DNA of 64,000 nt from an uncultured Opitutia bacterium (lineage in GTDB: Bacteria > Verrucomicrobiota > Verrucomicrobiia > Opitutales > Opitutaceae), in assembly GCA_903896015.1 (NCBI GenBank), contig CAITWF010000016.1, positions 1-64,000 on the forward strand, written 5' to 3'. Each line of letters starts with the position of its first letter. Within the stretch, counting starts at the first letter, position 1. The notes beneath the pieces were generated by a model. That model saw only the letters and a program-made list of their open reading frames with translations. It had not been told where the DNA came from and made no database searches. The position numbers and the translations under genes are program-made. Of the stretch, positions 1 through 64,000 are shown one piece after another.

Positions 1-432
1 CGCGGACTTCTTGGCTGTGGATTTATTGTTCATACCTCCGCCAGCCTTGCCGATCCCGGCCGCTTCACCCAACCTGCACGTCATGACCGCTCGGCCCCTC
101 GCTCCCGCACCCCTGCGCCGCGTAGCGGCTTCGTTCAACCAGTCGCGCCAGCCGAGCCAGTGCACCGGCGTGCTCCACGCGGCGTTAGCCGCGGCGTAAA
201 CGAGAAACGGCACAAACAGCCAACCCGCTGGATCCGCCCTTGGCGAAGGCGTCATCGCTCGTGAAACAAAATGCACCACGACCAGCATTCCGGTCAGCGT
301 ACTCGTCACCACCATCGTCTCTGGCCGATAGCCGCCGAGGCACAGCGTCGTCCACGCCAGATTAATCGCGAGCAGGGACATTTGCACCCACTCCCAGCGG
401 GAAACGCGATTCTGGGGCGGCTGCGTAGACAT
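1..432 (-). CDS. membrane protein N-terminal part, runs off the window edge (possible O-antigen ligase-like protein)
   Basis: The minus strand is open from an ATG at 432 to the window edge (144 codons). The first ~100 residues look like a real membrane protein: a short polar N-terminus, a hydrophobic segment (SLLAINLAWTTLCLGGY), a second one (MVVTSTLTGMLVVVHFV) and a third (GWLFVPFLVYAAANAAW), then HWLGWRDWL. This reminds me of O-antigen ligase/polymerase N-termini, but that is weak. After about residue 103 the translation becomes Arg/Gly/Ala-rich and no longer looks like a membrane protein, and a small hairpin lies at 117-129. A second ATG at 33, with a GGAGG directly upstream, would start a lysine-rich protein (MNNKSTAKKSA). 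The gene may therefore be truncated near position 130, with a different gene starting at 33. The edge prevents a decision. Confidence 0.4.
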   Translation of the reverse strand, partial: MSTQPPQNRVSRWEWVQMSLLAINLAWTTLCLGGYRPETMVVTSTLTGMLVVVHFVSRAMTPSPRADPAGWLFVPFLVYAAANAAWSTPVHWLGWRDWLNEAATRRRGAGARGRAVMTCRLGEAAGIGKAGGGMNNKSTAKKSA

Positions 433-476
433 GCGATGAGGCAAGGTTGCCGGCCTGCGGCATCGGCTCCGAGCAC

Positions 477-504
477 AAAAAAACGCCAGCCCGAAGGCTG
501 GCGT
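477..504 (-). terminator. Rho-independent terminator of glnA
   Basis: On the minus strand a perfect 9-bp stem (ACGCCAGCC / GGCTGGCGT, 496-504 with 483-491) with a TTCG tetraloop is followed by a run of T. It lies about 25 bases after the glnA stop codon. This is a textbook intrinsic terminator. Confidence 0.93.
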
Positions 505-528
505 CGATGAAAGCGATGGAAGCGAAAA

Positions 529-1560
529 TTACTTCGTCGGGACGGTCTGGATCGTCTTGAGAATCCGGCCGGCGACCAGATACGGGTCGGCAGCTGAGTT
601 CGGCCGGCGATCTTCGAGGTAGCCCTTGTAGTCGGCCTTGATGAAGCTGTGCGGCACGCGAATCGACGCGCCGCGATCGGCGATACCATAGCTGAACTTG
701 TCGATCGACTGTGTCTCGTGGAGGCCGGTGAGGCGGAGGTGATTCTCCGGCCCGTAGACCGCAATGTGCTCGTCGCGGAATTTGTTGAAGGCCGCCATGA
801 GCTTTTCGAAGTAAGCCTTGCCACCCTTTTCACGCATGAACTTCGTCGAGAAGTTCGAGTGCATGCCGGAACCGTTCCAGTCGAGCGGGGCGTTGAACGG
901 CCCGAGCACGGGCTTGCAGCGCCACTCGATATCCACGCCGTAGGTTTCGGCGAGGCGGGTCAGGATATAACGCGCGACCCACATCTGGTCGGCCGCATTC
1001 TTCGAGCCCTTGCCAAAGATTTGGAATTCCCACTGCCCCTTCGCCACTTCGGCGTTGATGCCCTCAATGTTGATTCCGGCATCCAAACAGATGTCGATGT
1101 GCTTCTCGACAATTTCACGGGCGATGCTGCCGACGTTCTTGTAGCCCACGCCGGTGTAATACGGACCCTGCGGGCTCGGGAATCCGCCCTTGGGGAACCC
1201 AAGCGGAGCGCCGTCCTGATAGAAAAAATATTCCTGCTCGAAGCCAAACCATGTGTCAGGATCATCCGGAATAGTGGCGCGCGAATTCGAGGGGCTGGGC
1301 TCACCGGTGTGCTGGTAGCATTCGCACATCACGAGCACGCCGTTCTTTCGCGTGCTATCCGGGAAGGAAGCGACCGGCTTGAGCACAATATCCGAGCTCT
1401 TGCCCTCGGCCTGCTGCGTCGAGCTGCCGTCAAAGCCCCAGACAGGCAGATCGTCGAGTTTCGGAAACTTCGCGAATTCCTTGATCTGGGTCTTGCTGCG
1501 GAGGCTGGCCAACGGGGTGTAGCCGTCGAGCCAGATGTATTCCAATTTATATTTGGCCAT
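529..1560 (-). CDS. glnA: glutamine synthetase, type II (GlnII-like)
   Basis: Makes glutamine from glutamate, ammonia and ATP in the cytoplasm. The 343-residue product has the short eukaryote-like GSII architecture. An N-terminal beta-grasp part (LEYIWLDGYTPLASLRSKT) carries the conserved WGFDGSST. The catalytic barrel follows, with WFGFEQEYFF (metal and glutamate site), the NGSGMHSNFS segment, the ENHLRLTGLHET loop and the C-terminal GYLEDRRPNSAADPY. Type I enzymes are about 470 residues and adenylylated, and the Tyr adenylylation region is absent here. An open frame extends 33 codons upstream, but the ATG at 1560 begins the conserved MAKYKLEYIW and is preferred. A sigma-54-type promoter lies 95 bases upstream and a strong terminator follows. 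It is monocistronic. Confidence 0.95.
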   Translation of the reverse strand: MAKYKLEYIWLDGYTPLASLRSKTQIKEFAKFPKLDDLPVWGFDGSSTQQAEGKSSDIVLKPVASFPDSTRKNGVLVMCECYQHTGEPSPSNSRATIPDDPDTWFGFEQEYFFYQDGAPLGFPKGGFPSPQGPYYTGVGYKNVGSIAREIVEKHIDICLDAGINIEGINAEVAKGQWEFQIFGKGSKNAADQMWVARYILTRLAETYGVDIEWRCKPVLGPFNAPLDWNGSGMHSNFSTKFMREKGGKAYFEKLMAAFNKFRDEHIAVYGPENHLRLTGLHETQSIDKFSYGIADRGASIRVPHSFIKADYKGYLEDRRPNSAADPYLVAGRILKTIQTVPTK

Positions 1561-1654
1561 GGTGAGACGAGGGTGGAACAGGTTTTTTGAATCGAACGTT
1601 GGATTGAGTGCGTGACGAAAACCGATGCCGGACGGCATCAGCGATGGATTAGTC

Positions 1655-1670
1655 AGCACCTAATATGCCA
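1655..1670 (-). promoter_or_regulatory. candidate sigma-54 (-24/-12) promoter for glnA
   Basis: Read on the minus strand the sequence is TGGCATATTAGGTGCT. It matches the RpoN consensus (TGGCAC, N5, TTGC): GG and GC are invariant and separated by exactly 10 bases. Transcription would start near 1644, giving an untranslated leader of about 84 bases. Sigma-54 control of glnA is well known in other phyla, which fits nitrogen-regulated expression. It was assigned by eye from the pattern only. Confidence 0.55.
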
Positions 1671-1684
1671 GAGGCAATCAGAAG

Positions 1685-1796
1685 TTTCATGCATGACAAT
1701 CTTCCGTAGCATTCGCGGCGCAGCGCCGCAACCGCGCTTGCCACCTGCGGTCCAGCCGCGGACGCTCCTCCCCCGCCGCCCCTACTATGCATGAAA
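1685..1796. repeat. 10-bp inverted repeat bracketing the glnA / kinase-like intergenic region
   Basis: TTTCATGCAT at 1685-1694 is repeated in inverted orientation as ATGCATGAAA at 1787-1796. The right arm overlaps the start codons of the downstream gene. Between the arms is a perfect hairpin (GCGGCGC-A-GCGCCGC, 1715-1729). It could be a pair of operator sites or the ends of a small miniature element. No direct target duplication was seen. Confidence 0.4.
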
Positions 1797-2200
1797 TGAA
1801 AGACACCGCCCGGGCCCTCGTGCGCATCGGCTATGACGGGCGCGTGCACAAGACCTTTCGCGGCCACCTCGCTCGCGAGCGCTTCCATCACGAGACCCGT
1901 GTGCTCCGCTACCTCGAGGCGCGCGGCTGCACCTTCGTCCCGCGCCTCCTTGAAGTTGAACCGGAAAATCTTAAAATCATCACGACCAACTGCGGCCGTC
2001 GCGTCGATCACCTCGATCCTACGCGGCAGACGGAAATCTTCGCCGAGCTTGAGCAATTCGGCGTCCGCCACGAAGACCGCGAACTTCGCAACATCACCTA
2101 CCGCACCACCGACGGCCGCTTCTGTGTCATCGATTTCGAATTCGCTACGCTCCTCGACGGTGGTAACGGCAAACCCGTTTCGCTCAAACCCTCCGGCTGA
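1787..2200 (+). CDS. minimal protein-kinase-like fold protein
   Basis: A 137-residue protein (or 134 from the ATG at 1796) that appears to hold the essential kinase signatures in half the usual length. They are a beta3-like lysine (VHKTFRG), an alphaC-like glutamate (FHHETRVLRYL), a catalytic loop HEDRELRN (H-x-D-x4-N pattern) and a metal-binding VIDFE (DFG equivalent). This resembles the LPS core/Kdo kinase group more than Hanks-type Ser/Thr kinases, but most of the C-lobe is missing. Its substrate cannot be read from sequence. It ends 3 bases before a PP2C phosphatase gene and is presumably cotranscribed, suggesting a kinase-phosphatase pair. It could be catalytically weak or a pseudokinase. 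Confidence 0.75.
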   Translation: MHEMKDTARALVRIGYDGRVHKTFRGHLARERFHHETRVLRYLEARGCTFVPRLLEVEPENLKIITTNCGRRVDHLDPTRQTEIFAELEQFGVRHEDRELRNITYRTTDGRFCVIDFEFATLLDGGNGKPVSLKPSG

Positions 2201-2203
2201 TCA

Positions 2204-3058
2204 ATGACTCTGCCTGCCCCGATTTCCCCTGCCCCGCTCGTCCGCTGGTCGGGCCTCACCCACATCGGCCGGGTGCGCCCGAACAACGAAGACGCCTTCC
2301 TCGCCCTCACCTTCGACGAACGCGAAGTCCGCCTCCTCGGCAAGACCGGCGAAGCCTCGCTGGCCGACGCCGATTTCATCTTCGCGGTGAGCGACGGCAT
2401 GGGCGGGGCGAAATCCGGCGAGTTTGCCAGCCGCTTCGCGATCGATCGGATTACGCGGCAAATGCCGCGCCGCTTCCGCCTCTCGCCGGAAAAAACCTCC
2501 GAGCGCTTCGCCGAAATCCTCGGTGATCTTTTCACGGCCATCCATGCGGACCTGTTGAAGCTCGGTTTTTCCTACGAAGAGTGCGCCGGCATGGGCGCCA
2601 CACTCACCCTCGCCTGGCTCACCCCGGATCGGCTCTACTTTTCGCACGTCGGCGACAGCCGCCTCTACCGCCTGCCGCGCGCCGGTGGTATCGAACAACT
2701 CTCGCACGATCACACGCACGTCGGCTGGCTGCGCCGCCAAAACAAACTCAACGAACGCGAAGCCCGCGCGCACCCGATGCGCAACGCCCTCCACCAAGCC
2801 CTCGGCGCCGGCAACCAATTCGTCGAGCCGCACTTCGCCTACGTCGATCACGGCCCCGGCGATCGTTTCGTGCTGTGTTCCGACGGCGTCACCGACGGCC
2901 TCTGGGATCGACAGATCGAGGAACTCGCGGCCGAGCCGCCCCCCGATCGCGCCACCCAACCGGCCGCGCAACGGATCGTCGAGGAAGCCGTCGCACAATC
3001 GGGTCGTGATAACGCCACCGCCGTCGTCGTCGAACTTCTTGCGCCCGTTCCGCCATGA
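2204..3058 (+). CDS. PP2C-family serine/threonine protein phosphatase
   Basis: A 284-residue metal-dependent phosphatase that should remove phosphate from Ser/Thr on cytoplasmic proteins. PP2C motifs occur in order: VRPNNEDAF (metal-binding Asp near the N-terminus), FAVSDGMGG, the GMGATLTLAWL strand, SHVGDSRLYR, a basic/acidic Leu-rich segment, then FVLCSDGVTDGL and the C-terminal SGRDNATAVVV with its metal Asp. Length and motif spacing are normal for stand-alone bacterial PP2C. There is no membrane segment. It is packed between the kinase-like gene (3-base gap) and the GGCT gene (ATGA overlap), so all three are probably one transcript and translationally coupled. Confidence 0.93.
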   Translation: MTLPAPISPAPLVRWSGLTHIGRVRPNNEDAFLALTFDEREVRLLGKTGEASLADADFIFAVSDGMGGAKSGEFASRFAIDRITRQMPRRFRLSPEKTSERFAEILGDLFTAIHADLLKLGFSYEECAGMGATLTLAWLTPDRLYFSHVGDSRLYRLPRAGGIEQLSHDHTHVGWLRRQNKLNEREARAHPMRNALHQALGAGNQFVEPHFAYVDHGPGDRFVLCSDGVTDGLWDRQIEELAAEPPPDRATQPAAQRIVEEAVAQSGRDNATAVVVELLAPVPP

Positions 3059-3429
3059 AATCGCCGCTGAAAAAACTTCTCTTCGTCTACGGCACGCTCA
3101 AGCGCGGCTGCTCGAACCATCATTTTCTCGAAGATCAGGAATTTATCGGCGAGGCGCGCACCGTGCCCGGTTTTCGTCTCTACGAACTCGGTGGTCATCC
3201 CGGCATGGTCGCGACGGCGGCCGACCGCGACGGCGTGACGGGCGAGATTTGGGCCGTCGATGCCGAGGCACTCGTGCGACTCGACGGCCTCGAAGGCCTC
3301 GCTGCGGGCATGTATCGTCGCGATCCGATTCCGCTGCTTGCGCCCTACGCCGATCAAGCCATCGAGGGCTACGTCTATAATCGCACCGTGAAAAATCGCC
3401 GCGATATCGGCGGCACGTGGTCTGAATAA
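3055..3429 (+). CDS. gamma-glutamylcyclotransferase-like (AIG2/GGCT) family protein
   Basis: A 124-residue cytoplasmic protein of the GGCT-like fold. The N-terminal strand LLFVYGTLKRG is the family hallmark (YGT/SLxxG glycine loop). The LDGLEG region supplies the conserved acidic residue used for catalysis in true cyclotransferases. The family includes YtfP-like proteins of unknown substrate and enzymes that release 5-oxoproline from gamma-glutamyl amines. Which reaction applies here is not evident. The ATG overlaps the stop of the PP2C gene. It ends 17 bases from the convergent dnaX 3' end. Confidence 0.85.
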   Translation: MKSPLKKLLFVYGTLKRGCSNHHFLEDQEFIGEARTVPGFRLYELGGHPGMVATAADRDGVTGEIWAVDAEALVRLDGLEGLAAGMYRRDPIPLLAPYADQAIEGYVYNRTVKNRRDIGGTWSE

Positions 3430-3446
3430 TTTTTTCCGTCGACCGC

Positions 3447-4963
3447 CTACTCTTTCAACGCTTTCGCGGCCACGCGTGTCACGCGTACAAACTTCGCCCG
3501 AAAGAGATCGTCCAGCGCCTCGCGGACATTCGGCGCGAGCCGCTTCACGAGTTCGTCGAGCGCCGGGAGTTTCTTCGAATCAATCTCCTCGACGGGCTCG
3601 ACGCGGGCCGCGACGACCGTTTCGCCGCGAGATTTTAACTCGGACACCATCGCGGCCTCCATCGATTCGTCGGGCCACGCGTTGGGCGCGCCCTCGCTCG
3701 CCACCGCTGCAGGCTCCTCGCTCGGCTCGATGTCGGACGGAGTAACAGCCGCAGAAACGCTCGCCGCCCCGCCACCGCGCGCCGCAATGAGGCGCGCCTC
3801 CAATCGATCAATCAGTCCTTTTTTTTTTCCCTGTCACCCACCGGAGCCGGCGATTCGTCGGCGAGCGCGGAGAGTTCCTTGATGAGCGAATCAATCGCAC
3901 GCGAGCGGCTCGCCTCGACGGCTTTCAGCAGTGTGACCTCGAAATTAATCTTCTCGGCGAGGCCAAGTTTCACGCTGCCTTCGCCTTCGCGCAGGCCATC
4001 GAGCAGGCGCGTGAGTTGCTCAGTGGTGAGCGGCGTACCGAGCATTTCGCTCCGGCCGCTCTTCGCGATCGCGTCGAGCAGCGCACCGCGCACGAGCGCT
4101 TGCAAATCGATCAGCAGTCGCACGAGATCGCGGCCGCTCGCGTCGCAGTCATCGACGATTGCGACAATCTTTTGGTGGTCTCCGGCCGCAAGCGCCTGGG
4201 CGAGCGCGGCGATTTTTTCGGCGGCCACCAGGCCGTAGACATCGAGCACGTCCGGCTCGGCAATCTCCGCGCCGCAAAACGAAATCATCTGATCGAGGAT
4301 CGACTGGGCGTCGCGCATGCCGCCGTCGGCGAGGCGCGCGATGCACGCGAGCGCGGGCTCGGTGATTTTGATTTTCTCGTCCTGCGCGATTTTCTTCAGC
4401 CGCTCGATGATGAGTTCGTTCGGGATCGGCTTCAGATCGAAGCGCTGACAACGCGAAATAATCGTCGGCAGCACTTTTTGCGGATCGGTCGTCGCGAAGA
4501 CGAACTTCACATGCGGCGGCGGCTCCTCGAGAGTTTTCAGCAGCGCGTTAAAAGCGGCCGCCGAAAGCATGTGGACCTCGTCGATGATATAGACTTTAAA
4601 TTTTCCCTGCGCCGGCGCGTAGCGCACGGTGTCGCGCAGGTCGCGCACTTGATCGACGCCGTTGTTCGACGCGCCGTCGATTTCGATCACATCGAGGTGC
4701 GAGCCCTCGGCGATGGCCTTACATGCGGGGTCGTTGGGATCGAAATCGGCCTTCGGACCACCGGTGCAGTTGAGCGCTTTCGCAAAAATGCGCGCGGTGG
4801 AGGTTTTGCCGGTGCCACGCGGGCCGACGAAGAGGTAGGCGTGCGCGATGCGACCGCGCGTGATCGCGTTGGTCAGCGTGCGGACGACGTGATCCTGCCC
4901 AACGACGTCGGCGAACGTCTGGGGCCGCCACTTACGCGCGATGACTTGGTAGGTGCCTGACAC
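3447..4963 (-). CDS. dnaX: DNA polymerase III subunits tau and gamma (programmed -1 frameshift)
   Basis: Clamp-loader ATPase. AAA+ motifs: Walker [21 protein letters not shown] (Walker B), [19 protein letters not shown] (sensor 1/SRC). The zinc module is reduced: the usual four Cys are represented by only two (LNC...PAC). The zero frame ends at 3812 just after an A10 run, giving a 383-residue gamma-like product. A -1 shift there continues without a stop to 3447, giving a ~505-residue tau-like product whose tail ends [14 protein letters not shown]...AKALKE. The GTG at 4963 ([14 protein letters not shown]) is chosen as start because the longer frame runs back into the SRP RNA. The SRP RNA gene lies immediately upstream, as in the scr-dnaX pair of Bacillus. 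Confidence 0.9.
3789..3829 (-). other. dnaX frameshift signal (A10 slippery run plus downstream palindrome)
   Basis: On the minus strand the codons GAA AAA AAA AAG (3829-3818) form a run of ten A, two codons before the zero-frame stop. A perfect palindrome GAGGCGCGCCTC (3800-3789) follows 17 bases downstream, at a distance where stimulatory stems act. A GGTGGG lies upstream and could act as an internal Shine-Dalgarno stimulator. The -1 frame is open for a further 122 codons. Such runs can work by ribosomal slippage (E. coli) or by RNA polymerase slippage (Thermus). Sequence cannot separate the two. Confidence 0.75.
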
Positions 4964-5016
4964 GAAAGGTGAGATGAAGTCCGAAAGCGACGCGCGCCAA
5001 TCCAAAACAAAAAAAA

Positions 5017-5114
5017 GTGGCCAGGCACTCCACGGCACTAAGAGAACGTCGTTGCCGTTGCTACCTTCCGGTCCTGGCGGAGTTCACGCGCCTGCTCATG
5101 CATGGCACCTGGCC
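5017..5114 (-). ncRNA. ffs: signal recognition particle RNA, small bacterial (4.5S) type
   Basis: On the minus strand the ~98-base element has the universally conserved SRP apical loop CAGGACCGGAAGGTAGCAAC (compare GTCAGGTCCGGAAGGAAGCAG in E. coli). It also has closing ends GGCCAGG / CCTGGCC that pair over its full length. It ends in a T8 tract (5016-5009), giving its own terminator. It binds Ffh and targets membrane proteins for co-translational insertion. It lies directly upstream of dnaX on the same strand. Confidence 0.95.
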
Positions 5115-5156
5115 GAGGCGGACAGTGTGGCGCTTGGCGCGGCGCGCAACCACTAA

Positions 5157-5831
5157 TTATTTCTCGTCGCCAGCGGGTTTCGCGGCGGGCACTGACGGTG
5201 TTTTCGCGGGAGTCTCGATCGCCGTGGGTGCGGCGTCAGGGGAAGGCGGAGTGGAGGATTTAGCCCCGGGGGTGCCTACGGTCGGCTCGCCGGATTTGAC
5301 CGCCTGCCGTTGCGCCTGAGCCTCGGCCTGACGCTGGCGTGTCACTTCGAGCGCCTTGAGCCAGAGGTCATTGAGTTGGGACCGCTGCTCGCTGGTCAAT
5401 TCCTTGCCGATGTCCTGCTTGAGGCGTTCGAGGACGAAGGCGTTTTCGCGCGAGAAATTCTGCTGTAGGCGCCAGAAATCCTCCACCGCGCGCTGGATCA
5501 ACGGCGAAATCTGCGATTTCTGCGTCGCGGTGAGTTTGAGCTTGTTCGTCACCTGCCGCATGAGCTGCGCGGACTGCACGGATTGCGGAGGCGGCAACGC
5601 GGGTTGCGGCGCGGGCTTCGCGGCTGGGGGCTGCGGCGTCGTGGCGGTCGACGCCGTTGCGGGAGCGACGGGCGGCGGCGTTGTTGCCACCTGTAACGTT
5701 GCCGGCTTGGCCGCAGGCGCCTCTGCTTGCCAAACTTGCCGGCCAATCCCCAAGGCGAAAAATCCTCCGAAGACCGCGCCGGCGATGAACACGCCGAGGA
5801 AGGCGAGGACGACTTTCCAGGGCTTGTCCAT
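5157..5831 (-). CDS. single-pass envelope protein with helical Spy/CpxP-like domain
   Basis: A 224-residue protein. A short cytoplasmic N-terminus is followed by one transmembrane helix (residues ~7-28, VVLAFLGVFIAGAVFGGFFA). Next come an Ala/Pro/Thr-rich linker to about residue 80, a helical domain (residues ~85-170) and an Ala/Pro-rich tail. The helical part (KLKLTATQKSQISPLIQ ... LTSEQRSQLNDLW) has the paired LTxxQ signatures of Spy/CpxP/CnrX-type periplasmic helical hairpins. It should sit in the periplasm, anchored by the N-terminal helix. It is the third gene after an ECF sigma factor on the same strand (4-base gap to the second), consistent with an envelope-stress sensing role. No metal ligands stand out, so sensor versus chaperone is open. 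Confidence 0.7.
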   Translation of the reverse strand: MDKPWKVVLAFLGVFIAGAVFGGFFALGIGRQVWQAEAPAAKPATLQVATTPPPVAPATASTATTPQPPAAKPAPQPALPPPQSVQSAQLMRQVTNKLKLTATQKSQISPLIQRAVEDFWRLQQNFSRENAFVLERLKQDIGKELTSEQRSQLNDLWLKALEVTRQRQAEAQAQRQAVKSGEPTVGTPGAKSSTPPSPDAAPTAIETPAKTPSVPAAKPAGDEK

Positions 5832-5834
5832 GCG

Positions 5835-6140
5835 TCAGTCGACCTTCAGCAAGAGCGAAACCGTATCGTTGTCGGCAACGGGCTCTTCGACGGGCACGGC
5901 CTTGTGAGTGAGGGCGGAATAGTTGAGAGCCACGCTGAGAATCGCGAGCACTCCGGCGACGCCAACGGCGCGCCAGGCAAACCGTTCGACGAGCGAGAGG
6001 GAACTGCGCGACGAAGCAAAAGCGATCGCGGTGACGCGAGTGGCAAAGCCGTAGGGCGCGGCGGTATCGCGGTCGTCGTGCACGTGTCGGGCGGCGGCGG
6101 TGAGGCGAGCCCAGGGTTGCTTGGGATTGGTCGGGTTCAT
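5835..6140 (-). CDS. small single-pass membrane protein next to an ECF sigma factor
   Basis: A 101-residue protein with a basic N-terminal half, one membrane helix at about residues 57-77 (AVGVAGVLAILSVALNYSAL) and a short acidic C-terminal tail. Its start overlaps the stop of the sigma factor gene (ATGA), so the two are translationally coupled. That position and topology suggest a regulator of the sigma factor. The zinc anti-sigma motif (HxxxCxxC) is absent, so it is not a classical ZAS anti-sigma factor. No family recognised. Confidence 0.7.
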   Translation of the reverse strand: MNPTNPKQPWARLTAAARHVHDDRDTAAPYGFATRVTAIAFASSRSSLSLVERFAWRAVGVAGVLAILSVALNYSALTHKAVPVEEPVADNDTVSLLLKVD

Positions 6141-6730
6141 GAGCGTTCCTTTTTCTTTAGTTCTTGAAAGAGCTTCTGCAACTTCCGTCTCGCGCGAAAG
6201 GCGCGAACTTTGATGAGTGACTGGTTCCAGCCAGTCAGTTGCGCGATCTCGGCGATGGACTTCTGTTCGAGGTCGAGCAGGCGGATGACGAGTTGGTCGT
6301 CAGGCTTGAGCTGATCGAGAAGCTGGTGGACGAGTTCGTGCGCAGCCAAGGCGTCGTTGGCGGGCACGTCGTTTTCGTTGGTGATCACGTTGTCCAACAC
6401 CTCGGCCTCGGTCTCGGAAAGATCGGCCCAGCGAAACTCCGGCCGGCGTTTCTGCGCCCGCAGGTGATCGATGCAGGTCGTCACCGCAATCCGCGACACC
6501 CAGTGCGGAAAGGGAACGGCGCCCTGGTATTGATCGAGCCGGGTGAACATTTTCAGAAAAACTTCCTGAGCGAGATCCTCCTCGGCGACGCGCCGGGGCA
6601 GATGGGAGCGCACGATACGAATGACCAGAGGGTAAAGGTGGTCGACGAGCTCGCGCGCAGCCGCCTGATCGCGCTGGCGCACCCGTTCGAGGCAACCAGC
6701 CAGATCGAGCGGCAGGTTGTCGTCAGGCAT
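6137..6730 (-). CDS. ECF-type RNA polymerase sigma factor
   Basis: A 197-residue sigma-70-family factor with only regions 2 and 4. Region 2 carries EEDLAQEVFLKMF, PFPHWVSRIAVTTCIDHLR (the -10-binding helix). Region 4 carries LDQLKPDDQLVIRLLDLEQKSIAEIAQLTG followed by the recognition helix WNQSLIKVRAFRARRKLQK. It directs RNA polymerase to a small regulon, probably envelope-related, judging from the two membrane-protein genes coupled downstream. It is divergent from leuA. The acidic insert between regions 2 and 4 (residues ~100-130) is typical linker. Confidence 0.93.
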   Translation of the reverse strand: MPDDNLPLDLAGCLERVRQRDQAAARELVDHLYPLVIRIVRSHLPRRVAEEDLAQEVFLKMFTRLDQYQGAVPFPHWVSRIAVTTCIDHLRAQKRRPEFRWADLSETEAEVLDNVITNENDVPANDALAAHELVHQLLDQLKPDDQLVIRLLDLEQKSIAEIAQLTGWNQSLIKVRAFRARRKLQKLFQELKKKERS

Positions 6731-6820
6731 GGGGTGATGGAGGCAGGGTCATGCACAAGGGGCAAGACGCGGTTGATTCATACGGGTTACATCCGGCGAC
6801 AGGTGTCCCAAATCGCCCGC

Positions 6821-6850
6821 TTGACTTTGCGCTCACCGCGCCGATACCAC
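6821..6850 (+). promoter_or_regulatory. candidate sigma-70 promoter for leuA
   Basis: TTGACT at 6821-6826 matches the -35 box. After 18 bases TACCAC at 6845-6850 is a weak -10 box. Transcription would begin near 6857, only about 5 bases before a short leucine-rich reading frame. No other good promoter was seen in the 309-base region between the divergent sigma-factor gene and leuA. Confidence 0.35.
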
Positions 6851-6861
6851 ACTTGCAACTA

Positions 6862-6897
6862 ATGCGAGTTTCGCTCCAGGCCCTTCGACTTACGTAA
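6862..6897 (+). CDS. possible leuA leader peptide (11 codons)
   Basis: ATG at 6862 opens an 11-codon frame MRVSLQALRLT ending with TAA at 6895-6897. Three of eleven codons are leucine (CTC, CTT, CTT), two of them the CTT codon that is uncommon in this GC-rich DNA. It stops one base before a stable hairpin and 142 bases before the first leucine-biosynthesis gene. This is the arrangement expected of a translation-coupled attenuator. It has no clear Shine-Dalgarno sequence and could be chance. Confidence 0.35.
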   Translation: MRVSLQALRLT

Positions 6898-6898
6898 G

Positions 6899-6939
6899 CG
6901 CACGACCCCCAAGGACGCCGCCTAGCGGCTGGTCGTGCG
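6899..6939 (+). promoter_or_regulatory. hairpin in the leuA leader
   Basis: A perfect 9-bp outer stem (CGCACGACC 6899-6907 with GGTCGTGCG 6931-6939) encloses an inner stem (GCCGC 6917-6921 with GCGGC 6925-6929, CTA loop). A 10-base palindrome CTTACGTAAG (6889-6898) just before it could support an alternative fold. There is no T-run after it, so it is not a canonical terminator. Its place between a leucine-rich short frame and leuA suggests a regulatory role. The rest of the 6731-7039 gap shows nothing else recognisable. Confidence 0.45.
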
Positions 6940-7039
6940 TAGGCCTGATTTCCCTCCTGCCACCGTTGAATGCGGTGACGTTTCGTCTGCTCGCTTCCGT
7001 CCGTTAGTTCACTCAACCTTTTTTGTCCGTCCGCCTGTC

Positions 7040-8707
7040 ATGCAAACTCCGCCAGTCACGAAATACCGCCCGTTCCCCGCGGTCGCCCTTCCCAACCGCC
7101 AGTGGCCCAGCCACACGCTCACCCGCGCCCCAATCTGGTGCAGCGTCGATCTCCGCGATGGCAACCAAGCCCTCGCCCAGCCCATGAGCGTCGAGGAGAA
7201 ACTCGAGTATTTCGAGCTGCTCGTCAAAATCGGCTTCAAGGAAATCGAGGTCGGCTTCCCTTCCGCCTCGCAGATCGAGTTCGATTTCTGCCGCCGCCTC
7301 ATCGATGAGAAACGCATCCCCGACGACGTCGCGATCCAGATTCTCTGCCAATGCCGCGAGGAACTCATCACGCGCAGCATTGAAGCGTTGAAGGGCGCGA
7401 AAACCGCGATCTTTCACCTCTACAACTCCACCTCACCCGCGCAGCGGAAGCACGTCTTCAACGCCACGCGCGCCGACATCAAGGCCATCGCCGTCCAAGG
7501 CACGAAATGGGTGAAGCAGCACTCCGCCCCGCTCGTCGCGACCGGCACTCGGATGCGTTTTCAATATTCGCCCGAGAGCTTTACGAGCACCGAACTCGAT
7601 TTTGCGTTGGAAGTCTGCGAGGCCGTGACCGACGTCTGGTCGCCGACCGTCGACAACAAGATCATCCTCAATCTCCCCGCGACCGTCGAATACGCCACGC
7701 CCAACGTCCACGCCGATCAAATCGAGTGGATGTGCACGCATCTCACCCGCCGCGACCGCACGATCGTCTCGCTCCACACCCACAATGATCGCGGCACTGG
7801 CATCGCCGCCACCGAGTTGGCGCTGCTCGCCGGCGCGGACCGCGTCGAGGGCACGCTCTTCGGCAACGGCGAACGCACCGGCAACCTCGATATCGTCACC
7901 GTCGCGCTGAACCTCTACACCCACGGCATTCACCCCGGCCTCGACTTCTCGAACATCAACGAAATCCGCGAAGTCTACGAACGCTGCACGCGCCTCGAAG
8001 TCCCGCCGCGCCAGCCCTACGCCGGCGAGTTGGTCTTCACCGCGTTCAGCGGCTCGCATCAGGACGCCATCAAAAAATCCTGGGCCGTCCAAAGGCCCGA
8101 CGCCCCGTGGGACGTCATCTACATTCCCATCGATCCCGCCGATCTCGGCCGCAGCTACAAGGCGATCATCCGCATCAACTCGCAGTCCGGCAAAGGCGGC
8201 GTCGCCTACGTGCTCGAAAACGAGTTCGGCTTTTCGCTCCCGAAGCTCATGCACAGGGAAATCGGTAAAATCATCAACGATGTCGCCGACGCTAAGGGCA
8301 CCGAGCTCACGTCCGCCGACGTGCACGACGTTTTCCAAAAGGAATATCTCACCCGCACCGCGCCAATCGCGCTCCAGCACTTCAAGACCACCGAGCGTGA
8401 TAGCACGGTCAAATGCCAGGCCGCCCTGGCGCTCGACGGCCACGCGCGCCAACTCACCGGTGAGGGTAACGGCCCAATCGACGCGTTCGTGCACGCGCTC
8501 GCCTCCACCCCACTCCCGAAGTTCGAGGTCCTCTCCTACTCCGAGCACTCGCTCGGCCAGGGCTCCGAGGCGCGCGCCGTCAGCTACATACAAATCAAAA
8601 TGGATCGCGGCCACACGTTCTTCGGCGCGGGCATCGACACCAACATCGAACTCGCCTCCATCAAGGCGATCGTGAGCGCGCTCAATCGCTCACTCGCGAA
8701 GAAATAG
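7040..8707 (+). CDS. leuA: 2-isopropylmalate synthase (long, type 2 LeuA)
   Basis: First committed step of leucine synthesis: condenses 2-oxoisovalerate and acetyl-CoA. The 555-residue protein starts with the catalytic TIM barrel, with the signature PIWCSVDLRDGNQAL (metal-binding Asp, catalytic Arg). GFKEIEVGFPSAS follows, then the SLHTHNDRGTGIAATELALLAGADRVEGTLFG region with the HxH metal ligands and active-site loop. The C-terminal third is the LeuA allosteric domain that binds leucine. The length and the PIWCSVDLRDGNQ form mark the LeuA2 subfamily. The frame is open from 6935, but the ATG at 7040 begins the conserved MQTPPVTKYRPF and is preferred. A strong terminator follows. Confidence 0.95.
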   Translation: MQTPPVTKYRPFPAVALPNRQWPSHTLTRAPIWCSVDLRDGNQALAQPMSVEEKLEYFELLVKIGFKEIEVGFPSASQIEFDFCRRLIDEKRIPDDVAIQILCQCREELITRSIEALKGAKTAIFHLYNSTSPAQRKHVFNATRADIKAIAVQGTKWVKQHSAPLVATGTRMRFQYSPESFTSTELDFALEVCEAVTDVWSPTVDNKIILNLPATVEYATPNVHADQIEWMCTHLTRRDRTIVSLHTHNDRGTGIAATELALLAGADRVEGTLFGNGERTGNLDIVTVALNLYTHGIHPGLDFSNINEIREVYERCTRLEVPPRQPYAGELVFTAFSGSHQDAIKKSWAVQRPDAPWDVIYIPIDPADLGRSYKAIIRINSQSGKGGVAYVLENEFGFSLPKLMHREIGKIINDVADAKGTELTSADVHDVFQKEYLTRTAPIALQHFKTTERDSTVKCQAALALDGHARQLTGEGNGPIDAFVHALASTPLPKFEVLSYSEHSLGQGSEARAVSYIQIKMDRGHTFFGAGIDTNIELASIKAIVSALNRSLAKK

Positions 8708-8717
8708 GTTTCACTAG

Positions 8718-8750
8718 GGCGCGGACTCAACCTCCGCGCCTTTCTTTTTT
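8718..8750 (+). terminator. Rho-independent terminator of leuA
   Basis: A perfect 8-bp stem GGCGCGGA / TCCGCGCC (8718-8725 and 8733-8740) is followed directly by TTTCTTTTTT. It ends 2 bases before the next start codon. Confidence 0.93.
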
Positions 8751-8752
8751 CC

Positions 8753-9799
8753 ATGCGTCAACCAACGCCCCGCCCTACCGCACAATTCTTGCCCGCGCTC
8801 GCCATGGCTGCCCTCGCCTTCGCTGCGAACGCGGACGGGGCCGACACCCGCGCCGATTTTCTAAAACTGATCGATCGCCCGCGCGTGCCGCTCGCGCCCG
8901 AAGTGCAGGCCGCTTCGTCGACCGACGGGCTCGCGCATCTCGCGTTCACTTATTCCGCCGATGCCACCAACCGCGTCCCCGGCATTCTGATCAAATCTCC
9001 AGCCGCCACCGGTCGCCGCCCGGTCGTGATCATGTTACACGGCACCGGCGGGCGAAAAGAAGACCAGCCCGCGTTCATGGCCGAACTCGTGAAAGACGGT
9101 TTCATCGCCGTAGCGATCGATGGCCGCTATCACGGCGCGCGCTCCAAGGCCGGCAAGGGCTCCGTCGAATACGTCGAGGCGATCCTGCGCGCGTATCGCG
9201 GAAGCGGCGAACACCCTTTCTTTTTCGATCCCGTGTGGGACGTGATGCGACTCATCGACTACCTTGAGACGCGCGACGACATAGACCCGAAGCGCATCGG
9301 GATGATCGGCTTTTCGAAGGGCGGCATCGAAGCATATCTCGCCGCCGCCGTCGATCCGCGCATCGCGGTCGCGGTGCCTTGCATCTCAATCGAGAGCTTT
9401 CGCTGGGCCGCAGAAAATAATTCGTGGCAATCGCGCATCGGCACCGTGCAGGTTGCCTTCGATGCCGCCGCGAAAGATGCCGGCATCGCAAAGCCCGACA
9501 GCGATTTCGTGCACGCGTTCTATTCGAAGGTCGCCCCCGGCATCGATCGCGAATTCGACGGCCCCACGATGGTCCCGCTGATCGCCCCGCGCCCGCTCCT
9601 CTCGATCAACGGAGAAATCGATCCGCGCACGCCGAAGGGCGGCCTCGATCTTTGCGCCGACGCGACCCGCGCCGCCTACAAGGCAGCCGGTGCCGACGAG
9701 AAATTCGTTCTCCGCATTCAGCACAAAACCGCACACAAGGTAAACGCCGACTCCCTCGTCGTGGCCCGCGAGTGGTTCGTCCGCTGGCTGAAGCCCTGA
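8753..9799 (+). CDS. secreted alpha/beta-hydrolase (dienelactone hydrolase / acetyl xylan esterase-like)
   Basis: A 348-residue hydrolase with an N-terminal signal peptide (basic start, hydrophobic FLPALAMAALAFAA, cleavage expected near ANADG-AD), so it is likely periplasmic or exported. The fold markers are VVIMLHGTGG (oxyanion hole strand), the nucleophile elbow IGFSKGG (catalytic Ser), GEIDPRTP with the acid, and a late His in QHKTAHKV. Substrate is unknown; relatives are carboxylesterases and prolyl-oligopeptidase-like enzymes. The ATG lies 2 bases after the T-run of the leuA terminator and has no ribosome-binding site. The mRNA may be leaderless, or the true start may be further in. Confidence 0.8.
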   Translation: MRQPTPRPTAQFLPALAMAALAFAANADGADTRADFLKLIDRPRVPLAPEVQAASSTDGLAHLAFTYSADATNRVPGILIKSPAATGRRPVVIMLHGTGGRKEDQPAFMAELVKDGFIAVAIDGRYHGARSKAGKGSVEYVEAILRAYRGSGEHPFFFDPVWDVMRLIDYLETRDDIDPKRIGMIGFSKGGIEAYLAAAVDPRIAVAVPCISIESFRWAAENNSWQSRIGTVQVAFDAAAKDAGIAKPDSDFVHAFYSKVAPGIDREFDGPTMVPLIAPRPLLSINGEIDPRTPKGGLDLCADATRAAYKAAGADEKFVLRIQHKTAHKVNADSLVVAREWFVRWLKP

Positions 9800-9856
9800 G
9801 CGATCCCGCAGCCGCCACTTGCGTGCCGGACCGCGACGCCTACGCTGCGCGTCTTC

Positions 9857-10972
9857 ATGAAATTTACGCCCGCCAAGCCGCTGCTCACCGGCGAGACACT
9901 CGGCTCGCTCACGGAGAAACTCCTCGAGCGTGGCGAGCCGGCGTTTCGCGCGAAACAGATCCTCGACTGGGTTTACAAGAAGCGTGCGCGTTCATGGAAC
10001 GAGATGAGCAATCTCTCCAAGCCGCTCCGCACGTGGCTGGCCGAAGCGTTTGATCTTCTCGGCGCCGAACTCGTGCTCGGCAAGCAATCGACCGACGTCA
10101 CCGACAAACTCCTCCTCGAACTCGGCGACAAATCCCTCATCGAAACCGTCATCATCCGCGTCCCACAGGAAGGCGTCGGCATCGAGAACTCCCGCAAAAC
10201 CATCTGCATCTCCACGCAGGTCGGCTGCGCGATGGGTTGCGTGTTCTGCGCCAGCGGACTCTCCGGCCTGAAACGCGACCTCCTCGCCGGCGAGATCGTC
10301 GCACAGCTCCTCCACGTGTGCTACCGCGAGGATGCCCGCACGCCGCGCGCCCGCATGGAACTCGCCTCCTTCGACAACATTGTCGTCATGGGCATGGGCG
10401 AGCCGCTTGCGAACTACGATGCGCTGATCCGCGCCCTCACGATCGTCAACGCCGACTGGGGCCTCGGCTTCGGAGCGCGCCGCATCACGATTTCCACGAG
10501 CGGGCTCGTCCCGAAAATCCAAAAGCTCGCCGACGAAGATCTCGGCTTCCGCCTTGCAATCTCCCTGCACGGCGCGACCGACGAAGTGCGCGAGCAAATC
10601 ATGCCGGTCAACAAAGCCTACCCGCTCGCGAAACTCATCCCCGCCGTCCGCGAGTTTTCCGAAAAACACGGCCGCATGGTCACCCTCGAGTTCATCCTGA
10701 TCGAGGAGGTCAACGACTCGCTGGAGCAAGCACGCGCCCTGCGCGACATCGCGCTCGATCTCCACGCACACGTGAATCTCATTCCTTACAACACCGTCGA
10801 AGGCCTGCCGTGGAAGCGTCCCTCGAACACCCGGCAGGAAAAATTCGCCGACGTGCTGCGCGCCGCACGTGTGTCCGTCACGCTGCGCCGCGAAAAAGGC
10901 CACGACATCGACGCCGCGTGCGGCCAGTTGCGGCTGAAGACCGAAAAAGAACGGGCGGTTGAGGTCGGATGA
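9857..10972 (+). CDS. rlmN: 23S rRNA / tRNA (adenine-C2)-methyltransferase RlmN
   Basis: Radical-SAM enzyme that methylates C2 of A2503 in 23S rRNA and of A37 in some tRNAs. The 371 residues contain the 4Fe-4S cysteines C124, C128 and C131 in VGCAMGCVFC. They also contain the GMGEPLANYD motif, the substrate strand ISTSGLVPKI, SLHGATDEVREQIMPVNK, and the second catalytic cysteine near residue 355 (DIDAACGQL) that forms the methyl-Cys/RNA intermediate. The N-terminal helical RNA-binding domain (FRAKQILDWVYKK) is complete. The stop overlaps the start of the following MFS gene (ATGA). Confidence 0.96.
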   Translation: MKFTPAKPLLTGETLGSLTEKLLERGEPAFRAKQILDWVYKKRARSWNEMSNLSKPLRTWLAEAFDLLGAELVLGKQSTDVTDKLLLELGDKSLIETVIIRVPQEGVGIENSRKTICISTQVGCAMGCVFCASGLSGLKRDLLAGEIVAQLLHVCYREDARTPRARMELASFDNIVVMGMGEPLANYDALIRALTIVNADWGLGFGARRITISTSGLVPKIQKLADEDLGFRLAISLHGATDEVREQIMPVNKAYPLAKLIPAVREFSEKHGRMVTLEFILIEEVNDSLEQARALRDIALDLHAHVNLIPYNTVEGLPWKRPSNTRQEKFADVLRAARVSVTLRREKGHDIDAACGQLRLKTEKERAVEVG

Positions 10973-12192
10973 GTTCAGCAAACGTATCGCCCGCGCCGGC
11001 CAGTGACACCCCACCGGCTTCGACCGCGTTGCGTGTGATCCTCGCAGTGAGCGCGGGGCATCTACTCAACGACACGATCCAATCGCTGCTGCCCGCGATC
11101 TACCCGCTGCTGAAGGTCGAACTCGGACTGACGTTCGCCCAGATCGGTTTGATCACGCTCGCGTTTCAATTCACGGCGTCGCTCTTGCAACCGCTCGTCG
11201 GCCTCTTCACGGATCGACACCCCCAACCGTTCTCCCTCGCGATCGGGATGGTGTTCACGCTCGTGGGCGTCGTGCTGCTGTCGATCGCCGGCACATTTCC
11301 CGCAGTGCTCGCGGCGGGTGCATTGATCGGCTTGGGCTCATCGGTGTTTCACCCCGAGGCTTCGCGCGTCGCGCGCATGGCGTCGGGCGGGCGGCACGGT
11401 TTCGCGCAATCGCTCTTTCAAGTCGGCGGCAACGCGGGCAGCGCTCTCGGCCCGCTACTGGCGGCCCTCGTGCTGGCGCAGCGCGCGCAATCCCGCATCG
11501 CCTGGTTCGTCGTGCTGCCGCTGCTCGCGATCGGGTTGCTCTGGCGCGTGGGTCGCTGGTATCGCTCGGCGCTCGCCGCACATCACGCGAGCGGCGCGGC
11601 CAAGCGCGCCCCGGCGCATTCGGGAGTCAGCCGCGGCCGCATCATCGCGACGCTCGTCGTGCTCGCGCTGCTAATCTTCTCAAAATATTTCTACCTCGCA
11701 AGCCTCAGCAGCTACTACACGTTTTATCTCATCCACAAATTCGGAGTCTCGGTCCGCGACTCGCAGTTGCTGCTCTTCCTCTTCCTCGGCGCCGTCGCCG
11801 CCGGCACGATCATCGGCGGCCCGGTGGGCGACCGCATCGGACGAAAATACGTCATCTGGGTTTCGATCCTTGGCGTGGCGCCGTTCACGCTTGCGCTGCC
11901 TTACGCGAATTTGTTTTGGACCGCCCTGCTGACGGTTGTCATAGGCGTCGTCCTCGCGTCGGCGTTTTCCGCGATTCTGGTTTACGCGCAGGAACTGATC
12001 CCGAGCCGCGTGGGCCTTGTCTCGGGCATCTTCTTCGGCTTCGCCTTCGGCATGGGCGGCATTGGCTCGGCGCTGCTCGGTCAATTCGCCGACCACGCCG
12101 GCATCGACACCGTCTATCGCGTCTGCTCCTTTCTTCCGTTGATTGGCCTGCTCACGATTTTCCTGCCCAACCTCGGCAAGCATCCGCGTTAA
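10969..12192 (+). CDS. MFS transporter, fosmidomycin-resistance (Fsr) type
   Basis: A 407-residue inner-membrane protein with about 12 hydrophobic segments. The first helix HLLNDTIQSLLPAIYP and the loop FTDRHPQPF, followed by GLGSSVFHPEASRVARMASGGRHGFAQSLFQVGGN, are characteristic of the Fsr subgroup. The second half has the MFS-A-like loop GDRIGRKYVIW. A polar linker at residues ~190-215 separates the two six-helix halves. The family exports small drugs such as fosmidomycin by proton antiport. The natural substrate here is unknown. It is translationally coupled to rlmN. Confidence 0.9.
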   Translation: MSSANVSPAPASDTPPASTALRVILAVSAGHLLNDTIQSLLPAIYPLLKVELGLTFAQIGLITLAFQFTASLLQPLVGLFTDRHPQPFSLAIGMVFTLVGVVLLSIAGTFPAVLAAGALIGLGSSVFHPEASRVARMASGGRHGFAQSLFQVGGNAGSALGPLLAALVLAQRAQSRIAWFVVLPLLAIGLLWRVGRWYRSALAAHHASGAAKRAPAHSGVSRGRIIATLVVLALLIFSKYFYLASLSSYYTFYLIHKFGVSVRDSQLLLFLFLGAVAAGTIIGGPVGDRIGRKYVIWVSILGVAPFTLALPYANLFWTALLTVVIGVVLASAFSAILVYAQELIPSRVGLVSGIFFGFAFGMGGIGSALLGQFADHAGIDTVYRVCSFLPLIGLLTIFLPNLGKHPR

Positions 12193-12218
12193 ACCAGCAC
12201 GGAACTTTTGGTCTTGCC

Positions 12219-12239
12219 CACCCCCGGGGTGTTTTTTTT
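12219..12239 (+). terminator. probable terminator after the MFS gene
   Basis: A short GC-rich stem (CACC...GGTG, extendable by one pair) is followed by eight T. It lies 27 bases after the MFS stop and before the ABC operon. The stem is short, so its strength is uncertain. Confidence 0.6.
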
Positions 12240-12323
12240 AGGAGGGAACTTTCCATTTCGTAAAAAATCCCACTCGCGTGCGAAACCGAATCCTGCCGTT
12301 CTCGTCCCTTCGCTTCCCTACCC

Positions 12324-13046
<723 letters not shown>

Positions 13047-13058
13047 GCCCCCGCTGCC

Positions 13059-13784
13059 ATGAAACAAATTTTTCCGATCTTTAAACGCGAGTTCCTCGGC
13101 TACTTCCGTGCGCCGGTAGCCTACGTGTTCCTCATCGCGTTTCTCGTCATCTCGGTGGCGCTCGCGTTCTCGCGCTACGGCGGCTTTTTCAAGGCCGGCG
13201 TCGCCAGCGTCGAAACCTACTTTGTTTTCCTGCCATGGATTTTTGTGATTCTCGCGCCAGCGGCCGGCATGCGGCTCTGGGCTGAAGAAAAGCGCTCCGG
13301 CACCGTTGAGTTGCTGTTCACACTGCCGGTCACCACCGTCGAGGCCGTCTTCGCAAAATTTCTGGCCGGCTGGACGTTTCTCACGGTCGCCGTGCTGCTC
13401 AGTTTTCCGATGACCCTGACGATCGGTTACCTCGGCTCGCCGGACTGGGGCGTGGTCGCCACGACCTACCTCGGCGCGGTTCTCATGGCCGGCGCCTATC
13501 TTGGCGTCTGCTCGCTCATGTCGGCCCTGACGAAAAACCAAGTGGTCGCTTTCGTGCTCGGCTTCATCGTTTGCCTTGCGCTGCTCTTCCTCGGTTTCAG
13601 CAGCTTCACGGATTCGCTGGAAAAAATCTTCCCGCTCCCGGTCGCCGATGCGCTCGCGAATTTCAGTTTCATCACGCACTTCGACGCGTTCACGAAGGGC
13701 ATCGTCGATCCGAAGGACGTCGTGTTCTTCCTCTCGCTGATGGGCTTCACGCTCTTCCTCAACGTCATCGCCCTCGAACGCTAA
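13059..13784 (+). CDS. ABC-2 type permease (GldF-like)
   Basis: A 241-residue integral membrane protein with six hydrophobic segments, starting KREFLGYFRAPVAYVFLIAF. It carries the conserved AAGMRLWAEEKRSGTVELLFTLPVT coupling-helix region of ABC-2 permeases. It pairs with the upstream ATPase and with the GldG-like gene 16 bases downstream. The transported molecule is unknown. Confidence 0.9.
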   Translation: MKQIFPIFKREFLGYFRAPVAYVFLIAFLVISVALAFSRYGGFFKAGVASVETYFVFLPWIFVILAPAAGMRLWAEEKRSGTVELLFTLPVTTVEAVFAKFLAGWTFLTVAVLLSFPMTLTIGYLGSPDWGVVATTYLGAVLMAGAYLGVCSLMSALTKNQVVAFVLGFIVCLALLFLGFSSFTDSLEKIFPLPVADALANFSFITHFDAFTKGIVDPKDVVFFLSLMGFTLFLNVIALER

Positions 13785-13800
13785 CCCTTCGCCGCCTCCC

Positions 13801-15702
13801 ATGAAAACCGGCAGCAAAGCCCTCGCCATCGTTCTCCTCTTCGTCGGCCTCGCGCTCGTCAACTATCTCGCGTCGTCGATTCCGGCGCGCCTCGACGCCA
13901 CCGCCGAATCGATCTACTCGCTCTCGTCCGGCACCAAGACCCTCCTCGGAAAAATCGAGGAGCCCGTCACGCTCGACCTGTATTTCTCGAAGGACGCCAC
14001 CGGCCTGCCGATCGCCTACAAGAATTACGCCGCGCGCGTGACCGAGATGCTGCGGCAATACGTCCGCGCCTCGCACGGTAAGCTTGTACTTAACGTCATC
14101 AACCCGCAGCCGGACTCGCCGCAGGAAGAAAAAGCCACCGCCGCCGGACTCACGCCGCAAGTCTCCCAGCAGGGTGGTGATCAGTTCTTCTTCGGCCTCG
14201 TCGTCACGCAGGCCGATCAGCAAAAGAACATCCCGGCGTTCACCCCGCAGCGCGAGCAGTTCCTCGAGTACGATCTCTCGAAGCTGATCTACGGCGTGCA
14301 GCAACTCGACAAGCCGAAGCTGGGGCTCCTCACGAGCCTGCCGATTCAGGGCACCGATCCGCAGCAAATGCAGATGATGATGATGATGCGCCAGCAGCCG
14401 CAGCCCGGCCAATACGTCGCTGACGAGTGGGCGCAGTCGTTCAATATCATCAAGGTAGAGCAGACCGCGAACGAACTCCCCGCCAACCTCAGCGCCCTCG
14501 CGGTCATCCACCCCGAAAGCGTTTCGCCGAAGCTCCAGTTCGCCATCGATCAGTTTTTGCTCAGCGGGAAGCCTGTCTTCCTCGCCGTCGATCCGTCGTC
14601 GCAGTATTTCAAGCGACAGGGCGGCCAGCAGGCGATGATGGGCGGCCCGACGCCCAACGTCTCCTCCGACCTCCCCACCCTGCTCAACGCCTATGGCATC
14701 ACCTATGATCCGCAAAAAGTCGTCGGTGATTTGGAGAACGCCACACAAGTCCAGACGCAGGGCGGCGGCGTCGCGCGCTATCCGATTTGGCTCAGCCTGC
14801 GGAAGAATAATTTCAGCCAGAAGTCACTCCCCACCGCTCAGCTCAGCTCGGCAATGTTCATCGAAGCCGGCAGCATCGCCCAGAAGGCGGGCAGCACCCT
14901 CACCTTCACGCCGCTCGTCGAAACTTCCGCGCAGTCCGGCGACATCGCGAGCATGATGCTCCAATTCGCCCAACCCGACGACGTCTCGAAGCAAATCACC
15001 CCGAGCGGCAAAAAAACGATCGCGGCCCTCGTGTCCGGCAAGTTCAAGAGCGCGTTTCCCGACGGCGCGCCGAAGGATGAGCCGAAGCCGGACGACGCCG
15101 CGAAAAAAGACGAAAAGAAACCCGAGCCCGCGAAAACCGCCGATTCACTGAAGGAATCCAAGACGACCTCGACGCTCTTCGTCATCGCCGACACCGACTG
15201 GCTCTTTGACGACTACTCGGTGCGCAAATTCAACTTCTTCGGCCAGACCGCCGCCGAGCCGTTCAACGACAACCTCGCGTTCGCCTCCAACACCGTCGAG
15301 TTCCTCGGCGGCTCGCAAGACCTGATTTCGATCCGCGGCAAGGGCACGTCGCTCCGGCCGTTCGATGTCGTGCGCAAAATGGAGGTCGAAGCGCAAAAGC
15401 AATATCAGGACAAGCTCACCGCCCTCGATGCGCGCCTGCAGCAAGTGCAGACGAAACTGTCCGAACTTCAGGGGAAGAAGACCGAGGGCAACCGCCTCGT
15501 CGCTTCACCCGAAGTCACCAAGGCGATCGAGGATTTCCAAAAACAATCCGCCCAGATGCGCGGCGAACGCCGCGAGATTCGCCGCGCGCTCCGCGAGGGC
15601 ATCGACGCCCTCGAAAACAAACTGCTCGTGCTCAACCTGCTCGCCTCGCCGCTGCTCGTGGGCGTGTTCGGCTTCTGGTTCTACCGCAGCCGCAAAAACT
15701 GA
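13801..15702 (+). CDS. GldG-family ABC-associated membrane protein
   Basis: A 633-residue protein. A first membrane helix (residues ~8-22) is followed by a large soluble, probably periplasmic, region and a last membrane helix near the C-terminus (LLASPLLVGVFGFWFY). The N-terminal LDATAESIYSLSSGTKTLL is the GldG signature. A coiled-coil-like segment (residues ~525-595, RKMEVEAQKQYQDKLTALDA and on) precedes the last helix. Two low-complexity inserts are present: a Met/Gln run near residues 180-200 encoded by ATG repeats, and a Lys/Pro/Asp-rich stretch near residue 430. It probably forms the periplasmic scaffold of the ABC complex. Confidence 0.88.
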   Translation: MKTGSKALAIVLLFVGLALVNYLASSIPARLDATAESIYSLSSGTKTLLGKIEEPVTLDLYFSKDATGLPIAYKNYAARVTEMLRQYVRASHGKLVLNVINPQPDSPQEEKATAAGLTPQVSQQGGDQFFFGLVVTQADQQKNIPAFTPQREQFLEYDLSKLIYGVQQLDKPKLGLLTSLPIQGTDPQQMQMMMMMRQQPQPGQYVADEWAQSFNIIKVEQTANELPANLSALAVIHPESVSPKLQFAIDQFLLSGKPVFLAVDPSSQYFKRQGGQQAMMGGPTPNVSSDLPTLLNAYGITYDPQKVVGDLENATQVQTQGGGVARYPIWLSLRKNNFSQKSLPTAQLSSAMFIEAGSIAQKAGSTLTFTPLVETSAQSGDIASMMLQFAQPDDVSKQITPSGKKTIAALVSGKFKSAFPDGAPKDEPKPDDAAKKDEKKPEPAKTADSLKESKTTSTLFVIADTDWLFDDYSVRKFNFFGQTAAEPFNDNLAFASNTVEFLGGSQDLISIRGKGTSLRPFDVVRKMEVEAQKQYQDKLTALDARLQQVQTKLSELQGKKTEGNRLVASPEVTKAIEDFQKQSAQMRGERREIRRALREGIDALENKLLVLNLLASPLLVGVFGFWFYRSRKN

Positions 15703-15711
15703 TTCCCCGCG

Positions 15712-16914
15712 ATGAAACTCCGCACCCTCATCGTCTACGTCACGATCCTTGCCGCGCTCGCCGCGGTGATCTTTTATTTGCAGCGCCCAGCGCCGCCACC
15801 GTCCGCCGACGCGCGGATCGGCCAGCCGTTGATCGCCACGAGTGTCATCGAAAAGGCCGCCAAGCTCCGCCTCTCCGATCAGGGCAAGTCAGTCACGGTC
15901 GTGAAACAAGCGGACGGCACGTGGCGCGTCCCTTCGTATTTCGACCTGCCGGCAGATTTCTCCAAAATCTCCGGCCTTATCGGCAACCTGACCGAGGCGA
16001 AACTCGATCGCCTTGTCACGAGCAGTGCCGACCGGATCGCGCGCCTTGAATTCAAGGACACCAAAATCGAACTCCTCGACAACGCCGACAAGGAAGTCTG
16101 GTCGGTCACGCTCGGCAAAAATCCCGACGCCGGCGGCGGTCGGTTCGTCCGCTTCGGCTCCGAGCAAAAAGCGTTTCTCGCGAGCCTCAACGCCTACCTC
16201 GACACCGAGCCGAAAAATTGGGCGAACACCGAACTGCTAAACCTGAAGGCCGACGACATCGCGAAGATCGAAATTCCGTTCGCCGACGGCGGTCCGGTCA
16301 CGCTGTCGCGCGCGAAAAAGGAAGACGCTTGGACCGCCGACAAAACTCCCGCCGGCCAGAAGGTGAAAGCCGACAAAATTTCCTCCGTGCTCAGTTCGAT
16401 CGGCACCATTCGTTTCTCGGACACGAACGACCTCACCGACCCGAATTTCGCCACCGCGAAGGCCAACGAGCGCCTCTTCAAAATCGAGACGTTCGACCAC
16501 AAGGTCATCAAGGTCGCGCTTGGCAGGAAGCCCGAGGAAAAGAAGTTAAAACCGCCCGCCGCCACGAACGACGGAAAAACCGGCCCCGCCTCGCTCGGCT
16601 CGATCTCCGATTTGGCGAAGAAGGACGACAAGCCGAAAGACGGTGAGGCGAAGCCCGGCGACGAAAAAAAGCCCGAAGAAGCCAAGCCGCTTGCGCCGGA
16701 ATATGAGACGATTCCCGCCGGCCCGGTGTTCGTCGAGATTTCGTCGGGCGACGGCGACAAAGCGCCGATCAACACACTGATGGCAAAGCGCGCCTTCCAG
16801 ATTTCGGACTACACGTTTACCGGTCTGCCGCAAAAGCCGGATGAACTGTTCGAACCCGCGCCGGCTCCGGCCCCCGCCGCGACTCCCGCCAAGCCGGACG
16901 AACCGAAGAAATGA
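15712..16914 (+). CDS. DUF4340 domain protein of the Gld-like ABC operon
   Basis: A 400-residue protein with an N-terminal signal anchor (LIVYVTILAALAAVIFYLQ) and a mostly beta-rich exported part. It shows DUF4340 patterns (KLRLSDQGKSVTVVKQADGTWRV, then LVTSSADRIARLEFKD). A Lys/Glu/Pro-rich disordered insert lies at residues ~280-325 and an Ala/Pro-rich tail ends the protein. DUF4340 proteins regularly follow GldG-like genes in this phylum. The 9-base gap supports a common mRNA. Function unknown; it is likely part of the same envelope complex. Confidence 0.85.
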   Translation: MKLRTLIVYVTILAALAAVIFYLQRPAPPPSADARIGQPLIATSVIEKAAKLRLSDQGKSVTVVKQADGTWRVPSYFDLPADFSKISGLIGNLTEAKLDRLVTSSADRIARLEFKDTKIELLDNADKEVWSVTLGKNPDAGGGRFVRFGSEQKAFLASLNAYLDTEPKNWANTELLNLKADDIAKIEIPFADGGPVTLSRAKKEDAWTADKTPAGQKVKADKISSVLSSIGTIRFSDTNDLTDPNFATAKANERLFKIETFDHKVIKVALGRKPEEKKLKPPAATNDGKTGPASLGSISDLAKKDDKPKDGEAKPGDEKKPEEAKPLAPEYETIPAGPVFVEISSGDGDKAPINTLMAKRAFQISDYTFTGLPQKPDELFEPAPAPAPAATPAKPDEPKK

Positions 16915-16918
16915 TGAT

Positions 16919-17021
16919 GGTGGGGCCGGCTCTCCGGACCGGCCTGAGTTCCCTTCCGCGCTTCCTCCGCAGATCCTGGAATCACGTCGAACCCAGGCCG
17001 CTTCGGAGCAGCGGTCCCACC
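16919..17021. repeat. family A palindromic repeat copy
   Basis: It begins GGTGGGGCCGGCTCTCCG and continues with GGCCTGAGTT. It ends with a GCCGCTTCGGAGCAGCGG hairpin and CCCACC, complementary to the GGTGGG at the start. Copies of the same sequence occur at 61651-61805 (inside a cyclase gene) and 62609-62641 (left end only). This copy fills the space between the DUF4340 gene and metF. It would add a spurious 77-residue extension to MetF if the open frame were followed upstream. Confidence 0.8.
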
Positions 17022-17071
17022 TGCCCTACCGCATTCGCCGCTTTACGCCCCGCGGCGTTTTCCCTTCCGTC

Positions 17072-17959
17072 ATGGCGCCCATGACGCCCGACCGGCCCAT
17101 CTCTGAACTCTTCGCGCTCCAGCGCCCGCTGCGCTCGCTCGAATTCTTCCCACCGAAGGACGACGCCGGTGTCGAATCACTCCGTGCCACCGCAACCGCA
17201 CTGCGCCGGATGAATCCCGATTTCGTTTCCGTCACCTACGGCGCTGGCGGCACCACCCGCGATCGCACCGCTCAGGTCAGTGCGCTGCTCAAGAGCGAAC
17301 TCGGCTACACCGTGATGCCACACCTCACATGTGTCGGCCACACGCGCGCCGAACTCGCTGAGGTCGCCGATAAAATCCACGCCGGCGGATTCCGAAACAT
17401 CATGACGCTCCGCGGCGATCCGCCGAAGGGCGAGACGACCTTCACGCCCTACAGGGACGGCCTGCGCTACGCGAGCGACCTCGTCGCGCTGCTAAAGTCG
17501 CGCCATACGGATTTCTGCCTCGGTGTCGGCGGCTACCCCGAGAAGCACCCGGAAGCGCCGAACGCCGCGGTCGATCTGGAAAACCTCAAGCGCAAGGTCG
17601 AGGCCGGCGCCGCCTTCATCACCACCCAGCTTTTTTTCGACAACGCGATCTACTACCGCTTCGTCGAGCAATGCCGCGCCGCGGGCATCAACGTACCGAT
17701 CGTGCCCGGCATCATGCCGGTGCTGTCGCTGAAACAAATCCAGCGCTTCACCGCGATGTGCGGCACGACGCTCCCTGCGCCACTCCTCACCCGACTCGAA
17801 GTCGCCGCCGAAAATCCCGAGGTGGTTGAGATAATCGGCGTCGACTGGGCTCTCGATCAAATCCGCGGTCTGCTCGCCAACGGCGCACCGGGTTATCACC
17901 TTTACATCCTTAATCGCGCGAAAGCCGCGCTTGCGCTCACGGCGGGACTCGCAGCGTAA
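17072..17959 (+). CDS. metF: methylenetetrahydrofolate reductase
   Basis: Flavoenzyme that reduces 5,10-methylene-THF to 5-methyl-THF for methionine synthesis. The 295-residue TIM barrel has SLEFFPPKDDAG (catalytic Glu), FVSVTYGAGGTTRD, MPHLTCVGHTRAEL, NIMTLRGDPP (FAD site), VGGYPEKHPEAP, FITTQLFFDNAIYYRFV and VPGIMPVLSLKQI, all in normal order. The ATG at 17072 (or 17081) is chosen. The longer open frame upstream is translated repeat DNA. Confidence 0.95.
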   Translation: MAPMTPDRPISELFALQRPLRSLEFFPPKDDAGVESLRATATALRRMNPDFVSVTYGAGGTTRDRTAQVSALLKSELGYTVMPHLTCVGHTRAELAEVADKIHAGGFRNIMTLRGDPPKGETTFTPYRDGLRYASDLVALLKSRHTDFCLGVGGYPEKHPEAPNAAVDLENLKRKVEAGAAFITTQLFFDNAIYYRFVEQCRAAGINVPIVPGIMPVLSLKQIQRFTAMCGTTLPAPLLTRLEVAAENPEVVEIIGVDWALDQIRGLLANGAPGYHLYILNRAKAALALTAGLAA

Positions 17960-17961
17960 CG

Positions 17962-18012
17962 CAGGGGCGCGCCTCGCGCGCGCCCGCGGACGTGGACGAG
18001 TCACGCCCTGCC
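17962..18012. repeat. family B palindromic repeat copy
   Basis: CAGGGGCGCGCC...GGACGAGTCACGCCCTG lies between the convergent metF and hypE genes. It is related to the better preserved copies at 34130-34198 and 49774-49828. It may serve as a bidirectional terminator. Confidence 0.65.
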
Positions 18013-18028
18013 ATCGTCCAACGCAGCC

Positions 18029-19090
18029 TCAGCAGATTCGCGGCAACTGTTCGCCGCTCATGCGATCGAGAATACGCTCCGCGCCGATTACGCTGCGCAA
18101 CGTCACCTGTCCCGCGGGACCTGGCCGCACCCGGCCGATGATTGCCGGCGGCCCTCCCGGCGCGGTCTCAGCGATCATCGCAAGGGCGCGTCTGGACTGC
18201 GCCTCGGGCACGAAGCACACGAAGCGTCCTTCGTTCGCCACATACATCGGTTCCAATCCGAGAATCTCGCACGCACCCCGCACCAGCTCGGTCACTGGCA
18301 CTGCCGTCTCCTCGATGCCGATCGAAAGATTGGATGACTCGGCCAGTTCAACCAGTGCCGTCGCCAATCCGCCACGCGTGAGATCGCGCATGCAATGGAT
18401 GTCGAGTCCGGCCGCGAGCAACGCCTGCACAGGGGCCACGAGCGGCGCGCAATCGCTCTCGATGTCGCTCTCGAAGGAAAGATTCGCACGCGTCGCCATG
18501 ATCGCCATCCCATGCCGGCCGATGTCACCACTTACGATCACCACGTCACTGACGCGGATGCTCGTCGGCGCGATAGTGAGCCCATGTTCGATCACGCCGA
18601 CCCCGGCGGTCGTGACGTAGAGTCCGTCGCCCTTGCCGCGTTCGACGACCTTGGTGTCGCCGGTTACGATCGCCACGCCTGCGGCCTTCGCCGCATCGCG
18701 CATCGAGAGGACCACGCGCTCCAGCGTCGCGATGGGAAATCCCTCCTCCAAAATAAAGCCCGCGCTCAACCACAACGGTCGCGCTCCGCACATACATAGG
18801 TCGTTGACCGTGCCGTTGACGGCGATCTTGCCGATGTCGCTGCCAGGAAAAAAGAGCGGGCTGACGACATGAGAGTCCGTGGTGAAAGCGAGCTTAGCCC
18901 CGCCGGCCGTCAGCACCGCGCCGTCGTGTTGCGCATCAAGCGACGCATTGGCAAACGCCGGTCGAAAAATGCGGTCGATCAAATCTTGGGTAAGTTTACC
19001 GCCGCCGCCGTGGCCGACCGTGATCTCCGTGCGGTGGGCCAAGGGCATGGGGCAACTCGATAGGGCGGCGGAGGGTGTGAGCGCGGTCAT
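18029..19090 (-). CDS. hypE: hydrogenase maturation protein HypE
   Basis: Dehydrates the carbamoyl group on its C-terminal cysteine to give the cyanide ligand of the NiFe active site. The 353 residues contain the PurM-like ATP-binding fold ([57 protein letters not shown]). The protein ends with the required PRIC tail, Cys being the last residue. It is the last gene of the minus-strand hyp operon. An in-frame ATG 14 codons in (19048) is an alternative start close to the conserved core. Confidence 0.96.
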
Positions 19091-19111
19091 GGGAAATAAG
19101 TTTGCGGTGAT

Positions 19112-20221
19112 TCAAACCGCCACCGACTCGGCCACCACGCGGCTGCGATAGCGGTAATAGGCCGCACACGCCCCCTCACCAGAAACCATCGGCGCACCGA
19201 GCGGATGCTCGGGCTTGCACGCCCTGCCAAACGCCGGGCACTGATGCGGCTTTTTTACGCCGCGCATGATTTCGCCGCTGATGCAAATTTCGTCCGGCCG
19301 CGCGGCGGCGTTTGAAAGCCGAAAGCGTTTTCGCGCGTCGAAATTCGCCAGTTCGGGCCGTACTTCTAGCCCGCTGCGCGGAATGACCCCGAGCCCGCGC
19401 CAATTGCGATCAGCGATCGTGAAGACCTGCTCGACGATCTTTCGCGCGTGGATGTTGCCCTCGAATTTCACGGCGCGCGCGTAGGCATTTTCGACCTCGG
19501 CGCGGCCCTCCTCGAGTTGCTTCACGCAGCGGAAAAGCCCCTCGAGAATATCTACCGGCTCGAAACCCGTGACGATGATCGGCGCGCGGTGTTCCTTCGC
19601 GATCGGGCCATACTCCCCGAGCCCCATGATCGTGCAGACGTGGCCGGCAGCGAGGAAGCCCTGCACCAGATTGTCCGGGGCCGAGAGCAGAGCGCGCATC
19701 GCCGGCGGCACGAGCACGTGCGAGGTGAGAATCGAGAAATTACGGACACCTTCGCGCTGCGCCCGCTGGACGGACATGGCGTTGGCGGGCGCGGTCGTTT
19801 CAAAACCGACGGCGAAAAACACGATCTCCTTCGTCGGATTTTCCTTGGCGACAGTCACCGCATCGAGCGGCGAGTAGACAATGCGCACGTCGCCACCGCG
19901 CGCCTTCGCCGTAAGCAAATCGATGCCGGTACCGGGCACCCGCAGCATGTCGCCGAACGAGCAGAGAACGACGTTGGGCCGCAGTGCCAGCTCGATCGCG
20001 TGGTCGATGATCTCCGAAGGTGTAACACACACCGGGCAGCCGGGACCGTGCACGAGCGTGATTTTTTTTGGCAGGAGTTCATCGAGTCCAAACTTCACAA
20101 TCGCGTGCGTCTGGCCGCCGCAGATTTCCATGATCGTCCACGGGCGCGTGGTCATGCGCGCAATGGCGGCAGCGATCTGATGCACGAGCGCCGCGTCGCG
20201 ATACTCGTCGACGTATTTCAT
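19112..20221 (-). CDS. hypD: hydrogenase maturation protein HypD
   Basis: Iron-sulfur scaffold that, with HypC, carries the Fe(CN)2CO unit to the hydrogenase precursor. The 369 residues include [25 protein letters not shown] (conserved cysteines), [13 protein letters not shown], and the 4Fe-4S region [20 protein letters not shown] followed by [25 protein letters not shown]. The start overlaps the hypC stop (ATGA). Confidence 0.96.
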
Positions 20222-20487
20222 GGCGGCGCTCCCTCGTGTGACGGCATTTCGATTCCGTCGAGTTCGCCCATCTGTTGGAGATATTTGAAGGTCTCCGCCG
20301 CCTCCTGCGGATCGACGACGCTGATCGCGACGCCGACGTGCACGAGCACATAGTCACCTAGTTTCGCCTCCGGCACACACGTGAGGGCGATGTGTTTAAT
20401 CACGCCGCCGAAGCTGACGCGCGCGGCGCGCAGCAACGGATCATCACCGAGCACTTCGATAATTTTTCCTGGGACTGCGAGGCACAT
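20218..20487 (-). CDS. hypC: hydrogenase maturation chaperone HypC
   Basis: An 89-residue OB-fold chaperone. It begins MCLAVPGKI, with the essential Cys2 that binds iron and the hydrogenase large subunit. [12 protein letters not shown] and a helical tail follow. It works with HypD. It lies 18 bases after hypF and overlaps hypD. Confidence 0.95.
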
Positions 20488-20505
20488 GGGAGCGGGGGGG
20501 TGAAG

Positions 20506-22830
20506 TTAAGGGAGGACAACGTTGGTGAGATTCCATAGGGCGCCGAGCGCCTGCCCGGCGGCGATACTGCCATCATTCGGGGACAACTCGCGGTGCGTCA
20601 GCACGCGGTGGCCGGCCGTGCGCAGCGCCTGGCCCGTGAGATCGTGCAGCAGCGCGTTTTGAAAACATCCCCCGCTCAGCGCGACGGTGCCGGCGCCCGC
20701 AGCGCGGGCCACGTCGGCGATCATGTGGGCCAGCCCGCGGTGAAAGGCTGCGGACTGTGCCGCCGCGTCGGTCGGATGTTGCAGCAACGCCAACACCATC
20801 GGCGCCCAATCGATGCTCCACACCGCGCCGCCGCCGACGGCCGCCTGGAGTTCAAGGCGCAGTTCATTGCCGGCGGTGTGCGCGTGCCACGCGGCTGCTT
20901 CCACCGCGAGGGGCATCTGGCCTTCAAAGGAGTTGACGGTGCCGAGACCCAGCAATGCCCCGACCGCGTCAAAAAGCCGGCCTGCACTTGAGCAGAGGGG
21001 CGAATTGATCCCGCCGGCGAGCATCGCGCGCAAATTCACGGCTTCGCCGTCGGAAAAGCCGAACCGCCGTGCGAGTTCCCAGTAATGTTGCACATCCCCG
21101 AGTTCGTGGATGAGCGCCAGTGCCACGCGTCGCGGATCGCGAACCGCTGCCTCGCCACCGGGTAGCCGAAAGCGCCGCAGCCGCGCGAACCGTTTCGCCA
21201 CGCCGCGCTCGATCAGAATAAATTCACCGCCCCAAATTGTGCCGTCCTCGCCGTAGCCGGTGCCGTCCCAAGCCACGCCGAGGACATGGTCCGCCGGTTG
21301 GCCGTGTTCAAGCAGACAGGAAAGCACATGCGCGAGGTGGTGTTGCACCGCAATGGTCGGGAGCCCGCTCGCCAGCGCATGCCGCGTCGAGGCGTAGTCG
21401 GGGTGCTTGTCGTGCGCGACCGCGGAAAAGCGCGATCCGTGCAATTCGCCAAACGTGTCGATCGTGTGCTCAAACGCGCGCAACGTCGCCGCGTTGCCGA
21501 GATCGCCGATGTGCGGGCTGAGCACCACGCGATCGCCGGCAGCCGCAGCCACCGTGCTTTTCATCTGGCCGCCCACGCAGAGGATCGGCGCCGGCAGATT
21601 TGACGGCAACGGCAGCGGCGCCGGCGCGTAACCGCGCGCGCGGCGCAAGACGATAGGTTCCGCGCTGGCCGAGAGCCGCACCACCGAGTCATCGACCGGC
21701 CGCGCAATCGGCCGATCGTGGCCGAGGAAAAAATCGGCGATGCCAGCGAGCCGTTCGCGCGCGTCGAGGTCGTCGGTGCAGAGCGGCTCCTCGGAGAGAT
21801 TCGCGCTCGTCGCCACGAGCGGGCGGTTTAGGGCTGCGAGCAGCAACACATGCAACGGCGAGTAAGGCAGCAGCGCGCCGATCCACGGATTGCCAGGCGC
21901 CACACTCGGCGCGATCGTGGCCGACGGCAGACGCGGCACGAGCACGACGGGCGCTGCGGGCGAAGCGAGCAGCGCCGCCGCCTCGGGCGAAACCTCAGCC
22001 GCGAGGCGCAAGGCCTCCACCGACGGAAACATCACGGCGAACGGTTTCTGTTCACGGTGCTTCCGTTCCCGGAGTGACGCGACGGCGGCTTCGTTGGCCG
22101 CGTCGCACATCAGGTGAAAGCCGCCGACGCCCTTGACCGCGACGATGCGGCCGGAGCGCAGCGCCACGGTGGCCCGCACGAGCGCGGCGGCCCTCGTCGC
22201 GAGGTGGCTGCCGTCGATTCCGGAGATATAAATGTGAGGGCCGCACTCGGGGCACGCATTGGGCTGCGCGTGAAATCGCCGGTCGTTGGGATCGCGGTAT
22301 TCGCGCTCGCAGGCCGGGCACATCCGAAACGCCTGCATCGTCGTCCGGGGCCGGTCGTAGGGCAGACTCTCGATCAGCGAGTAGCGCGGGCCACACTGCG
22401 TGCAGTTGGTAAAGGGATAACGGTAGCGCCGATCGGCCGGATCGAGCAGTTCGCGGCGGCAATCGCCGCAGATGGCGAGGTCAGCGGGCACCGCCGTCGT
22501 GATCGGGCCGACGGTCGGCTCGCTTGTGACAATTGTGAAGTCGTCCCCCACCGGGACCGAATCGATTTCGACCGACATCTCCACCGCGGTGACGCGCGCA
22601 GCCGGCGGAGCTTCCTCCGCCAGCGCGCGCACAAAGCTCATCACGGCCCGATGCTCACCGCTCACGTGGGCTAGCACGCCCTGGGCATCGTTGCGCACCC
22701 AGCCGCGCAGGCCGAGGCGCACCGCGGTCCGCTGCACGAACGGCCGAAATCCCACGCCCTGCACCGTGCCACGCACGCGCACGAGCCGATCAACCGCGGC
22801 TACCTCCAAAATTAGCGGGGCTTCGGTCAT
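20506..22830 (-). CDS. hypF: carbamoyltransferase HypF
   Basis: Makes the carbamoyl precursor of cyanide from carbamoyl phosphate and passes it to HypE. The 774 residues carry all four parts. They are an acylphosphatase domain (VRGTVQGVGFRPFVQRTA), two zinc fingers (CGDCRRELLD...CTQCGPRYSL and CPACEREY...CPECGPHI), a YrdC-like domain (KGVGGFHLMCDAANEAAV), and the Kae1-like domain with HHLAHVLSCLLEHG and GVAWDGTGYGEDGTIWGGEF. The start overlaps the hypB stop. Confidence 0.96.
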   Translation of the reverse strand: MTEAPLILEVAAVDRLVRVRGTVQGVGFRPFVQRTAVRLGLRGWVRNDAQGVLAHVSGEHRAVMSFVRALAEEAPPAARVTAVEMSVEIDSVPVGDDFTIVTSEPTVGPITTAVPADLAICGDCRRELLDPADRRYRYPFTNCTQCGPRYSLIESLPYDRPRTTMQAFRMCPACEREYRDPNDRRFHAQPNACPECGPHIYISGIDGSHLATRAAALVRATVALRSGRIVAVKGVGGFHLMCDAANEAAVASLRERKHREQKPFAVMFPSVEALRLAAEVSPEAAALLASPAAPVVLVPRLPSATIAPSVAPGNPWIGALLPYSPLHVLLLAALNRPLVATSANLSEEPLCTDDLDARERLAGIADFFLGHDRPIARPVDDSVVRLSASAEPIVLRRARGYAPAPLPLPSNLPAPILCVGGQMKSTVAAAAGDRVVLSPHIGDLGNAATLRAFEHTIDTFGELHGSRFSAVAHDKHPDYASTRHALASGLPTIAVQHHLAHVLSCLLEHGQPADHVLGVAWDGTGYGEDGTIWGGEFILIERGVAKRFARLRRFRLPGGEAAVRDPRRVALALIHELGDVQHYWELARRFGFSDGEAVNLRAMLAGGINSPLCSSAGRLFDAVGALLGLGTVNSFEGQMPLAVEAAAWHAHTAGNELRLELQAAVGGGAVWSIDWAPMVLALLQHPTDAAAQSAAFHRGLAHMIADVARAAGAGTVALSGGCFQNALLHDLTGQALRTAGHRVLTHRELSPNDGSIAAGQALGALWNLTNVVLP

Positions 22831-23627
22831 GGGCGGAAAAGGTGGGCACGAAGCAGCTCATACCATTCCACAAGACCCTCACCGCTCCGCGCCGAGAGCT
22901 GGATGAGTTTTGCCTGGGGCGCGATGCGCCGGACATTTTCGATGGCGAGCGCGCAGTTGAAGCCCAGGGCTTCTGCGACGTCGGTCTTCGTCAGCAACAC
23001 AACGTGGGCCGTCTTGAAAATCGGCGGATACTTCAGCGGCTTCTCTTCGCCTTCCGTCGTGGAGATCAGCACCACGCGCAACTCCTCGCCGAGATCGAAT
23101 TCCGCGGGACACACAAGGTTGCCGACGTTCTCGATGAAGAGCACGCGCACGCCGGTGAGATCGAGTGACTCGACGCTCTTTGCGACCATGCCGGCATCGA
23201 GGTGACACGCCGTACCGGTCGTGATCTGCGCGACCGGCGCATGCGGCCGGGCGAGCCGGCGGGCGTCGTTATCCGTCTCGAGATCGCCGACGACCACCGC
23301 GCACTTGGTTTCGAGGCCGAACTCATCGAGGGTACGCGAGAGGAGCGTCGTCTTACCCGCACCGGGCGACGACACGAGATTTAGCGCCAGGATTTTTCGC
23401 CCGCGAAAATTCGCGCGATTGCCCGCCGCCACCTGGTCGTTTTTCGCGAGCAAGGGGACGTGGAGGTCGACGGTCTTTCTTTCCACCTGCGCGCCTGCCG
23501 CGGCCACCGCCGTAGAAGCTGCCGCCACGGCCGGCACGGTGTTCGCGCGCAGGATCCCCGGCGCCACAAAGCGCAGCACTTTGATGCCAAAGGGCACCGG
23601 TTGATCGCAGCCGCATTCGACGCACAT
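22827..23627 (-). CDS. hypB: nickel-inserting GTPase HypB
   Basis: A 266-residue GTPase that delivers nickel to the hydrogenase together with HypA. The protein starts MCVECGCDQP, the CxxCGC high-affinity nickel site. An Ala-rich linker and the GTPase domain follow (LVSSPGAGKTTLLSRTLDE P-loop, GDLETDNDARR, FIENVGNLVCPAEFDLG, LLTKTD). The His-rich nickel-storage stretch found in some HypB proteins is absent. The frame is open to 24059, but that extension overlaps hypA and looks non-coding, so the ATG at 23627 is used. Confidence 0.95.
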   Translation of the reverse strand: MCVECGCDQPVPFGIKVLRFVAPGILRANTVPAVAAASTAVAAAGAQVERKTVDLHVPLLAKNDQVAAGNRANFRGRKILALNLVSSPGAGKTTLLSRTLDEFGLETKCAVVVGDLETDNDARRLARPHAPVAQITTGTACHLDAGMVAKSVESLDLTGVRVLFIENVGNLVCPAEFDLGEELRVVLISTTEGEEKPLKYPPIFKTAHVVLLTKTDVAEALGFNCALAIENVRRIAPQAKLIQLSARSGEGLVEWYELLRAHLFRP

Positions 23628-23632
23628 ATAGG

Positions 23633-23977
23633 TTAGGACATTTCGATTTGAGCCAGTTCCAATTCGCGGCCTTGCCGGAGGTCGCCCGATAGTTGTCCGC
23701 AGCGCGGGCACGAAAAAACGTAATCCGTCCCCGCGTCGAAATCCTCGGCGCACGCTGCGCACCGCGCCCGGGCCGGCACCGCATCCACCTCGAGCGTCGA
23801 GCCCGCCGCGATCGTGTCGCGCGTGACCACGTCGAAGGCAAATCGCAGCGACTCCGGCTCGACTCCCGCCAGCGCGCCGATCCGGAGCACAATACGATGC
23901 ACCCGCTGCGCGCCACGGCTCCGTGCCTGTTGGAGCACTGCGTCCATGGCCGACGACATAAGGCCGAGTTCGTGCAT
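23633..23977 (-). CDS. hypA: hydrogenase nickel chaperone HypA
   Basis: A 114-residue chaperone. The N-terminus MHELGLMSSA contains the His2-Glu3 nickel site. The zinc site is formed by CAAC and CPRC (CAACAEDFDAG...FSCPRCGQL). It leads the operon hypA-hypB-hypF-hypC-hypD-hypE on the minus strand, divergent from the structural genes. Confidence 0.95.
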   Translation of the reverse strand: MHELGLMSSAMDAVLQQARSRGAQRVHRIVLRIGALAGVEPESLRFAFDVVTRDTIAAGSTLEVDAVPARARCAACAEDFDAGTDYVFSCPRCGQLSGDLRQGRELELAQIEMS

Positions 23978-24052
23978 GGGTGATGGGGGTGCTTAAGCAA
24001 GAAACGCACAGCAAGCGATGCGTCGAGCACCGACCGCCGTTTCGCCAAGATG

Positions 24053-24081
24053 TGCGCAACGATCACCAAGCGCTGCGCAAC
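24053..24081. promoter_or_regulatory. candidate operator: tandem TGCGCAAC sites between hypA and hyaA
   Basis: TGCGCAAC occurs at 24053-24060 and again at 24074-24081, 21 bases apart (two helical turns), in the middle of the 212-base divergent region. This spacing suits a dimeric activator or repressor bound to one DNA face and serving both operons. No convincing -24/-12 sequence was found here, and -35/-10 boxes are unclear. Confidence 0.4.
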
Positions 24082-24189
24082 TGCGGACGCCGGCTTCTGC
24101 TAACGTGACTTCGCCCCCGAAACTCCCGTCCGAAAATTCATTCACCCCGCAATACGGCGCCGGCTCGCGCCCGCGCAGTTTTATCACCC

Positions 24190-25347
24190 ATGAATTCCAC
24201 CCGCGAAGTTACCGAAAATATCCCGACCGTTTACGAACAGATGATCGCCCGTGGCGTCTCGCGCCGCGACTTCATGAAATTCTGCGCCTGGATGGGCGCT
24301 TACCTCGGCGTTGAAAGCAGCGGCATTGCGCAAATCGCGAAAGCGATCGAAACGAAGCGCCGGATTCCGGTGGTGTGGCTCCACTTTCAAGAGTGCACCT
24401 GCTGCAGCGAATCCTTCTTGCGCTCCTCGCATCCCATCGTCGCCGATATTCTCCTCGATAAAATCTCGCTCGACTACACGGAGACGCTCCAAGCCGCGGC
24501 GGGATTCCAAGCAGAGGAAATTTTACAGGACATCATCACGAAGCACAAAGGCGAGTATCTCATGCTCGTCGAAGGCTCCGTGCCGCTCGCCGCGGATGGC
24601 TGCTACTGTGTCGTCGGCGGCAAGTCCGCGATCGACACCGTCAAGGAAGTCGCCGCCGGCGCGAAAGCGATCGTCGCGTGGGGTAACTGCGCCTGCTCCG
24701 GCTGCGTGCAGGCCGCGAACCCCAACCCCACTCGCGCCACGCCGATCAACGCGATCATCAAGGACAAACCGATCGTCAACGTGCAGGGCTGCCCGCCGAT
24801 CGCCGAGGTCATGGCCGGCGTGCTCGTGCACCTGCTGACGTTCGATCGTCTGCCGCAGATGGACTCGCTCGGCCGCCCGAAGGCGTTCTATTCCCGCCGC
24901 GTTCACGACACGTGCTACCGCCGGCCAAATTACGACGCCGGTCTCTTCGTTGAGACGTTTGACGACGAAAACGCGAAGAAAGGCTACTGTCTCTACAAAG
25001 TCGGCTGCCGCGGGCCCTCGACCTATAACTCCTGCGGCACGATCCGCTGGAACAATGGCGTCAGTTACCCGATTCAATCCGGCCATCCCTGCATCGGCTG
25101 CTCGGAGGCGAAGTTCTGGGACAACGGACCGTTCTACCAGCGGCTCACGAATTTCCCCGGGTTCGGCATCGAGGCGACCGCCGACAAGATCGGTCTTGCC
25201 GTAGGCGCAGCCGCGGTGGGTGGCGCGCTCGCGCACGCGGTGCTTACCAACGTCCGGAAGCGCGACACAATCGGCGAACAACCCGGCGAGGATAACCAGA
25301 AACTCGATCCTAACCCCACGGCCGCCGAAGACCCCAAGAAATCCTAA
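24190..25347 (+). CDS. hyaA: NiFe hydrogenase small subunit, membrane-bound group 1, oxygen-tolerant type
   Basis: Carries the three iron-sulfur clusters that move electrons from the NiFe site to cytochrome b. The 385-residue precursor has a Tat signal (residues ~22-50, SRRDFMKFC). Proximal-cluster ligands are C69, C71 and C72 (ECTCCSES), C167 and C172 (WGNCACSGCVQAA) and C201 (QGCPP). The two supernumerary Cys (C71, C172) mark the [4Fe-3S] cluster of oxygen-tolerant enzymes such as E. coli Hyd-1. Medial and distal ligands follow (HDTCYRR, KKGYCLYKVGCRGP, HPCIGCSE). A C-terminal anchor helix (KIGLAVGAAAVGGALAHAVL) ends the protein. C169 and C138 are extra cysteines where I recall Ser and Met in Hyd-1. 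It is 18 bases upstream of the large-subunit gene. Confidence 0.95.
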   Translation: MNSTREVTENIPTVYEQMIARGVSRRDFMKFCAWMGAYLGVESSGIAQIAKAIETKRRIPVVWLHFQECTCCSESFLRSSHPIVADILLDKISLDYTETLQAAAGFQAEEILQDIITKHKGEYLMLVEGSVPLAADGCYCVVGGKSAIDTVKEVAAGAKAIVAWGNCACSGCVQAANPNPTRATPINAIIKDKPIVNVQGCPPIAEVMAGVLVHLLTFDRLPQMDSLGRPKAFYSRRVHDTCYRRPNYDAGLFVETFDDENAKKGYCLYKVGCRGPSTYNSCGTIRWNNGVSYPIQSGHPCIGCSEAKFWDNGPFYQRLTNFPGFGIEATADKIGLAVGAAAVGGALAHAVLTNVRKRDTIGEQPGEDNQKLDPNPTAAEDPKKS

Positions 25348-25365
25348 CCCCCGGAGACGCCTACC

Positions 25366-27087
25366 ATGAGCGAACGAATTGTTGTTGATCCTGTCACCCG
25401 CATCGAAGGCCACCTCCGCATCGAGGCCGAAGTCAAAGACGGCAAAATCGTCGACGCTTGGAGCGCCGGCACGATGGTGCGCGGCCTCGAAATCATCCTC
25501 AAGGGCCGCGACCCGCGCGACGCGTGGGCCTTCTGCGAACGCGTCTGTGGCGTGTGCACCACGGTGCACGCGCTCGCGTCGTGCCGTTCGGTCGAGGACG
25601 CCCTCGGCATCAAGGTCCCGCCCGCCGCCGAGTTGATCCGCAATATCATGTATTGCGTGCAGAACGTGCAGGACCACGTGATCCATTTTTATCACCTGCA
25701 CGCGCTCGACTGGGTCGACGTCGTCAGCGCCCTCAAGGCCGATCCGAAGGAGACTTCGCGCATCGCGCAGAGTCTCTCGAATTGGCCGAAGAGTTCGCCC
25801 GGCTACTTCTCCGACCTGCAGAAACGCCTCAACGGCCTCGTACAGGGCGGCCAGCTCGGCATTTTCGCCAATGCCTACTGGGGCCACCCTGCCTACAAGC
25901 TCGCGCCCGAGGTCAACCTCATCGGCGTCGCCCATTACCTCGAGGCGCTCGAGTGGCAGAAGGAAATCATCAAGGTCCACACGATCTTCGGCGGCAAGAA
26001 TCCGCACCCGAACTATCTCGTCGGCGGTATGCCCTGCTCCATCAATCTCGACGAAGCCAACGCGATCAACGCGGAGCGCCTCGCGATGGTCGGAGATCTC
26101 CTCAAGCAGGCCCGCAATTTCGTCGAGCAGGTTTACTATCCCGATCTGATGGCGATCGCACCTTCCTATCTCGACTGGGCCGGCATCGGCGGCGGTTTGG
26201 AAAATTATCTCTGCTACGGCGATCTCCCGACGAACGGGTTCACCAACCTCGACAGCTACAAGTTCAAGCGCGGCGCGATCCTCGGCCGGAATCTCAACGA
26301 GGTCCTGCCCGTCGATCCGAAGGACACGCAGATCGAGGAGTTCATCGACAATTCCTGGTATGACTACAAGGACGGCTCGGTCACCGGTGGTCGTCATCCG
26401 TGGGCGGGTGAGACGAACCTGAAATACACGGGCCCGAAGCCGCCCTACCAGCACCTGGACGTCGACAAGAAATACTCGTGGCTCAAGACGCCGCGCTGGA
26501 AGGGCCACGCGATGGAGGTCGGCCCGCTCGCCCGCATGCTCGTCGGCTACGCGTCGGGTCAGGACGAAATCAAGGGTGCCGTCACCGAAGCGCTCGGCGC
26601 ACTCAAGGCGCCGCCAGCCGTTCTCTTCTCCACGCTCGGCCGCACCGCCGCGCGCGGCATCGAGGCGCGGCTCACCGCGAAGTGGGGCCTTGAGTTCTTC
26701 GACACACTCATCGCACTCATCAAGGCGGGCGACACGCGCACGTTCACGAAGGAGCTGTGGGAGCCGTCCACTTGGCCGACCGAGTGCAAAGGTGTCGGCA
26801 CCAGCGAAGCGCCCCGCGGCGCCCTCGCCCACTGGATTGTGATTAAGGACAAGAAAATCGAGAACTACCAACTCGTCGTCCCGAGCACCTGGAATGCGTC
26901 GCCCCGCGATGCAAAAGGCCAGCGCTCCGCCTACGAGGCTTCGCTCATCGGCACGCCCGTGCACGATCCGAAGCAACCCCTCGAAATCATCCGCACGATT
27001 CACTCCTTCGATCCGTGCCTCGCCTGTGCGGTGCATCTCTACGAGGACGGCGCCGAAGTTTCGCACCACGAACTGTTCGTCAAATAA
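25366..27087 (+). CDS. hyaB: NiFe hydrogenase large subunit
   Basis: Catalytic subunit that oxidises H2. It starts SERIVVDPVTRIEGHL. The L1 motif RVCGVCTTVHALASC supplies two active-site cysteines. The L2 motif near the end is DPCLACAVH, with C551 and C554. The maturation protease should cut after H557 and remove a 16-residue tail ending ELFVK. Length (573) is normal. It has no Tat signal and is exported in complex with the small subunit. A GGAG ribosome-binding site precedes the ATG. The presence of the cleavable tail means it needs the HyaD-type protease encoded two genes downstream. Confidence 0.96.
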   Translation: MSERIVVDPVTRIEGHLRIEAEVKDGKIVDAWSAGTMVRGLEIILKGRDPRDAWAFCERVCGVCTTVHALASCRSVEDALGIKVPPAAELIRNIMYCVQNVQDHVIHFYHLHALDWVDVVSALKADPKETSRIAQSLSNWPKSSPGYFSDLQKRLNGLVQGGQLGIFANAYWGHPAYKLAPEVNLIGVAHYLEALEWQKEIIKVHTIFGGKNPHPNYLVGGMPCSINLDEANAINAERLAMVGDLLKQARNFVEQVYYPDLMAIAPSYLDWAGIGGGLENYLCYGDLPTNGFTNLDSYKFKRGAILGRNLNEVLPVDPKDTQIEEFIDNSWYDYKDGSVTGGRHPWAGETNLKYTGPKPPYQHLDVDKKYSWLKTPRWKGHAMEVGPLARMLVGYASGQDEIKGAVTEALGALKAPPAVLFSTLGRTAARGIEARLTAKWGLEFFDTLIALIKAGDTRTFTKELWEPSTWPTECKGVGTSEAPRGALAHWIVIKDKKIENYQLVVPSTWNASPRDAKGQRSAYEASLIGTPVHDPKQPLEIIRTIHSFDPCLACAVHLYEDGAEVSHHELFVK

Positions 27088-27098
27088 CGGAGGCCACC

Positions 27099-27878
27099 AT
27101 GAATGGTTCCATCAACGGCTCGCACGACTACGCGCGCGTCTACGTGTGGGAGCAACCCGTGCGCTGGTTTCACTGGATCAACGCCGTCACGGTCATCGTG
27201 CTGGGCGCGACAGGCTGGCTCATCGCCAACCCGCCCGCCTTCATGAGCGAGACCGAGGCGTCGTTCAGCTACTGGTTCGGCGACGTCCGGTTCATCCACT
27301 TCGCCGCGGCGTATGTGTTCACGGCAAATTTCGCCTTCCGGCTCTACTGGTCACTCGTCGGAAACAAGTATTCGAAATGGCGGAATTTCTTTCCGCTGCG
27401 TCGCGCGCAGATCCGTCAAATCGGCGACGTGTTGAAGGTCGACATCCTGCAATCGACGCAAAAACCCGTCCACACGGTCGGGCACAACTCCATGGCCTAC
27501 TTCACCTACGCAGGCACGGGCCTGCTGACGGTGTTTCAAATCGCGTCTGGCTTTGCGCTCTACGCGCCGATGAGTGAGTCGTGGTTCCCGGCGCTGTTCA
27601 CGTGGGTGATGCCGCTGTTCGGCAGCGAATTTTCGCTGCGGATTTTCCACTACGCGGTGATGTGGGCATTCACCGTCTTCACAATCATCCACGTCTACCT
27701 CGTGTTCTACCATGATTACGTCGAGGGCCATGGTGTGCTCTCGTCGATGGTCGGCGGCTGGAAGTTTTTGGAGAAAAAGACGATCGCCGCCGAAGAAGCG
27801 TCGGGCATCTCGCCCTACCCTTCGAAGCCCACTACACCGGCTCCCGTGGCTCCGACGCAGGTCGCGAAGATCAACTGA
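27099..27878 (+). CDS. hyaC: Ni/Fe-hydrogenase b-type cytochrome subunit
   Basis: Di-heme membrane cytochrome that anchors the hydrogenase and passes electrons to quinone. The 259 residues have four hydrophobic segments. Heme ligands are typical: His in PVRWFHWINAV (helix 1), RFIHFAAAY (helix 2), and the paired His in FHYAVMWAFTVFTIIHVYLVF (helix 4), with the family signature YHDYVEGHG. The long open frame begins at 27015 inside hyaB, but the ATG at 27099 has a clear GGAGG 6 bases upstream. The C-terminal ~30 residues are Pro/Ala-rich and probably disordered. Confidence 0.95.
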   Translation: MNGSINGSHDYARVYVWEQPVRWFHWINAVTVIVLGATGWLIANPPAFMSETEASFSYWFGDVRFIHFAAAYVFTANFAFRLYWSLVGNKYSKWRNFFPLRRAQIRQIGDVLKVDILQSTQKPVHTVGHNSMAYFTYAGTGLLTVFQIASGFALYAPMSESWFPALFTWVMPLFGSEFSLRIFHYAVMWAFTVFTIIHVYLVFYHDYVEGHGVLSSMVGGWKFLEKKTIAAEEASGISPYPSKPTTPAPVAPTQVAKIN

Positions 27879-27884
27879 TCCAAC

Positions 27885-28412
27885 ATGCTGCTCCTCGACA
27901 CCACGCTGGTCGGCGAAGATTCACCTGTACCGGTCGCGCCCAATTTCGACGCGCCGGTGCTGATCCTCGCCGTCGGCAATCTACTGATGGGCGATGAAGG
28001 CGTCGGCGTGCACACGCTCCGCGCTCTGGAGCACGAACCGCTCGTGCCCGGGGCGCGACTACTCGACGGCGGTGTCGCGGGCGTGAATCTGCTCGAGGAC
28101 ATCCAGCGCGCCCGCGCCGTCATCATGATCGATGCGACGCGCGATGGCAGTCCCGCCGGCACGGTTAAGCTGCTCCGCCCGAAAACCGTTGGCGCGATCC
28201 CGCAGGGGCTTTCCGCGCACGATTTCGGCCTGAAGGATTTGTTCGCCGCCGCCGCTCTGCTCGGTGCAATGCCCGACGTGCATCTCTTCACGATCTCGGT
28301 CGTGGAGGTGAAGCCCATGTGCATCGAACTCTCGCCGCCGGTCGCCAGCGCGATCCCTGAAGTGCTGCACGCCGTGCGCGCGCTGGCCGCGCGCCTCGCC
28401 GCCGAAAACTGA
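27885..28412 (+). CDS. hyaD: hydrogenase maturation endopeptidase (HyaD/HupD type)
   Basis: A 175-residue nickel-dependent checking protease that removes the C-terminal tail of the large subunit after nickel insertion. The fold begins LILAVGNLLMGDEGVGVHTL (first metal Glu in GDEG), followed by LLDGGVAGVNLL, MIDA (second metal Asp region) and the late SAHDFGLKDL motif with the His. About 20 residues precede the conserved core, slightly longer than usual. It is 6 bases after hyaC. Confidence 0.93.
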   Translation: MLLLDTTLVGEDSPVPVAPNFDAPVLILAVGNLLMGDEGVGVHTLRALEHEPLVPGARLLDGGVAGVNLLEDIQRARAVIMIDATRDGSPAGTVKLLRPKTVGAIPQGLSAHDFGLKDLFAAAALLGAMPDVHLFTISVVEVKPMCIELSPPVASAIPEVLHAVRALAARLAAEN

Positions 28413-28418
28413 TCGCCC

Positions 28419-29111
28419 ATGCACGTTGACCTCACGCTGCTGATGATCAACGCCGCCGCCGTCGGCACGATTCACACGCTCGTCGGGCCGGATCATTACC
28501 TGCCATTCATCGTGCTGTCGCGGACGCGTAAGTGGTCGCTCCCGAAAACGGCGTGGATTACGCTCGCCTGCGGCCTCGGCCATGTCGGCAGTTCCGTCGT
28601 CATCGGGTTGATTGGCTACGCCCTCGGTGCGAGTCTCAAGCATCTCAGCATCATCGAGGCCTTCCGCGGCGAAGTGGCCGCTTGGATCTTGATTGCGTTC
28701 GGCCTCGTCTACGCGGCGTGGGGCCTGCATCGCGCACGCCGCACCGGTCCTGACGGCCACACCCACTCGCACGGCGGCTTCATGCACTCCGCCGATCACG
28801 TGCACGATCCGAAAACGGGCGAAACGATCAACCTCACGCCTTGGATTCTGTTTATCGTTTTCGCGTTCGGGCCTTGTGAGCCGCTGATTCCACTCTTCAT
28901 CTATCCGGCAGCAACGAGCGGCTGGGCGGCGGCTTTTGCGGTGGCGGCCGTCTTCGCCATCGCGACCTTGGTGGTCATGGTCTCCGTGGTGCTCGCATCC
29001 GCGTTCGGACTGGAACGCATTCCGCTGCGCACGTGGGGCCGTTACAGCCACGCGCTCGCCGGCGCGAGTATCGCGCTCACCGGCGGCGCGATTCAGGTAT
29101 TCGGACACTGA
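28419..29111 (+). CDS. probable nickel permease (UreH/NicO-like membrane protein)
   Basis: A 230-residue protein with about six membrane helices. Helix 1 carries HTLVGPDHYLPF (H19, D25, H26), the metal-binding HxxxxxDH pattern shared by nickel/cobalt permeases. A soluble loop at residues 111-130 is rich in histidine (PDGHTHSHGG, then HSADHVHD) and should bind nickel. A second conserved motif is FAFGPCEPLIPL. Its place directly after the hydrogenase protease gene (6-base gap) argues for supplying nickel to this enzyme. Annotation as a TauE-like or urease accessory protein is possible, but no urease genes are nearby. Confidence 0.8.
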   Translation: MHVDLTLLMINAAAVGTIHTLVGPDHYLPFIVLSRTRKWSLPKTAWITLACGLGHVGSSVVIGLIGYALGASLKHLSIIEAFRGEVAAWILIAFGLVYAAWGLHRARRTGPDGHTHSHGGFMHSADHVHDPKTGETINLTPWILFIVFAFGPCEPLIPLFIYPAATSGWAAAFAVAAVFAIATLVVMVSVVLASAFGLERIPLRTWGRYSHALAGASIALTGGAIQVFGH

Positions 29112-29160
29112 CGCTCGCGCTCACCCGCCCACGAACTAAGGCGCCCAACCCTTGAAAGAG

Positions 29161-29183
29161 TTTGTCACGTTTTACGTGACAAA
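29161..29183. terminator. perfect 10-bp hairpin between convergent genes
   Basis: TTTGTCACGT / ACGTGACAAA (29161-29170 and 29174-29183) with a TTT loop lies between the permease and the SUI1-like gene. The position suits a shared terminator, but neither strand has a clean T-run after the stem. A protein-binding palindrome is the alternative. Confidence 0.5.
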
Positions 29184-29199
29184 ACCCAAAACGGCAGGA

Positions 29200-29616
29200 T
29201 CAACCTCCCGCAAACACCGGCCGAAACCCCGCCTCGCTCAAAATCGCCGCGATTTTCTCGCGCTGATCGCCCTGAATTTCGATCGCGCCTTCCTTCACCG
29301 TGCCGCCGCAGCCGCAGGCGTTGCGCATTTTTTTCGCGAGCGATTCCTTTTCCGGCAGACTGATGCCGACAAAGCCATCGATCACCGTCACAGTCTTGCC
29401 ACCGCGGTTGCCGGTTTCCCGGCGGATGTCGACCCGGCCGCGATTCTTGGCCGGCGCAGCAGGTTTTGTTGTAGGCCCGGTCGATGACCGAGCTGCCAAG
29501 CCACCGGCCTGGGCTCCAATAGGTCCCGTCGGCAACCCCGCCCCGTTGAGCGCCGCGAACGGATTCTGCCCGAGCGCCGCACCACCATCGGTGGAAATCT
29601 TTTTTCCTTCGCTCAC
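29200..29616 (-). CDS. SUI1/eIF1-like translation factor (YciH family)
   Basis: A 138-residue protein with an eIF1-like C-terminal domain: VDIRRETGNRGGKTVTVIDGF, then KKMRNACGCGGTVKEGAIEIQGD, and a terminal RPVFAGG. This family may tune start-site selection on 30S ribosomes, as YciH does in E. coli. The N-terminal ~45 residues are low complexity. The GTG at 29616 overlaps the stop of the preceding gene (GTGA), implying translational coupling. An ATG at 29646 would add 10 residues. Confidence 0.9.
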   Translation of the reverse strand: MSEGKKISTDGGAALGQNPFAALNGAGLPTGPIGAQAGGLAARSSTGPTTKPAAPAKNRGRVDIRRETGNRGGKTVTVIDGFVGISLPEKESLAKKMRNACGCGGTVKEGAIEIQGDQREKIAAILSEAGFRPVFAGG

Positions 29617-29861
29617 GGCTGTGTCTTTCCCGCCCGGCCACCGCACGCGCCGACCGGGATATCGGTTTCTCCCCCGAGAAACATCAGCGCTTTCGCGTAG
29701 CTGCGGTTTTCGAGGAAATGGACGAGTTGCGGATGCAGCGTGCCGCGCCCGCGCGCGAGCGAATCGTCCAGCCGCGCCATCGAATCAGCAATGACCTGTC
29801 CATCAGCGGCCTTGATGCCGGCGAGGAGCGACATGAGGGATTCTTTTATCTGGGTTTCCAT
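29613..29861 (-). CDS. small conserved-looking hypothetical protein
   Basis: An 82-residue, mainly helical soluble protein. It starts METQIKESLMSLLAGIKAADG and contains LHPQLVHFLENRSYAKALMFL, ending with a Gly/Ala-rich tail. No family or motif recognised. It is coupled to the SUI1-like gene by a GTGA overlap, so the pair is probably expressed together. A ribosome-associated role is only a guess from that context. Confidence 0.65.
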   Translation of the reverse strand: METQIKESLMSLLAGIKAADGQVIADSMARLDDSLARGRGTLHPQLVHFLENRSYAKALMFLGGETDIPVGACGGRAGKTQP

Positions 29862-30013
29862 ACGGCGACGGCGTTATTACTAATGCCGCTGTTACCCACG
29901 TTAAGTCGCTTTGCAATCTCTCTTGTGGTCCGCGTCGCGCTTGAGTCTGGGGCCGGGATTCGTTTGGTTGACCGTTCATTTTCTCAACTCGCCGCCCTGC
30001 GCGGCCCGTTCCC

Positions 30014-32809
30014 ATGTCTCCCGTCAAATCCTCCTCCACCCTCCCCACGGCCGCCAACAGCGCCGTGATTGAAGCCGCCTACGACTCGTGGCTCCAGAAT
30101 CCCGACTCCGTCGACCCGACGTGGCGCGCGTTTTTCCAAGGTTTCAGCCTTGGCAGCAACGGTGCGACGCCCGCCGCCGCGCTTGAGTCCGCCGCCACCG
30201 GCGACGTGCCCGCCGCCGCGACCGCACCGATCATCGACAGCCTGAAGCAGTCGCGTGTCCACAACCTCATCGCGACCTATCGCATGCTCGGTCACCTCGA
30301 GGCGCACCTGGACCCGTTGGGCGAGCCGCCCGGGCCGCATACCAAGCTCGCGCTCGCAGCCTTCGAGTTGGGCGAAGCCGATCTCGACACCTCGTTCGAC
30401 CTCGGCACCTACCTCGGCGGCGGCCAGATGAAGCTTCGCGACGTCCTCATCGCGCTGGAGACGACCTACTGCGATCACATCGGCGTCGAATACATGCACA
30501 TTCAGGACGTCGAGGTGCGCCACTGGCTCCAGCAGAAGATGGAGTCGACGCGCAATCAGCCCGATTTCTCGAAGGCCGAAAAAGTCCGCATCCTGCGCCG
30601 CATCCACAAGGCCGAGCTCTTCGAGCGCTTTCTCCATACCAAATACGTCGGACAGAAACGCTTCTCCCTCGAAGGCGGCGAGACGATGGTCGCGGCTGTT
30701 GATTCCATCATCGAGCATTGCCCAAAATTCGGCGTCGAAGAAGTCGTCATGGGCATGGCCCACCGCGGCCGGCTCAACATCCTGACGAGCGTCATGCGCA
30801 AGCACTTCGATGTGCTCTTCGAGCAGTTTTCCGAGAACTACATTCCCGAGCAGGTCGGCGGTGACGGCGACGTAAAATACCACCTCGGCTACGAAGCGAT
30901 CCTTGAGACCGCCTCCGGCAAAAACGTCGAGGTCCGTCTCGCCGCGAATCCCTCCCACCTCGAGATCGTCAACCCCGTCGTCGAGGGCAAGGCCCGCGCC
31001 CGCCAGCGTGCGCGCGGCGCGATCGACGAGCGTTACCGCGTGCTGCCGCTGCTCATCCACGGCGACGCCGCGTTCGCCGGCCAGGGCATCGTCGCCGAGA
31101 CGCTCAATATGAGCCAACTCCCCGGCTACACGACCGGCGGCACGCTCCACATCGTCATCAACAACCAGATCGGTTTCACCACCGAGCCGCGCGATTCGCG
31201 CTCGACGCTCTACTGCACCGACGTAGCCAAAATGATCGAGGCGCCGATTTTTCACGTCAACGGAGACGATCCCGAAGCCGTGTGCTACATCGCCCGCCTC
31301 GCGCTTGAGTTCCGCGTGAAGTTCCAGCGCGACGTCGTGATCGACATGATTTGCTATCGCAAACACGGCCACAACGAGACCGACGAGCCGGCCTTCACCC
31401 AGCCGCTCCTCTACAAAAAAATTGCCGCCCACCCGCCAATCTCCGCCGTGCTCACCAAGAAGCTCGTCGCCGAGGGCGTGGTCACCGAGGCCAAGGCCGA
31501 CGCGATCAAGAGCGAGTATTCCGACGCGCTGGAAAAAAACCTTGAGATGGCGAAGGCCAGCGAGTCCGCGAAATCCGCCAAGCGCGCCGCCGCGGCCGAG
31601 ACGAAAAAGTTCGAGGGCTCCACTGCTGTCTTTCAGCCGGATTTCCACTTCCGGGCCGTCTCGACCGGCGTCAGCCGCGAGTTGCTCGACCGCACCGCGC
31701 GCGGCCTCGTCACGCTTCCGGAGACTTTCAAACCGAACCCGAAAATCAAACGCTTCCTTGACGCCCGTACGACCGCCTACGCGGCCGGCGGCCCGATCGA
31801 CTGGGGTTTCGGCGAGGCGCTCGCATTCGGCACGCTCGTGCTCGAAGGCGTGCCGATTCGGCTGAGCGGTCAGGACTGCGAACGCGGCACATTCAGCCAT
31901 CGCCATGCCGTCCTCCATGACATGGAGACGAATGAAGTCTTCGCTCCGCTGAAAAACCTCGATCCGCAGCAGGCGCGGTTCTGCGTCTACAATTCGCTCC
32001 TGTCCGAAGCCGCCGTGCTCGGCTTCGACTACGGCTACTCGCTCGATTTTCCGAACATGCTCTGCATGTGGGAAGCGCAGTTTGGCGACTTCGCCAACGG
32101 CGCCCAAGTCGTCATCGACCAGTTCCTCGCGGCCGGCGAGTCGAAGTGGCAGCGCACCAGCGGCCTCGTGCTGCTCCTCCCGCACGGCTACGAAGGCCAG
32201 GGGCCCGAGCACTCCTCCGCCCGTCTCGAACGCTTCCTCCAACTCTGCGCCGAGGACAACATCCAAGTCGCGAACATCACCACGCCCGCGAATTTCTTCC
32301 ACGCCCTCCGCCGTCAGGTGAAGCGCGACGTGAAGAAGCCGCTCGTCGTCATGTCGCCAAAGTCTCTCCTGCGCAGCCCGGCCGCCGTCTCGAAACTCGA
32401 CGAGTTCACCTCCGGTGGATTCCAGGAAATCATCGACGATTCCGCCGCGCCCGAAAAGCCGAAGCGCGTGATCTTCTGCTCCGGCAAAGTATACTACGAC
32501 CTCGTCGACTACCGCGCGAAAAATAAAATCGCCGACACCGCGATCGTGCGCATCGAGCAGCTCTATCCGCTCCACCGCAATAAACTCGCCAAGATCGCCG
32601 ATCACTACTCAAGCGCCCGCATCATCTGGGCGCAGGAAGAACCGCAGAACATGGGCGCCTGGTCCTATATCGCGCCGCAGCTCAGCGAAATCTTCGGCTT
32701 CCTCCCGCTCTACGCCGGCCGCGATGCTGCCGCGTCGCCCGCCGTGGGGGCGCTCTCCCTCCACCGCTTCGAACTCGCCGCCTTCCTCAACGACGCCTTC
32801 AATCTCTGA
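30014..32809 (+). CDS. sucA: 2-oxoglutarate dehydrogenase E1 component
   Basis: Thiamine-diphosphate enzyme that decarboxylates 2-oxoglutarate and transfers succinyl to the E2 lipoyl arm. The 931-residue length is normal for the homodimeric E1o. The N-terminal E2-binding peptide AVIEAAYDSWLQNPDSVDPTWRAFF is followed by a linker. The core follows: MGMAHRGRLNILTSVM, ANPSHLEIVNPVVEGKARA, HGDAAFAGQGIVAETLN (TPP site), INNQIGFTTEPRDSRS, then the second domain with SGQDCERGTFSHRHAVLHD and LLPHGYEGQGPEHSSAR. It is the first gene of sucA-sucB-lpdA. Confidence 0.97.
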   Translation: MSPVKSSSTLPTAANSAVIEAAYDSWLQNPDSVDPTWRAFFQGFSLGSNGATPAAALESAATGDVPAAATAPIIDSLKQSRVHNLIATYRMLGHLEAHLDPLGEPPGPHTKLALAAFELGEADLDTSFDLGTYLGGGQMKLRDVLIALETTYCDHIGVEYMHIQDVEVRHWLQQKMESTRNQPDFSKAEKVRILRRIHKAELFERFLHTKYVGQKRFSLEGGETMVAAVDSIIEHCPKFGVEEVVMGMAHRGRLNILTSVMRKHFDVLFEQFSENYIPEQVGGDGDVKYHLGYEAILETASGKNVEVRLAANPSHLEIVNPVVEGKARARQRARGAIDERYRVLPLLIHGDAAFAGQGIVAETLNMSQLPGYTTGGTLHIVINNQIGFTTEPRDSRSTLYCTDVAKMIEAPIFHVNGDDPEAVCYIARLALEFRVKFQRDVVIDMICYRKHGHNETDEPAFTQPLLYKKIAAHPPISAVLTKKLVAEGVVTEAKADAIKSEYSDALEKNLEMAKASESAKSAKRAAAAETKKFEGSTAVFQPDFHFRAVSTGVSRELLDRTARGLVTLPETFKPNPKIKRFLDARTTAYAAGGPIDWGFGEALAFGTLVLEGVPIRLSGQDCERGTFSHRHAVLHDMETNEVFAPLKNLDPQQARFCVYNSLLSEAAVLGFDYGYSLDFPNMLCMWEAQFGDFANGAQVVIDQFLAAGESKWQRTSGLVLLLPHGYEGQGPEHSSARLERFLQLCAEDNIQVANITTPANFFHALRRQVKRDVKKPLVVMSPKSLLRSPAAVSKLDEFTSGGFQEIIDDSAAPEKPKRVIFCSGKVYYDLVDYRAKNKIADTAIVRIEQLYPLHRNKLAKIADHYSSARIIWAQEEPQNMGAWSYIAPQLSEIFGFLPLYAGRDAAASPAVGALSLHRFELAAFLNDAFNL

Positions 32810-32824
32810 AAATGCTACACTTCT

Positions 32825-32848
32825 AATTCACACTCATCGACGTGAATT
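32825..32848. promoter_or_regulatory. AT-rich spacer with inverted repeat between sucA and sucB
   Basis: AATTCAC (32825-32831) and GTGAATT (32842-32848) form perfect 7-bp arms around 10 bases, in a 119-base AT-rich spacer that stands out from the GC-rich surroundings. It could be an operator for an internal promoter in front of sucB or a weak attenuator: the right arm runs into TTTT. A second imperfect pair (GGAAT...ATTCC) follows. Confidence 0.4.
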
Positions 32849-32928
32849 TTGGGAATCCAAACTTTCTGAATTCCTCAATATTCCCTCTTATTAGTGCGCT
32901 TTAGTGGTTTCAAAAAAAATCTCCCACC

Positions 32929-34125
32929 ATGGCCTTAATCGAAGTCAAAATTCCGCCGATGGGCGAATCCATCACCTCCGGCATCCTCGCCAAGTGGCAC
33001 GTCGCCGACGGCACGGTCGTTAAGAAAGATCAACCGATCTTCGAACTCGAAACCGACAAAATCACGAGCGAAGGCACCGCCGAGGCCGCGGGCACCATCA
33101 GCTTCAAGGCCGCCGCCGGAGACGAAGTAAAAATTGGCCAAGTCGTCGCGACGATCGATTCATCCGCGACCGACAGCTCAGCCGCGCCCGTCGCCGCCGC
33201 TCCCGCGGCCGTCGCGAAGGAGGCCACGCAATCTCCCGCCGTCCGCCGTCTCGCCGCTGAGACCAACGTCGATCCCGCGGTAGTCGCTGGCACCGGTAAA
33301 GCGGGCCGCGTCACGAAGGGCGATATGCTCGCTGCGACTGAAGCGAAACCGGCGTCCGCTCCAGCCGCGCCGGTTGCCGCTGCTCCGGCCATCGCGCCGA
33401 AAATTTCCGCGCCCGTCGCCACCGGCGAACGCCAGACGCGCAAGAAAATGACACCCCTTCGCGCGAAGATCGCCCAGCGACTCGTCGCCGCGCAACATGA
33501 GGCCGCGATGCTCACGACCTTCAACGAGGTTGACATGTCCGCCGTCATGGCGCTCCGCGCCAAATATCAGGACGACTTCGTAAAGAAGAACGGCCTCAAG
33601 CTCGGCTTCATGTCATTCTTCGCGAAAGCCGTCGTTCACGCGCTCCGCGAAGTCCCCGGCGTCAACGCCCAGATCGACGGCGATAGCATCGTTCAGAATC
33701 ACTACTTCGACATCGGCATGGCCGTTTCCACGGAGAAAGGCCTGATGGTTCCCGTCGTGCGCAACTGCGACACGCTCGGCATGGCCGACATCGAGAAGGC
33801 CATCGGCGACGTCGCCAAGCGCGCGCGCGACGGCAAAATCACGCTCGCCGATCTTGAAGGCGGCGTCTTCACGATCACCAACGGCGGCATCTTCGGCTCG
33901 ATGCTCTCCACTCCAATCATCAACCCGCCGCAAGCCGCCATCCTCGGCCTCCACGTGATCAACGAACGCCCGATCGCGCTCAACGGCCAAGTCGTCATCC
34001 GCCCGATGATGTATCTCGCACTCAGCTATGATCACCGCCTCGTCGACGGCAAGGAAGCCGTCACCTTCCTCGTGAAAGTGAAGCAAGCGATCGAAGATCC
34101 GGCCCGCCTCATCATCGGAATCTGA
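32929..34125 (+). CDS. sucB: 2-oxoglutarate dehydrogenase E2 (dihydrolipoyl succinyltransferase)
   Basis: Core subunit that moves succinyl from E1 to CoA. The 398 residues contain one lipoyl domain with the lipoylated K44 ([13 protein letters not shown]), an Ala-rich hinge, and an E1/E3-binding domain ([26 protein letters not shown] begins near residue 102). The catalytic domain starts about residue 165 and ends with [12 protein letters not shown], His about residue 369 and Asp about 373. The sequence type ([10 protein letters not shown], single lipoyl) is SucB rather than pyruvate E2. Confidence 0.96.
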
Positions 34126-34129
34126 TTTC

Positions 34130-34198
34130 GTAGGGGCGCGCCTTGTGCGCGCCCTCCGACGCTCCTTCAATCCGGGCGTGGACAAGCCACGCCCCTAC
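34130..34198. repeat. family B palindromic repeat copy (well preserved)
   Basis: It opens GTAGGGGCGCGCCTTGTGCG and closes GACAAGCCACGCCCCTAC, with the two ends complementary. Each half also contains its own small palindrome. It fills the gap between sucB and lpdA. Other copies: 17962-18012, 37407-37463, 37979-38038 (decayed), 49774-49828; a short relative lies at 43123-43151. Confidence 0.85.
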
Positions 34199-34211
34199 AA
34201 CAAAATCTCTC

Positions 34212-35585
34212 ATGGAAACTTTCGATCTCATCGTCATCGGCGCCGGCCCGGGCGGTTATGTATGCGCATTTCGCGCAGCGCAGCTCGGCCTCAAGGTCGC
34301 GCTCGTTGAAAAACGCGCCACCCTCGGCGGCACCTGCCTCAACGTCGGCTGCATTCCCAGCAAGGCTCTCCTCGCCTCCTCCGAGCACTACGTCTTCGCG
34401 AAGCAGCACGCTGCCGAACACGGCGTGAAGCTCGGTTCCGTCGAACTCGACCTCGCCACCTTGATGAAGAAAAAGGACGGCGTCGTGACGAAGCTCGTCG
34501 GCGGCGTCGCCCAACTTGCGAAGGCCCGCAAGATCACCGTCCTCACCGGCACCGCGTCATTCGTCTCCGCCAACACTATCGCGGTCGGCGATCAAAACTA
34601 CACCGCGAAGAACATCGTCATCGCCACCGGTTCCGCGCCGGTCGAGCTGCCGTTCATGAAGTTCGATGGTAAGACGATCGTCTCGTCAGATCACGCGATC
34701 GCGTTTGATTCCGTCCCGAAGAAGCTCGTCGTCGTCGGTGGTGGCGTCATCGGCGTCGAACTCGGCTCGGTCTGGGCCCGCCTAGGCGCCGAAGTAACCG
34801 TAGTGGAGTTTCTTCCGAGCATCATCGCAACCTACGACACCGACATCGTGCGGAACTTCACCCGCATCATCCAAAAGCAGGGCCTGAAGATTGAAGTCGG
34901 CGCGAAAGTCACCGGCTTCGCCAACGGCATCCTCACCGCCGAGCGCGGCACCGAAAAGCTCTCTTTCTCTGCCGACAAGGTGCTCGTTGCTGTCGGCCGC
35001 CGTCCGTTCACCGACGGACTCGGCCTCGAGAAGGCCGGCGTGCAGCTCGACGAAAAGAAGCGCATCAAAGTTGACGCGCACCTCAAAACCACCGCCGCCG
35101 GCGTGTGGGCCATCGGCGATGTCGTCGCCGGCCCGATGCTCGCACACAAGGCCGAGGAGGACGGCGTCGCCGTCGCCGAATGGATCGCCGGCAAGGCGGG
35201 CCACGTGAATTGGGATCTCGTTCCCGGCATCGTCTACACCGATCCCGAGGTCGCGAGCGTCGGACTCGGCGAAGATCAGGCGAAAGCCGCGGGCATCGCG
35301 ATCAACGTCGGCAAGTTCAACTTCGCCGCCAACGGCCGCGCGATCGCCGCCGACGCCGTCGACGGCTACGTGAAGATCATCGCCGACGCGAAGACCGACA
35401 AAATTCTCGGCGCCCAGATTCTCGGTCGCAACGCCGGCGAACTCATCAGTGAAATCGTCACGCACATGGAATACGGCGGCAGCGCCGAAGACCTCGCGCG
35501 CACAATCCACGCCCACCCTACGATGAGCGAAGCCGTCAAGGAAGCCGCCCTCGCCGTAAACAAGAGCGCGATCCACGCGCTCTGA
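34212..35585 (+). CDS. lpdA: dihydrolipoyl dehydrogenase (E3)
   Basis: FAD enzyme that re-oxidises the dihydrolipoyl arm and makes NADH. The 457 residues start with the FAD Rossmann motif [16 protein letters not shown]. The redox disulfide is C42-C47 ([13 protein letters not shown]). The NAD motif is [16 protein letters not shown]. The second FAD segment is [20 protein letters not shown]. The catalytic His-Glu pair lies in [15 protein letters not shown]. The ATG at 34212 is used because the longer frame passes through the repeat upstream. It likely serves the 2-oxoglutarate complex and perhaps the E1 at 54 kb. Confidence 0.96.
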
Positions 35586-35609
35586 TCCGACCGGCTCTTG
35601 GTCAACCGT

Positions 35610-37922
35610 TCACGGATCCATTGGATCCGGCTGCGCCTTGGCCCAAGCTTCGGCGCGCAGCATCAATTCCTGAAAGTGCGGGTCGTTCCGTATCGGGGCG
35701 TAGGCGAGATTGCAGCGTAGGTCATAGCCATTGAAATTGAATCCTTCCGTCTCCATTTCGCGCAAAATCGCGATCGCCTCGTCAGCCCTGCCGAGACGTC
35801 CGTAGGCTGGCGCAGCCCAAAAGCTGAAAAGGAACATGCGCCGGGAGGCGCTGGGCCCGTGCTGCTCTTCTCGTCTCCACTCCTCCAGCAAAGCGAGTGC
35901 CTTCTCGCTGTGACCAAGAACGATTTCTGCGTTCACTGCATCCAACCGCACAAACGGAGCACGATTGCCGCGGGAAAATTCCTTTTCGGCATCAGCACGA
36001 AGTTTTTCCGCCCAGCGGCGCGCCAAGTCATTCAGGCCAACCGCCTCGGCCAGAAAAATCACCTGATATGAAAGATCCTTAGGCAGAGCCGCCAAGACCT
36101 CGATCTCGGCGCGCGCCTCGCGCAGACGCCCCAACTCGGCCAATTCGATCGCCCGCCAAGGCGCTATCCCCGCTTGCCCCGCCGGTGCTCGTCCAATGAC
36201 CGACAACGCCGCTTCAGGCCCACGCCAACATAAGCGTAGAAACACGCGGTTGCCGAACGGAATCACAAATCCGGGCCCCTGAATTGACATGGCTCGCGCA
36301 AAAAGCCGGTCCGCCTCGGCAAATTCACCTCTCACAAGATATTCGATGGCAATTGCATTGAGGGAATCGCCATTTTGCGGATCGAGACTGAGCGCCTCGC
36401 GATAAAAGCGAGATGCTTCCGGCCAATTTCCGGTTTCCTCTTCCAAGTATGCTTGCGCCTTTCGCAGCTCGGCTGTGCCGGCTTGCAGTCCTTCGGCCCG
36501 AGTTAGGTCGCGTCGCGCCGCGGCCAAATCGCGCTCGACGTTGCGAACCCAGTTGGCCCGCATGATGAGCGCCTCGGTCAAATTCGGCTGCAGAGACAGC
36601 GCCTGATCGATGGCCTCGCGCGTGCCGTTGACCACGTCCGCGCCGCGATCGGTGAGACCGCCATAGTTCCGAAATCGCGTTTCCGCGAGCCGCGCCCAAG
36701 CCAGAGCAAACGTTGGATCGGAGGCGACGGCTTGCTCGTATAGTCTGGTTGCATCGCCCGCATATTCAGCGGAGCGGGTTTGCAGCGCTCGGCCGCGAAG
36801 ATAAAAATTGTAGGCGTCGGAATTCTTCGTGAGCACCTCGACGCTACTAGCGAGCTGCCGGCGCGTGAGCTTCTCGACGACGGCGCGGGCGACCTTGTCG
36901 TAAAGGGTGAAGATGTCGGTGATTTCCTCAGTGAACGTGCCGAGTTCCTCGCTCGCGTTGTCGGCCACGCGCGTGAGCGAGACGCGAATCCGCACTTTCG
37001 TGCCAGAGCGCTGCACGCTGCCCTCGACGAGGCGGGAGACACCAAGCGCCTTTGCGATTTCAGCGGCGGAGGCGTTCTTGCCCTTGAATGAAAACGACGA
37101 CGTGCGTCCCGGCACGCGCAAGTCGCGCTCGCGCGCGAGCGCGTTGAGAATTTCCTCCGTCAGCCCGTCCGAAAAATACTCCTGGTCCTTGTCGCCGGAG
37201 AGATTCGCGAACGGCAGGACGGCGACGGCTTTGTTATCCAAACTCGGCGCGGGAGCAACGGGTGCGGATGCCACCGGCGTAGGTTTGGCGGGAGCTTCGG
37301 CAGCCGCCGGCGCGGACGATTTTTTCGAGACGAGCAACGCCGTCGCGATGGCCACGATGATCGCGAACGCCCCGGCGCCCCACACTCGCGGCGGGCGCCT
37401 CCGTTGTTGGGGCGTGGCTCGACCACGCCCGTTTCGGTGGGCGCGCACGAGGCGCGCCCCTACCACTAAACCATTCGGCCCAGCCTCTCCGCCCAGCAAC
37501 GTTTTCACCCGCGCCACAAACGCCGGCGTCGCCTCGCCGTCCGGCAGACGCGTCCACTGCACCGCGCGAAATTCTCCCGGCACCTTCGCCTCAAGGTCGC
37601 GCGTGGCATCAATCACCACGGGCAGCAGGAACGCCTTTTCCTCCGCCATCGCGTGCGTGCGTTGGGCAGCGAGTTTCCACTCGATGCGGAAATATCCCTC
37701 GAGCCGCGCCTGCGTGGCGGCGGAAATCACCGGCACAAACAGCGCGCACTCGGCGATCTGTTTCCGAATCTTCGCATCCCAGGCGTCGCCACCGACGAGA
37801 TCATTCTGATCGAACCACACTTCGACGCCAGCGGCCCGCAGCGCCTCGGTCATGCACGCCACCGCTGCCGCGTCTTGCGACGCGTAGCTGAGAAAAGCCG
37901 CACGGCTGACTTCGACTGGCAT
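35610..37922 (-). CDS. TIR domain - membrane helix - TolB-like - TPR protein
   Basis: A 770-residue protein. TIR domain at residues ~7-125 (FLSYASQDAAAVACM, GVEVWFDQNDLVGGDAWDAK, LFVPVISAATQARLEGYFRIEW; the Glu of the last helix is the candidate NAD-cleaving residue). Linker at ~145-180, one membrane helix at ~181-199, then a Pro/Ala linker. A TolB-N/FlgO-like domain at ~231-345 has the signature AVAVLPFANLSGDKDQEYFSDGLTEEI. TPR-like helical repeats run from ~370 to 770. The TIR domain is predicted cytoplasmic and the sensor part exported. Residues 154-172 are encoded by a family B repeat. Two relatives lie at 45.5-46.5 kb (broken) and 52-53.9 kb. Stress sensor or defence protein are both possible. 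Confidence 0.85.
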   Translation of the reverse strand: MPVEVSRAAFLSYASQDAAAVACMTEALRAAGVEVWFDQNDLVGGDAWDAKIRKQIAECALFVPVISAATQARLEGYFRIEWKLAAQRTHAMAEEKAFLLPVVIDATRDLEAKVPGEFRAVQWTRLPDGEATPAFVARVKTLLGGEAGPNGLVVGARLVRAHRNGRGRATPQQRRRPPRVWGAGAFAIIVAIATALLVSKKSSAPAAAEAPAKPTPVASAPVAPAPSLDNKAVAVLPFANLSGDKDQEYFSDGLTEEILNALARERDLRVPGRTSSFSFKGKNASAAEIAKALGVSRLVEGSVQRSGTKVRIRVSLTRVADNASEELGTFTEEITDIFTLYDKVARAVVEKLTRRQLASSVEVLTKNSDAYNFYLRGRALQTRSAEYAGDATRLYEQAVASDPTFALAWARLAETRFRNYGGLTDRGADVVNGTREAIDQALSLQPNLTEALIMRANWVRNVERDLAAARRDLTRAEGLQAGTAELRKAQAYLEEETGNWPEASRFYREALSLDPQNGDSLNAIAIEYLVRGEFAEADRLFARAMSIQGPGFVIPFGNRVFLRLCWRGPEAALSVIGRAPAGQAGIAPWRAIELAELGRLREARAEIEVLAALPKDLSYQVIFLAEAVGLNDLARRWAEKLRADAEKEFSRGNRAPFVRLDAVNAEIVLGHSEKALALLEEWRREEQHGPSASRRMFLFSFWAAPAYGRLGRADEAIAILREMETEGFNFNGYDLRCNLAYAPIRNDPHFQELMLRAEAWAKAQPDPMDP
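37407..37463. repeat. family B repeat inside the TIR-TPR gene
   Basis: On the minus strand it opens GTAGGGGCGCGCCTCGTGCG and closes with GAGCCACGCCCCAAC, the same two ends as the intergenic copy at 34130-34198. It is translated in frame as residues ~154-172 ([19 protein letters not shown]) between the TIR domain and the membrane helix. The paralogue at 51967-53886 lacks this stretch. Confidence 0.8.
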
Positions 37923-37978
37923 TGGTGGAAAAGCCGACTAGCAGTGGCAATCGATGCGAGGCCTGACGAGAGGAAATG

Positions 37979-38038
37979 TCGGGGCTCGCCGTGTGCGCGG
38001 CTTGCGATGGGCGGCCGCGGACGAGCAGCGCCCCTCCG
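37979..38038. repeat. decayed family B-like repeat in the intergenic region
   Basis: GTCGGGGCTCGCC...GACGAGCAGCGCCCCTC retains the ends and length of family B but has many changes. It lies in the 236-base region upstream of the TIR-TPR gene. Nothing else is recognisable in that region. Confidence 0.45.
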
Positions 38039-38158
38039 AATCGCTACGAAAGCACCGAAACGCCACAACTCGCCCCCACCTGCACACTCGCCGAGATTGC
38101 CGGGCGAACAGTTCGCGTTGTGCTCGCCGCACCGATGGCACCCGACTGAGCTGGCCTC

Positions 38159-38776
38159 GTGAACTCGCCACCCAATTCCGTGTTGGAAAAAATCCGCACA
38201 GCCGCATCCGCCACGACACCCGAGGCACTGGCGAGCGATGAATCCTTCTGGGCCGTCGTGCGCGCGGAGTTCGCGCGGCCGGAGGATTTTATTCACCTCG
38301 AATACGGGTTCTACCATCCCGCCTGCCACGCCGTAATCGCCGCGGAAATCGCGACCATCACGGAAGCTCAGCGTCGCGGCTCGCACTACAAGCGCCACGA
38401 AATGACCGCCGAGCGCGAGGCTGCGCGCACCGATCTCGCGCGTCTGGCGGGCGCGAGTCCAGAGGAGGTCATCCTCACGCGCAACACCACCGAGGCCTTC
38501 AATATCATCCTGCGCGGACTCCCGCTCGCACGCGGCGATGAAATCATCCACTCCGATCTGGACTACGGCGGGGTCGTCGAGGCCCTTGAGCAGCGCGCGC
38601 AACGCGACGGCGTGGTGCTGCGCCCCGTCTCGCTTCCGCCCGAGCCCAGCACCGACGCCGAAGTGATCGCCCGCTTCACTGCTGCGATCACGCCACGGAC
38701 GCGCGCCATCCTGATCACCCACCTGATCAATCACGCATGTCTGGCAAGAGACCTGCTATCCTCCTTTGTCGGCTAA
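38159..38776 (+). pseudogene. truncated class V aminotransferase (N-terminal half only)
   Basis: 205 codons from a GTG. Residues ~20-190 match the N-terminal half of PLP-dependent class V aminotransferases (isopenicillin-N epimerase / cysteine desulfurase-like): FIHLEYGFYHPACHAVIAAE, REAARTDLARLAGASPEEVI and LTRNTTEAFNIILRGLPL, then GDEIIHSDLDYGGVVEAL. The family continues for about 200 more residues, including the PLP lysine. Here it breaks off just after ILITHLINHA and ends with an unrelated 12-residue tail. Without the lysine it cannot be a working aminotransferase. The next gene starts 10 bases later, so the break is probably an old deletion that joined the two. Confidence 0.8.
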
Positions 38777-38785
38777 AACCTCTTC

Positions 38786-40231
38786 GTGTCGCTCCTAAAC
38801 TCCCACTACGAACTCGGCCACTTCTTCGACGAGATGTTTGCGTCTTGCGACCAGGTGCGACCGCACTATCGCCGCCTGAGCGAACGTCTCGGCACGTTGC
38901 CGTTGAAAGAATTCGACCAACGCCGCGCCGCGGTCGACCTCGCGTTTCTACGGCGAGGCGTGACGTTCACCGTCTATCACGACAACGCCGGCACTGAGCG
39001 CATTTTCCCGTTCGATCTCATCCCGCGCATCATTCCCAATTCCGAATGGCAGCGGATCGAAGCCGGACTCGTGCAACGCATCACCGCGCTGAACCTGTTT
39101 CTCGACGACGTTTACCACAGCCAGAAATGCCTGAAGGATAAAATCATCCCAGCGCAGCTTATCCTCGGCGCGAAACATTTCCGGCGCGAGTTCATGAACT
39201 TCACGGTGCCGCGCGGCATCTACGTCCACATCTGTGGCACCGATCTGATCCGCGACGCGCAGGGCAATTACCTCGTGCTGGAGGACAACCTCCGCTGCCC
39301 GTCAGGCGCGAGCTACATGCTGGAAAATCGCTCGGCGATGCGCCGCGCGTTTCCGAATCTTTTCCAAAGCTACGGCGTGCGGCCCGTCGAAACCTACGGC
39401 GACGACTTGCTGAAGGCGCTCCTCCACCTCGCGCCCGATCACAACGACAAGCCCAACGTCGTCCTGCTCACGCCCGGCGTGTTCAACAGCGCGTATTTCG
39501 AGCACTGCTTCCTCGCCCGCCAGATGGGCATCCCGATCGTCGAGGGCCGCGACCTCGTCGTGCGCGACACGCGCGTCTACATGCGCACCACCGCCGGACT
39601 CGTGCCCGTCGACGTAATTTACCGCCGCATCGACGACGATTTCCTCGACCCGACCGTCTTCCGGCCCGATTCGATGCTCGGCGTGCCCGGACTCGTCGCC
39701 GCCTACCGCGCCGGCACCGTCGCGCTCGCCAATTCCATCGGCACCGGCATCGCCGACGACAAAGTCATCTACGCCTTCGTTCCAAAACTGATCAAATACT
39801 ACCTGGACCAGGATCCGATTCTGCCAAACGTAAACACGTTCCTCGCCTCCGAGCCCCTCGATCGAAAGCACATTCTGGAGAACATTGAAAACCTCGTCGT
39901 CAAGTCCGCCAACGAAGCCGGCGGCTACGGCATGTTGATCGGCCCGGCCTCGTCGAAAGAGGAGTGCGCCAAATTCCGCGAGCAAGTTGCCGCCAACCCG
40001 CGCAACTTCATCGCGCAAGACCCGATCATGCTCTCGCGATCGCCCACGTGGTGCGACGGCCAACTCGAAGGCCACCACATCGATCTGCGGCCCTACATTC
40101 TTTACGGCGACAAAATCACCGTAACGCCCGGCGGCCTCACGCGCGTCGCGCTCCGCAAAGGCTCGCTCGTCGTCAACTCGTCGCAGGGCGGCGGCTCGAA
40201 GGACACATGGGTGCTGCAAGGAGACCAATAA
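38786..40231 (+). CDS. circularly permuted type 2 ATP-grasp protein
   Basis: A 481-residue member of the circularly permuted ATP-grasp family (formerly DUF404/DUF407). Markers: [116 protein letters not shown], and the C-terminal [20 protein letters not shown]. Members are predicted to form amide or peptide bonds using ATP. It starts at GTG (38786) and is followed 2 bases later by the alpha-E gene, its standard partner. No member of this exact group has a settled substrate that I know of. Confidence 0.92.
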
Positions 40232-40233
40232 TC

Positions 40234-41295
40234 ATGCCGCCCAAAAGCTCCGTCCCTCCGCTCCTCCGGCCCCAAGCCAGCGTGATGCTGTCGCGCGTCG
40301 CGCATTCGCTCTACTGGATGAGCCGCTACATCGAGCGCGCCGAAAATCTCGCCCGCCTGCTCGACGTGAATCTGCAACTCCTCCTCGACTTTCAGGGCTT
40401 CACGCAGGAAGGGGTGGAGCAACACTGGGATTCCATCCTGCTCGCGTCCGGCGACGAGGAGCAGTTCGAGAAACACTACAAGTCCACCGACAGCCGCAGC
40501 GTGACGGAATTTTTCGCGTTTGATCTGCGCAACCCGAACTCGATCCTCTCGAGTGTCTACGCCGCGCGTGAAAACGCCCGCATGATCCGCGATCAAATCT
40601 CCCTCGAGATGTGGGAGACGATCAACGAACTCTATCTCTATCTCCACGATCGCACCTCGGAGGAAATCTGGACGACGGGCGCGGCGGAGTTTTTCAACAA
40701 CATCAAGCGCAGCGCCCACCTCTTTCAGGGCCTCACCGCCGCGACCTACTCGCGCAACGAGGGTTGGGAATTCATCGAATTCGGTCGCTACCTGGAGCGG
40801 GCGGACAAAACGACCCGTATCCTCGACGTCAAATACCACATCCTCCTCCCGAGCGCGACCGACGTCGGCGGCGCGATCGACACGGCGCAGTGGCAGGCCG
40901 TGCTGCGCAGCGCGAGCGCGCTGGAGGCTTACCGCCGTTTTTACGTGCGCGAAATTCTTCCGTGGAAAGTCGCCGAGTTTCTAATTTTCTCGGATTCATT
41001 TCCGCGCTCCCTGCACTTCTGCGTCGCCGAAATCGACAGTTATCTCCGCCGCATCCTCGGTGAGACCGGTGCCCGTCCGCGCACCGAGGCCGCCCGGCTC
41101 TCGCGGCGGCTGCTCGCCGATCTGCAGTCGCTGAACATCGCGGACGTGCTGCAGGAGCACGGCCTGCACGAATTTCTGGGCGAGGCGCAGAAGACCCTTG
41201 ACCAAATCGGCGAAGAAGTGGTTCAGACGACAATGTTTTATCCCGCCGAGTCGGAGCTAGGCGAACAGCAGCAGCAGCAAATCCAGCAGCAGTGA
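40234..41295 (+). CDS. alpha-E domain protein (partner of ATP-grasp amidoligase)
   Basis: A 353-residue, almost entirely helical protein. The alpha-E signature is MLSRVAHSLYWMSRYIERAENLARLLDV, with SVYAARENARMIRDQISLEMWETIN and FIEFGRYLERADKTTRILDVKY further on. The C-terminus is a glutamine run (QQQQQIQQQ). It is always found beside ATP-grasp and transglutaminase genes, as here. The first 17 residues before MLSRV may not be translated if the ATG at 40285 is used. Function unknown; a scaffold or carrier role has been proposed. Confidence 0.9.
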   Translation: MPPKSSVPPLLRPQASVMLSRVAHSLYWMSRYIERAENLARLLDVNLQLLLDFQGFTQEGVEQHWDSILLASGDEEQFEKHYKSTDSRSVTEFFAFDLRNPNSILSSVYAARENARMIRDQISLEMWETINELYLYLHDRTSEEIWTTGAAEFFNNIKRSAHLFQGLTAATYSRNEGWEFIEFGRYLERADKTTRILDVKYHILLPSATDVGGAIDTAQWQAVLRSASALEAYRRFYVREILPWKVAEFLIFSDSFPRSLHFCVAEIDSYLRRILGETGARPRTEAARLSRRLLADLQSLNIADVLQEHGLHEFLGEAQKTLDQIGEEVVQTTMFYPAESELGEQQQQQIQQQ

Positions 41296-41326
41296 CGCCT
41301 GCGGCCCGCGCGGCCGGCTCCGCTCA

Positions 41327-42190
41327 ATGATTCTCCACCTTCTCCACCGCACGACGTTCGCCTACGCCGGCACCGCCCGCGACAGCTTCAATGAAGCTCG
41401 GCTGCGACCGATCGACGACAACCTGCAGGCATGCCGCGCGTTTTCGCTGCGCATCTCGCCCACGATCACGCCGCGCGAATATCGCGATTTCTACGGCAAC
41501 GCGGTCCACTATTTCGATATCACGGCGCCACACCGGAAGCTTGTCATCGAGGCCGAGTCGGAAATCGAGACGGTGGCCGATTTGGCGCGCGCCGCCGTGC
41601 CCGAGGTGCCGTTTGACGAACTCGCCACCTATCCCGAACGGGAATTTTATTTGGAGTTTCTCGGCCCCTCGCAATACGTCCCGGAAGCTGTCACCCTCTG
41701 GCACGAGGCGAAGGTCGCGCTGGAAGACCGGCGAACGACCGTCTTCGCCGACGCCGTGCGAATCGGACACTACATCTATACAAAGTTCACCTACAAGCCG
41801 CACTCCACCGGCGTAAGCACCAAGGCCACCGACGCACTGAAGCTCAAGATGGGCGTTTGCCAGGATTTCGCGCACGTCATGCTCGGCCTGTGCCGGCAGT
41901 CAGGCATCCCCGCGCGCTACGTCAGCGGATATTTTTTCAACAACCGCCGCCGCCCCGGAGAAATCGAGGCCTCGCACGCGTGGGTCGAAGTCATGGTGCC
42001 CGGCTTCGGGTGGGTCGCCTACGATCCCACGCACGACCGGGTCGCCGATGAGCGCTACGTGAAGGTTGCCACCGGCCGTGACTACGCCGACATCCGTCCC
42101 GTCAGCGGCACCTACAAGGGTGCGCCCACGCGATCGCTCAAGGTCGAGGTCGCCGTGCGCCTGCCCGGCACTGCTCTGACGGCACGCTGA
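41327..42190 (+). CDS. transglutaminase-like protein (first copy)
   Basis: A 287-residue protein with an N-terminal beta domain (ILHLLHRTTFAYAGTARDSFNEARLRP) and a transglutaminase/papain-like core. The catalytic Cys lies in KMGVCQDFAHVMLGLCRQSGIPARYVSGYFF, the His in EASHAWVEVMVPGFGWVAYDP and the Asp in DPTH. It may act as a peptidase or amidase on the product of the ATP-grasp enzyme. It follows the alpha-E gene by 31 bases. Confidence 0.93.
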   Translation: MILHLLHRTTFAYAGTARDSFNEARLRPIDDNLQACRAFSLRISPTITPREYRDFYGNAVHYFDITAPHRKLVIEAESEIETVADLARAAVPEVPFDELATYPEREFYLEFLGPSQYVPEAVTLWHEAKVALEDRRTTVFADAVRIGHYIYTKFTYKPHSTGVSTKATDALKLKMGVCQDFAHVMLGLCRQSGIPARYVSGYFFNNRRRPGEIEASHAWVEVMVPGFGWVAYDPTHDRVADERYVKVATGRDYADIRPVSGTYKGAPTRSLKVEVAVRLPGTALTAR

Positions 42191-42243
42191 AAAAATTCTC
42201 TCCCGCGGCACGCCGGCCGCTAGTCAGGTTGTCCGCCACTCGC

Positions 42244-43113
42244 ATGTTTCTCCGCGTCACCCACGTCACCCGCTACGATTACTCGCAGCCGGTTTCGTTC
42301 GCGCCCCACGCGCTCTACCTGCGCCCGCGCGAGACGCCCCGCCAGAAACTCCACAGCTTCGAACTCACCCTCGCGCCCGTCGCCCGCCGCATCGCCACCA
42401 ACGATGCCGAGGACAACGCCCTCGACTGGGCCTACTTCGATGCCACCACGCGATCGGCCACGCTTGAGCTTCGCTCCGATTTTCTGGTCGAGACCCTGGA
42501 TGCAAATCCCTTCGATTTTTTCCTGAAGCCCGGCGCTTTTAACGCGCCGTTCGCCTACGATAACGCAGAAGCCTACGCACTCGGCCCGTGCTTCGCCGCC
42601 CCGCACGGCACCGACCGCGCGCAGCTCGACGCGTGGCTCGCCACTCACTTCGCCGCGCCGCCGCGCGACACGATCGCGTTTCTCACCGCGCTCAATTCCG
42701 CCGTCCGCGCCTCGCTCGCCTATACGCGCCGCGACGAGCCCGGCATTCAGACGCCCACCGAAACGCTCGCGCGCGGCAGCGGCTCCTGTCGCGACTACGC
42801 GGTGTTTTTCATCGCACTCTGCCGCCAACTCGGCCTCGCCGCCCGCTTCGTCAGCGGCTACCTCCACGAACCGCCCGATCCCGCCGTGCCGAATCCGCTC
42901 CCGCCCACCATGCACGCGTGGGCCGAAGTCTACCTGCCCGGCGCCGGCTGGCGCGGCCTCGATCCGACGCGCGGCATTTTCTGCGACGACCACTTCGTGC
43001 CGGTCGCCCACACCGCACTCGCGGAAAATGTTAACCCCATTCAAGGTGGTTTCTTCGCCCAGGGTCCGACGACCTCCCTGCTCACCACCCGCCTCACGCT
43101 CGACGCTTTCTAA
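42244..43113 (+). CDS. transglutaminase-like protein (second copy)
   Basis: A 289-residue paralogue of the preceding gene. The N-terminal domain is MFLRVTHVTRYDYSQPVSFAPHALYLRPRE. The catalytic triad is in SGSCRDYAVFFIALCRQLGLAARFVSGYL (Cys), PTMHAWAEVYLPGAGWRGLDPTRG (His and Asp). The ATG at 42244 is preferred over an upstream TTG. Two different transglutaminases side by side are typical for this cluster. Confidence 0.93.
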   Translation: MFLRVTHVTRYDYSQPVSFAPHALYLRPRETPRQKLHSFELTLAPVARRIATNDAEDNALDWAYFDATTRSATLELRSDFLVETLDANPFDFFLKPGAFNAPFAYDNAEAYALGPCFAAPHGTDRAQLDAWLATHFAAPPRDTIAFLTALNSAVRASLAYTRRDEPGIQTPTETLARGSGSCRDYAVFFIALCRQLGLAARFVSGYLHEPPDPAVPNPLPPTMHAWAEVYLPGAGWRGLDPTRGIFCDDHFVPVAHTALAENVNPIQGGFFAQGPTTSLLTTRLTLDAF

Positions 43114-43122
43114 TTTCGACTG

Positions 43123-43151
43123 GTCGGGGCGCGGTCAAGCGACGCCCCGAC
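43123..43151. repeat. short inverted repeat related to family B
   Basis: GTCGGGGCG (43123-43131) and CGCCCCGAC (43143-43151) are perfect 9-bp arms around 11 bases, in the gap between the second transglutaminase and the DUF2126 gene. Confidence 0.6.
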
Positions 43152-43168
43152 GCCGAACTAAAAACTCC

Positions 43169-45385
43169 ATGCCCACGCCCTACTCCGCCGAAACTTGGAA
43201 AAGCATTCTCGCTTGCGGCGATTCCGTTGAAGCCTCGCTCGCGCGCAGCGGCGTGCTGCTGACGATGGGCGGCGAGCCCACGTTCGTTCCCATCTCACCC
43301 AGCGGCGCCGAGTGGCAGACTGCCGCGCTCGGGCCGACAAAACTCGCCTACGCGCGCCAGCTCGCGCGCGAACTCGTCCGCTCTGCGTTCCCCGGCTCCG
43401 CGATTCTCGAAACCTCCGGAAAACACTACCCGGGCGAGCCACTCCCGCGCTGGGCGCTGCTCATCCAGCGCCGCGCCGACGGCACGCCGCTCTGGCGCGA
43501 TCTCAAACGCCTCCGCGCCGACACTGAACCCGGTGCACACACCGCCGCCGATGCCAAAAAGTTCGCCATCGCCCTGGCGAAAGCGCTCGCCGTCGATTCT
43601 GCGCACTGCCTCCCGTTCGCGGAGGCTGGCGCACCCGATGCGATTACCGGCAATGTTTTACCCCTCGATCACGACGGCACCAAATGGATAACCGACGACT
43701 GGACACCCGCACTCGGCGCCAAGACGCTCGCACTGTTCGCCGGTGATGGCCCCGCCGGCCTCCGCCTCCCGCTGGCGAAGCTCAACGAAAAAAATCTCCG
43801 CCGTGCGCTCACCGCCGAAATCCGCGCCGGCACGCTGACGATCTTCATCCCGCCCCTGCTGCTCGCGCCCTACTGCGCACTGCTTCCGAAAATCGAGGAG
43901 ACGCTCGCCGCCCTCAAACTCTCTGACGCCATTCTCGCAGGCTACCCACCACCGTTCGACGCCGCCCTCCCCACCGTCGGCCTCGCCAGCGATCCCGGCG
44001 TGTTGGAAATCAACGTTTCTCCCTGCGCCACATGGGGCGAGTTCAACAACCAGCTCGGCCAACTCTTCGCCGCCGCGAGCGCCTGCGGCCTCTGCGCGCG
44101 CAAACTCCAGTTCAACGGCCGCGAAGTCGGCACCGGCGGCGGCGCGCACCTCGTGTTCGGCGGACCCGCCGGCCTGCTCTCGCCGTTCTTCGCGTTCCCC
44201 GCGCTGCTCCCCTCGATCATCCGCTACTGGCAGCATCACCCCGCGCTCAGCTACGCCTTCACCGGCGCCTACATGGGCCCGAGTTCGCAGGCGCCACGCA
44301 TCGACGAGTCCACCTTCGAGGCCCTCTACGAACTCGAACTCGCCTGCGCCGGCGCGGAATCCCTCGGCTCCCCGCAAAACCTCGCGCTCTTCGATCTCCT
44401 CTTCCGCGATCTCCTGATGGATCGCTCGGGCAATACCCACCGCGCCGAAATCTCCGTCGACAAACTGTGGAACCCCTGGGCGCCCAACGGCCGCCTCGGC
44501 CTCGTCGAGTTTCGCGCGTTCGAGACGCATCCCGCCGCCGCGGTCCAATCCGTCACCGCGCTCTTCGTCCGCGCCATCCTCGCGCGCCTCGCCGCCGATC
44601 CGTTCAAGTCGCCCTTCGTCCGCTGGGCCGGCGAACTCCACGATCGCTTCTTCCTGCCTGCCTTCGTCTGGGAGGACCTCGCCGCCATTTGCGACGATCT
44701 TAAAAAACACGGCATCACCTTCGATCCCGAATGGCTGCGCGCGCCGTGGGAATTTCGCTTCCCGAAACTCGGCGAGTTCGCGCTCACGTTCAAACACCCA
44801 CTTCCTGACGACGCACCGAAGGACGCAAAAGCAAAGGAGGAAGGCTTCGCGATCGAGTTCCGCCAATCCCTCGAAGCGTGGCCCCTCCTCGGCGAATCGC
44901 CCAATGCCGGCACGGTCGCGCGCACCGTTGACTCCAGCGTCGATCGCATCGAGGCGCGCATTTCCGATAAAAAATTCCTCGAAGGCGGCCTCCTCCTCGT
45001 CAACGGCCTGCCGTGTGAGTTTCGCCCGCTCGCTCCTTCAACGGCTGTGCCGTCAGGCGCCGCGTGCGGCATCCGCTACCGCGCCTTCTACCTGACACCG
45101 TCGCTGCAACCGCACGTGCCCGTCCACGCGCCCCTGCTCATCGAGTGGGTCGATCGCGCCACGCTCGTGGTGGTCGCCGCCGCGCGCTGGCACGTCTGGA
45201 ACAAGTCCAACGCCCAATACCCGTCCGCCCCCGCCGACGACACCGCGGCCGCCGCCCGCCGCGCCGAGCGCTGGGAACCCTGGCCGAACACCGTCGGCCA
45301 GGCCCGCTTCGTCCCGAAGATTGATTTCCCGCCCGAGGGCAAGCACACCCTCGACCTCCGCCGTTACCCCGCGCAAACGCGGTAA
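43169..45385 (+). CDS. DUF2126 family protein of the transglutaminase cluster
   Basis: A 738-residue protein with DUF2126 signatures near the start (LLTMGGEPTFVPISPSGAEW, LRADTEPGAHTAADAKKFA) and centre (VLEINVSPCATWGEFNNQL, GTGGGAHLVFGG, LSYAFTGAYMGPSSQAPRID, RSGNTHRAEISVDKLWNPWA, GRLGLVEFRAFETHP). The central HRAE/EF..FE patterns resemble glutamine-synthetase/COOH-NH2-ligase chemistry, so it is a probable amidoligase-like enzyme. In other bacteria this part is fused behind a transglutaminase domain in proteins of ~1100 residues. Here the transglutaminase is a separate gene just upstream. The ATG at 43169 is used; the longer frame overlaps the previous gene. Confidence 0.88.
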   Translation: MPTPYSAETWKSILACGDSVEASLARSGVLLTMGGEPTFVPISPSGAEWQTAALGPTKLAYARQLARELVRSAFPGSAILETSGKHYPGEPLPRWALLIQRRADGTPLWRDLKRLRADTEPGAHTAADAKKFAIALAKALAVDSAHCLPFAEAGAPDAITGNVLPLDHDGTKWITDDWTPALGAKTLALFAGDGPAGLRLPLAKLNEKNLRRALTAEIRAGTLTIFIPPLLLAPYCALLPKIEETLAALKLSDAILAGYPPPFDAALPTVGLASDPGVLEINVSPCATWGEFNNQLGQLFAAASACGLCARKLQFNGREVGTGGGAHLVFGGPAGLLSPFFAFPALLPSIIRYWQHHPALSYAFTGAYMGPSSQAPRIDESTFEALYELELACAGAESLGSPQNLALFDLLFRDLLMDRSGNTHRAEISVDKLWNPWAPNGRLGLVEFRAFETHPAAAVQSVTALFVRAILARLAADPFKSPFVRWAGELHDRFFLPAFVWEDLAAICDDLKKHGITFDPEWLRAPWEFRFPKLGEFALTFKHPLPDDAPKDAKAKEEGFAIEFRQSLEAWPLLGESPNAGTVARTVDSSVDRIEARISDKKFLEGGLLLVNGLPCEFRPLAPSTAVPSGAACGIRYRAFYLTPSLQPHVPVHAPLLIEWVDRATLVVVAAARWHVWNKSNAQYPSAPADDTAAAARRAERWEPWPNTVGQARFVPKIDFPPEGKHTLDLRRYPAQTR

Positions 45386-45409
45386 GATCCTCCTCGTGCC
45401 TAGATATTC

Positions 45410-45484
45410 TGTAGGGTGTCTGTCTTGCCGAAGCCGTCGTTCGAACGACCTCGGAGCGGCGTCACCCAGACTGACGCCCTACAC
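45410..45484. repeat. palindromic repeat at the 3' end of the broken TIR gene
   Basis: TGTAGGGTGTCTGTC at the left and GACGCCCTACA at the right are near-complementary ends. A perfect 14-base palindrome GTCGTTCGAACGAC lies inside. The layout resembles families A and B but the sequence differs. The element supplies the stop codon of the neighbouring pseudogene. Confidence 0.6.
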
Positions 45485-46461
45485 CAAACCAATCCTAAGA
45501 GCGGCGCCGACTTTTTTGGATCGGCCAACAGGCGCCTTGAACGCCGGATCTTCGCGCACGTTGTCCCAGTCGGGATCGATGCGGAGCATCGGCACGGTGA
45601 TGCGGCTCGGCACGAGCAACAACTTCGCGAGCAGCGCGACGTTCTCGCGCGGCCGACGAGCCAAAGCGTAGATGCGCGCGAGGGCGAGATCACGACTCCA
45701 GCGAGCGCGCGTCTGGGTGGAGGCTGAGGCCAACTCGACGTGATGCCGCCCCGCGGCGATCGCTTCGTCGATCCGGCCGACGCGGACCAGTGCGGCGGCG
45801 AGATAGCCGGGCTTGTTGGAGAGACCCAATTCGGGCTGCGTCTGGAGTCTTTCCGCGAGTGCGAGGGCCTCGCGCGCTTCCTTCAATGCGTCGTCGGTCC
45901 GCCCTAGCTTAACCAGCACGTCGCTATGGATGCAGAGCAGGTTGAAACGACCGGCGGCGGCGTTCGCCGACACTGAGGCGAGCATCTCTGGCATAAATTG
46001 GTCCGGCCTCGGCAAAGCGCCGCTTGCTCCACGCCCAGGTGGCACGTTGGCCTCCGGTCATCCCGTCGAGCGAGACGGGCAGCTCACCCTAGAGCTGATA
46101 GTGATTCATCGGCAACGCAGGCAGCCGCATCGGGCGTGTCATCGATCACGATTGGCAAAAGAAACGGCTGGTAGGGCGCCATGAGGTGCGAGCGGTCGAC
46201 CGCGAGTTTCCATTCGAGCCTGAAGTAGCCTTCGCCCCGCGCCTGCGTCGCCGCGGAAATCACGGGCACGAACAGAGCGCACTCCCGAATCTGCGTGCGG
46301 ATCTTCCGATCCCACGCGTCGCCGCCCACGAGTTCGTTCCGGTCAAACCACACTTCCACGCCGGCAACGCGCAGCGCCTCGGCGATGCGCGCCACCGCCT
46401 CGGCGTCTTGCGACGCATAGCTCAGGAAGACTGCGCGTTCAGTGGGAAGCAGACCGGACAC
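45479..46461 (-). pseudogene. broken TIR-TPR protein gene
   Basis: The minus strand begins with an intact TIR domain (46461 to about 46120: VFLSYASQDAEAVARI, GVEVWFDRNELVGGDAWDRK, LFVPVISAATQARGEGYFRLEW) that stops at 46084 after 125 codons. A second frame (46045-45479, 188 codons) holds only C-terminal TPR-like helices (DALKEAREALALAERL, KPGYLAAALVRVGRIDEAI, RENVALLAKLLLVPS). The membrane helix and the whole TolB-like domain present in the intact relative at 35610-37922 are missing, and the two parts are in different frames. This indicates an internal deletion plus frameshift. The TIR part alone could still be translated as a 125-residue protein. Confidence 0.8.
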
Positions 46462-46543
46462 GAGCCGGCAAAATTAGAGCCGACGGTCGGTGCGTCGAGT
46501 GCGGAAACTCACGGCGCACCACCCGCGGGGGCGTTACAATCGG

Positions 46544-46984
46544 TCAGGCCACTTCCTGCTCGATCGTGCTGACGTGTCCCGTCCGATCGAAGATCACGCG
46601 CAGGTGCTCGTGTTCACGGCGACCGGGATAGCCCGCATACCACGGATAGATCGGCTCGCCCCACGCATAGTAGCGGTGATACCAGCCGCGGTACAGGGGC
46701 ATGCCGTCCGGCGTCTCGTAGGTCACGTAACTCCAGATTTGGCCCGTGCCGTCGTTGGTCGTATGCGTGCGCACGCGATCCGGCGCGCCGAGGGCGAGTC
46801 GGACCGCATCCATGTCGAAGCCGACGGCGATTTTACCCTGCTTGATCAGATCCTGCTGCTCGGCCGGGTAACTCGCGAACAGCTCCGGATTTTTCTTGAT
46901 GCGCGCGGCGGGCGTGGCACAGCCCACGAGTGAAAACGCGGCGGCGGCCGCGACGAGGGGTAGGAGAAGCTTTAGTGTTTTCAT
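46544..46984 (-). CDS. lipoprotein, SmpA/OmlA-like fold possible
   Basis: A 146-residue exported lipoprotein: signal LLLPLVAAAAAFSLVGC with lipobox LVGC (lipidated Cys at residue 22). The segment QDLIKQGKIAVGFDMDAVRLALGAPDRV resembles the helix-turn-GxPD part of BamE/SmpA-like domains, which usually support outer-membrane assembly. The C-terminal part is aromatic-rich (GWYHRYYAWGEPIYPWYAGYPG). Function unknown. Confidence 0.75.
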   Translation of the reverse strand: MKTLKLLLPLVAAAAAFSLVGCATPAARIKKNPELFASYPAEQQDLIKQGKIAVGFDMDAVRLALGAPDRVRTHTTNDGTGQIWSYVTYETPDGMPLYRGWYHRYYAWGEPIYPWYAGYPGRREHEHLRVIFDRTGHVSTIEQEVA

Positions 46985-47059
46985 GGTGAATTCTCCTGGT
47001 TGAACGTTGTGAGTTTTGCTCGCCTCCTGAGACGCCCCTCACAGCGTCTTGGTTCCACC

Positions 47060-47743
47060 GTGAAAACACTGCTGCTCTGGGATATTGATGGAACGTTGAT
47101 CGCGTCCGGCGGCGCCGGCATGACGGCCATGCGCGTCGCGTTGCAACGCGTCTTCGGCGTCGACGGCTCGATCGAAGACATCGAGTTCGCCGGCCGCACC
47201 GATCGCTGGATTGCGCGGCGGGTGTTCGAGAAATTCTCCATCGCCGTCACGGAGGAAAACTTCACACGCTACTTCGAAGGCTACGTGGCTGTGCTGCCCG
47301 AGGAACTGGCCCGGGCCGGAGCCAGTGCGCGCGTGCTCAAGGGCGTGCTGCCGCTCCTCAACGCCGTCGCGATGGCCCCGGACGTGTCGCAGGGCCTGCT
47401 CACCGGCAATCTCCGCCGCGGCGCCGAGACCAAGCTCAAGCACCACGGGCTGTGGAAATATTTTCCCTTCGGCGCGTTTGCCGACGACCACGAACTCCGC
47501 GATCACCTCGGTCCGCACGCGCTCCAGCGCGCCGTCGCCCACACCGGGATTACTTTTCCACGCAAGCGCACCTGGGTGATCGGCGACACCCCGCACGACA
47601 TCGCATGCGGCAAAATCATCGGCGCCCGCACGCTCGCCGTCGCCACCGGCAGCCACACCGCCGCCCAGCTTGCCGAGCACCAGCCCGACGCCGTGCTGCC
47701 CGATCTTGCCGACACGAATGAGTTTTGGAACATCGTTGGCTGA
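47060..47743 (+). CDS. HAD-superfamily phosphatase
   Basis: A 227-residue hydrolase with HAD motif I LLLWDIDGTL (nucleophile Asp) and a helical cap with RTDRWIARRVFEKF. Motif II/III region LLTGNLRRGAETKLKHHGLWKYF and motif IV VIGDTPHDIACGKIIGA follow. It resembles phosphoglycolate-phosphatase-like enzymes, substrate unknown. The GTG at 47060 begins the conserved VKTLLLWDIDG and is preferred over a TTG at 47000. Confidence 0.88.
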   Translation: MKTLLLWDIDGTLIASGGAGMTAMRVALQRVFGVDGSIEDIEFAGRTDRWIARRVFEKFSIAVTEENFTRYFEGYVAVLPEELARAGASARVLKGVLPLLNAVAMAPDVSQGLLTGNLRRGAETKLKHHGLWKYFPFGAFADDHELRDHLGPHALQRAVAHTGITFPRKRTWVIGDTPHDIACGKIIGARTLAVATGSHTAAQLAEHQPDAVLPDLADTNEFWNIVG

Positions 47744-47767
47744 TTTTTAATCCCACTGCGCCACGCC

Positions 47768-48211
47768 ATGCCCAAGCTCTTCACCATCGCCATCGGTTCC
47801 GATCATGCCGGCTTCGCCTATAAAGAAGCCCTCAAAGCCGCCCTCCTCGCCGACGGGCACACCGTGCGCGATTTCGGCACCTACTCGGATGCGAGCTGCG
47901 ATTATCCTGACTTTATCCGCCCGACCGCCGAGGCCGTCGCGCGCGGCGAGTTCGAGCGCGGCATCGTCCTTGGCGGCTCCGGCAACGGCGAGGCGATCGT
48001 CGCGAATCGCGTGCGCGGCATCCGCTGCGGCCTAGTCTGGAACGAGCAGGTCGCGATTTGGAACCGATCGCACAACGACGCCAACGTGATCTCCCTCGGC
48101 CAGCGCACCATCACCGAGGCCGAGGCCATCCACCTCGTGCGCACGTGGCTCGCCACCGAGTTCGAGGGCGGCCGCCACCTCACGCGCATCAACAAGATCG
48201 ACCCGCCGTAA
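47768..48211 (+). CDS. rpiB: ribose-5-phosphate isomerase B
   Basis: Interconverts ribose-5-phosphate and ribulose-5-phosphate in the pentose phosphate pathway. The 147 residues have IAIGSDHAGFAYKEAL (phosphate site Asp/His), CDYPDFIRPTAEAVARGE, and GGSGNGEAIVANRVRGIRCGLVW. The active site carries Ser and Glu (GSGNGE) as in the Mycobacterium enzyme, rather than the Cys of E. coli RpiB. NDANVISLGQRTI is also present. Length is normal. Confidence 0.95.
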   Translation: MPKLFTIAIGSDHAGFAYKEALKAALLADGHTVRDFGTYSDASCDYPDFIRPTAEAVARGEFERGIVLGGSGNGEAIVANRVRGIRCGLVWNEQVAIWNRSHNDANVISLGQRTITEAEAIHLVRTWLATEFEGGRHLTRINKIDPP

Positions 48212-48222
48212 GTTTCGCCGCC

Positions 48223-48666
48223 ATGGGCTCCCATCACCAAGGCCCGCCGCGCGAAGTCGCCGCGCTCGACGCTTACATCAAGCTCATGCGCGCCGCCGAG
48301 AGTGTGACCGCGCGCGCCCACGTGGTGCTGCCGCGTGATCTGACGTTTTCGCAATTCGCTGCGCTGGAGGCGCTCCATCATCTCGGGCCGCTTTACCAGA
48401 CCGAGCTCGCCGCCAAACTCCTCAAAAGCGGCGGCAACCTCACGCTCGTTGTCGATAACCTCGAGCGCTGCGGCTACGTCGTCCGCGAACGCAAAGCCGA
48501 GGATCGGCGTTACGTTCGCGTCGCGCTCACCCCCAAGGGCCGGAAATACATCGCCGCGCTTTTCCCGAAACTCGCCGCAAGCGTGACGCGTGAGCTCAGC
48601 GCGCTCTCCGCCCGCGAGCAGGCCGCGCTCGGCCGCCTCTGTAAGAAACTGGGCCTGGCTCGGTAG
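48223..48666 (+). CDS. MarR-family transcriptional regulator (MhqR-like)
   Basis: A 147-residue winged-helix repressor with LTFSQFAALEALHHLGPLYQTELAAKLLKSGGNLTLVVDNLERCGYVVRER: helix-turn-helix, then a wing with KAEDRRYVRVALTPKGRKYI. The central KSGGNLTLVVDNLE recognition helix is typical of the MhqR/OhrR-like branch. It lies upstream of an MhqO-like dioxygenase and an MhqD-like hydrolase and probably represses them. Cys occurs once (RCGY), so a redox switch of the one-Cys type is possible. Confidence 0.9.
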   Translation: MGSHHQGPPREVAALDAYIKLMRAAESVTARAHVVLPRDLTFSQFAALEALHHLGPLYQTELAAKLLKSGGNLTLVVDNLERCGYVVRERKAEDRRYVRVALTPKGRKYIAALFPKLAASVTRELSALSAREQAALGRLCKKLGLAR

Positions 48667-48782
48667 CAGCGGCTCTCCCGACCAACTTAGCTTTTGTGGA
48701 AATTCGCAACGGTTGCAGGCCACTCGGAGCATCGCCCTGGCTTTTCCCATCCGGGTCGAATCAACAAAACACCGCGGACGCT

Positions 48783-48810
48783 TGCACATTACTTCAACAT
48801 TGAAATACTT
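48783..48810 (+). promoter_or_regulatory. candidate promoter with embedded operator for the mhq-like genes
   Basis: TTGCAC (48783-48788) and ATACTT (48805-48810), 16 bases apart, resemble -35 and -10 boxes. Between and overlapping them is the inverted repeat TTCAACATTGAA (48793-48804), a plausible site for the MarR protein encoded just upstream. The start codon at 48817 lies only 6 bases past the -10 box, so the mRNA would be almost leaderless. Confidence 0.45.
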
Positions 48811-48816
48811 TCCGCC

Positions 48817-49773
48817 ATGTTCACTCCCACCACCTCCTCCCCGATGACGCTCGGCGGCCTCCATCACATCACCGCGATGGCGTCCGATCCGAAGCGCAAT
48901 CTCGACTTCTACACGAAGGCGCTCGGCCTGCGCTTCGTGAAAAAGTCCGTCAACCAGGACGACCCGGGAACCTATCATCTCTACTACGGCGACAACGTCG
49001 GCTCGCCCGGCTCCGCGCTCACGTTCTTCCCCTGGCCCGGTCTGCGCCGCGGCCGCGCCGGCCAGGGCCAGGCCTATGCCACCGCGTTCTCCGTGCCCGC
49101 CGGCTCGCAGGCGTTCTGGGTCGGGCGTCTGAAGACCCTCAACGTCGCGACCTCGCCGATCGAAACGCGCTTCGCCGATCAGGTTTTGTCGCTCGCCGAT
49201 CCCGACGGGATGAAACTCGAACTCGTGTTCACCGCCGAACCTGACGCCCGCACACCCGCGCCTTACGCCGATGTCCCAGCCACGCACGGCATCCGCGGCT
49301 TCCATAGCACCACCCTCGCCTTCGCCCAGCCTGCCGCGACCGTCGCGCTCCTCACCGGAGTGATGGGTTACCGTGCGGTGAGCACCGTCGGCCACCGCAC
49401 CCGCTACACCGTCGCCTCCGGCGGTCCCGGCAGCTACGTCGACATCCTGACTGACCCAAGCATTCCGCGCGGCCTCAACGGCGCCGGCACCGTCCACCAC
49501 ATCGCGTTTCGCGTTGCCGACGATGCCGCGCAACTCGTCGCCCACCGGATCCTCACGGCCCACGGCGCCCACGTCAGCCCCATCATCGATCGCGCATATT
49601 TCCACTCGATCTACTATCGCGAGCCCAACGGCGTGCTCTTTGAAATCGCGACCGATCAACCCGGCTTCGCGATCGACGAACCCGTCGAATCGCTCGGCAC
49701 GCGGCTCGGCCTTCCTCCGCGCCTCGAACCGCACCGCGCCGAGATCGAGGCGGCCCTGCCGAAACTAGATTAA
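48817..49773 (+). CDS. ring-cleaving dioxygenase of the VOC superfamily (MhqO-like)
   Basis: A 318-residue protein with two glyoxalase/VOC modules. Module 1: LGGLHHITAMASDPKRNLDFYTKALGLRFVKKSVNQDD (metal His in HHI), LADPDGMKLELVF (metal Glu). Module 2: IRGFHSTTLAF and GTVHHIAFRV (His), YYREPNGVLFEIATDQPGFAID (Glu). This matches the MhqO/MhqA hydroquinone dioxygenases that open methyl- or chloro-hydroquinones. Its MarR and MhqD-like neighbours support a quinone-detoxification role. Confidence 0.9.
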   Translation: MFTPTTSSPMTLGGLHHITAMASDPKRNLDFYTKALGLRFVKKSVNQDDPGTYHLYYGDNVGSPGSALTFFPWPGLRRGRAGQGQAYATAFSVPAGSQAFWVGRLKTLNVATSPIETRFADQVLSLADPDGMKLELVFTAEPDARTPAPYADVPATHGIRGFHSTTLAFAQPAATVALLTGVMGYRAVSTVGHRTRYTVASGGPGSYVDILTDPSIPRGLNGAGTVHHIAFRVADDAAQLVAHRILTAHGAHVSPIIDRAYFHSIYYREPNGVLFEIATDQPGFAIDEPVESLGTRLGLPPRLEPHRAEIEAALPKLD

Positions 49774-49828
49774 GTAGGGGCGCGGCTCGTCCGCGCCCGG
49801 CCACGGCGTGCACAAGGCACGCCCCTAC
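49774..49828. repeat. family B palindromic repeat copy
   Basis: GTAGGGGCGCGGCTCGTCCG...CACAAGGCACGCCCCTAC, with complementary ends, directly after the dioxygenase stop codon and before the MhqD-like gene. A transcript of both genes would contain it as a large hairpin. Confidence 0.85.
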
Positions 49829-49866
49829 TTCCGTGCTTTCGCCCCCAGCGCACTCCACCCACTCCA

Positions 49867-50493
49867 ATGCCACTGTCCTCCTTCATCCACGTCTTCGAAC
49901 CCGGCACCGATCATTCCGCTCCGCCGCTGCTGCTTCTGCACGGCACCGGCGGCAACGAGCGCGATCTCCTCCGTCTCGGCCACACGCTCTCGCCCGGCTC
50001 CGCGCTGCTCAGCCCACGGGGCCAAGTGAGCGAAGGCGGCGCGCTACGCTTTTTCGCACGTCTCGCCGAGGGCATCTTCGATCCCGCCGAGGTCACCCGC
50101 CGCACGCTCGCGCTTGCTGACTGGGTTGAAGCCGCCGCAAAAGACTACGACCTCGATCCCACACGGCTGCTCGCCGTCGGTTTTTCCAATGGCGCCAACG
50201 TCGCCGCGACCATGCTGCAGCTCCGCCCCGCTTCGCTCGGTGGCGGCATCCTCCTTCGCCCGATGGTCGTGCTCGATCAACCTGCGGCGCCGCACTCGCT
50301 CACGGGCAAACGTATCCTCCTCCTCAACGGCAACGTCGATCCCATCGTCCCGCTCGATCATCCGCCGCGGCTCGCGACGTTGCTCCGCGCGGGTGACGCT
50401 GACGTTTCCCAGCAGATGCTTCCGGCGAGCCACAACCTCACCCCCGGCGACATCGCCGCCGCGCAAGGCTGGCTGGGTCGCGATAAGCTGTAA
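49867..50493 (+). CDS. carboxylesterase/phospholipase-like hydrolase (MhqD-like)
   Basis: A 208-residue alpha/beta hydrolase: PLLLLHGTGGNERDLLRLG (oxyanion strand), LLSPRGQVSEGGALRFFARL, the nucleophile LLAVGFSNGANVAATML (Ser), LLLNGNVDPIVP (Asp) and ASHNLTPGDI (His). The sequence pattern is that of MhqD, which accompanies the MhqO dioxygenase in quinone resistance. It is separated from the dioxygenase by 93 bases containing a palindromic repeat. Confidence 0.9.
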   Translation: MPLSSFIHVFEPGTDHSAPPLLLLHGTGGNERDLLRLGHTLSPGSALLSPRGQVSEGGALRFFARLAEGIFDPAEVTRRTLALADWVEAAAKDYDLDPTRLLAVGFSNGANVAATMLQLRPASLGGGILLRPMVVLDQPAAPHSLTGKRILLLNGNVDPIVPLDHPPRLATLLRAGDADVSQQMLPASHNLTPGDIAAAQGWLGRDKL

Positions 50494-50555
50494 GCTTTAC
50501 GCCTGCGTTTTGGTGCCAAAACCTACAGCTTTCCGCCTTAGCCTTATCCCTCAAT
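50494..50555. repeat. family D intergenic repeat copy
   Basis: It begins AGCTTTACGCCTGCG and ends AGCTTTCCGCCTTAGCCTTA. The stretch at about 58527-58590 has the same layout (AGCTTTAGGCTTTAAGCC ... AGCTTACCGCTTCACGCC ... ATCGCTTATC). Copies are imperfect and were matched by eye. Confidence 0.45.
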
Positions 50556-50556
50556 C

Positions 50557-51240
50557 ATGCGCCTCACCTACTTCGGCCATTCGTGTTTTCTCCTCGAAGT
50601 CGAGGGCGCCCGCATCGTCTTCGATCCTTACCTGAAGGACAACCCGCACGGCCGCATCGCGCTCGCGAAGGTCCCGTGCAAATGGATTCTTTGCTCGCAC
50701 GCCCACGAAGATCACATTTGCGACGCGGTCGAACTCTCAAAACTCCACGGCGCCAAGATCGTCGCGCCCTATGAGCTCGCCGAGTATTTCGATTCGCAAA
50801 ACGCCAAGGCCCTCGACCTCATGCCCGGCGGCGGGATCACCTTGCCATGGGGCCGGCTCGACATGACGCACGCCGTCCACAGCTCCGCCCTCGAGCTTCC
50901 CGGCGGAAAAAGCCGCTACATGGGCTCCGCCTGCGGCTTCGTCCTGCGCTCCGAGGGAAAATCCGTTTACCACGCCGGCGACACCGCGCTCTTCGGCGAC
51001 ATGAAATTGATCGGTCGCCACGGCCTCGACGCCGCGCTCCTCCCGATCGGCGACCGCTACACGATGGGCCCGGCCGATGCCGTCGAGGCGCTCAACCTTC
51101 TTCGCCCGAAACTCGCCGTGCCGATGCACTACGACACCACGGACAAAATCCGCCAGAACCCGCACGCCTTCGCCAAGTCCGCCCTCGCCGCCGGCCACAC
51201 CGTGCGTGTGATGGGCGCGGGCCAAACGATTGAGGTGTAA
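50557..51240 (+). CDS. metal-dependent hydrolase, UPF0173 / beta-lactamase fold
   Basis: A 227-residue member of the UPF0173 family. MRLTYFGHSCFLLEVEGARIVFDPYLKDNP, then the metal site CSHAHEDHICDAVEL (HxHxDH), VYHAGDTALFGDMKLI (Asp) and VPMHYDTTDKIRQNP (His). It probably hydrolyses a phosphoester or lactone; substrate unknown. Its last 40 codons (51121-51240) recur at 51823-51942 behind a toxin-antitoxin pair (see that entry). Confidence 0.93.
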   Translation: MRLTYFGHSCFLLEVEGARIVFDPYLKDNPHGRIALAKVPCKWILCSHAHEDHICDAVELSKLHGAKIVAPYELAEYFDSQNAKALDLMPGGGITLPWGRLDMTHAVHSSALELPGGKSRYMGSACGFVLRSEGKSVYHAGDTALFGDMKLIGRHGLDAALLPIGDRYTMGPADAVEALNLLRPKLAVPMHYDTTDKIRQNPHAFAKSALAAGHTVRVMGAGQTIEV

Positions 51241-51290
51241 CCAACGCGGACTTGCCCTCCGCTCATTTTCGATTTCCCTTCCGCCCTAGG

Positions 51291-51521
51291 ATGACAACTG
51301 CTTCCGACGAAATCACCGCCGCTGCGCTGGCATTACCGGTGGAAGCCAAAGCGGAATTAATCGAACGCGTTGCCGCCAGTATCGCCGCGAGTGTCGATCC
51401 CCGTATCAAGCGCGCACAACTCGACGAAGTGCGCCGACGCCGCGCCGAAATTCTCTCTGGCCGAATGCAAGGTGTGTCCTCCCAGCAAGTGCGCGCTGAA
51501 GTCGCCGCCTTGCTGAAATGA
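51291..51521 (+). CDS. antitoxin-like addiction module protein
   Basis: A 76-residue protein of the putative addiction-module family: TAAALALPVEAKAELIERVAAS (the LP..ER..L helix typical of these RelB-like antitoxins), then DEVRRRRAEILSGRMQGVSSQQVRAEV. The ATG at 51291 is preferred; an upstream in-frame start at 51252 would add an unlikely Phe/Pro/Arg-rich stretch. Its stop overlaps the toxin start (ATGA), the normal layout. Confidence 0.85.
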   Translation: MTTASDEITAAALALPVEAKAELIERVAASIAASVDPRIKRAQLDEVRRRRAEILSGRMQGVSSQQVRAEVAALLK

Positions 51522-51814
51522 CGGACTTTGCGTTTTACCCGGCGGCCCTCGAGGAATTCAAGGCCGAGGTCGCCTACTACGAATCAATCACGCCGGGTCT
51601 CGGTGCGGATTTCTCCGAACGCGTTTTCACAGTCGTCGATCTCGTCTGCGAGTTTCCAGACATGGGCGCGCCGGAAGGAGATGGTGTGCGCAGTCTCATC
51701 ACGAAACGGTTTCCGTTCGCAATTTATTATGAGGTGTTACGCGACGAGGTGTTCGTCTGGGCGGTGATGCATGCCGCGCGCGAGCCGGGCTATTGGCGCA
51801 CGCGTCGCGGGTGA
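51518..51814 (+). CDS. RelE/ParE-superfamily toxin
   Basis: A 98-residue toxin-fold protein: FAFYPAALEEFKAEVAYYESITPGLGADFSERV (two helices) and FPFAIYYEVLRDEVFVWAVMHAAREPGYWRTR (beta sheet with the conserved YE, H..REPGYW ending). The A..R.P.YW ending is that of the ParE/RelE group paired with addiction-module antitoxins. Target (gyrase or ribosome-bound mRNA) cannot be told. Translationally coupled to the antitoxin. Confidence 0.88.
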   Translation: MTDFAFYPAALEEFKAEVAYYESITPGLGADFSERVFTVVDLVCEFPDMGAPEGDGVRSLITKRFPFAIYYEVLRDEVFVWAVMHAAREPGYWRTRRG

Positions 51815-51815
51815 C

Positions 51816-51942
51816 GCCGTGCCCGATGCACTACGACACCGCGAACAAAATTCGCCAGAACCCGCACGCCTTCGCGAAGTCCGCCCTCGCCGCCGGCTAC
51901 ACCGTCCGCGTGATGGGATCGGGGCAGACGATCGAGATTTGA
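51816..51942 (+). pseudogene. displaced second copy of the UPF0173 gene 3' end
   Basis: Codons 51823-51942 read PMHYDTANKIRQNPHAFAKS and continue in parallel to the end of the upstream UPF0173 protein, which reads PMHYDTTDKIRQNPHAFAKS. Both are 40 codons and both end at a stop codon after TIEV or TIEI. The copy also keeps the preceding GCCGTG. It has no start or upstream domain, so it is a remnant. The differences (several synonymous changes plus T-to-A, D-to-N, H-to-Y, A-to-S, V-to-I) show divergence under protein-coding constraint. The TA pair lies exactly between the two copies. Confidence 0.85.
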
Positions 51943-51966
51943 TCGAATCCGAGCTCGCGCCTGACT

Positions 51967-53886
51967 TCAGAAGCGATCCACTCCCAGTCGCTTGATGAAG
52001 CGGGTTCGCGTTTCCGGACTAAAGTAGCGTTCCGGTATGCTCATCGGCGTCGGCCAATCCACGACGATGCCAAAGTAGTGCAACGCACCGTCATTGTCCT
52101 GGATCGACTGCTCAAGCCACGCCACCGCCTTCTGTTCTTCGCCGAGATAGGCGTGCAACATCACGAACAGGAAGGCCGGCACATATTCTGACGTAGTCCG
52201 GCGCTTCAACTCTTCCAAAACGGCGCGCGCTTCCGTCGTTCGGCCCGCCCAAGCGAGTCCGCAGCCGTAACTCGCGACCATCCAGGGCAAGCGGTTCGAT
52301 ATTTCGATCGCTTCCATCAATTCGCGCAGGCCCTCGTCAAACCTGTTTTCCGAGATCAGCGCGATTCCCAAGATCCAATGTCCGATCAGAAAACGCGGCT
52401 CCATCTCGGTCACTCGGCGCGCAATTTCCACCGACTTGCCCGATTGTGCGGTAATGCCGACCCAAGCGAGCAACGCATTCGCGATCAGCGAAAGCGGTTC
52501 AATCCGAACCGCCTGCTCAGCCACCTCGACACCCTTGCGGTGGTTACCGTAGACGCTTTCCGACGATGCCGTCCAATATCGTGCCGCGACAAAAGTCGGC
52601 TTGAGTTCAATCGCACGCTCATAGCTGCGCCATGAGGCCGGAAAATCTCGATCATAGACGCCCAATACAAACCCCAGCGCGCAGTGGGCCTCGGCCATAC
52701 GCGGCTCAAGTTCGATGGCTCGCAACGCCGCCGCGCGCGCCTTGGGAATTACGTCGTTTGGCCGCGCATATCCGTAGAAAGCGATGAGCACATAGGCCTC
52801 AGCCAGCCCGGCATGCGCCAAGGCGTAGTCGGGATCGCGTTTCAGGGCCGCCTCAAAGCATTTAAGCCCCTTGGCTAAACCATCGCCCCGCTGATTCCAA
52901 AAAAAGCGGCCCTGGAGGTAGAGCTGGTAGGCCTCCAGATCGTCGGTCGGTGGTTTAACGAGCGGTTGTTGAACGCCACCCGCCAGCTTCGCCTTCAACT
53001 TGTCCGCAATCGTCCGGGCAATTTCATCCTGCACCGCGAAAATATCTTCGAGCCCGCGGTCAAATTTCTCCGACCAGAGATGAAACCCATCCGCGGCGCT
53101 GATAAGCTGCGCGGTGATCCGGATTTTATTTCCCGCCTTGCGGACGCTGCCCTCGAGCACGGTGCGGACGTTGAGCTTCGCCGCGATCGTGCGAAGGTCG
53201 TCGGCCTTGCCCTTGAACGCGAAGACCGACGTGCGTGCCGCCACGCGCAGGTCGGGCACCTGCACGAGCGCGTTGATGATTTCCTCGGTCATGCCGTCGG
53301 AAAAATATTCGTTCTCCGCGTCCGCGCTCATGTTGGCGAACGGCAGCACCGCGATCGATTTGTCGTCGGCCGCGGGCGCTGCCGAAGCGAGTGGGTGGTG
53401 GGTCGCCACCGCCGGTGCAGAGACCGCAGTCGCTCTTGTCGCACCGGTGCGATCGCTCCAGAGCTTCAGGAAACGGGTGAGCACGTCCGGCGGCACCGCG
53501 CCCCCCGGCAGCCGCGTCCATTGCAGCGTGCGAAATCGATCCGGCACATGTGCGCCCGGCTCCCCGGTGTCGTCGATCACGACAGGGAGAATGAAAGGCA
53601 CGCCTGACGCGAAGCCGCGCGCGCGTTCGGCCGCGACATCCCACTCGATCCGGAAATAACCTTCGAGCCGCGCCTGCGTGTTGGCCGAGATGAGCGGCAG
53701 GAAGAGCACACACTCCTTTATCTGGCGGCGGATTTTGGCATCCCACTCGTCGCCGTGCTCGAGCCCCCCCTCTACGTCGCACCAGACTTCGACACCCGAG
53801 AACCGCAGAGATTCACAAATTTTGCGCGCAGCCTCGGCGTCCTGCGAGGCGTAGCTGAGAAAGACGGCCTTGGTGGGTTCAGCCAT
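51967..53886 (-). CDS. TIR domain - TolB-like - TPR protein without a membrane helix
   Basis: A 639-residue relative of the protein at 35610-37922. TIR domain at residues ~5-130 (VFLSYASQDAEAARKICESL, GVEVWCDVEGGLEHGDEWDAK, LFLPLISANTQARLEGYFRIEW). A short Ala-rich linker follows. A TolB-N/FlgO-like domain begins near residue 185 (SIAVLPFANMSADAENEYF, SDGMTEEIINAL) and TPR repeats follow from ~320 (DPDYALAHAGLAEAYVLIAF, IELEPRMAEAHCALGFVLG). No hydrophobic segment is present, so unlike its relative it should be entirely cytoplasmic. The frame is open 42 codons further upstream, but the ATG at 53886 starts the conserved region. Confidence 0.85.
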   Translation of the reverse strand: MAEPTKAVFLSYASQDAEAARKICESLRFSGVEVWCDVEGGLEHGDEWDAKIRRQIKECVLFLPLISANTQARLEGYFRIEWDVAAERARGFASGVPFILPVVIDDTGEPGAHVPDRFRTLQWTRLPGGAVPPDVLTRFLKLWSDRTGATRATAVSAPAVATHHPLASAAPAADDKSIAVLPFANMSADAENEYFSDGMTEEIINALVQVPDLRVAARTSVFAFKGKADDLRTIAAKLNVRTVLEGSVRKAGNKIRITAQLISAADGFHLWSEKFDRGLEDIFAVQDEIARTIADKLKAKLAGGVQQPLVKPPTDDLEAYQLYLQGRFFWNQRGDGLAKGLKCFEAALKRDPDYALAHAGLAEAYVLIAFYGYARPNDVIPKARAAALRAIELEPRMAEAHCALGFVLGVYDRDFPASWRSYERAIELKPTFVAARYWTASSESVYGNHRKGVEVAEQAVRIEPLSLIANALLAWVGITAQSGKSVEIARRVTEMEPRFLIGHWILGIALISENRFDEGLRELMEAIEISNRLPWMVASYGCGLAWAGRTTEARAVLEELKRRTTSEYVPAFLFVMLHAYLGEEQKAVAWLEQSIQDNDGALHYFGIVVDWPTPMSIPERYFSPETRTRFIKRLGVDRF

Positions 53887-53990
53887 TGAAGGTGGAGCCA
53901 CGAAAACGCCGGAAACGCCGCGCGAAGTCGAGCGCAGCTTGAATGCGCGAACCGGAATCTCTCGCTTGCCCGCGCCGCGGCCCGGCTTCA

Positions 53991-56081
53991 ATGTCGGCTC
54001 AAAGCATGGCATTTCCGAAACCTCCCGCCGTCCTCGCGCTCCCTACCGTGCGCGCCGCGGACTTGGATCAACCCGATGCGCGACTCCGCCTCTACGCGTG
54101 GATGCAGCTCGCCCGCACGACGGACAACCGCATCCTTGAGCTTTTCCGTCAGGGACTGATCAAGGGCACTGTCACCGGTGGCCAGGGTAACGAGGCGCTC
54201 GCGGTCGCGGTCGCGCTCCTCGCCGACAAGGCGACCGACGTCGTCTCGTTCACGCACCGCGGGCTTGCCGGCCACCTCGTGTGGAGCGGCCACCTCTGCG
54301 ACCACCTCAACCAGTATTTCGCCAACGCCGGCAGCCCCACGCACGCCCGCGAGGGCAACATCCACCACGGCGATCCAGCCAACCGCTCCCTGCCGATGAT
54401 CAGCCATCTCGGCATCATGCTCTCGAACGTCTGCGGCGCCACCGACTCGCAGCGCCGCCTCGGCCGCCCCGCCGTCGGCTTTGCGACGTTTGGCGATGGC
54501 GGATCGAGCACTGGCGACATCCACGAATCGCTCAACCTCGCCTCGCTCCTCTCGCTCCCGATCGTGTTTCTCATCGAGAACAATCGCTATGCCTACTCGA
54601 CGCCCGTCAGCGAGCAGTTTACCGCCGACACCGAGCTGTGGCGACGCGCCGCCGGCTACGGCATGGAAGGTTTCGCTCTCGACGCCACCGATCCCGAGGG
54701 CTGTGTGCGGACGCTCGACGCCGCAATCGCGAAAGTCCGCGCCACCTCGCGCCCGATTCTGATCGAGTGCGACACGCTCCGGCTCCGCGGCCACGCGGCT
54801 TACGACACCTGCGATTATCTTCAGCCCGGCGAGAGCGAGGGTTTCTTTGCCCGCGATCCGCTCCCGAAATACCGCGCGCAACTCGTCGCCGCCCTAGGCG
54901 CCGCGCGGCTCGATGCGCTCGATGTCGAGCTCAACGCGTTCCTCGAAGCCTGCGTGAAAGTCTCGCTCGCCACGCCGCGCCCCTCCCCCGCCGGCATGGA
55001 GTCCGACCTCTTCGCGCCGCCCGCGTCGTCACAGCCGTGGGTGCCAAGCGTCACGTCTTCGAACGAAAATCGGGTTCCCGGGCAAAGCGACCATTCAGCA
55101 TCCAAAATCGAAAATCTCAACGCCGCCCAGGCCCTGAACGCCGCTCTCCGCAAAATTCTCACCGAACGCCCGGAGTCGCTCGTGCTCGGGCAGGACATCG
55201 CGACCTATGGCGGCGCCTTCAAAGTCACCGAGGGCCTGCTGAAGGATTTCGGGCGCGCGCGCGTCTTCAACACCCCGCTCGCTGAAAGTGCCTGCACCGG
55301 CTGGGCCATCGGCCTCGCCCTCAACGGCCACCGTCCGATCGAGGAATTTCAGTTTGCCGATTTCGTGTCGGAAGCCTTCACCCAGCTCACGCTCAACGCT
55401 GCCACGATGCACTTCCGCTCCGGCGCCAAGTGCCCGATCGTGTTTCGCCTGCCGTGCGGCGGCGGCCTCACGTTCGGATCGTTTCACTCGCAGGAACTCG
55501 AGTCCGTGCTCCTCGCGATGCCCGGCTTCAAGGCCCTTTATCCGAGCACGCCGCAGGATGCGTTCAACGCCCTCCTCGCCGCCTACGAAGATGACAATCC
55601 CGTCCTCCTCTTCGAGCACAAGGCGCTGTACCGCCGCGGCCGCGCGCCCGTCGCGTGGGACGCCAACTACCGCGACGTGTGGTCGCCGAAAAAACTCCGC
55701 TCCGGCGAATTTGCCACCGTCGTCACCTACGGCGAAATGGTTCACGTCGCCAGTGAAGTTTGCATCTACTTCGCCGAAGAATACGAAAAAACCTTCGACC
55801 TCTTCGATCTCCGCGCGCTCGCGCCGCTGCAGCTCGACGCCATCGAAGCGTCGCTCGCGCGCACCGGCCGTCTGATCGTCCTGCACGAAGGCCGCCTCAC
55901 GCACGGCTTCGGCGCGGAGCTCGTCGCGCGTCTCGCAGAAAAATATTTCTCCGCGCTCAAAGCCGCCCCGCTTCGCATCGGCGCCCTCGATCTGCCGGTG
56001 CCGTTCGCGCCGGAACTGGAGCAGGCATTCCGCCCGACGAAGGAAAAAATCATCGACCGCATCGCGGCGTGGATCGGATGA
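53991..56081 (+). CDS. 2-oxoacid dehydrogenase E1, fused alpha and beta subunits
   Basis: A ~696-residue thiamine-diphosphate enzyme. Residues ~25-345 are E1-alpha (VTGGQGNEALAVAVALLADK, THRGLAGHLVW, TFGDGGSSTGDIHESLNLAS, IENNRYAYSTPVSEQ). Residues ~375-690 are E1-beta (LVLGQDIATYGGAFKVTEGL, NTPLAESACTGWAIGLALNG, PCGGGLTFGSFHSQELES, VTYGEMVHVASEV, VLHEGRLTHGFGAELVARL). Fused E1 of this type usually acts on branched-chain 2-oxoacids, but pyruvate or acetoin are possible. No E2 gene is adjacent. The linker at residues ~359-376 is encoded by an interspersed repeat. Start ATG at 53991 or 54006. Confidence 0.9.
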   Translation: MSAQSMAFPKPPAVLALPTVRAADLDQPDARLRLYAWMQLARTTDNRILELFRQGLIKGTVTGGQGNEALAVAVALLADKATDVVSFTHRGLAGHLVWSGHLCDHLNQYFANAGSPTHAREGNIHHGDPANRSLPMISHLGIMLSNVCGATDSQRRLGRPAVGFATFGDGGSSTGDIHESLNLASLLSLPIVFLIENNRYAYSTPVSEQFTADTELWRRAAGYGMEGFALDATDPEGCVRTLDAAIAKVRATSRPILIECDTLRLRGHAAYDTCDYLQPGESEGFFARDPLPKYRAQLVAALGAARLDALDVELNAFLEACVKVSLATPRPSPAGMESDLFAPPASSQPWVPSVTSSNENRVPGQSDHSASKIENLNAAQALNAALRKILTERPESLVLGQDIATYGGAFKVTEGLLKDFGRARVFNTPLAESACTGWAIGLALNGHRPIEEFQFADFVSEAFTQLTLNAATMHFRSGAKCPIVFRLPCGGGLTFGSFHSQELESVLLAMPGFKALYPSTPQDAFNALLAAYEDDNPVLLFEHKALYRRGRAPVAWDANYRDVWSPKKLRSGEFATVVTYGEMVHVASEVCIYFAEEYEKTFDLFDLRALAPLQLDAIEASLARTGRLIVLHEGRLTHGFGAELVARLAEKYFSALKAAPLRIGALDLPVPFAPELEQAFRPTKEKIIDRIAAWIG
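55065..55116. repeat. family C repeat forming the E1 alpha/beta linker
   Basis: Read on the minus strand it runs GATTTTCGATTTTGGATGCT ... GTCGCTTTGCCCGGGAACCC then GATTTTC. The same order of words occurs on the plus strand at 56084-56139. Here it is read in the opposite direction, in frame, as part of the fused E1 (ENRVPGQSDHSASKIENL). Confidence 0.8.
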
Positions 56082-56083
56082 AG

Positions 56084-56222
56084 GATTTTCGATTCTTGAT
56101 GCTCAACTGTCGCTTTGCTGGGTACCTCGATTTTCGATTAGCCGCCCCATTCGACCCATCACTCTCATTCGTCTTATTTCCCCCGTGCCCCAATCCAAAA
56201 TCGATAATCTAAAATCGAAAAT
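56084..56222. repeat. family C repeat between the E1 gene and kdsC
   Basis: Left part 56084-56139: GATTTTCGATTCTTGATGCT ... GTCGCTTTGCTGGGTACCTC then GATTTTCGAT. Right part 56191-56222: CCAAAATCGATAATC and AAAATCGAAAATT, complementary in character to the left part. The right part supplies the first dozen codons of kdsC. Confidence 0.7.
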
Positions 56223-56706
56223 TCCGGCCGTCCGCTGGTCCGCGATCCGCCTCTTCGCCATGGACGTCGACGGCGTGCTCACCGACGGCACCCTTCACGT
56301 TTCGTCTGACGGCAACGAATCCAAAATTTTCTCCGTCCTCGACGGGATGGGCCTGAGGCGCCTCGAACAAGCCGGGGTCGCCGTCGCCTGGATCAGCGGA
56401 CGCGCGTCGGGAGCGACGACGGTCCGCGCCGCCGAGTTGAAGATCCCGCACGTCATCCAAGGCCGCACCGACAAGCTTACTGCGTTGCAGGAACTCGCCA
56501 CGCGCCTCGCCCTCGATGCCACGCAGTGCGTCTATATGGGCGACGACGACATCGACGCGCCCGCGATCGCGTGGGCCGGCATCGGCGTGGCGCCGTCCGC
56601 CGCCATGCCCGCCGCCATCGCCGCCGCCAACCTCGTCCCCCAGCGCGCCGCCGGACACGGCGCCGTGCGCGAAATCTGCGAACTGATCCTCGCCGCGCGG
56701 GTCTAG
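56185..56706 (+). CDS. kdsC: 3-deoxy-D-manno-octulosonate-8-phosphate phosphatase
   Basis: Dephosphorylates KDO-8-P in lipopolysaccharide inner-core synthesis. The 173-residue capless HAD protein has FAMDVDGVLTDGTL (nucleophile), VLDGMGLRRLEQAGVAVAWISGR, VIQGRTDKLTALQEL, and MGDDDIDAPAIAWAGIGVAPSAA. It ends with GHGAVREICELIL, the KdsC substrate-site tail. The start is taken as GTG at 56185, which places residues ~2-13 (PQSKIDNLKSKI) in family C repeat DNA; no better start lies between it and the catalytic core. It is followed by lptC-lptA-lptB, the same order as in E. coli. Confidence 0.93.
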   Translation: MPQSKIDNLKSKIPAVRWSAIRLFAMDVDGVLTDGTLHVSSDGNESKIFSVLDGMGLRRLEQAGVAVAWISGRASGATTVRAAELKIPHVIQGRTDKLTALQELATRLALDATQCVYMGDDDIDAPAIAWAGIGVAPSAAMPAAIAAANLVPQRAAGHGAVREICELILAARV

Positions 56707-56721
56707 CGCCCCGCCCTCATC

Positions 56722-57177
56722 TTGAAACGTTCGTTTCCATTCCTCGCTCTCTTCGCGGCGGGCTTTGTCGGCGCGCAATCAACCGCACCCCTCACCCCCG
56801 GCGACGGCACGCTCGGCCCGCCCGCGAAAAACTGGGTGCTCCCGCTCTTTACCGACAAAGAGGGCTTTCGCGCGATGACGATCCGCGGCTCCGAGGCGCA
56901 GGCCGTCGGCGCCAAGCGCATCGAGATCACCAACCTCAACATCACCGCGTTCATCGGCGACGCCACCGCGCGCGTCGATGCCGTGCTGCTCGCCCCGTCC
57001 GCGCATTTCTTCCCTGACGACAAGCGCGCCGCCGGTGAAAAAAATGTCCGCTTCATCCGCGACGAGATGGAAGTCACCGGCGAGCGGTGGACCTTCAGCC
57101 AGACGGAGAAAAGAGTTTTAATCGATTCCAACGTGCGCGTAATTTTGCACGCTCAGCTTCCCGCCATTCTCAAATGA
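56722..57177 (+). CDS. lptC: LptC-like lipopolysaccharide export protein
   Basis: A 151-residue protein from a TTG start, with an N-terminal signal (SFPFLALFAAGFVGAQ) and a beta-rich rest (FRAMTIRGSEAQAVGAKRIEITNLNITAFIGD ... VTGERWTFSQTEKRVLIDSNVRVIL) consistent with the beta-jellyroll of LptC. Sequence similarity to E. coli LptC is not obvious to me; the assignment rests on fold pattern and on the order kdsC-lptC-lptA-lptB. It should bridge LptA to the inner-membrane transporter. Confidence 0.7.
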   Translation: MKRSFPFLALFAAGFVGAQSTAPLTPGDGTLGPPAKNWVLPLFTDKEGFRAMTIRGSEAQAVGAKRIEITNLNITAFIGDATARVDAVLLAPSAHFFPDDKRAAGEKNVRFIRDEMEVTGERWTFSQTEKRVLIDSNVRVILHAQLPAILK

Positions 57178-57754
57178 CACCGTTTCCCCGCGCGCTCGCC
57201 CTTCTGCTCGGTGCCAGCCTCGCCACCTCTTCCCTGCTCCGCGCCGCCGAGCCCGCGCTCGAAGACACCGTGCTCATCAGCGATCACCTCGACTCGCGCA
57301 GCACCGACAAGGAAGTCCGCACGCTGCTCTGGGATCACGTTCTGATCACCGCGACCAACCTCCGCATCACCTGCGATCGCGCCGAACTCGTCTCCGTGCG
57401 CGCCGGCGACGCCACGCAACTCGTCGCCAAGCAAAACCGCTTCAAGTCCCTCGTCCTGATCGGCCACGTGACCATTTTCCAACGCGACAGCAACCGCACC
57501 GCCACCTGCGGCCACGCCGAAATTCTACCGGCCCAGGACAGCATCACGCTGACCGAGGACCCCAAGGTCGTCGATCTCGACAAGGACGGAAAACCCGAGC
57601 TGACGTGGACCGGCGACGAGTTGTTGCTCCTCCGGGGCGAGCGTCGCGTCCAGGGCAAGAACGTCCGTTTCACGGCCCCGCCCATCAAGGATCTCGGCTT
57701 CGACAAAGCCAAGGCCGCCCCGATCGAAGTCGCGCCGAAGCCCGACGCATCGAA

Positions 57755-57758
<4 letters not shown>
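57174..57758 (+). CDS. lptA: LptA/OstA-like periplasmic lipopolysaccharide transport protein
   Basis: A 194-residue secreted protein: signal peptide (FPRALALLLGASLATSSLLRA), then repeated beta strands typical of OstA domains (TLLWDHVLITATNLRITCDRAELV, SLVLIGHVTIFQRDSNRTATCGHAEILPAQDSITLTEDPKVV, TWTGDELLLLRGERRVQGKNVRF). It would form the periplasmic bridge for LPS. The ATG overlaps the lptC stop and its own stop overlaps lptB. Confidence 0.85.
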
Positions 57759-58495
<737 letters not shown>

Positions 58496-58526
58496 GCGGC
58501 GCCACGTCGTGGCCCTTCGCGGTGAG

Positions 58527-58590
58527 CTTTAGGCTTTAAGCCTCCGCACCAGACGCCCAGCTTACCGCTTCACGCCTATCGCTTATCGCT
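58527..58590. repeat. family D intergenic repeat copy
   Basis: AGCTTTAGGCTTTAAGCC, then AGCTTACCGCTTCACGCC and ATCGCTTATC, between lptB and hprK; it shares its layout with 50494-50555. The remaining bases of the 106-base gap show no recognisable signal. Confidence 0.45.
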
Positions 58591-58601
58591 GCTCTGCCCC
58601 C

Positions 58602-59606
58602 ATGCAAAAAGCCATCCACGGGATCACCGTCGCGCACTTCTACGAGTCCTACCGCGAGAAACTGCAGATGGAAATTGTGTCGGGCGAAGCCGGCCTGCAC
58701 CGCCTAATCCACGAAGGCAGCATCAACCGCCCCGCCCTCGCGCTCACCGGCTTTTTCAAATATTTCGCGAATAAACGCATTCAGGTCCTCGGCGCCGCCG
58801 AGATGACTTACTTGAAGACGCTGTCGCAGAAGCAGCAGATCATCATTTTTCAGCAGATGGTGCGGCGTGGCATCCCTTGCCTCGTGCTCACGCGCAACTA
58901 CATCCCCACGCATCCCCTGCTCGTCGTCTCGCAGGAGATGAATCTCCCGCTCATCCGGACACCGATGATCACAATGAATTTCGTGAACCTCGCCACGTTG
59001 TGCGTCGACAACGAGTTTGCGCCGAGCGGCACCGAGCACGCGACCACGCTCGATATCAAGGGCGTCGGCGTGATGCTCCGCGGCGATTCCGGCGTCGGCA
59101 AATCCGAGTGCGCCCTCGCGCTGATCGAACGCGGCCACTCGCTCGTCGCCGACGATCTCACCGTCATCAAACTCCTCGACGAACGCGAACTCATGGCTTC
59201 GTCGCGCGCGCTCAACCGCGGCTACATGGAGTGCCGCGGCATCGGCATCATCAACATCGCCGAAATGTTCGGCATCAAATCCATCCGCCTCGAGAAACGC
59301 ATCGACCTCGTCGTGTCGCTGCGCGAGTGGACGCCCGACGTCGTCGAAGAGCGTACGGGCCTCGAGGAGAATTTCTACGAGGTGCTGGGCATGAAGGTGC
59401 CGCACGTCGAGTTATTTGTCCGGCCGGGCCGCGACATCGCACGACTCGTCGAAGTCGCCGCGCTCACCCAGGCCCTGAAGACCATGGGCCACGACCCCGC
59501 CAAGGATTTCAACGATCGCCTTATCGCCTCGATGGCCGCGCAGTCCGCGGTCACCACGACGAAAATCAAGCCGATCCAGCGCGACGCCGCCCGACCGGAA
59601 GCGTGA
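58602..59606 (+). CDS. hprK: HPr kinase/phosphorylase
   Basis: A 334-residue bifunctional enzyme that phosphorylates HPr on Ser46 and removes that phosphate. The N-terminal domain precedes the P-loop GDSGVGKSE (residues 161-169), with HSLVADDLTVIKL after it. The family signature MECRGIGIINIAEMFG and the C-terminal VRPGRDIARLVEVAALTQALKTMGHD follow. It follows the lpt genes directly, where gamma-proteobacteria carry rpoN, hpf and ptsN. No HPr gene is visible nearby. In Gram-negatives the enzyme tends to link phosphotransfer state to carbon or envelope regulation. Confidence 0.96.
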   Translation: MQKAIHGITVAHFYESYREKLQMEIVSGEAGLHRLIHEGSINRPALALTGFFKYFANKRIQVLGAAEMTYLKTLSQKQQIIIFQQMVRRGIPCLVLTRNYIPTHPLLVVSQEMNLPLIRTPMITMNFVNLATLCVDNEFAPSGTEHATTLDIKGVGVMLRGDSGVGKSECALALIERGHSLVADDLTVIKLLDERELMASSRALNRGYMECRGIGIINIAEMFGIKSIRLEKRIDLVVSLREWTPDVVEERTGLEENFYEVLGMKVPHVELFVRPGRDIARLVEVAALTQALKTMGHDPAKDFNDRLIASMAAQSAVTTTKIKPIQRDAARPEA

Positions 59607-59630
59607 GTTGGACGCACCGATTTTGTTGGC

Positions 59631-59742
59631 CCGCCCGTTGGGCGGACTCCTTCGCCGTTTGGAATCGTCCTTGTTGTCTGTCCCGTAATCGTTCTCCCGG
59701 GTCGTCGTCGAGAGAACGAGAAGGATTAGGAGAATGAGAACG
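59631..59742. repeat. intergenic inverted repeats between hprK and rph
   Basis: A hairpin CCGCCC-GTT-GGGCGG (59631-59645) may end the hprK transcript, though no T-run follows. Further on, CGTTCTC (59690-59696) faces GAGAACG twice (59712-59718 and 59736-59742) in a purine-rich stretch. The 186-base gap holds nothing else I recognise. Confidence 0.5.
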
Positions 59743-59792
59743 ATCGGATTTTCAGAGTCGCACCCGGCGTCCTCAACCCTACCGTCAACGCC

Positions 59793-60545
59793 ATGTCTTC
59801 TCCCGCCACCCGCATCGACGGCCGCGCGCCCGATCAACTCCGCCCGATTTCCTTCGAGGCCAACATCGCGCCGCACGCCACTGGTTCTGTGCTCGTTTCA
59901 TTCGGCCTCACCCGGGTCATCTGCGCCGCCACGATCGAGAACAATGTGCCGACGTGGATGAAGCAGCAGAAAGTCCCCGGCGGCTGGCTCACCGCTGAGT
60001 ACTCGATGCTTCCCTACTCGACGCACGATCGAAAGCCTCGCGAGATCGCCAAGGGCAAGCCCGACGGACGCAACATCGAGATCCAGCGCCTCATTGGCCG
60101 CTCGCTCCGCGCCGTGCTCGACCTGCAGAAGCTCGGTCAGAACACCCTCTGGATCGACTGCGACGTGCTCCAAGCCGACGGCGGCACGCGCACCGCCTCG
60201 ATCACCGGCGCTTATCTGGCCGCCCGCCTCGCCGTGCAAAAGCTGATCGACGCCCGCAAGATCGCGGAAAATCCGCTCACCGATTCCGTCGCCGCAGTCA
60301 GCGCGGGGATTTTCAAGGACCAGGCGCTCCTCGATCTGAACTACGTCGAGGACAAGGACGCCGAGGTCGACGCCAACATCGTGATGACCGGCCGCGGCCA
60401 GTTCGTCGAGGTGCAGGGCAGCGGCGAGGAAGCGACGTTTTCCGCCGAGCAACTGCAGGCGCTCCTCGCGCTCTCGCAAAAAGGCCTGAAGGAGCTCGCG
60501 TCCATGCAGGCCGCGTTTCTCACGAAGCATCTGCTGAAGTTCTAG
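59793..60545 (+). CDS. rph: ribonuclease PH
   Basis: Phosphorolytic 3' exonuclease that trims tRNA precursors and rRNA. The 250 residues have RIDGRAPDQLRPISFEANIAPHATGSVLVSFG, GGWLTAEYSMLPYSTHDR, GRNIEIQRLIGRSLRAVLDL, WIDCDVLQADGGTRTASITG (phosphate site) and DLNYVEDKDAEVDANIVMTG. The family's usual end (VEVQGSGEEATFS) is intact. Length is normal. Confidence 0.97.
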   Translation: MSSPATRIDGRAPDQLRPISFEANIAPHATGSVLVSFGLTRVICAATIENNVPTWMKQQKVPGGWLTAEYSMLPYSTHDRKPREIAKGKPDGRNIEIQRLIGRSLRAVLDLQKLGQNTLWIDCDVLQADGGTRTASITGAYLAARLAVQKLIDARKIAENPLTDSVAAVSAGIFKDQALLDLNYVEDKDAEVDANIVMTGRGQFVEVQGSGEEATFSAEQLQALLALSQKGLKELASMQAAFLTKHLLKF

Positions 60546-60567
60546 CGACGTAGTAGCTCGGTCGCGC

Positions 60568-62595
60568 ATGCCTTACCCCGAGCAACATTTCCGCTGGACG
60601 TTCGAGCTCGTTTCCCCGCCCGAGGCCCTCTGGCCGCTCGTTTCCAACACCGATCGCTTCAACCGCGACTGCGGTTACCCGCCGATCACCGTCGTGCCTA
60701 CGCCCTCGCAACAGGCGGCCACACTCACCAACGCCCGCCGCATCCGCGTGAGTCTCATGGGGCTCGTGATTGAGTGGGACGAACTCGCCTTCGAGTGGCT
60801 CGCTCCCCAAAGGTTCGGCGTCGATCGCACGTATTACAGCGGACCGGTCGCGCGCATGGTGATGGCTTGCGAACTCACTCCGCGGGACGACGGGGGCTCG
60901 AGTCTCCACTACGACATTCGGCTCACCCCGTCGTCACTGTTCGGGAAAATTGCCCTGCCCTTCACGATCGGAAAAAAAGCCCGCGCGACGACCGAACGCG
61001 TATTCCGCCACTACGACGAAATCGCGCAACGCGGCCTGCGCACCTCGCAACTCGCACAAAGACCCGCGCTCGCCGCCGGCGGCGTAGCCCGCCTCGCCGC
61101 GATCAGCCGCGCCCTCGTTTCCGACGCCGCACAACCCGCCTCGCTCGTCGCAAAGTTGCAACGCTTCCTCACCACCGCCGACGATCTCGCCGCCGCGCGC
61201 ATCCGGCCCTACGCGCTCGCTGACGAGTGGCACACCGATCGGCGCGAGACGCTCAAATGTTTTCTCCATGCCACGCGCGCCGGCCTGCTCGACTTCAGCT
61301 GGGATCTCGTCTGCCCGCATTGCCGCGGCGCGAAGGCCCCCCGCACCACGCTCGGCGAAGTAAAGGCGACCGCGCACTGCGACACCTGCAACGTCGATTT
61401 TACCGCCCACTTCGATCAATCGGTCGAACTTACGTTCACGCCTAACGCCTCCGTGCGCGCCGTCCCGCGCATCGACTACTGCATAGGCGGTCCGCAGGTC
61501 ACGCCCCACGTTGTGGCCCAGCAGGCGCTGCGTCCCGGCGAGACCCGCGCGTTGCCGCTTTCGCTTGTGCCCGGCCGCTACCGCGTGCGCTCGCCGCAGC
61601 TCACCGCCCAACACGCGTTTCGAGTTGAGCCAGCCGCGGGTGGGTCATCAGTGGGTGGGGCCGGCTCTCCGAGCCGACCTGAGTTCCAGCCACCGCTCCT
61701 CCCGCGCCCTACGGAAATTACCTCTGAATCCAGGCCCGCTCGGAGAGCGGACCCCTCCTCCAATCTCGCGTCCACCGACGCCGCTTCGGAGCAGCCGCCC
61801 CACCCGTTAAACATCCGGATCGATCTCGCCGCCGCGTCGCTCCCCGAATCCTCCGTCGCCGCCAACGGCGAACTCACCCTCGTCAACGCCACCGATCGCG
61901 ACCACCTCGCGATCGTCGAACACCTCGCGTGGAGCGATCAATCGACAACCGCCGCCGAAGTCACCTCGCTCCAACTCTTCCGCGATCTGTTCTCCCACGA
62001 GGTTCTGCGGCAGGGCGAACAGATCAGTGTCGGCACGATGACGGTCGTCTTCACCGACCTGAAAAACTCCACGCAGCTTTATCAGGACATCGGCGACGCG
62101 CCGGCCTTCGGCCGCGTGCTCACGCATTTCGAAATCCTCAAGGCCGCCGTCGCCGCCGAGGACGGTTGCATCGTGAAGACGATGGGCGACGCGATCATGG
62201 CCGTCTTCCCGCGCCCCGTCGCCGCCCTCCGCGCGATGCTCCACGCGCAACACTGGCTCGCGCACCCGACCGATTTTGCGCTGCCCGCCGGCCTCAACGT
62301 GCCGCCGTCATCGTTAAAACCGCTCGCGTTGAAAGCCGGCCTCCACTGCGGCCCCTGCCTCGCGATCAACCAAAACGATCGCCTCGATTACTTCGGCACA
62401 ACCGTAAATCTCACCGCCCGTCTCTGCGGCCTCTGCACGGGCAAGGACGTCATTCTCTCGTCCGCCCTCAGCGCAGATGCCGAGATCACCGCCCATCTCG
62501 CCGCCTCCAAGCCCGTGCTCACGACCTACCGCGAAACCGCCAAACTCAAAGGCTTCGGTGAGGCGGCCTTCGAGGTCTGGCGGATTACCCGATAG
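60568..62595 (+). CDS. class III adenylate/guanylate cyclase with SRPBCC and zinc-ribbon (DUF5939-like) modules
   Basis: A 675-residue soluble protein. Residues ~5-150 resemble an SRPBCC/polyketide-cyclase-like fold (FRWTFELVSPPEALWPLVSN). Residues ~180-350 carry a winged region and a zinc ribbon (CPHC...CDTC). Residues ~362-413 are a disordered linker encoded by a family A repeat. The cyclase domain starts near residue 480: VVFTDLKNSTQLYQDIGDAP (first metal Asp), VKTMGDAIMAVFPRP (substrate Lys and second metal Asp), HCGPCLAINQNDRLDYFGTTVNLTARL (the NxxxR catalytic pair). All catalytic residues seem present, so cAMP or cGMP synthesis is likely. Confidence 0.88.
   Translation: MPYPEQHFRWTFELVSPPEALWPLVSNTDRFNRDCGYPPITVVPTPSQQAATLTNARRIRVSLMGLVIEWDELAFEWLAPQRFGVDRTYYSGPVARMVMACELTPRDDGGSSLHYDIRLTPSSLFGKIALPFTIGKKARATTERVFRHYDEIAQRGLRTSQLAQRPALAAGGVARLAAISRALVSDAAQPASLVAKLQRFLTTADDLAAARIRPYALADEWHTDRRETLKCFLHATRAGLLDFSWDLVCPHCRGAKAPRTTLGEVKATAHCDTCNVDFTAHFDQSVELTFTPNASVRAVPRIDYCIGGPQVTPHVVAQQALRPGETRALPLSLVPGRYRVRSPQLTAQHAFRVEPAAGGSSVGGAGSPSRPEFQPPLLPRPTEITSESRPARRADPSSNLASTDAASEQPPHPLNIRIDLAAASLPESSVAANGELTLVNATDRDHLAIVEHLAWSDQSTTAAEVTSLQLFRDLFSHEVLRQGEQISVGTMTVVFTDLKNSTQLYQDIGDAPAFGRVLTHFEILKAAVAAEDGCIVKTMGDAIMAVFPRPVAALRAMLHAQHWLAHPTDFALPAGLNVPPSSLKPLALKAGLHCGPCLAINQNDRLDYFGTTVNLTARLCGLCTGKDVILSSALSADAEITAHLAASKPVLTTYRETAKLKGFGEAAFEVWRITR
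61651..61805. repeat. family A repeat inside the cyclase gene
   Basis: GTGGGTGGGGCCGGCTCTCC and GACCTGAGTT at the left and GCTTCGGAGCAGCCGCCCCACCC at the right reproduce both ends of the intergenic copy at 16919-17021. An additional GCTCGGAGAGC palindrome lies in the middle. It is read through in frame as a Ser/Pro/Arg-rich linker (VGGAGSPSRPEFQ and on). Confidence 0.85.
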
Positions 62596-62608
62596 GATCC
62601 AATCCGCC

Positions 62609-62641
62609 GGTGGGGCCGGCTCTCCGAGCCGGCCTGAGTTT
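62609..62641. repeat. family A repeat, left end only
   Basis: GGTGGGGCCGGCTCTCCGAG then CCGGCCTGAGTT: a perfect internal palindrome (GGCCGGCTC...GAGCCGGCC) directly after the cyclase gene. The right half of the element is missing or unrecognisable before the next gene. Confidence 0.75.
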
Positions 62642-62718
62642 CCGCCCGCGAAACTTCATCCTCCAACGCTTACTGGCCCACGCCCGTGTCTGGTCGAAGA
62701 ACGGACTCTAGCAGAGAA

Positions 62719-63201
62719 TCACGCTTTCTTATCCGATGCCTTGGTTGTTTCCGGCGGACGGAAAATTCCGCTCTCGCACGCGGCGACGAAACCCTCGGTC
62801 ACGCTCTTCAATTCCTCCCAGCGCGCCCGGATCGTTTTCGCCTCGTCCTTGGTGATGACGCTGTCGGATGACGACGTCGCGATCGTCGCGAGCATGTCGG
62901 CGAACTCGTGCACGATGTCGTTGGTGATCGGGATAAGCGGCTGGCCAGTGGGCAGGTTCTTCGGATTGCGGATGTAGAAGCCGCCCGCCTGCTCGCACAC
63001 CCACTGGGCGATGCGGGCGTCGCCCGTAACGCGGATGAGTTCGCCCACGCGATCGAGCGGACTGCCGGCGCCGCTGCCGCTCTCGTCCCCGGGAGTCTCG
63101 GCCCACTTGTAGATCAGCGAGAGCGAGAGACGCATCTCCGCCGCGATCTGTTTCGCGCTGGTTTTCTTCAGCACGTCCTTCATCACCTCGTGTGATTGCA
63201 T
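62719..63201 (-). CDS. HTH regulator resembling phage CII/CP76-type proteins
   Basis: A 160-residue protein with an N-terminal helix-turn-helix (VLKKTSAKQIAAEMRLSLSLIYKWAE), then DRVGELIRVTGDARIAQWVCEQAGGFYI. A helical C-terminal half (DIVHEFADMLATIATSSSDS, ITKDEAKTIRARWEEL) follows. The layout resembles the phage regulatory protein CII (CP76) family, which is also found as chromosomal genes without a prophage. No other phage genes are near. The start may be 63201 or an upstream ATG at 63225. Targets unknown. Confidence 0.75.
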   Translation of the reverse strand: MQSHEVMKDVLKKTSAKQIAAEMRLSLSLIYKWAETPGDESGSGAGSPLDRVGELIRVTGDARIAQWVCEQAGGFYIRNPKNLPTGQPLIPITNDIVHEFADMLATIATSSSDSVITKDEAKTIRARWEELKSVTEGFVAACESGIFRPPETTKASDKKA

Positions 63202-63350
63202 AGAGCGGCGAACATGCCGCGGCATTAGCCAAACGCAATCCCGCGCGTGCCGGCGCTAACATCCGGTGATAGCACCCGACCGGGAAATATTTTTTGCGTG
63301 CCTAACCCCACCCGCTTCTGGCTTACTGCGCATTCTTTTCGATCTTCCCC

Positions 63351-64000
63351 ATGAACATTCACGAGTATCAGGCCAAGGCGTTGTTTGAAAAATTTGGCGT
63401 GCCGGTCCCCAAGGGCGCCGCCGCCACCACGCCGGAGGAATTCACCAACGCGCTCGCCTCGCTCCCCGAGGGCCCGACGATGGTGAAGTCGCAAATCCAC
63501 GCCGGTGGCCGCGGCAAGGGCACGTTTACCAATGGCTTCAAGGGAGGCGTGAAGTTCACGAAGTCCAAGCACGACGCGAAGGAAATGGCCGCCAACATGC
63601 TCGGCCACACGCTCGTCACCGCGCAGACCGGCCCCGCCGGCCGCAAGGTCCAGACTGTCTACTTCACCGTCGCGAGCGACATCAAGAAGGAATACTACCT
63701 CGCGATCCTGCTCGATCGTGCGAGCTCGCGACCGGTGATCGTCGCCTCGACCGAGGGCGGCGTCGAAATCGAAAAAGTCGCGCACGACACCCCGGAAAAA
63801 ATTCATAAGGTCGTCATCGATCCCGCCTACGGCCTCGCCGATTTCCAAGTGCGTGACCTGATCTTCAAGCTCGGCTTCACCGGCGCGGAGGCGAAGAACG
63901 CCGGCAAGCTCATCCGCAATCTTTACACGATGTATTGGGAGACCGACGCTGCGATGGTCGAGGTCAACCCGCTTATCACGACGCCGACCGGCGAGGTCCT
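63351..64000 (+). CDS. sucC: succinyl-CoA ligase beta subunit (3' end outside the window)
   Basis: Forms succinate and ATP or GTP from succinyl-CoA with the alpha subunit SucD. The visible ~216 residues are the N-terminal ATP-grasp domain: MNIHEYQAKALFEKFGVPVPKG, MVKSQIHAGGRGKGTF, GGVKFTKSKHDAKEMAANMLG, LVTAQTGPAGRKVQTVYF, EYYLAILLDRASSRPVIVASTEGGVEIE, and the metal-site EVNPLITTPTGEV at the edge. It continues the TCA-cycle step after the sucA-sucB-lpdA products. Confidence 0.96.
   Translation, partial: MNIHEYQAKALFEKFGVPVPKGAAATTPEEFTNALASLPEGPTMVKSQIHAGGRGKGTFTNGFKGGVKFTKSKHDAKEMAANMLGHTLVTAQTGPAGRKVQTVYFTVASDIKKEYYLAILLDRASSRPVIVASTEGGVEIEKVAHDTPEKIHKVVIDPAYGLADFQVRDLIFKLGFTGAEAKNAGKLIRNLYTMYWETDAAMVEVNPLITTPTGEV

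Follow-up and report, generated by a model that had tools for sequence, protein, structure and literature searches.

Short repeats with a unit of 7 bp are known from several groups of bacteria. TAACTGA forms 7-bp direct repeats in short, dispersed sets in marine Beggiatoaceae, cyanobacteria and Bacteroidetes; many sets are described at start codons, and some within reading frames, mostly at protein ends (PMC4679880). GGGNATC is a dispersed 7-bp repeat of Xanthomonas and Nostoc that shows opposite strand preferences near starts and near stops, forms G-quadruplexes and is described as under-represented in coding regions (PMC4692102). Rickettsia palindromic elements are about 150 bp long, carry their own conserved open reading frame (ORF) and are found in frame in unrelated genes as well as outside genes (PMC10969869). 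REP elements are short dispersed repeats tagged with GTAG or CGTC, some of them between genes (PMC3733652).

Judged from sequence and from the literature, the repeats analysed here appear to be of the same kind as the known heptamer families, with a different unit and with intragenic copies. They were found in a stretch of 64,000 nucleotides (the window) from an uncultured Opitutia bacterium of the Opitutaceae (contig CAITWF010000016.1). The unit is AAAATCS (AAAATCC or AAAATCG), a 7-bp direct repeat. A second dispersed repeat of about 25 nt, related to GTTACCGAGCGAAGCGACAGTTCAG and called the core below, is carried besides heptamers by copies of 53 nt. Both TAACTGA and AAAATCS have 7-bp units in short dispersed sets, many at starts, and the units themselves are unrelated. 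Read in its forward orientation, TAACTGA meets stops in all frames and therefore cannot serve as an internal linker that way round; AAAATCC/G is free of stops and lies within domain matches in seven genes. With GGGNATC the repeat has in common a 7-bp unit, dispersal and positions near starts and stops, but by reading it has one A-rich and one T-rich strand and is not G-rich. Intragenic arrays make up half of those in the host genome and 5/32 in two others, in contrast to the reported rarity of GGGNATC in coding regions. TAACTGA and GGGNATC are of the same kind with other units, and are described mostly outside genes. In-frame insertion in unrelated genes is common to the Rickettsia elements and to AAAATCS with its 53-nt unit. 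However, the unit here measures 7 bp alone and 53-56 nt together with the core, there is no comparable palindrome (fold z of the consensus -0.84, of the linker copy +1.81) and the heptamer peptide is independent of frame, unlike those elements' own ORF. REP elements are likewise short, dispersed and in part intergenic, but they are stably folding palindromes of 20-40 bp, whereas the core found here lacks a GTAG/CGTC tag and is not a stable palindrome; membership of the core among REP elements was rejected on a fold of 0 kcal/mol for the core 20-mer. A GTAG-type palindrome is present elsewhere in the window. In the open-licence part of PubMed Central we recognised no description of such repeats in Opitutaceae or Verrucomicrobia among the matches listed, which is weak evidence of absence; the sole match listed for the string AAAATCGAAAATC was an unrelated cancer paper.

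The features of the locus are as follows.

53943-56081, forward strand: fused E1 (alpha then beta) of a 2-oxo acid dehydrogenase, from the ORF, PF00676, PF02779 and PF02780, and relatives.
55064-55116, forward strand: E1-linker copy of the 53-nt repeat, consisting of a left heptamer piece, the core and right heptamers, and encoding NENRVPGQSDHSASKIEN.
55074-55098, forward strand: core segment of the linker copy, related to GTTACCGAGCGAAGCGACAGTTCAG with 5 mismatches.
55099-55116, forward strand: heptamer pair CATCCAAAATCGAAAATC in the E1 linker.
56084-56136, reverse strand: second 53-nt copy, in reverse orientation in the E1-kdsC spacer, from whole-genome BLAST and comparison of the pair.
56185-56706, forward strand: kdsC, KDO-8-phosphate phosphatase, with a GTG start, from the ORF, TIGR01670 and start placement.
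56192-56222, forward strand: forward heptamer tract AATCCAAAATCGATAATCTAAAATCGAAAAT, a 7-bp unit in 4.4 copies, kdsC codons 3-13 (QSKIDNLKSKI), from Tandem Repeats Finder.

The E1 reading frame is uninterrupted across 53943-56081, with its conserved part beginning near 54009, and the E1-alpha and E1-beta domains share this one frame, as in a fused E1 of 2-oxo acid dehydrogenases. Its linker lies between the Pfam matches to PF00676 (E1-alpha, residues 32-295) and PF02779 (E1-beta, residues 371-542). A reading made from the sequence only had proposed that the linker DNA is the reverse complement of a repeat in the spacer between E1 and kdsC, and this was borne out. The segments 55064-55116 (forward) and 56084-56136 (as reverse complement) form an inverted pair of 53 nt, 81% complementary and 967 nt apart, and the spacer copy was retrieved at E 7.7e-8 when the whole 4.96-Mb assembly was searched by BLAST with a 61-nt linker query. 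The spacer copy starts two bases past the E1 stop codon (56079-56081) and its core (56102-56126) has 4 mismatches to GTTACCGAGCGAAGCGACAGTTCAG. BLAST found no third full-length 53-nt copy in the 4.96-Mb assembly, the third-best match covering query bases 26-53 only, and many short AAAATC-type pieces were also matched. In an AlphaFold2 model of the window E1 built with 35 sequences (mean pLDDT 79.3), the lowest-confidence ten-residue block is 351-360 (pLDDT 46), within the repeat-encoded linker, and linker residues 353-364 form the longest of seven segments with pLDDT below 50. Six further short segments of the model also fall below 50.

The kdsC product scores 133.1 bits against the TIGR01670 cut-off of 106.95. 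The sequence-only reading had the far end of the spacer repeat supply the first codons of kdsC and, apparently, its start region. A repeat does encode codons 3-13, but the tract is separate from the spacer copy, 55 nt farther downstream and in forward orientation, and the start codon lies outside it: GTG at 56185 is the nearest in-frame start ahead of the conserved W..IRLFAMDVDG. We collected 27 kdsC loci with forward arrays (relatives plus the window), using a 13-nt pattern with up to 2 mismatches, so that some arrays are short. In 26/27 an in-frame start lies 1-8 codons ahead of the array, and in 26/27 there is no in-frame ATG, GTG or TTG between the array and the conserved W..LFAM segment. 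Since start codons precede rather than follow the array, this comparison supports a KdsC that begins with repeat-encoded residues, and the array appears to be translated rather than part of the leader. The broader claim, that one repeat family forms both the E1 linker and the KdsC N-terminus, thus held. By reading, a related core is also present, in forward orientation, in the E1-kdsC gap of locus L121. No known structured RNA was matched in Rfam within 53900-56800 up to E 1. An intergenic hairpin joining the reverse copy at the E1 stop with the forward tract of kdsC was considered and rejected; the 148-nt fold (-26.5 kcal/mol, z -1.27) is not significant, and for this reason no RNA function is claimed for the intergenic region.

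The AAAATCS word is dispersed through the host genome well above chance. With up to 2 mismatches the pattern AATCBAAAATCBAAAATC gave 60 matches in 28 clusters, versus 2 for the reversed control. For 7-bp tracts of any sequence the excess in 464 kb of the host genome was small (5 versus 0-2 in shuffled sequence), and a stricter tract threshold on the host genome left nothing apart from one tract at lag 23. A stricter AAAATC pattern (up to 1 mismatch) had at least one match in 43 of 194 genomes of a phylum sample, where the reversed control gave 0 in most genomes, 18 in G289 and 1-5 in eight further genomes (G020 and G366, 2). Among same-family genomes, 9/19 have ten or more matches to this pattern, up to 241, and 10/19 have just 0-3. 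The word is not confined to the family, since genomes outside it reached 62 (G346), 41 (G365), 13 (G318) and 11 (G380) matches.

The core is much rarer. Within 3 mismatches it was found at 21 places in 10 of 252 family genomes (control 0), and the host genome has only the linker and spacer copies. We examined 23 copies, the two from the window and the 21 from the family-genome search. Heptamers flank the core on both sides in 13 of them, and nine of these 13 are in frame within coding sequence, with coding signal to either side (the E1 linker, L092, L098, L099, L100, L103, L104, L108 and L111), read in two frames as ENRVTERSDSSASKIEN-like and SKIELPSAATVQNPKSKI-like peptides. None of the ten copies lacking heptamers on both sides is in frame within coding sequence.

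Placement of arrays relative to genes was assigned from a simple codon-usage score trained on 464 kb of the host genome together with Pfam. Half of the host arrays (14/28) sit in an uninterrupted frame with the best score to either side of the array, every one in sense orientation, although L042, L214 and L221 among them score weakly on at least one side. A further 11/28 stand at the start of a downstream gene in sense orientation and one (L014) at a stop codon in reverse, these two classes being assigned by eye from printed flanks; L051 and the reverse-strand array of L220 (2/28) fall outside any class. No antisense array within a gene was found among the 28 in the host genome. Seven of the 14 gene-internal arrays lie inside a single Pfam domain match (AMP-binding, BcrAD_BadFG, AlkZ-like, exosortase, sulfatase, glycosyltransferase 9 and glycerate kinase). 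In the remaining seven the array is outside or between the reported matches, or the protein has no match; these are a U32 peptidase, an S55-type protein, ribonuclease R, a BatD-domain protein, YbeY, the fused E1 and the L214 protein, for which no Pfam match was found. One start-proximal array lies in the N-terminus of signal peptidase II.

Two complete genomes of relatives (93 matches in 30 loci, 32 arrays) had, judged with the score used for the host genome, five internal sense arrays (L230, one of L232, L242, L250 and L256) and none called internal antisense; L256 passes the antisense threshold too, with a lower score, and the script tried sense first. The other 27/32 were classed as 'boundary/other', outside genes, and the share of arrays inside genes is thus 5/32 in these relatives versus 14/28 in the host genome. 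In a BadF/BadG-type kinase the array position corresponds to a loop of variable length in 20 sequences (host and 19 other genomes; a twenty-first match, without a locus, was left out). A same-genus genome carries a related array at this loop (CAATCCAAAACCCAAAACCCCAAATCGAAAATT); in the remaining genomes the segments at this position are unrelated and differ in length.

The E1 linker and the kdsC 5' region were compared across 109 E1 loci (the best 80 of 171 relatives, 28 of 30 further loci and the window). The 80 loci are labelled Opitutaceae, Opitutae/Opitutia, genera of that group, or Verrucomicrobia, and the nearest named E1 among these best 80 of 171 is that of L112, an uncultured Opitutae MAG, 81% identical. 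After 11 identical proteins were left out, 98 distinct E1s were aligned, all of them fused and open (98/98), in a set picked by similarity to a fused query, which favours fused genes; the E1 of L077 begins at query residue 82. When 41 family genomes were searched with E1, 35 gave one match over nearly the whole query. The others had residues 82-690 with the remainder on another contig (G028), two segments within one 875-aa frame (G027), residues 413-690 only (G014) or only distant homologues of about 30% identity (G009, G010 and G031).

The 98 linkers comprise 53 that are short (<15 aa, with no heptamer tract), 8 with AAAATC, 10 with other heptamers and 27 that are long but tract-free. Self-similarity at 7, 14 and 21 bases (0.396, 0.445 and 0.416) is seen in the long linkers and is absent from the short ones. 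Lag-7 tracts were detected in 18/98 E1 linkers and 33/90 kdsC 5' regions, kdsC having been located for 90 of the 98 E1 loci; lags 4-6 and 8-13 gave 0-6, equal-length E1 coding segments 0 and shuffles at most 2. Near-homopolymers account for some of the 33 tracts at kdsC (L117 and L160). Arrays recur at the same two sites, and their words vary (AAAATCC/G, AGCTCTC, ACTCCGC, AATCCGC and others). On a FastTree tree built without the linker columns and rooted at the midpoint, the AAAATC-linker state required 7 changes, long versus short linkers 18 and forward AAAATC at kdsC 13. The sisters L152 (AAAATC) and L159 (ACTCCGC) have different words in the same place (branch 99, starred). The window groups with L112, which has an AAAATC linker but no core (support 89), and with L057, which has a short linker (99, starred). 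Short linkers are found on the deepest branches (L082-L084, L079, L081, L075, L078 and L065), and the deep branches L080, L142 and L073 have a long linker with no heptamer tract.

The sequence-only reading had also suggested that the gene fusion arose from a repeat in what had been the gap separating E1-alpha from E1-beta. Repeat DNA does make up the linker in the window and several relatives, and in members of the class outside the family E1 relatives of 36-38% identity (G270, G273, G276, G431 and G440) have exactly one stop inside the alignment, which is consistent with adjacent separate alpha and beta genes. This origin is nevertheless very improbable. E1 fusion is, on the sequences sampled, at least as old as the sampled family, since 98/98 distinct E1s are fused, and 53 of them have short, heptamer-free linkers. 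The deepest branches are mostly short-linkered, or long without a heptamer tract, and other linkers carry unrelated heptamers. We therefore rejected fusion by the repeat: the comparison of relatives turned up fused E1 genes with unrelated linkers, which in substance contradicts it, linker lengths differing among them. The fusion probably predates the repeat, and the tree points to an early linker of about 10-11 residues without heptamers. Unbroken E1 relatives also exist outside the family at about 30-33% identity (for example G445, G252 and G288), and the fusion may be older than the family or may have arisen more than once.

A property of the 7-bp unit bears on how such arrays could be accommodated within genes. 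Three units are 21 bases, or seven codons, so every sense frame yields the same stop-free peptide. Computed by script, AAAATCC/G gives one cyclic peptide without stops in all three sense frames, with a mean hydropathy of about -2, and the peptide read from the reverse strand is rich in Phe, at about +0.8 to +1.1. This contrast may account for the strand bias. AGCTCTC is stop-free in sense but mildly hydrophobic (mean 0.5), and departs from the hydrophilic-sense rule.

We propose, with a probability of roughly 0.7, that lineage-specific, frame-indifferent 7-bp repeats have been recurrently seeded into tolerant linkers, loops and N-termini, their spread being inferred. Each lineage would hold sets of its own 7-bp repeat (here AAAATCC/AAAATCG), some copies carrying the second dispersed core of about 25 nt. 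The seeding sites would be the E1 linker, length-variable loops, first codons or leaders and, in reverse, positions just past stop codons. Arrays would be tolerated within genes because the three sense frames share a hydrophilic KIENPKS-like peptide without stops, and insertions of the right total length would serve as flexible linkers or N-terminal tags. New arrays may be copied from existing arrays in the same genome, by template switching or gene conversion, and their length would then change by 7-bp slippage. Purifying selection would remove antisense and frame-breaking arrays, leaving the orientation bias.

Other explanations account for parts of these data. The 53-nt unit could be a small transposable element, with its transposase in trans and the heptamers as its ends, comparable to Rickettsia palindromic elements or to REPs that are moved by RAYTs. 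Such an element would fit the recurrence of a heptamer-flanked core in unrelated genes of other genera, with nine copies in frame (the E1 linker included) in two different frames, and homologues of Y1 transposases (PF01797) were present in 4/4 genomes searched. However, the single PF01797 match in the host genome is barely over the cut-off (24.7 versus 23 bits), the core 20-mer does not fold stably and the full unit does not exceed shuffled sequences in structure. Moreover, 26/28 host arrays are not part of a core-bearing 53-nt copy and different heptamers occupy the same sites, so that we consider a transposable element unlikely. At the other extreme, slippage might generate plain 7-bp microsatellites independently at each unconstrained linker or loop, without transfer from locus to locus. 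The variable length of the sites and the many unrelated heptamers would be expected of them, but slippage alone sits poorly with the use of the single word AAAATCS at 60 matches versus 2 in the control, and with 53-nt copies that have the core as well as heptamers in common, a core that recurs in other genera. Independent origin at each locus is accordingly doubtful.

The arrays might instead have a regulatory role at gene starts, as A-rich leaders or as sites bound by proteins, and the intragenic copies would be by-products. Such a role has been proposed for the TAACTGA repeats of Beggiatoaceae (PMC4679880), and here 11/28 arrays stand at gene starts in one orientation and kdsC arrays begin 1-8 codons past the nearest start (26/27). 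Half of the host-genome arrays are inside genes, though, and the kdsC array is apparently translated and not in a leader, which makes regulation an improbable primary role. Recurrent seeding of frame-indifferent heptamers into tolerant sites remains our preferred reading. A bolder extension of it, which we offer as speculation with the odds well against it, is that Opitutaceae have an active machinery for writing a 7-bp word, specific to the lineage, into their genomes, words being selected as stop-free and frame-indifferent. The same DNA would then be a leader or N-terminal tag near starts, an inverted partner near stops and a ready-made linker within proteins, and lineages would swap words and keep sites.

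If arrays spread as proposed, they would offer a natural route by which non-coding repeats become parts of bacterial proteins, through a 7-bp unit that is free of stops whichever frame is read. Sites that are the same in different lineages but hold different words, or are with and without the insertion, would be natural replicates for testing the tolerance of linkers and N-termini. For annotation, kdsC in many such genomes probably starts ahead of the repeat, and a linker in one of these proteins can consist of repeat sequence instead of marking a conserved function.

The window holds repeats of several other kinds:

17961-17985, 34130-34154, 37439-37463, 49774-49798 and 49804-49828, on both strands: GTAG-type palindrome GTAGGGGCGCGCCTYGTGCGCGCCC
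16919-16950, 61654-61685 and 62609-62640: GC-rich repeat GGTGGGGCCGGCTCTCCGRRCCGGCCTGAGTT
37523-37790, 46056-46323 and 53487-53754: related 268-nt stretches
51121-51234 and 51823-51936: 114-nt direct repeat, copies 89% identical

The five palindrome sites were matched with at most 3 mismatches, and 100 shuffles, used as a control, gave 0 matches. This set looks like a REP family and differs from the AAAATCS repeat of E1 and kdsC. Three copies of the GC-rich repeat were present, versus 0 in 100 shuffles. The second and third 268-nt stretches are 62% and 71% identical to the first. Because the third lies within a minus-strand ORF of 681 aa (51967-54012) that adjoins E1, these stretches may represent paralogous genes.

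The genome that carries the fused E1 also holds a distant split pair (G000:C82:21860-22795 and 22918-23847), matching E1-alpha (27%) and E1-beta (33%), respectively.

The AAAATC pattern was also abundant in two genomes from other families (62 matches in G346 and 41 in G365), which may reflect independent origin or transfer. The core 20-mer GTTACCGAGCGAAGCGACAG was found nearly unaltered, without heptamers on both sides, at nine loci of several genera (L091, L093, L095, L096, L097, L101, L105, L107 and L109), at sites without coding signal. At L101 and L109 the beginning of the core recurs close by as its reverse complement. By reading, six inverted pairs of heptamer arrays, spaced by approximately 55-410 bases, were observed in the complete genome G003 (loci L241, L251, L243 and L239), some of them flanking GC-rich, palindromic-looking stretches; the E1-kdsC gap, similarly read, shows a like arrangement.
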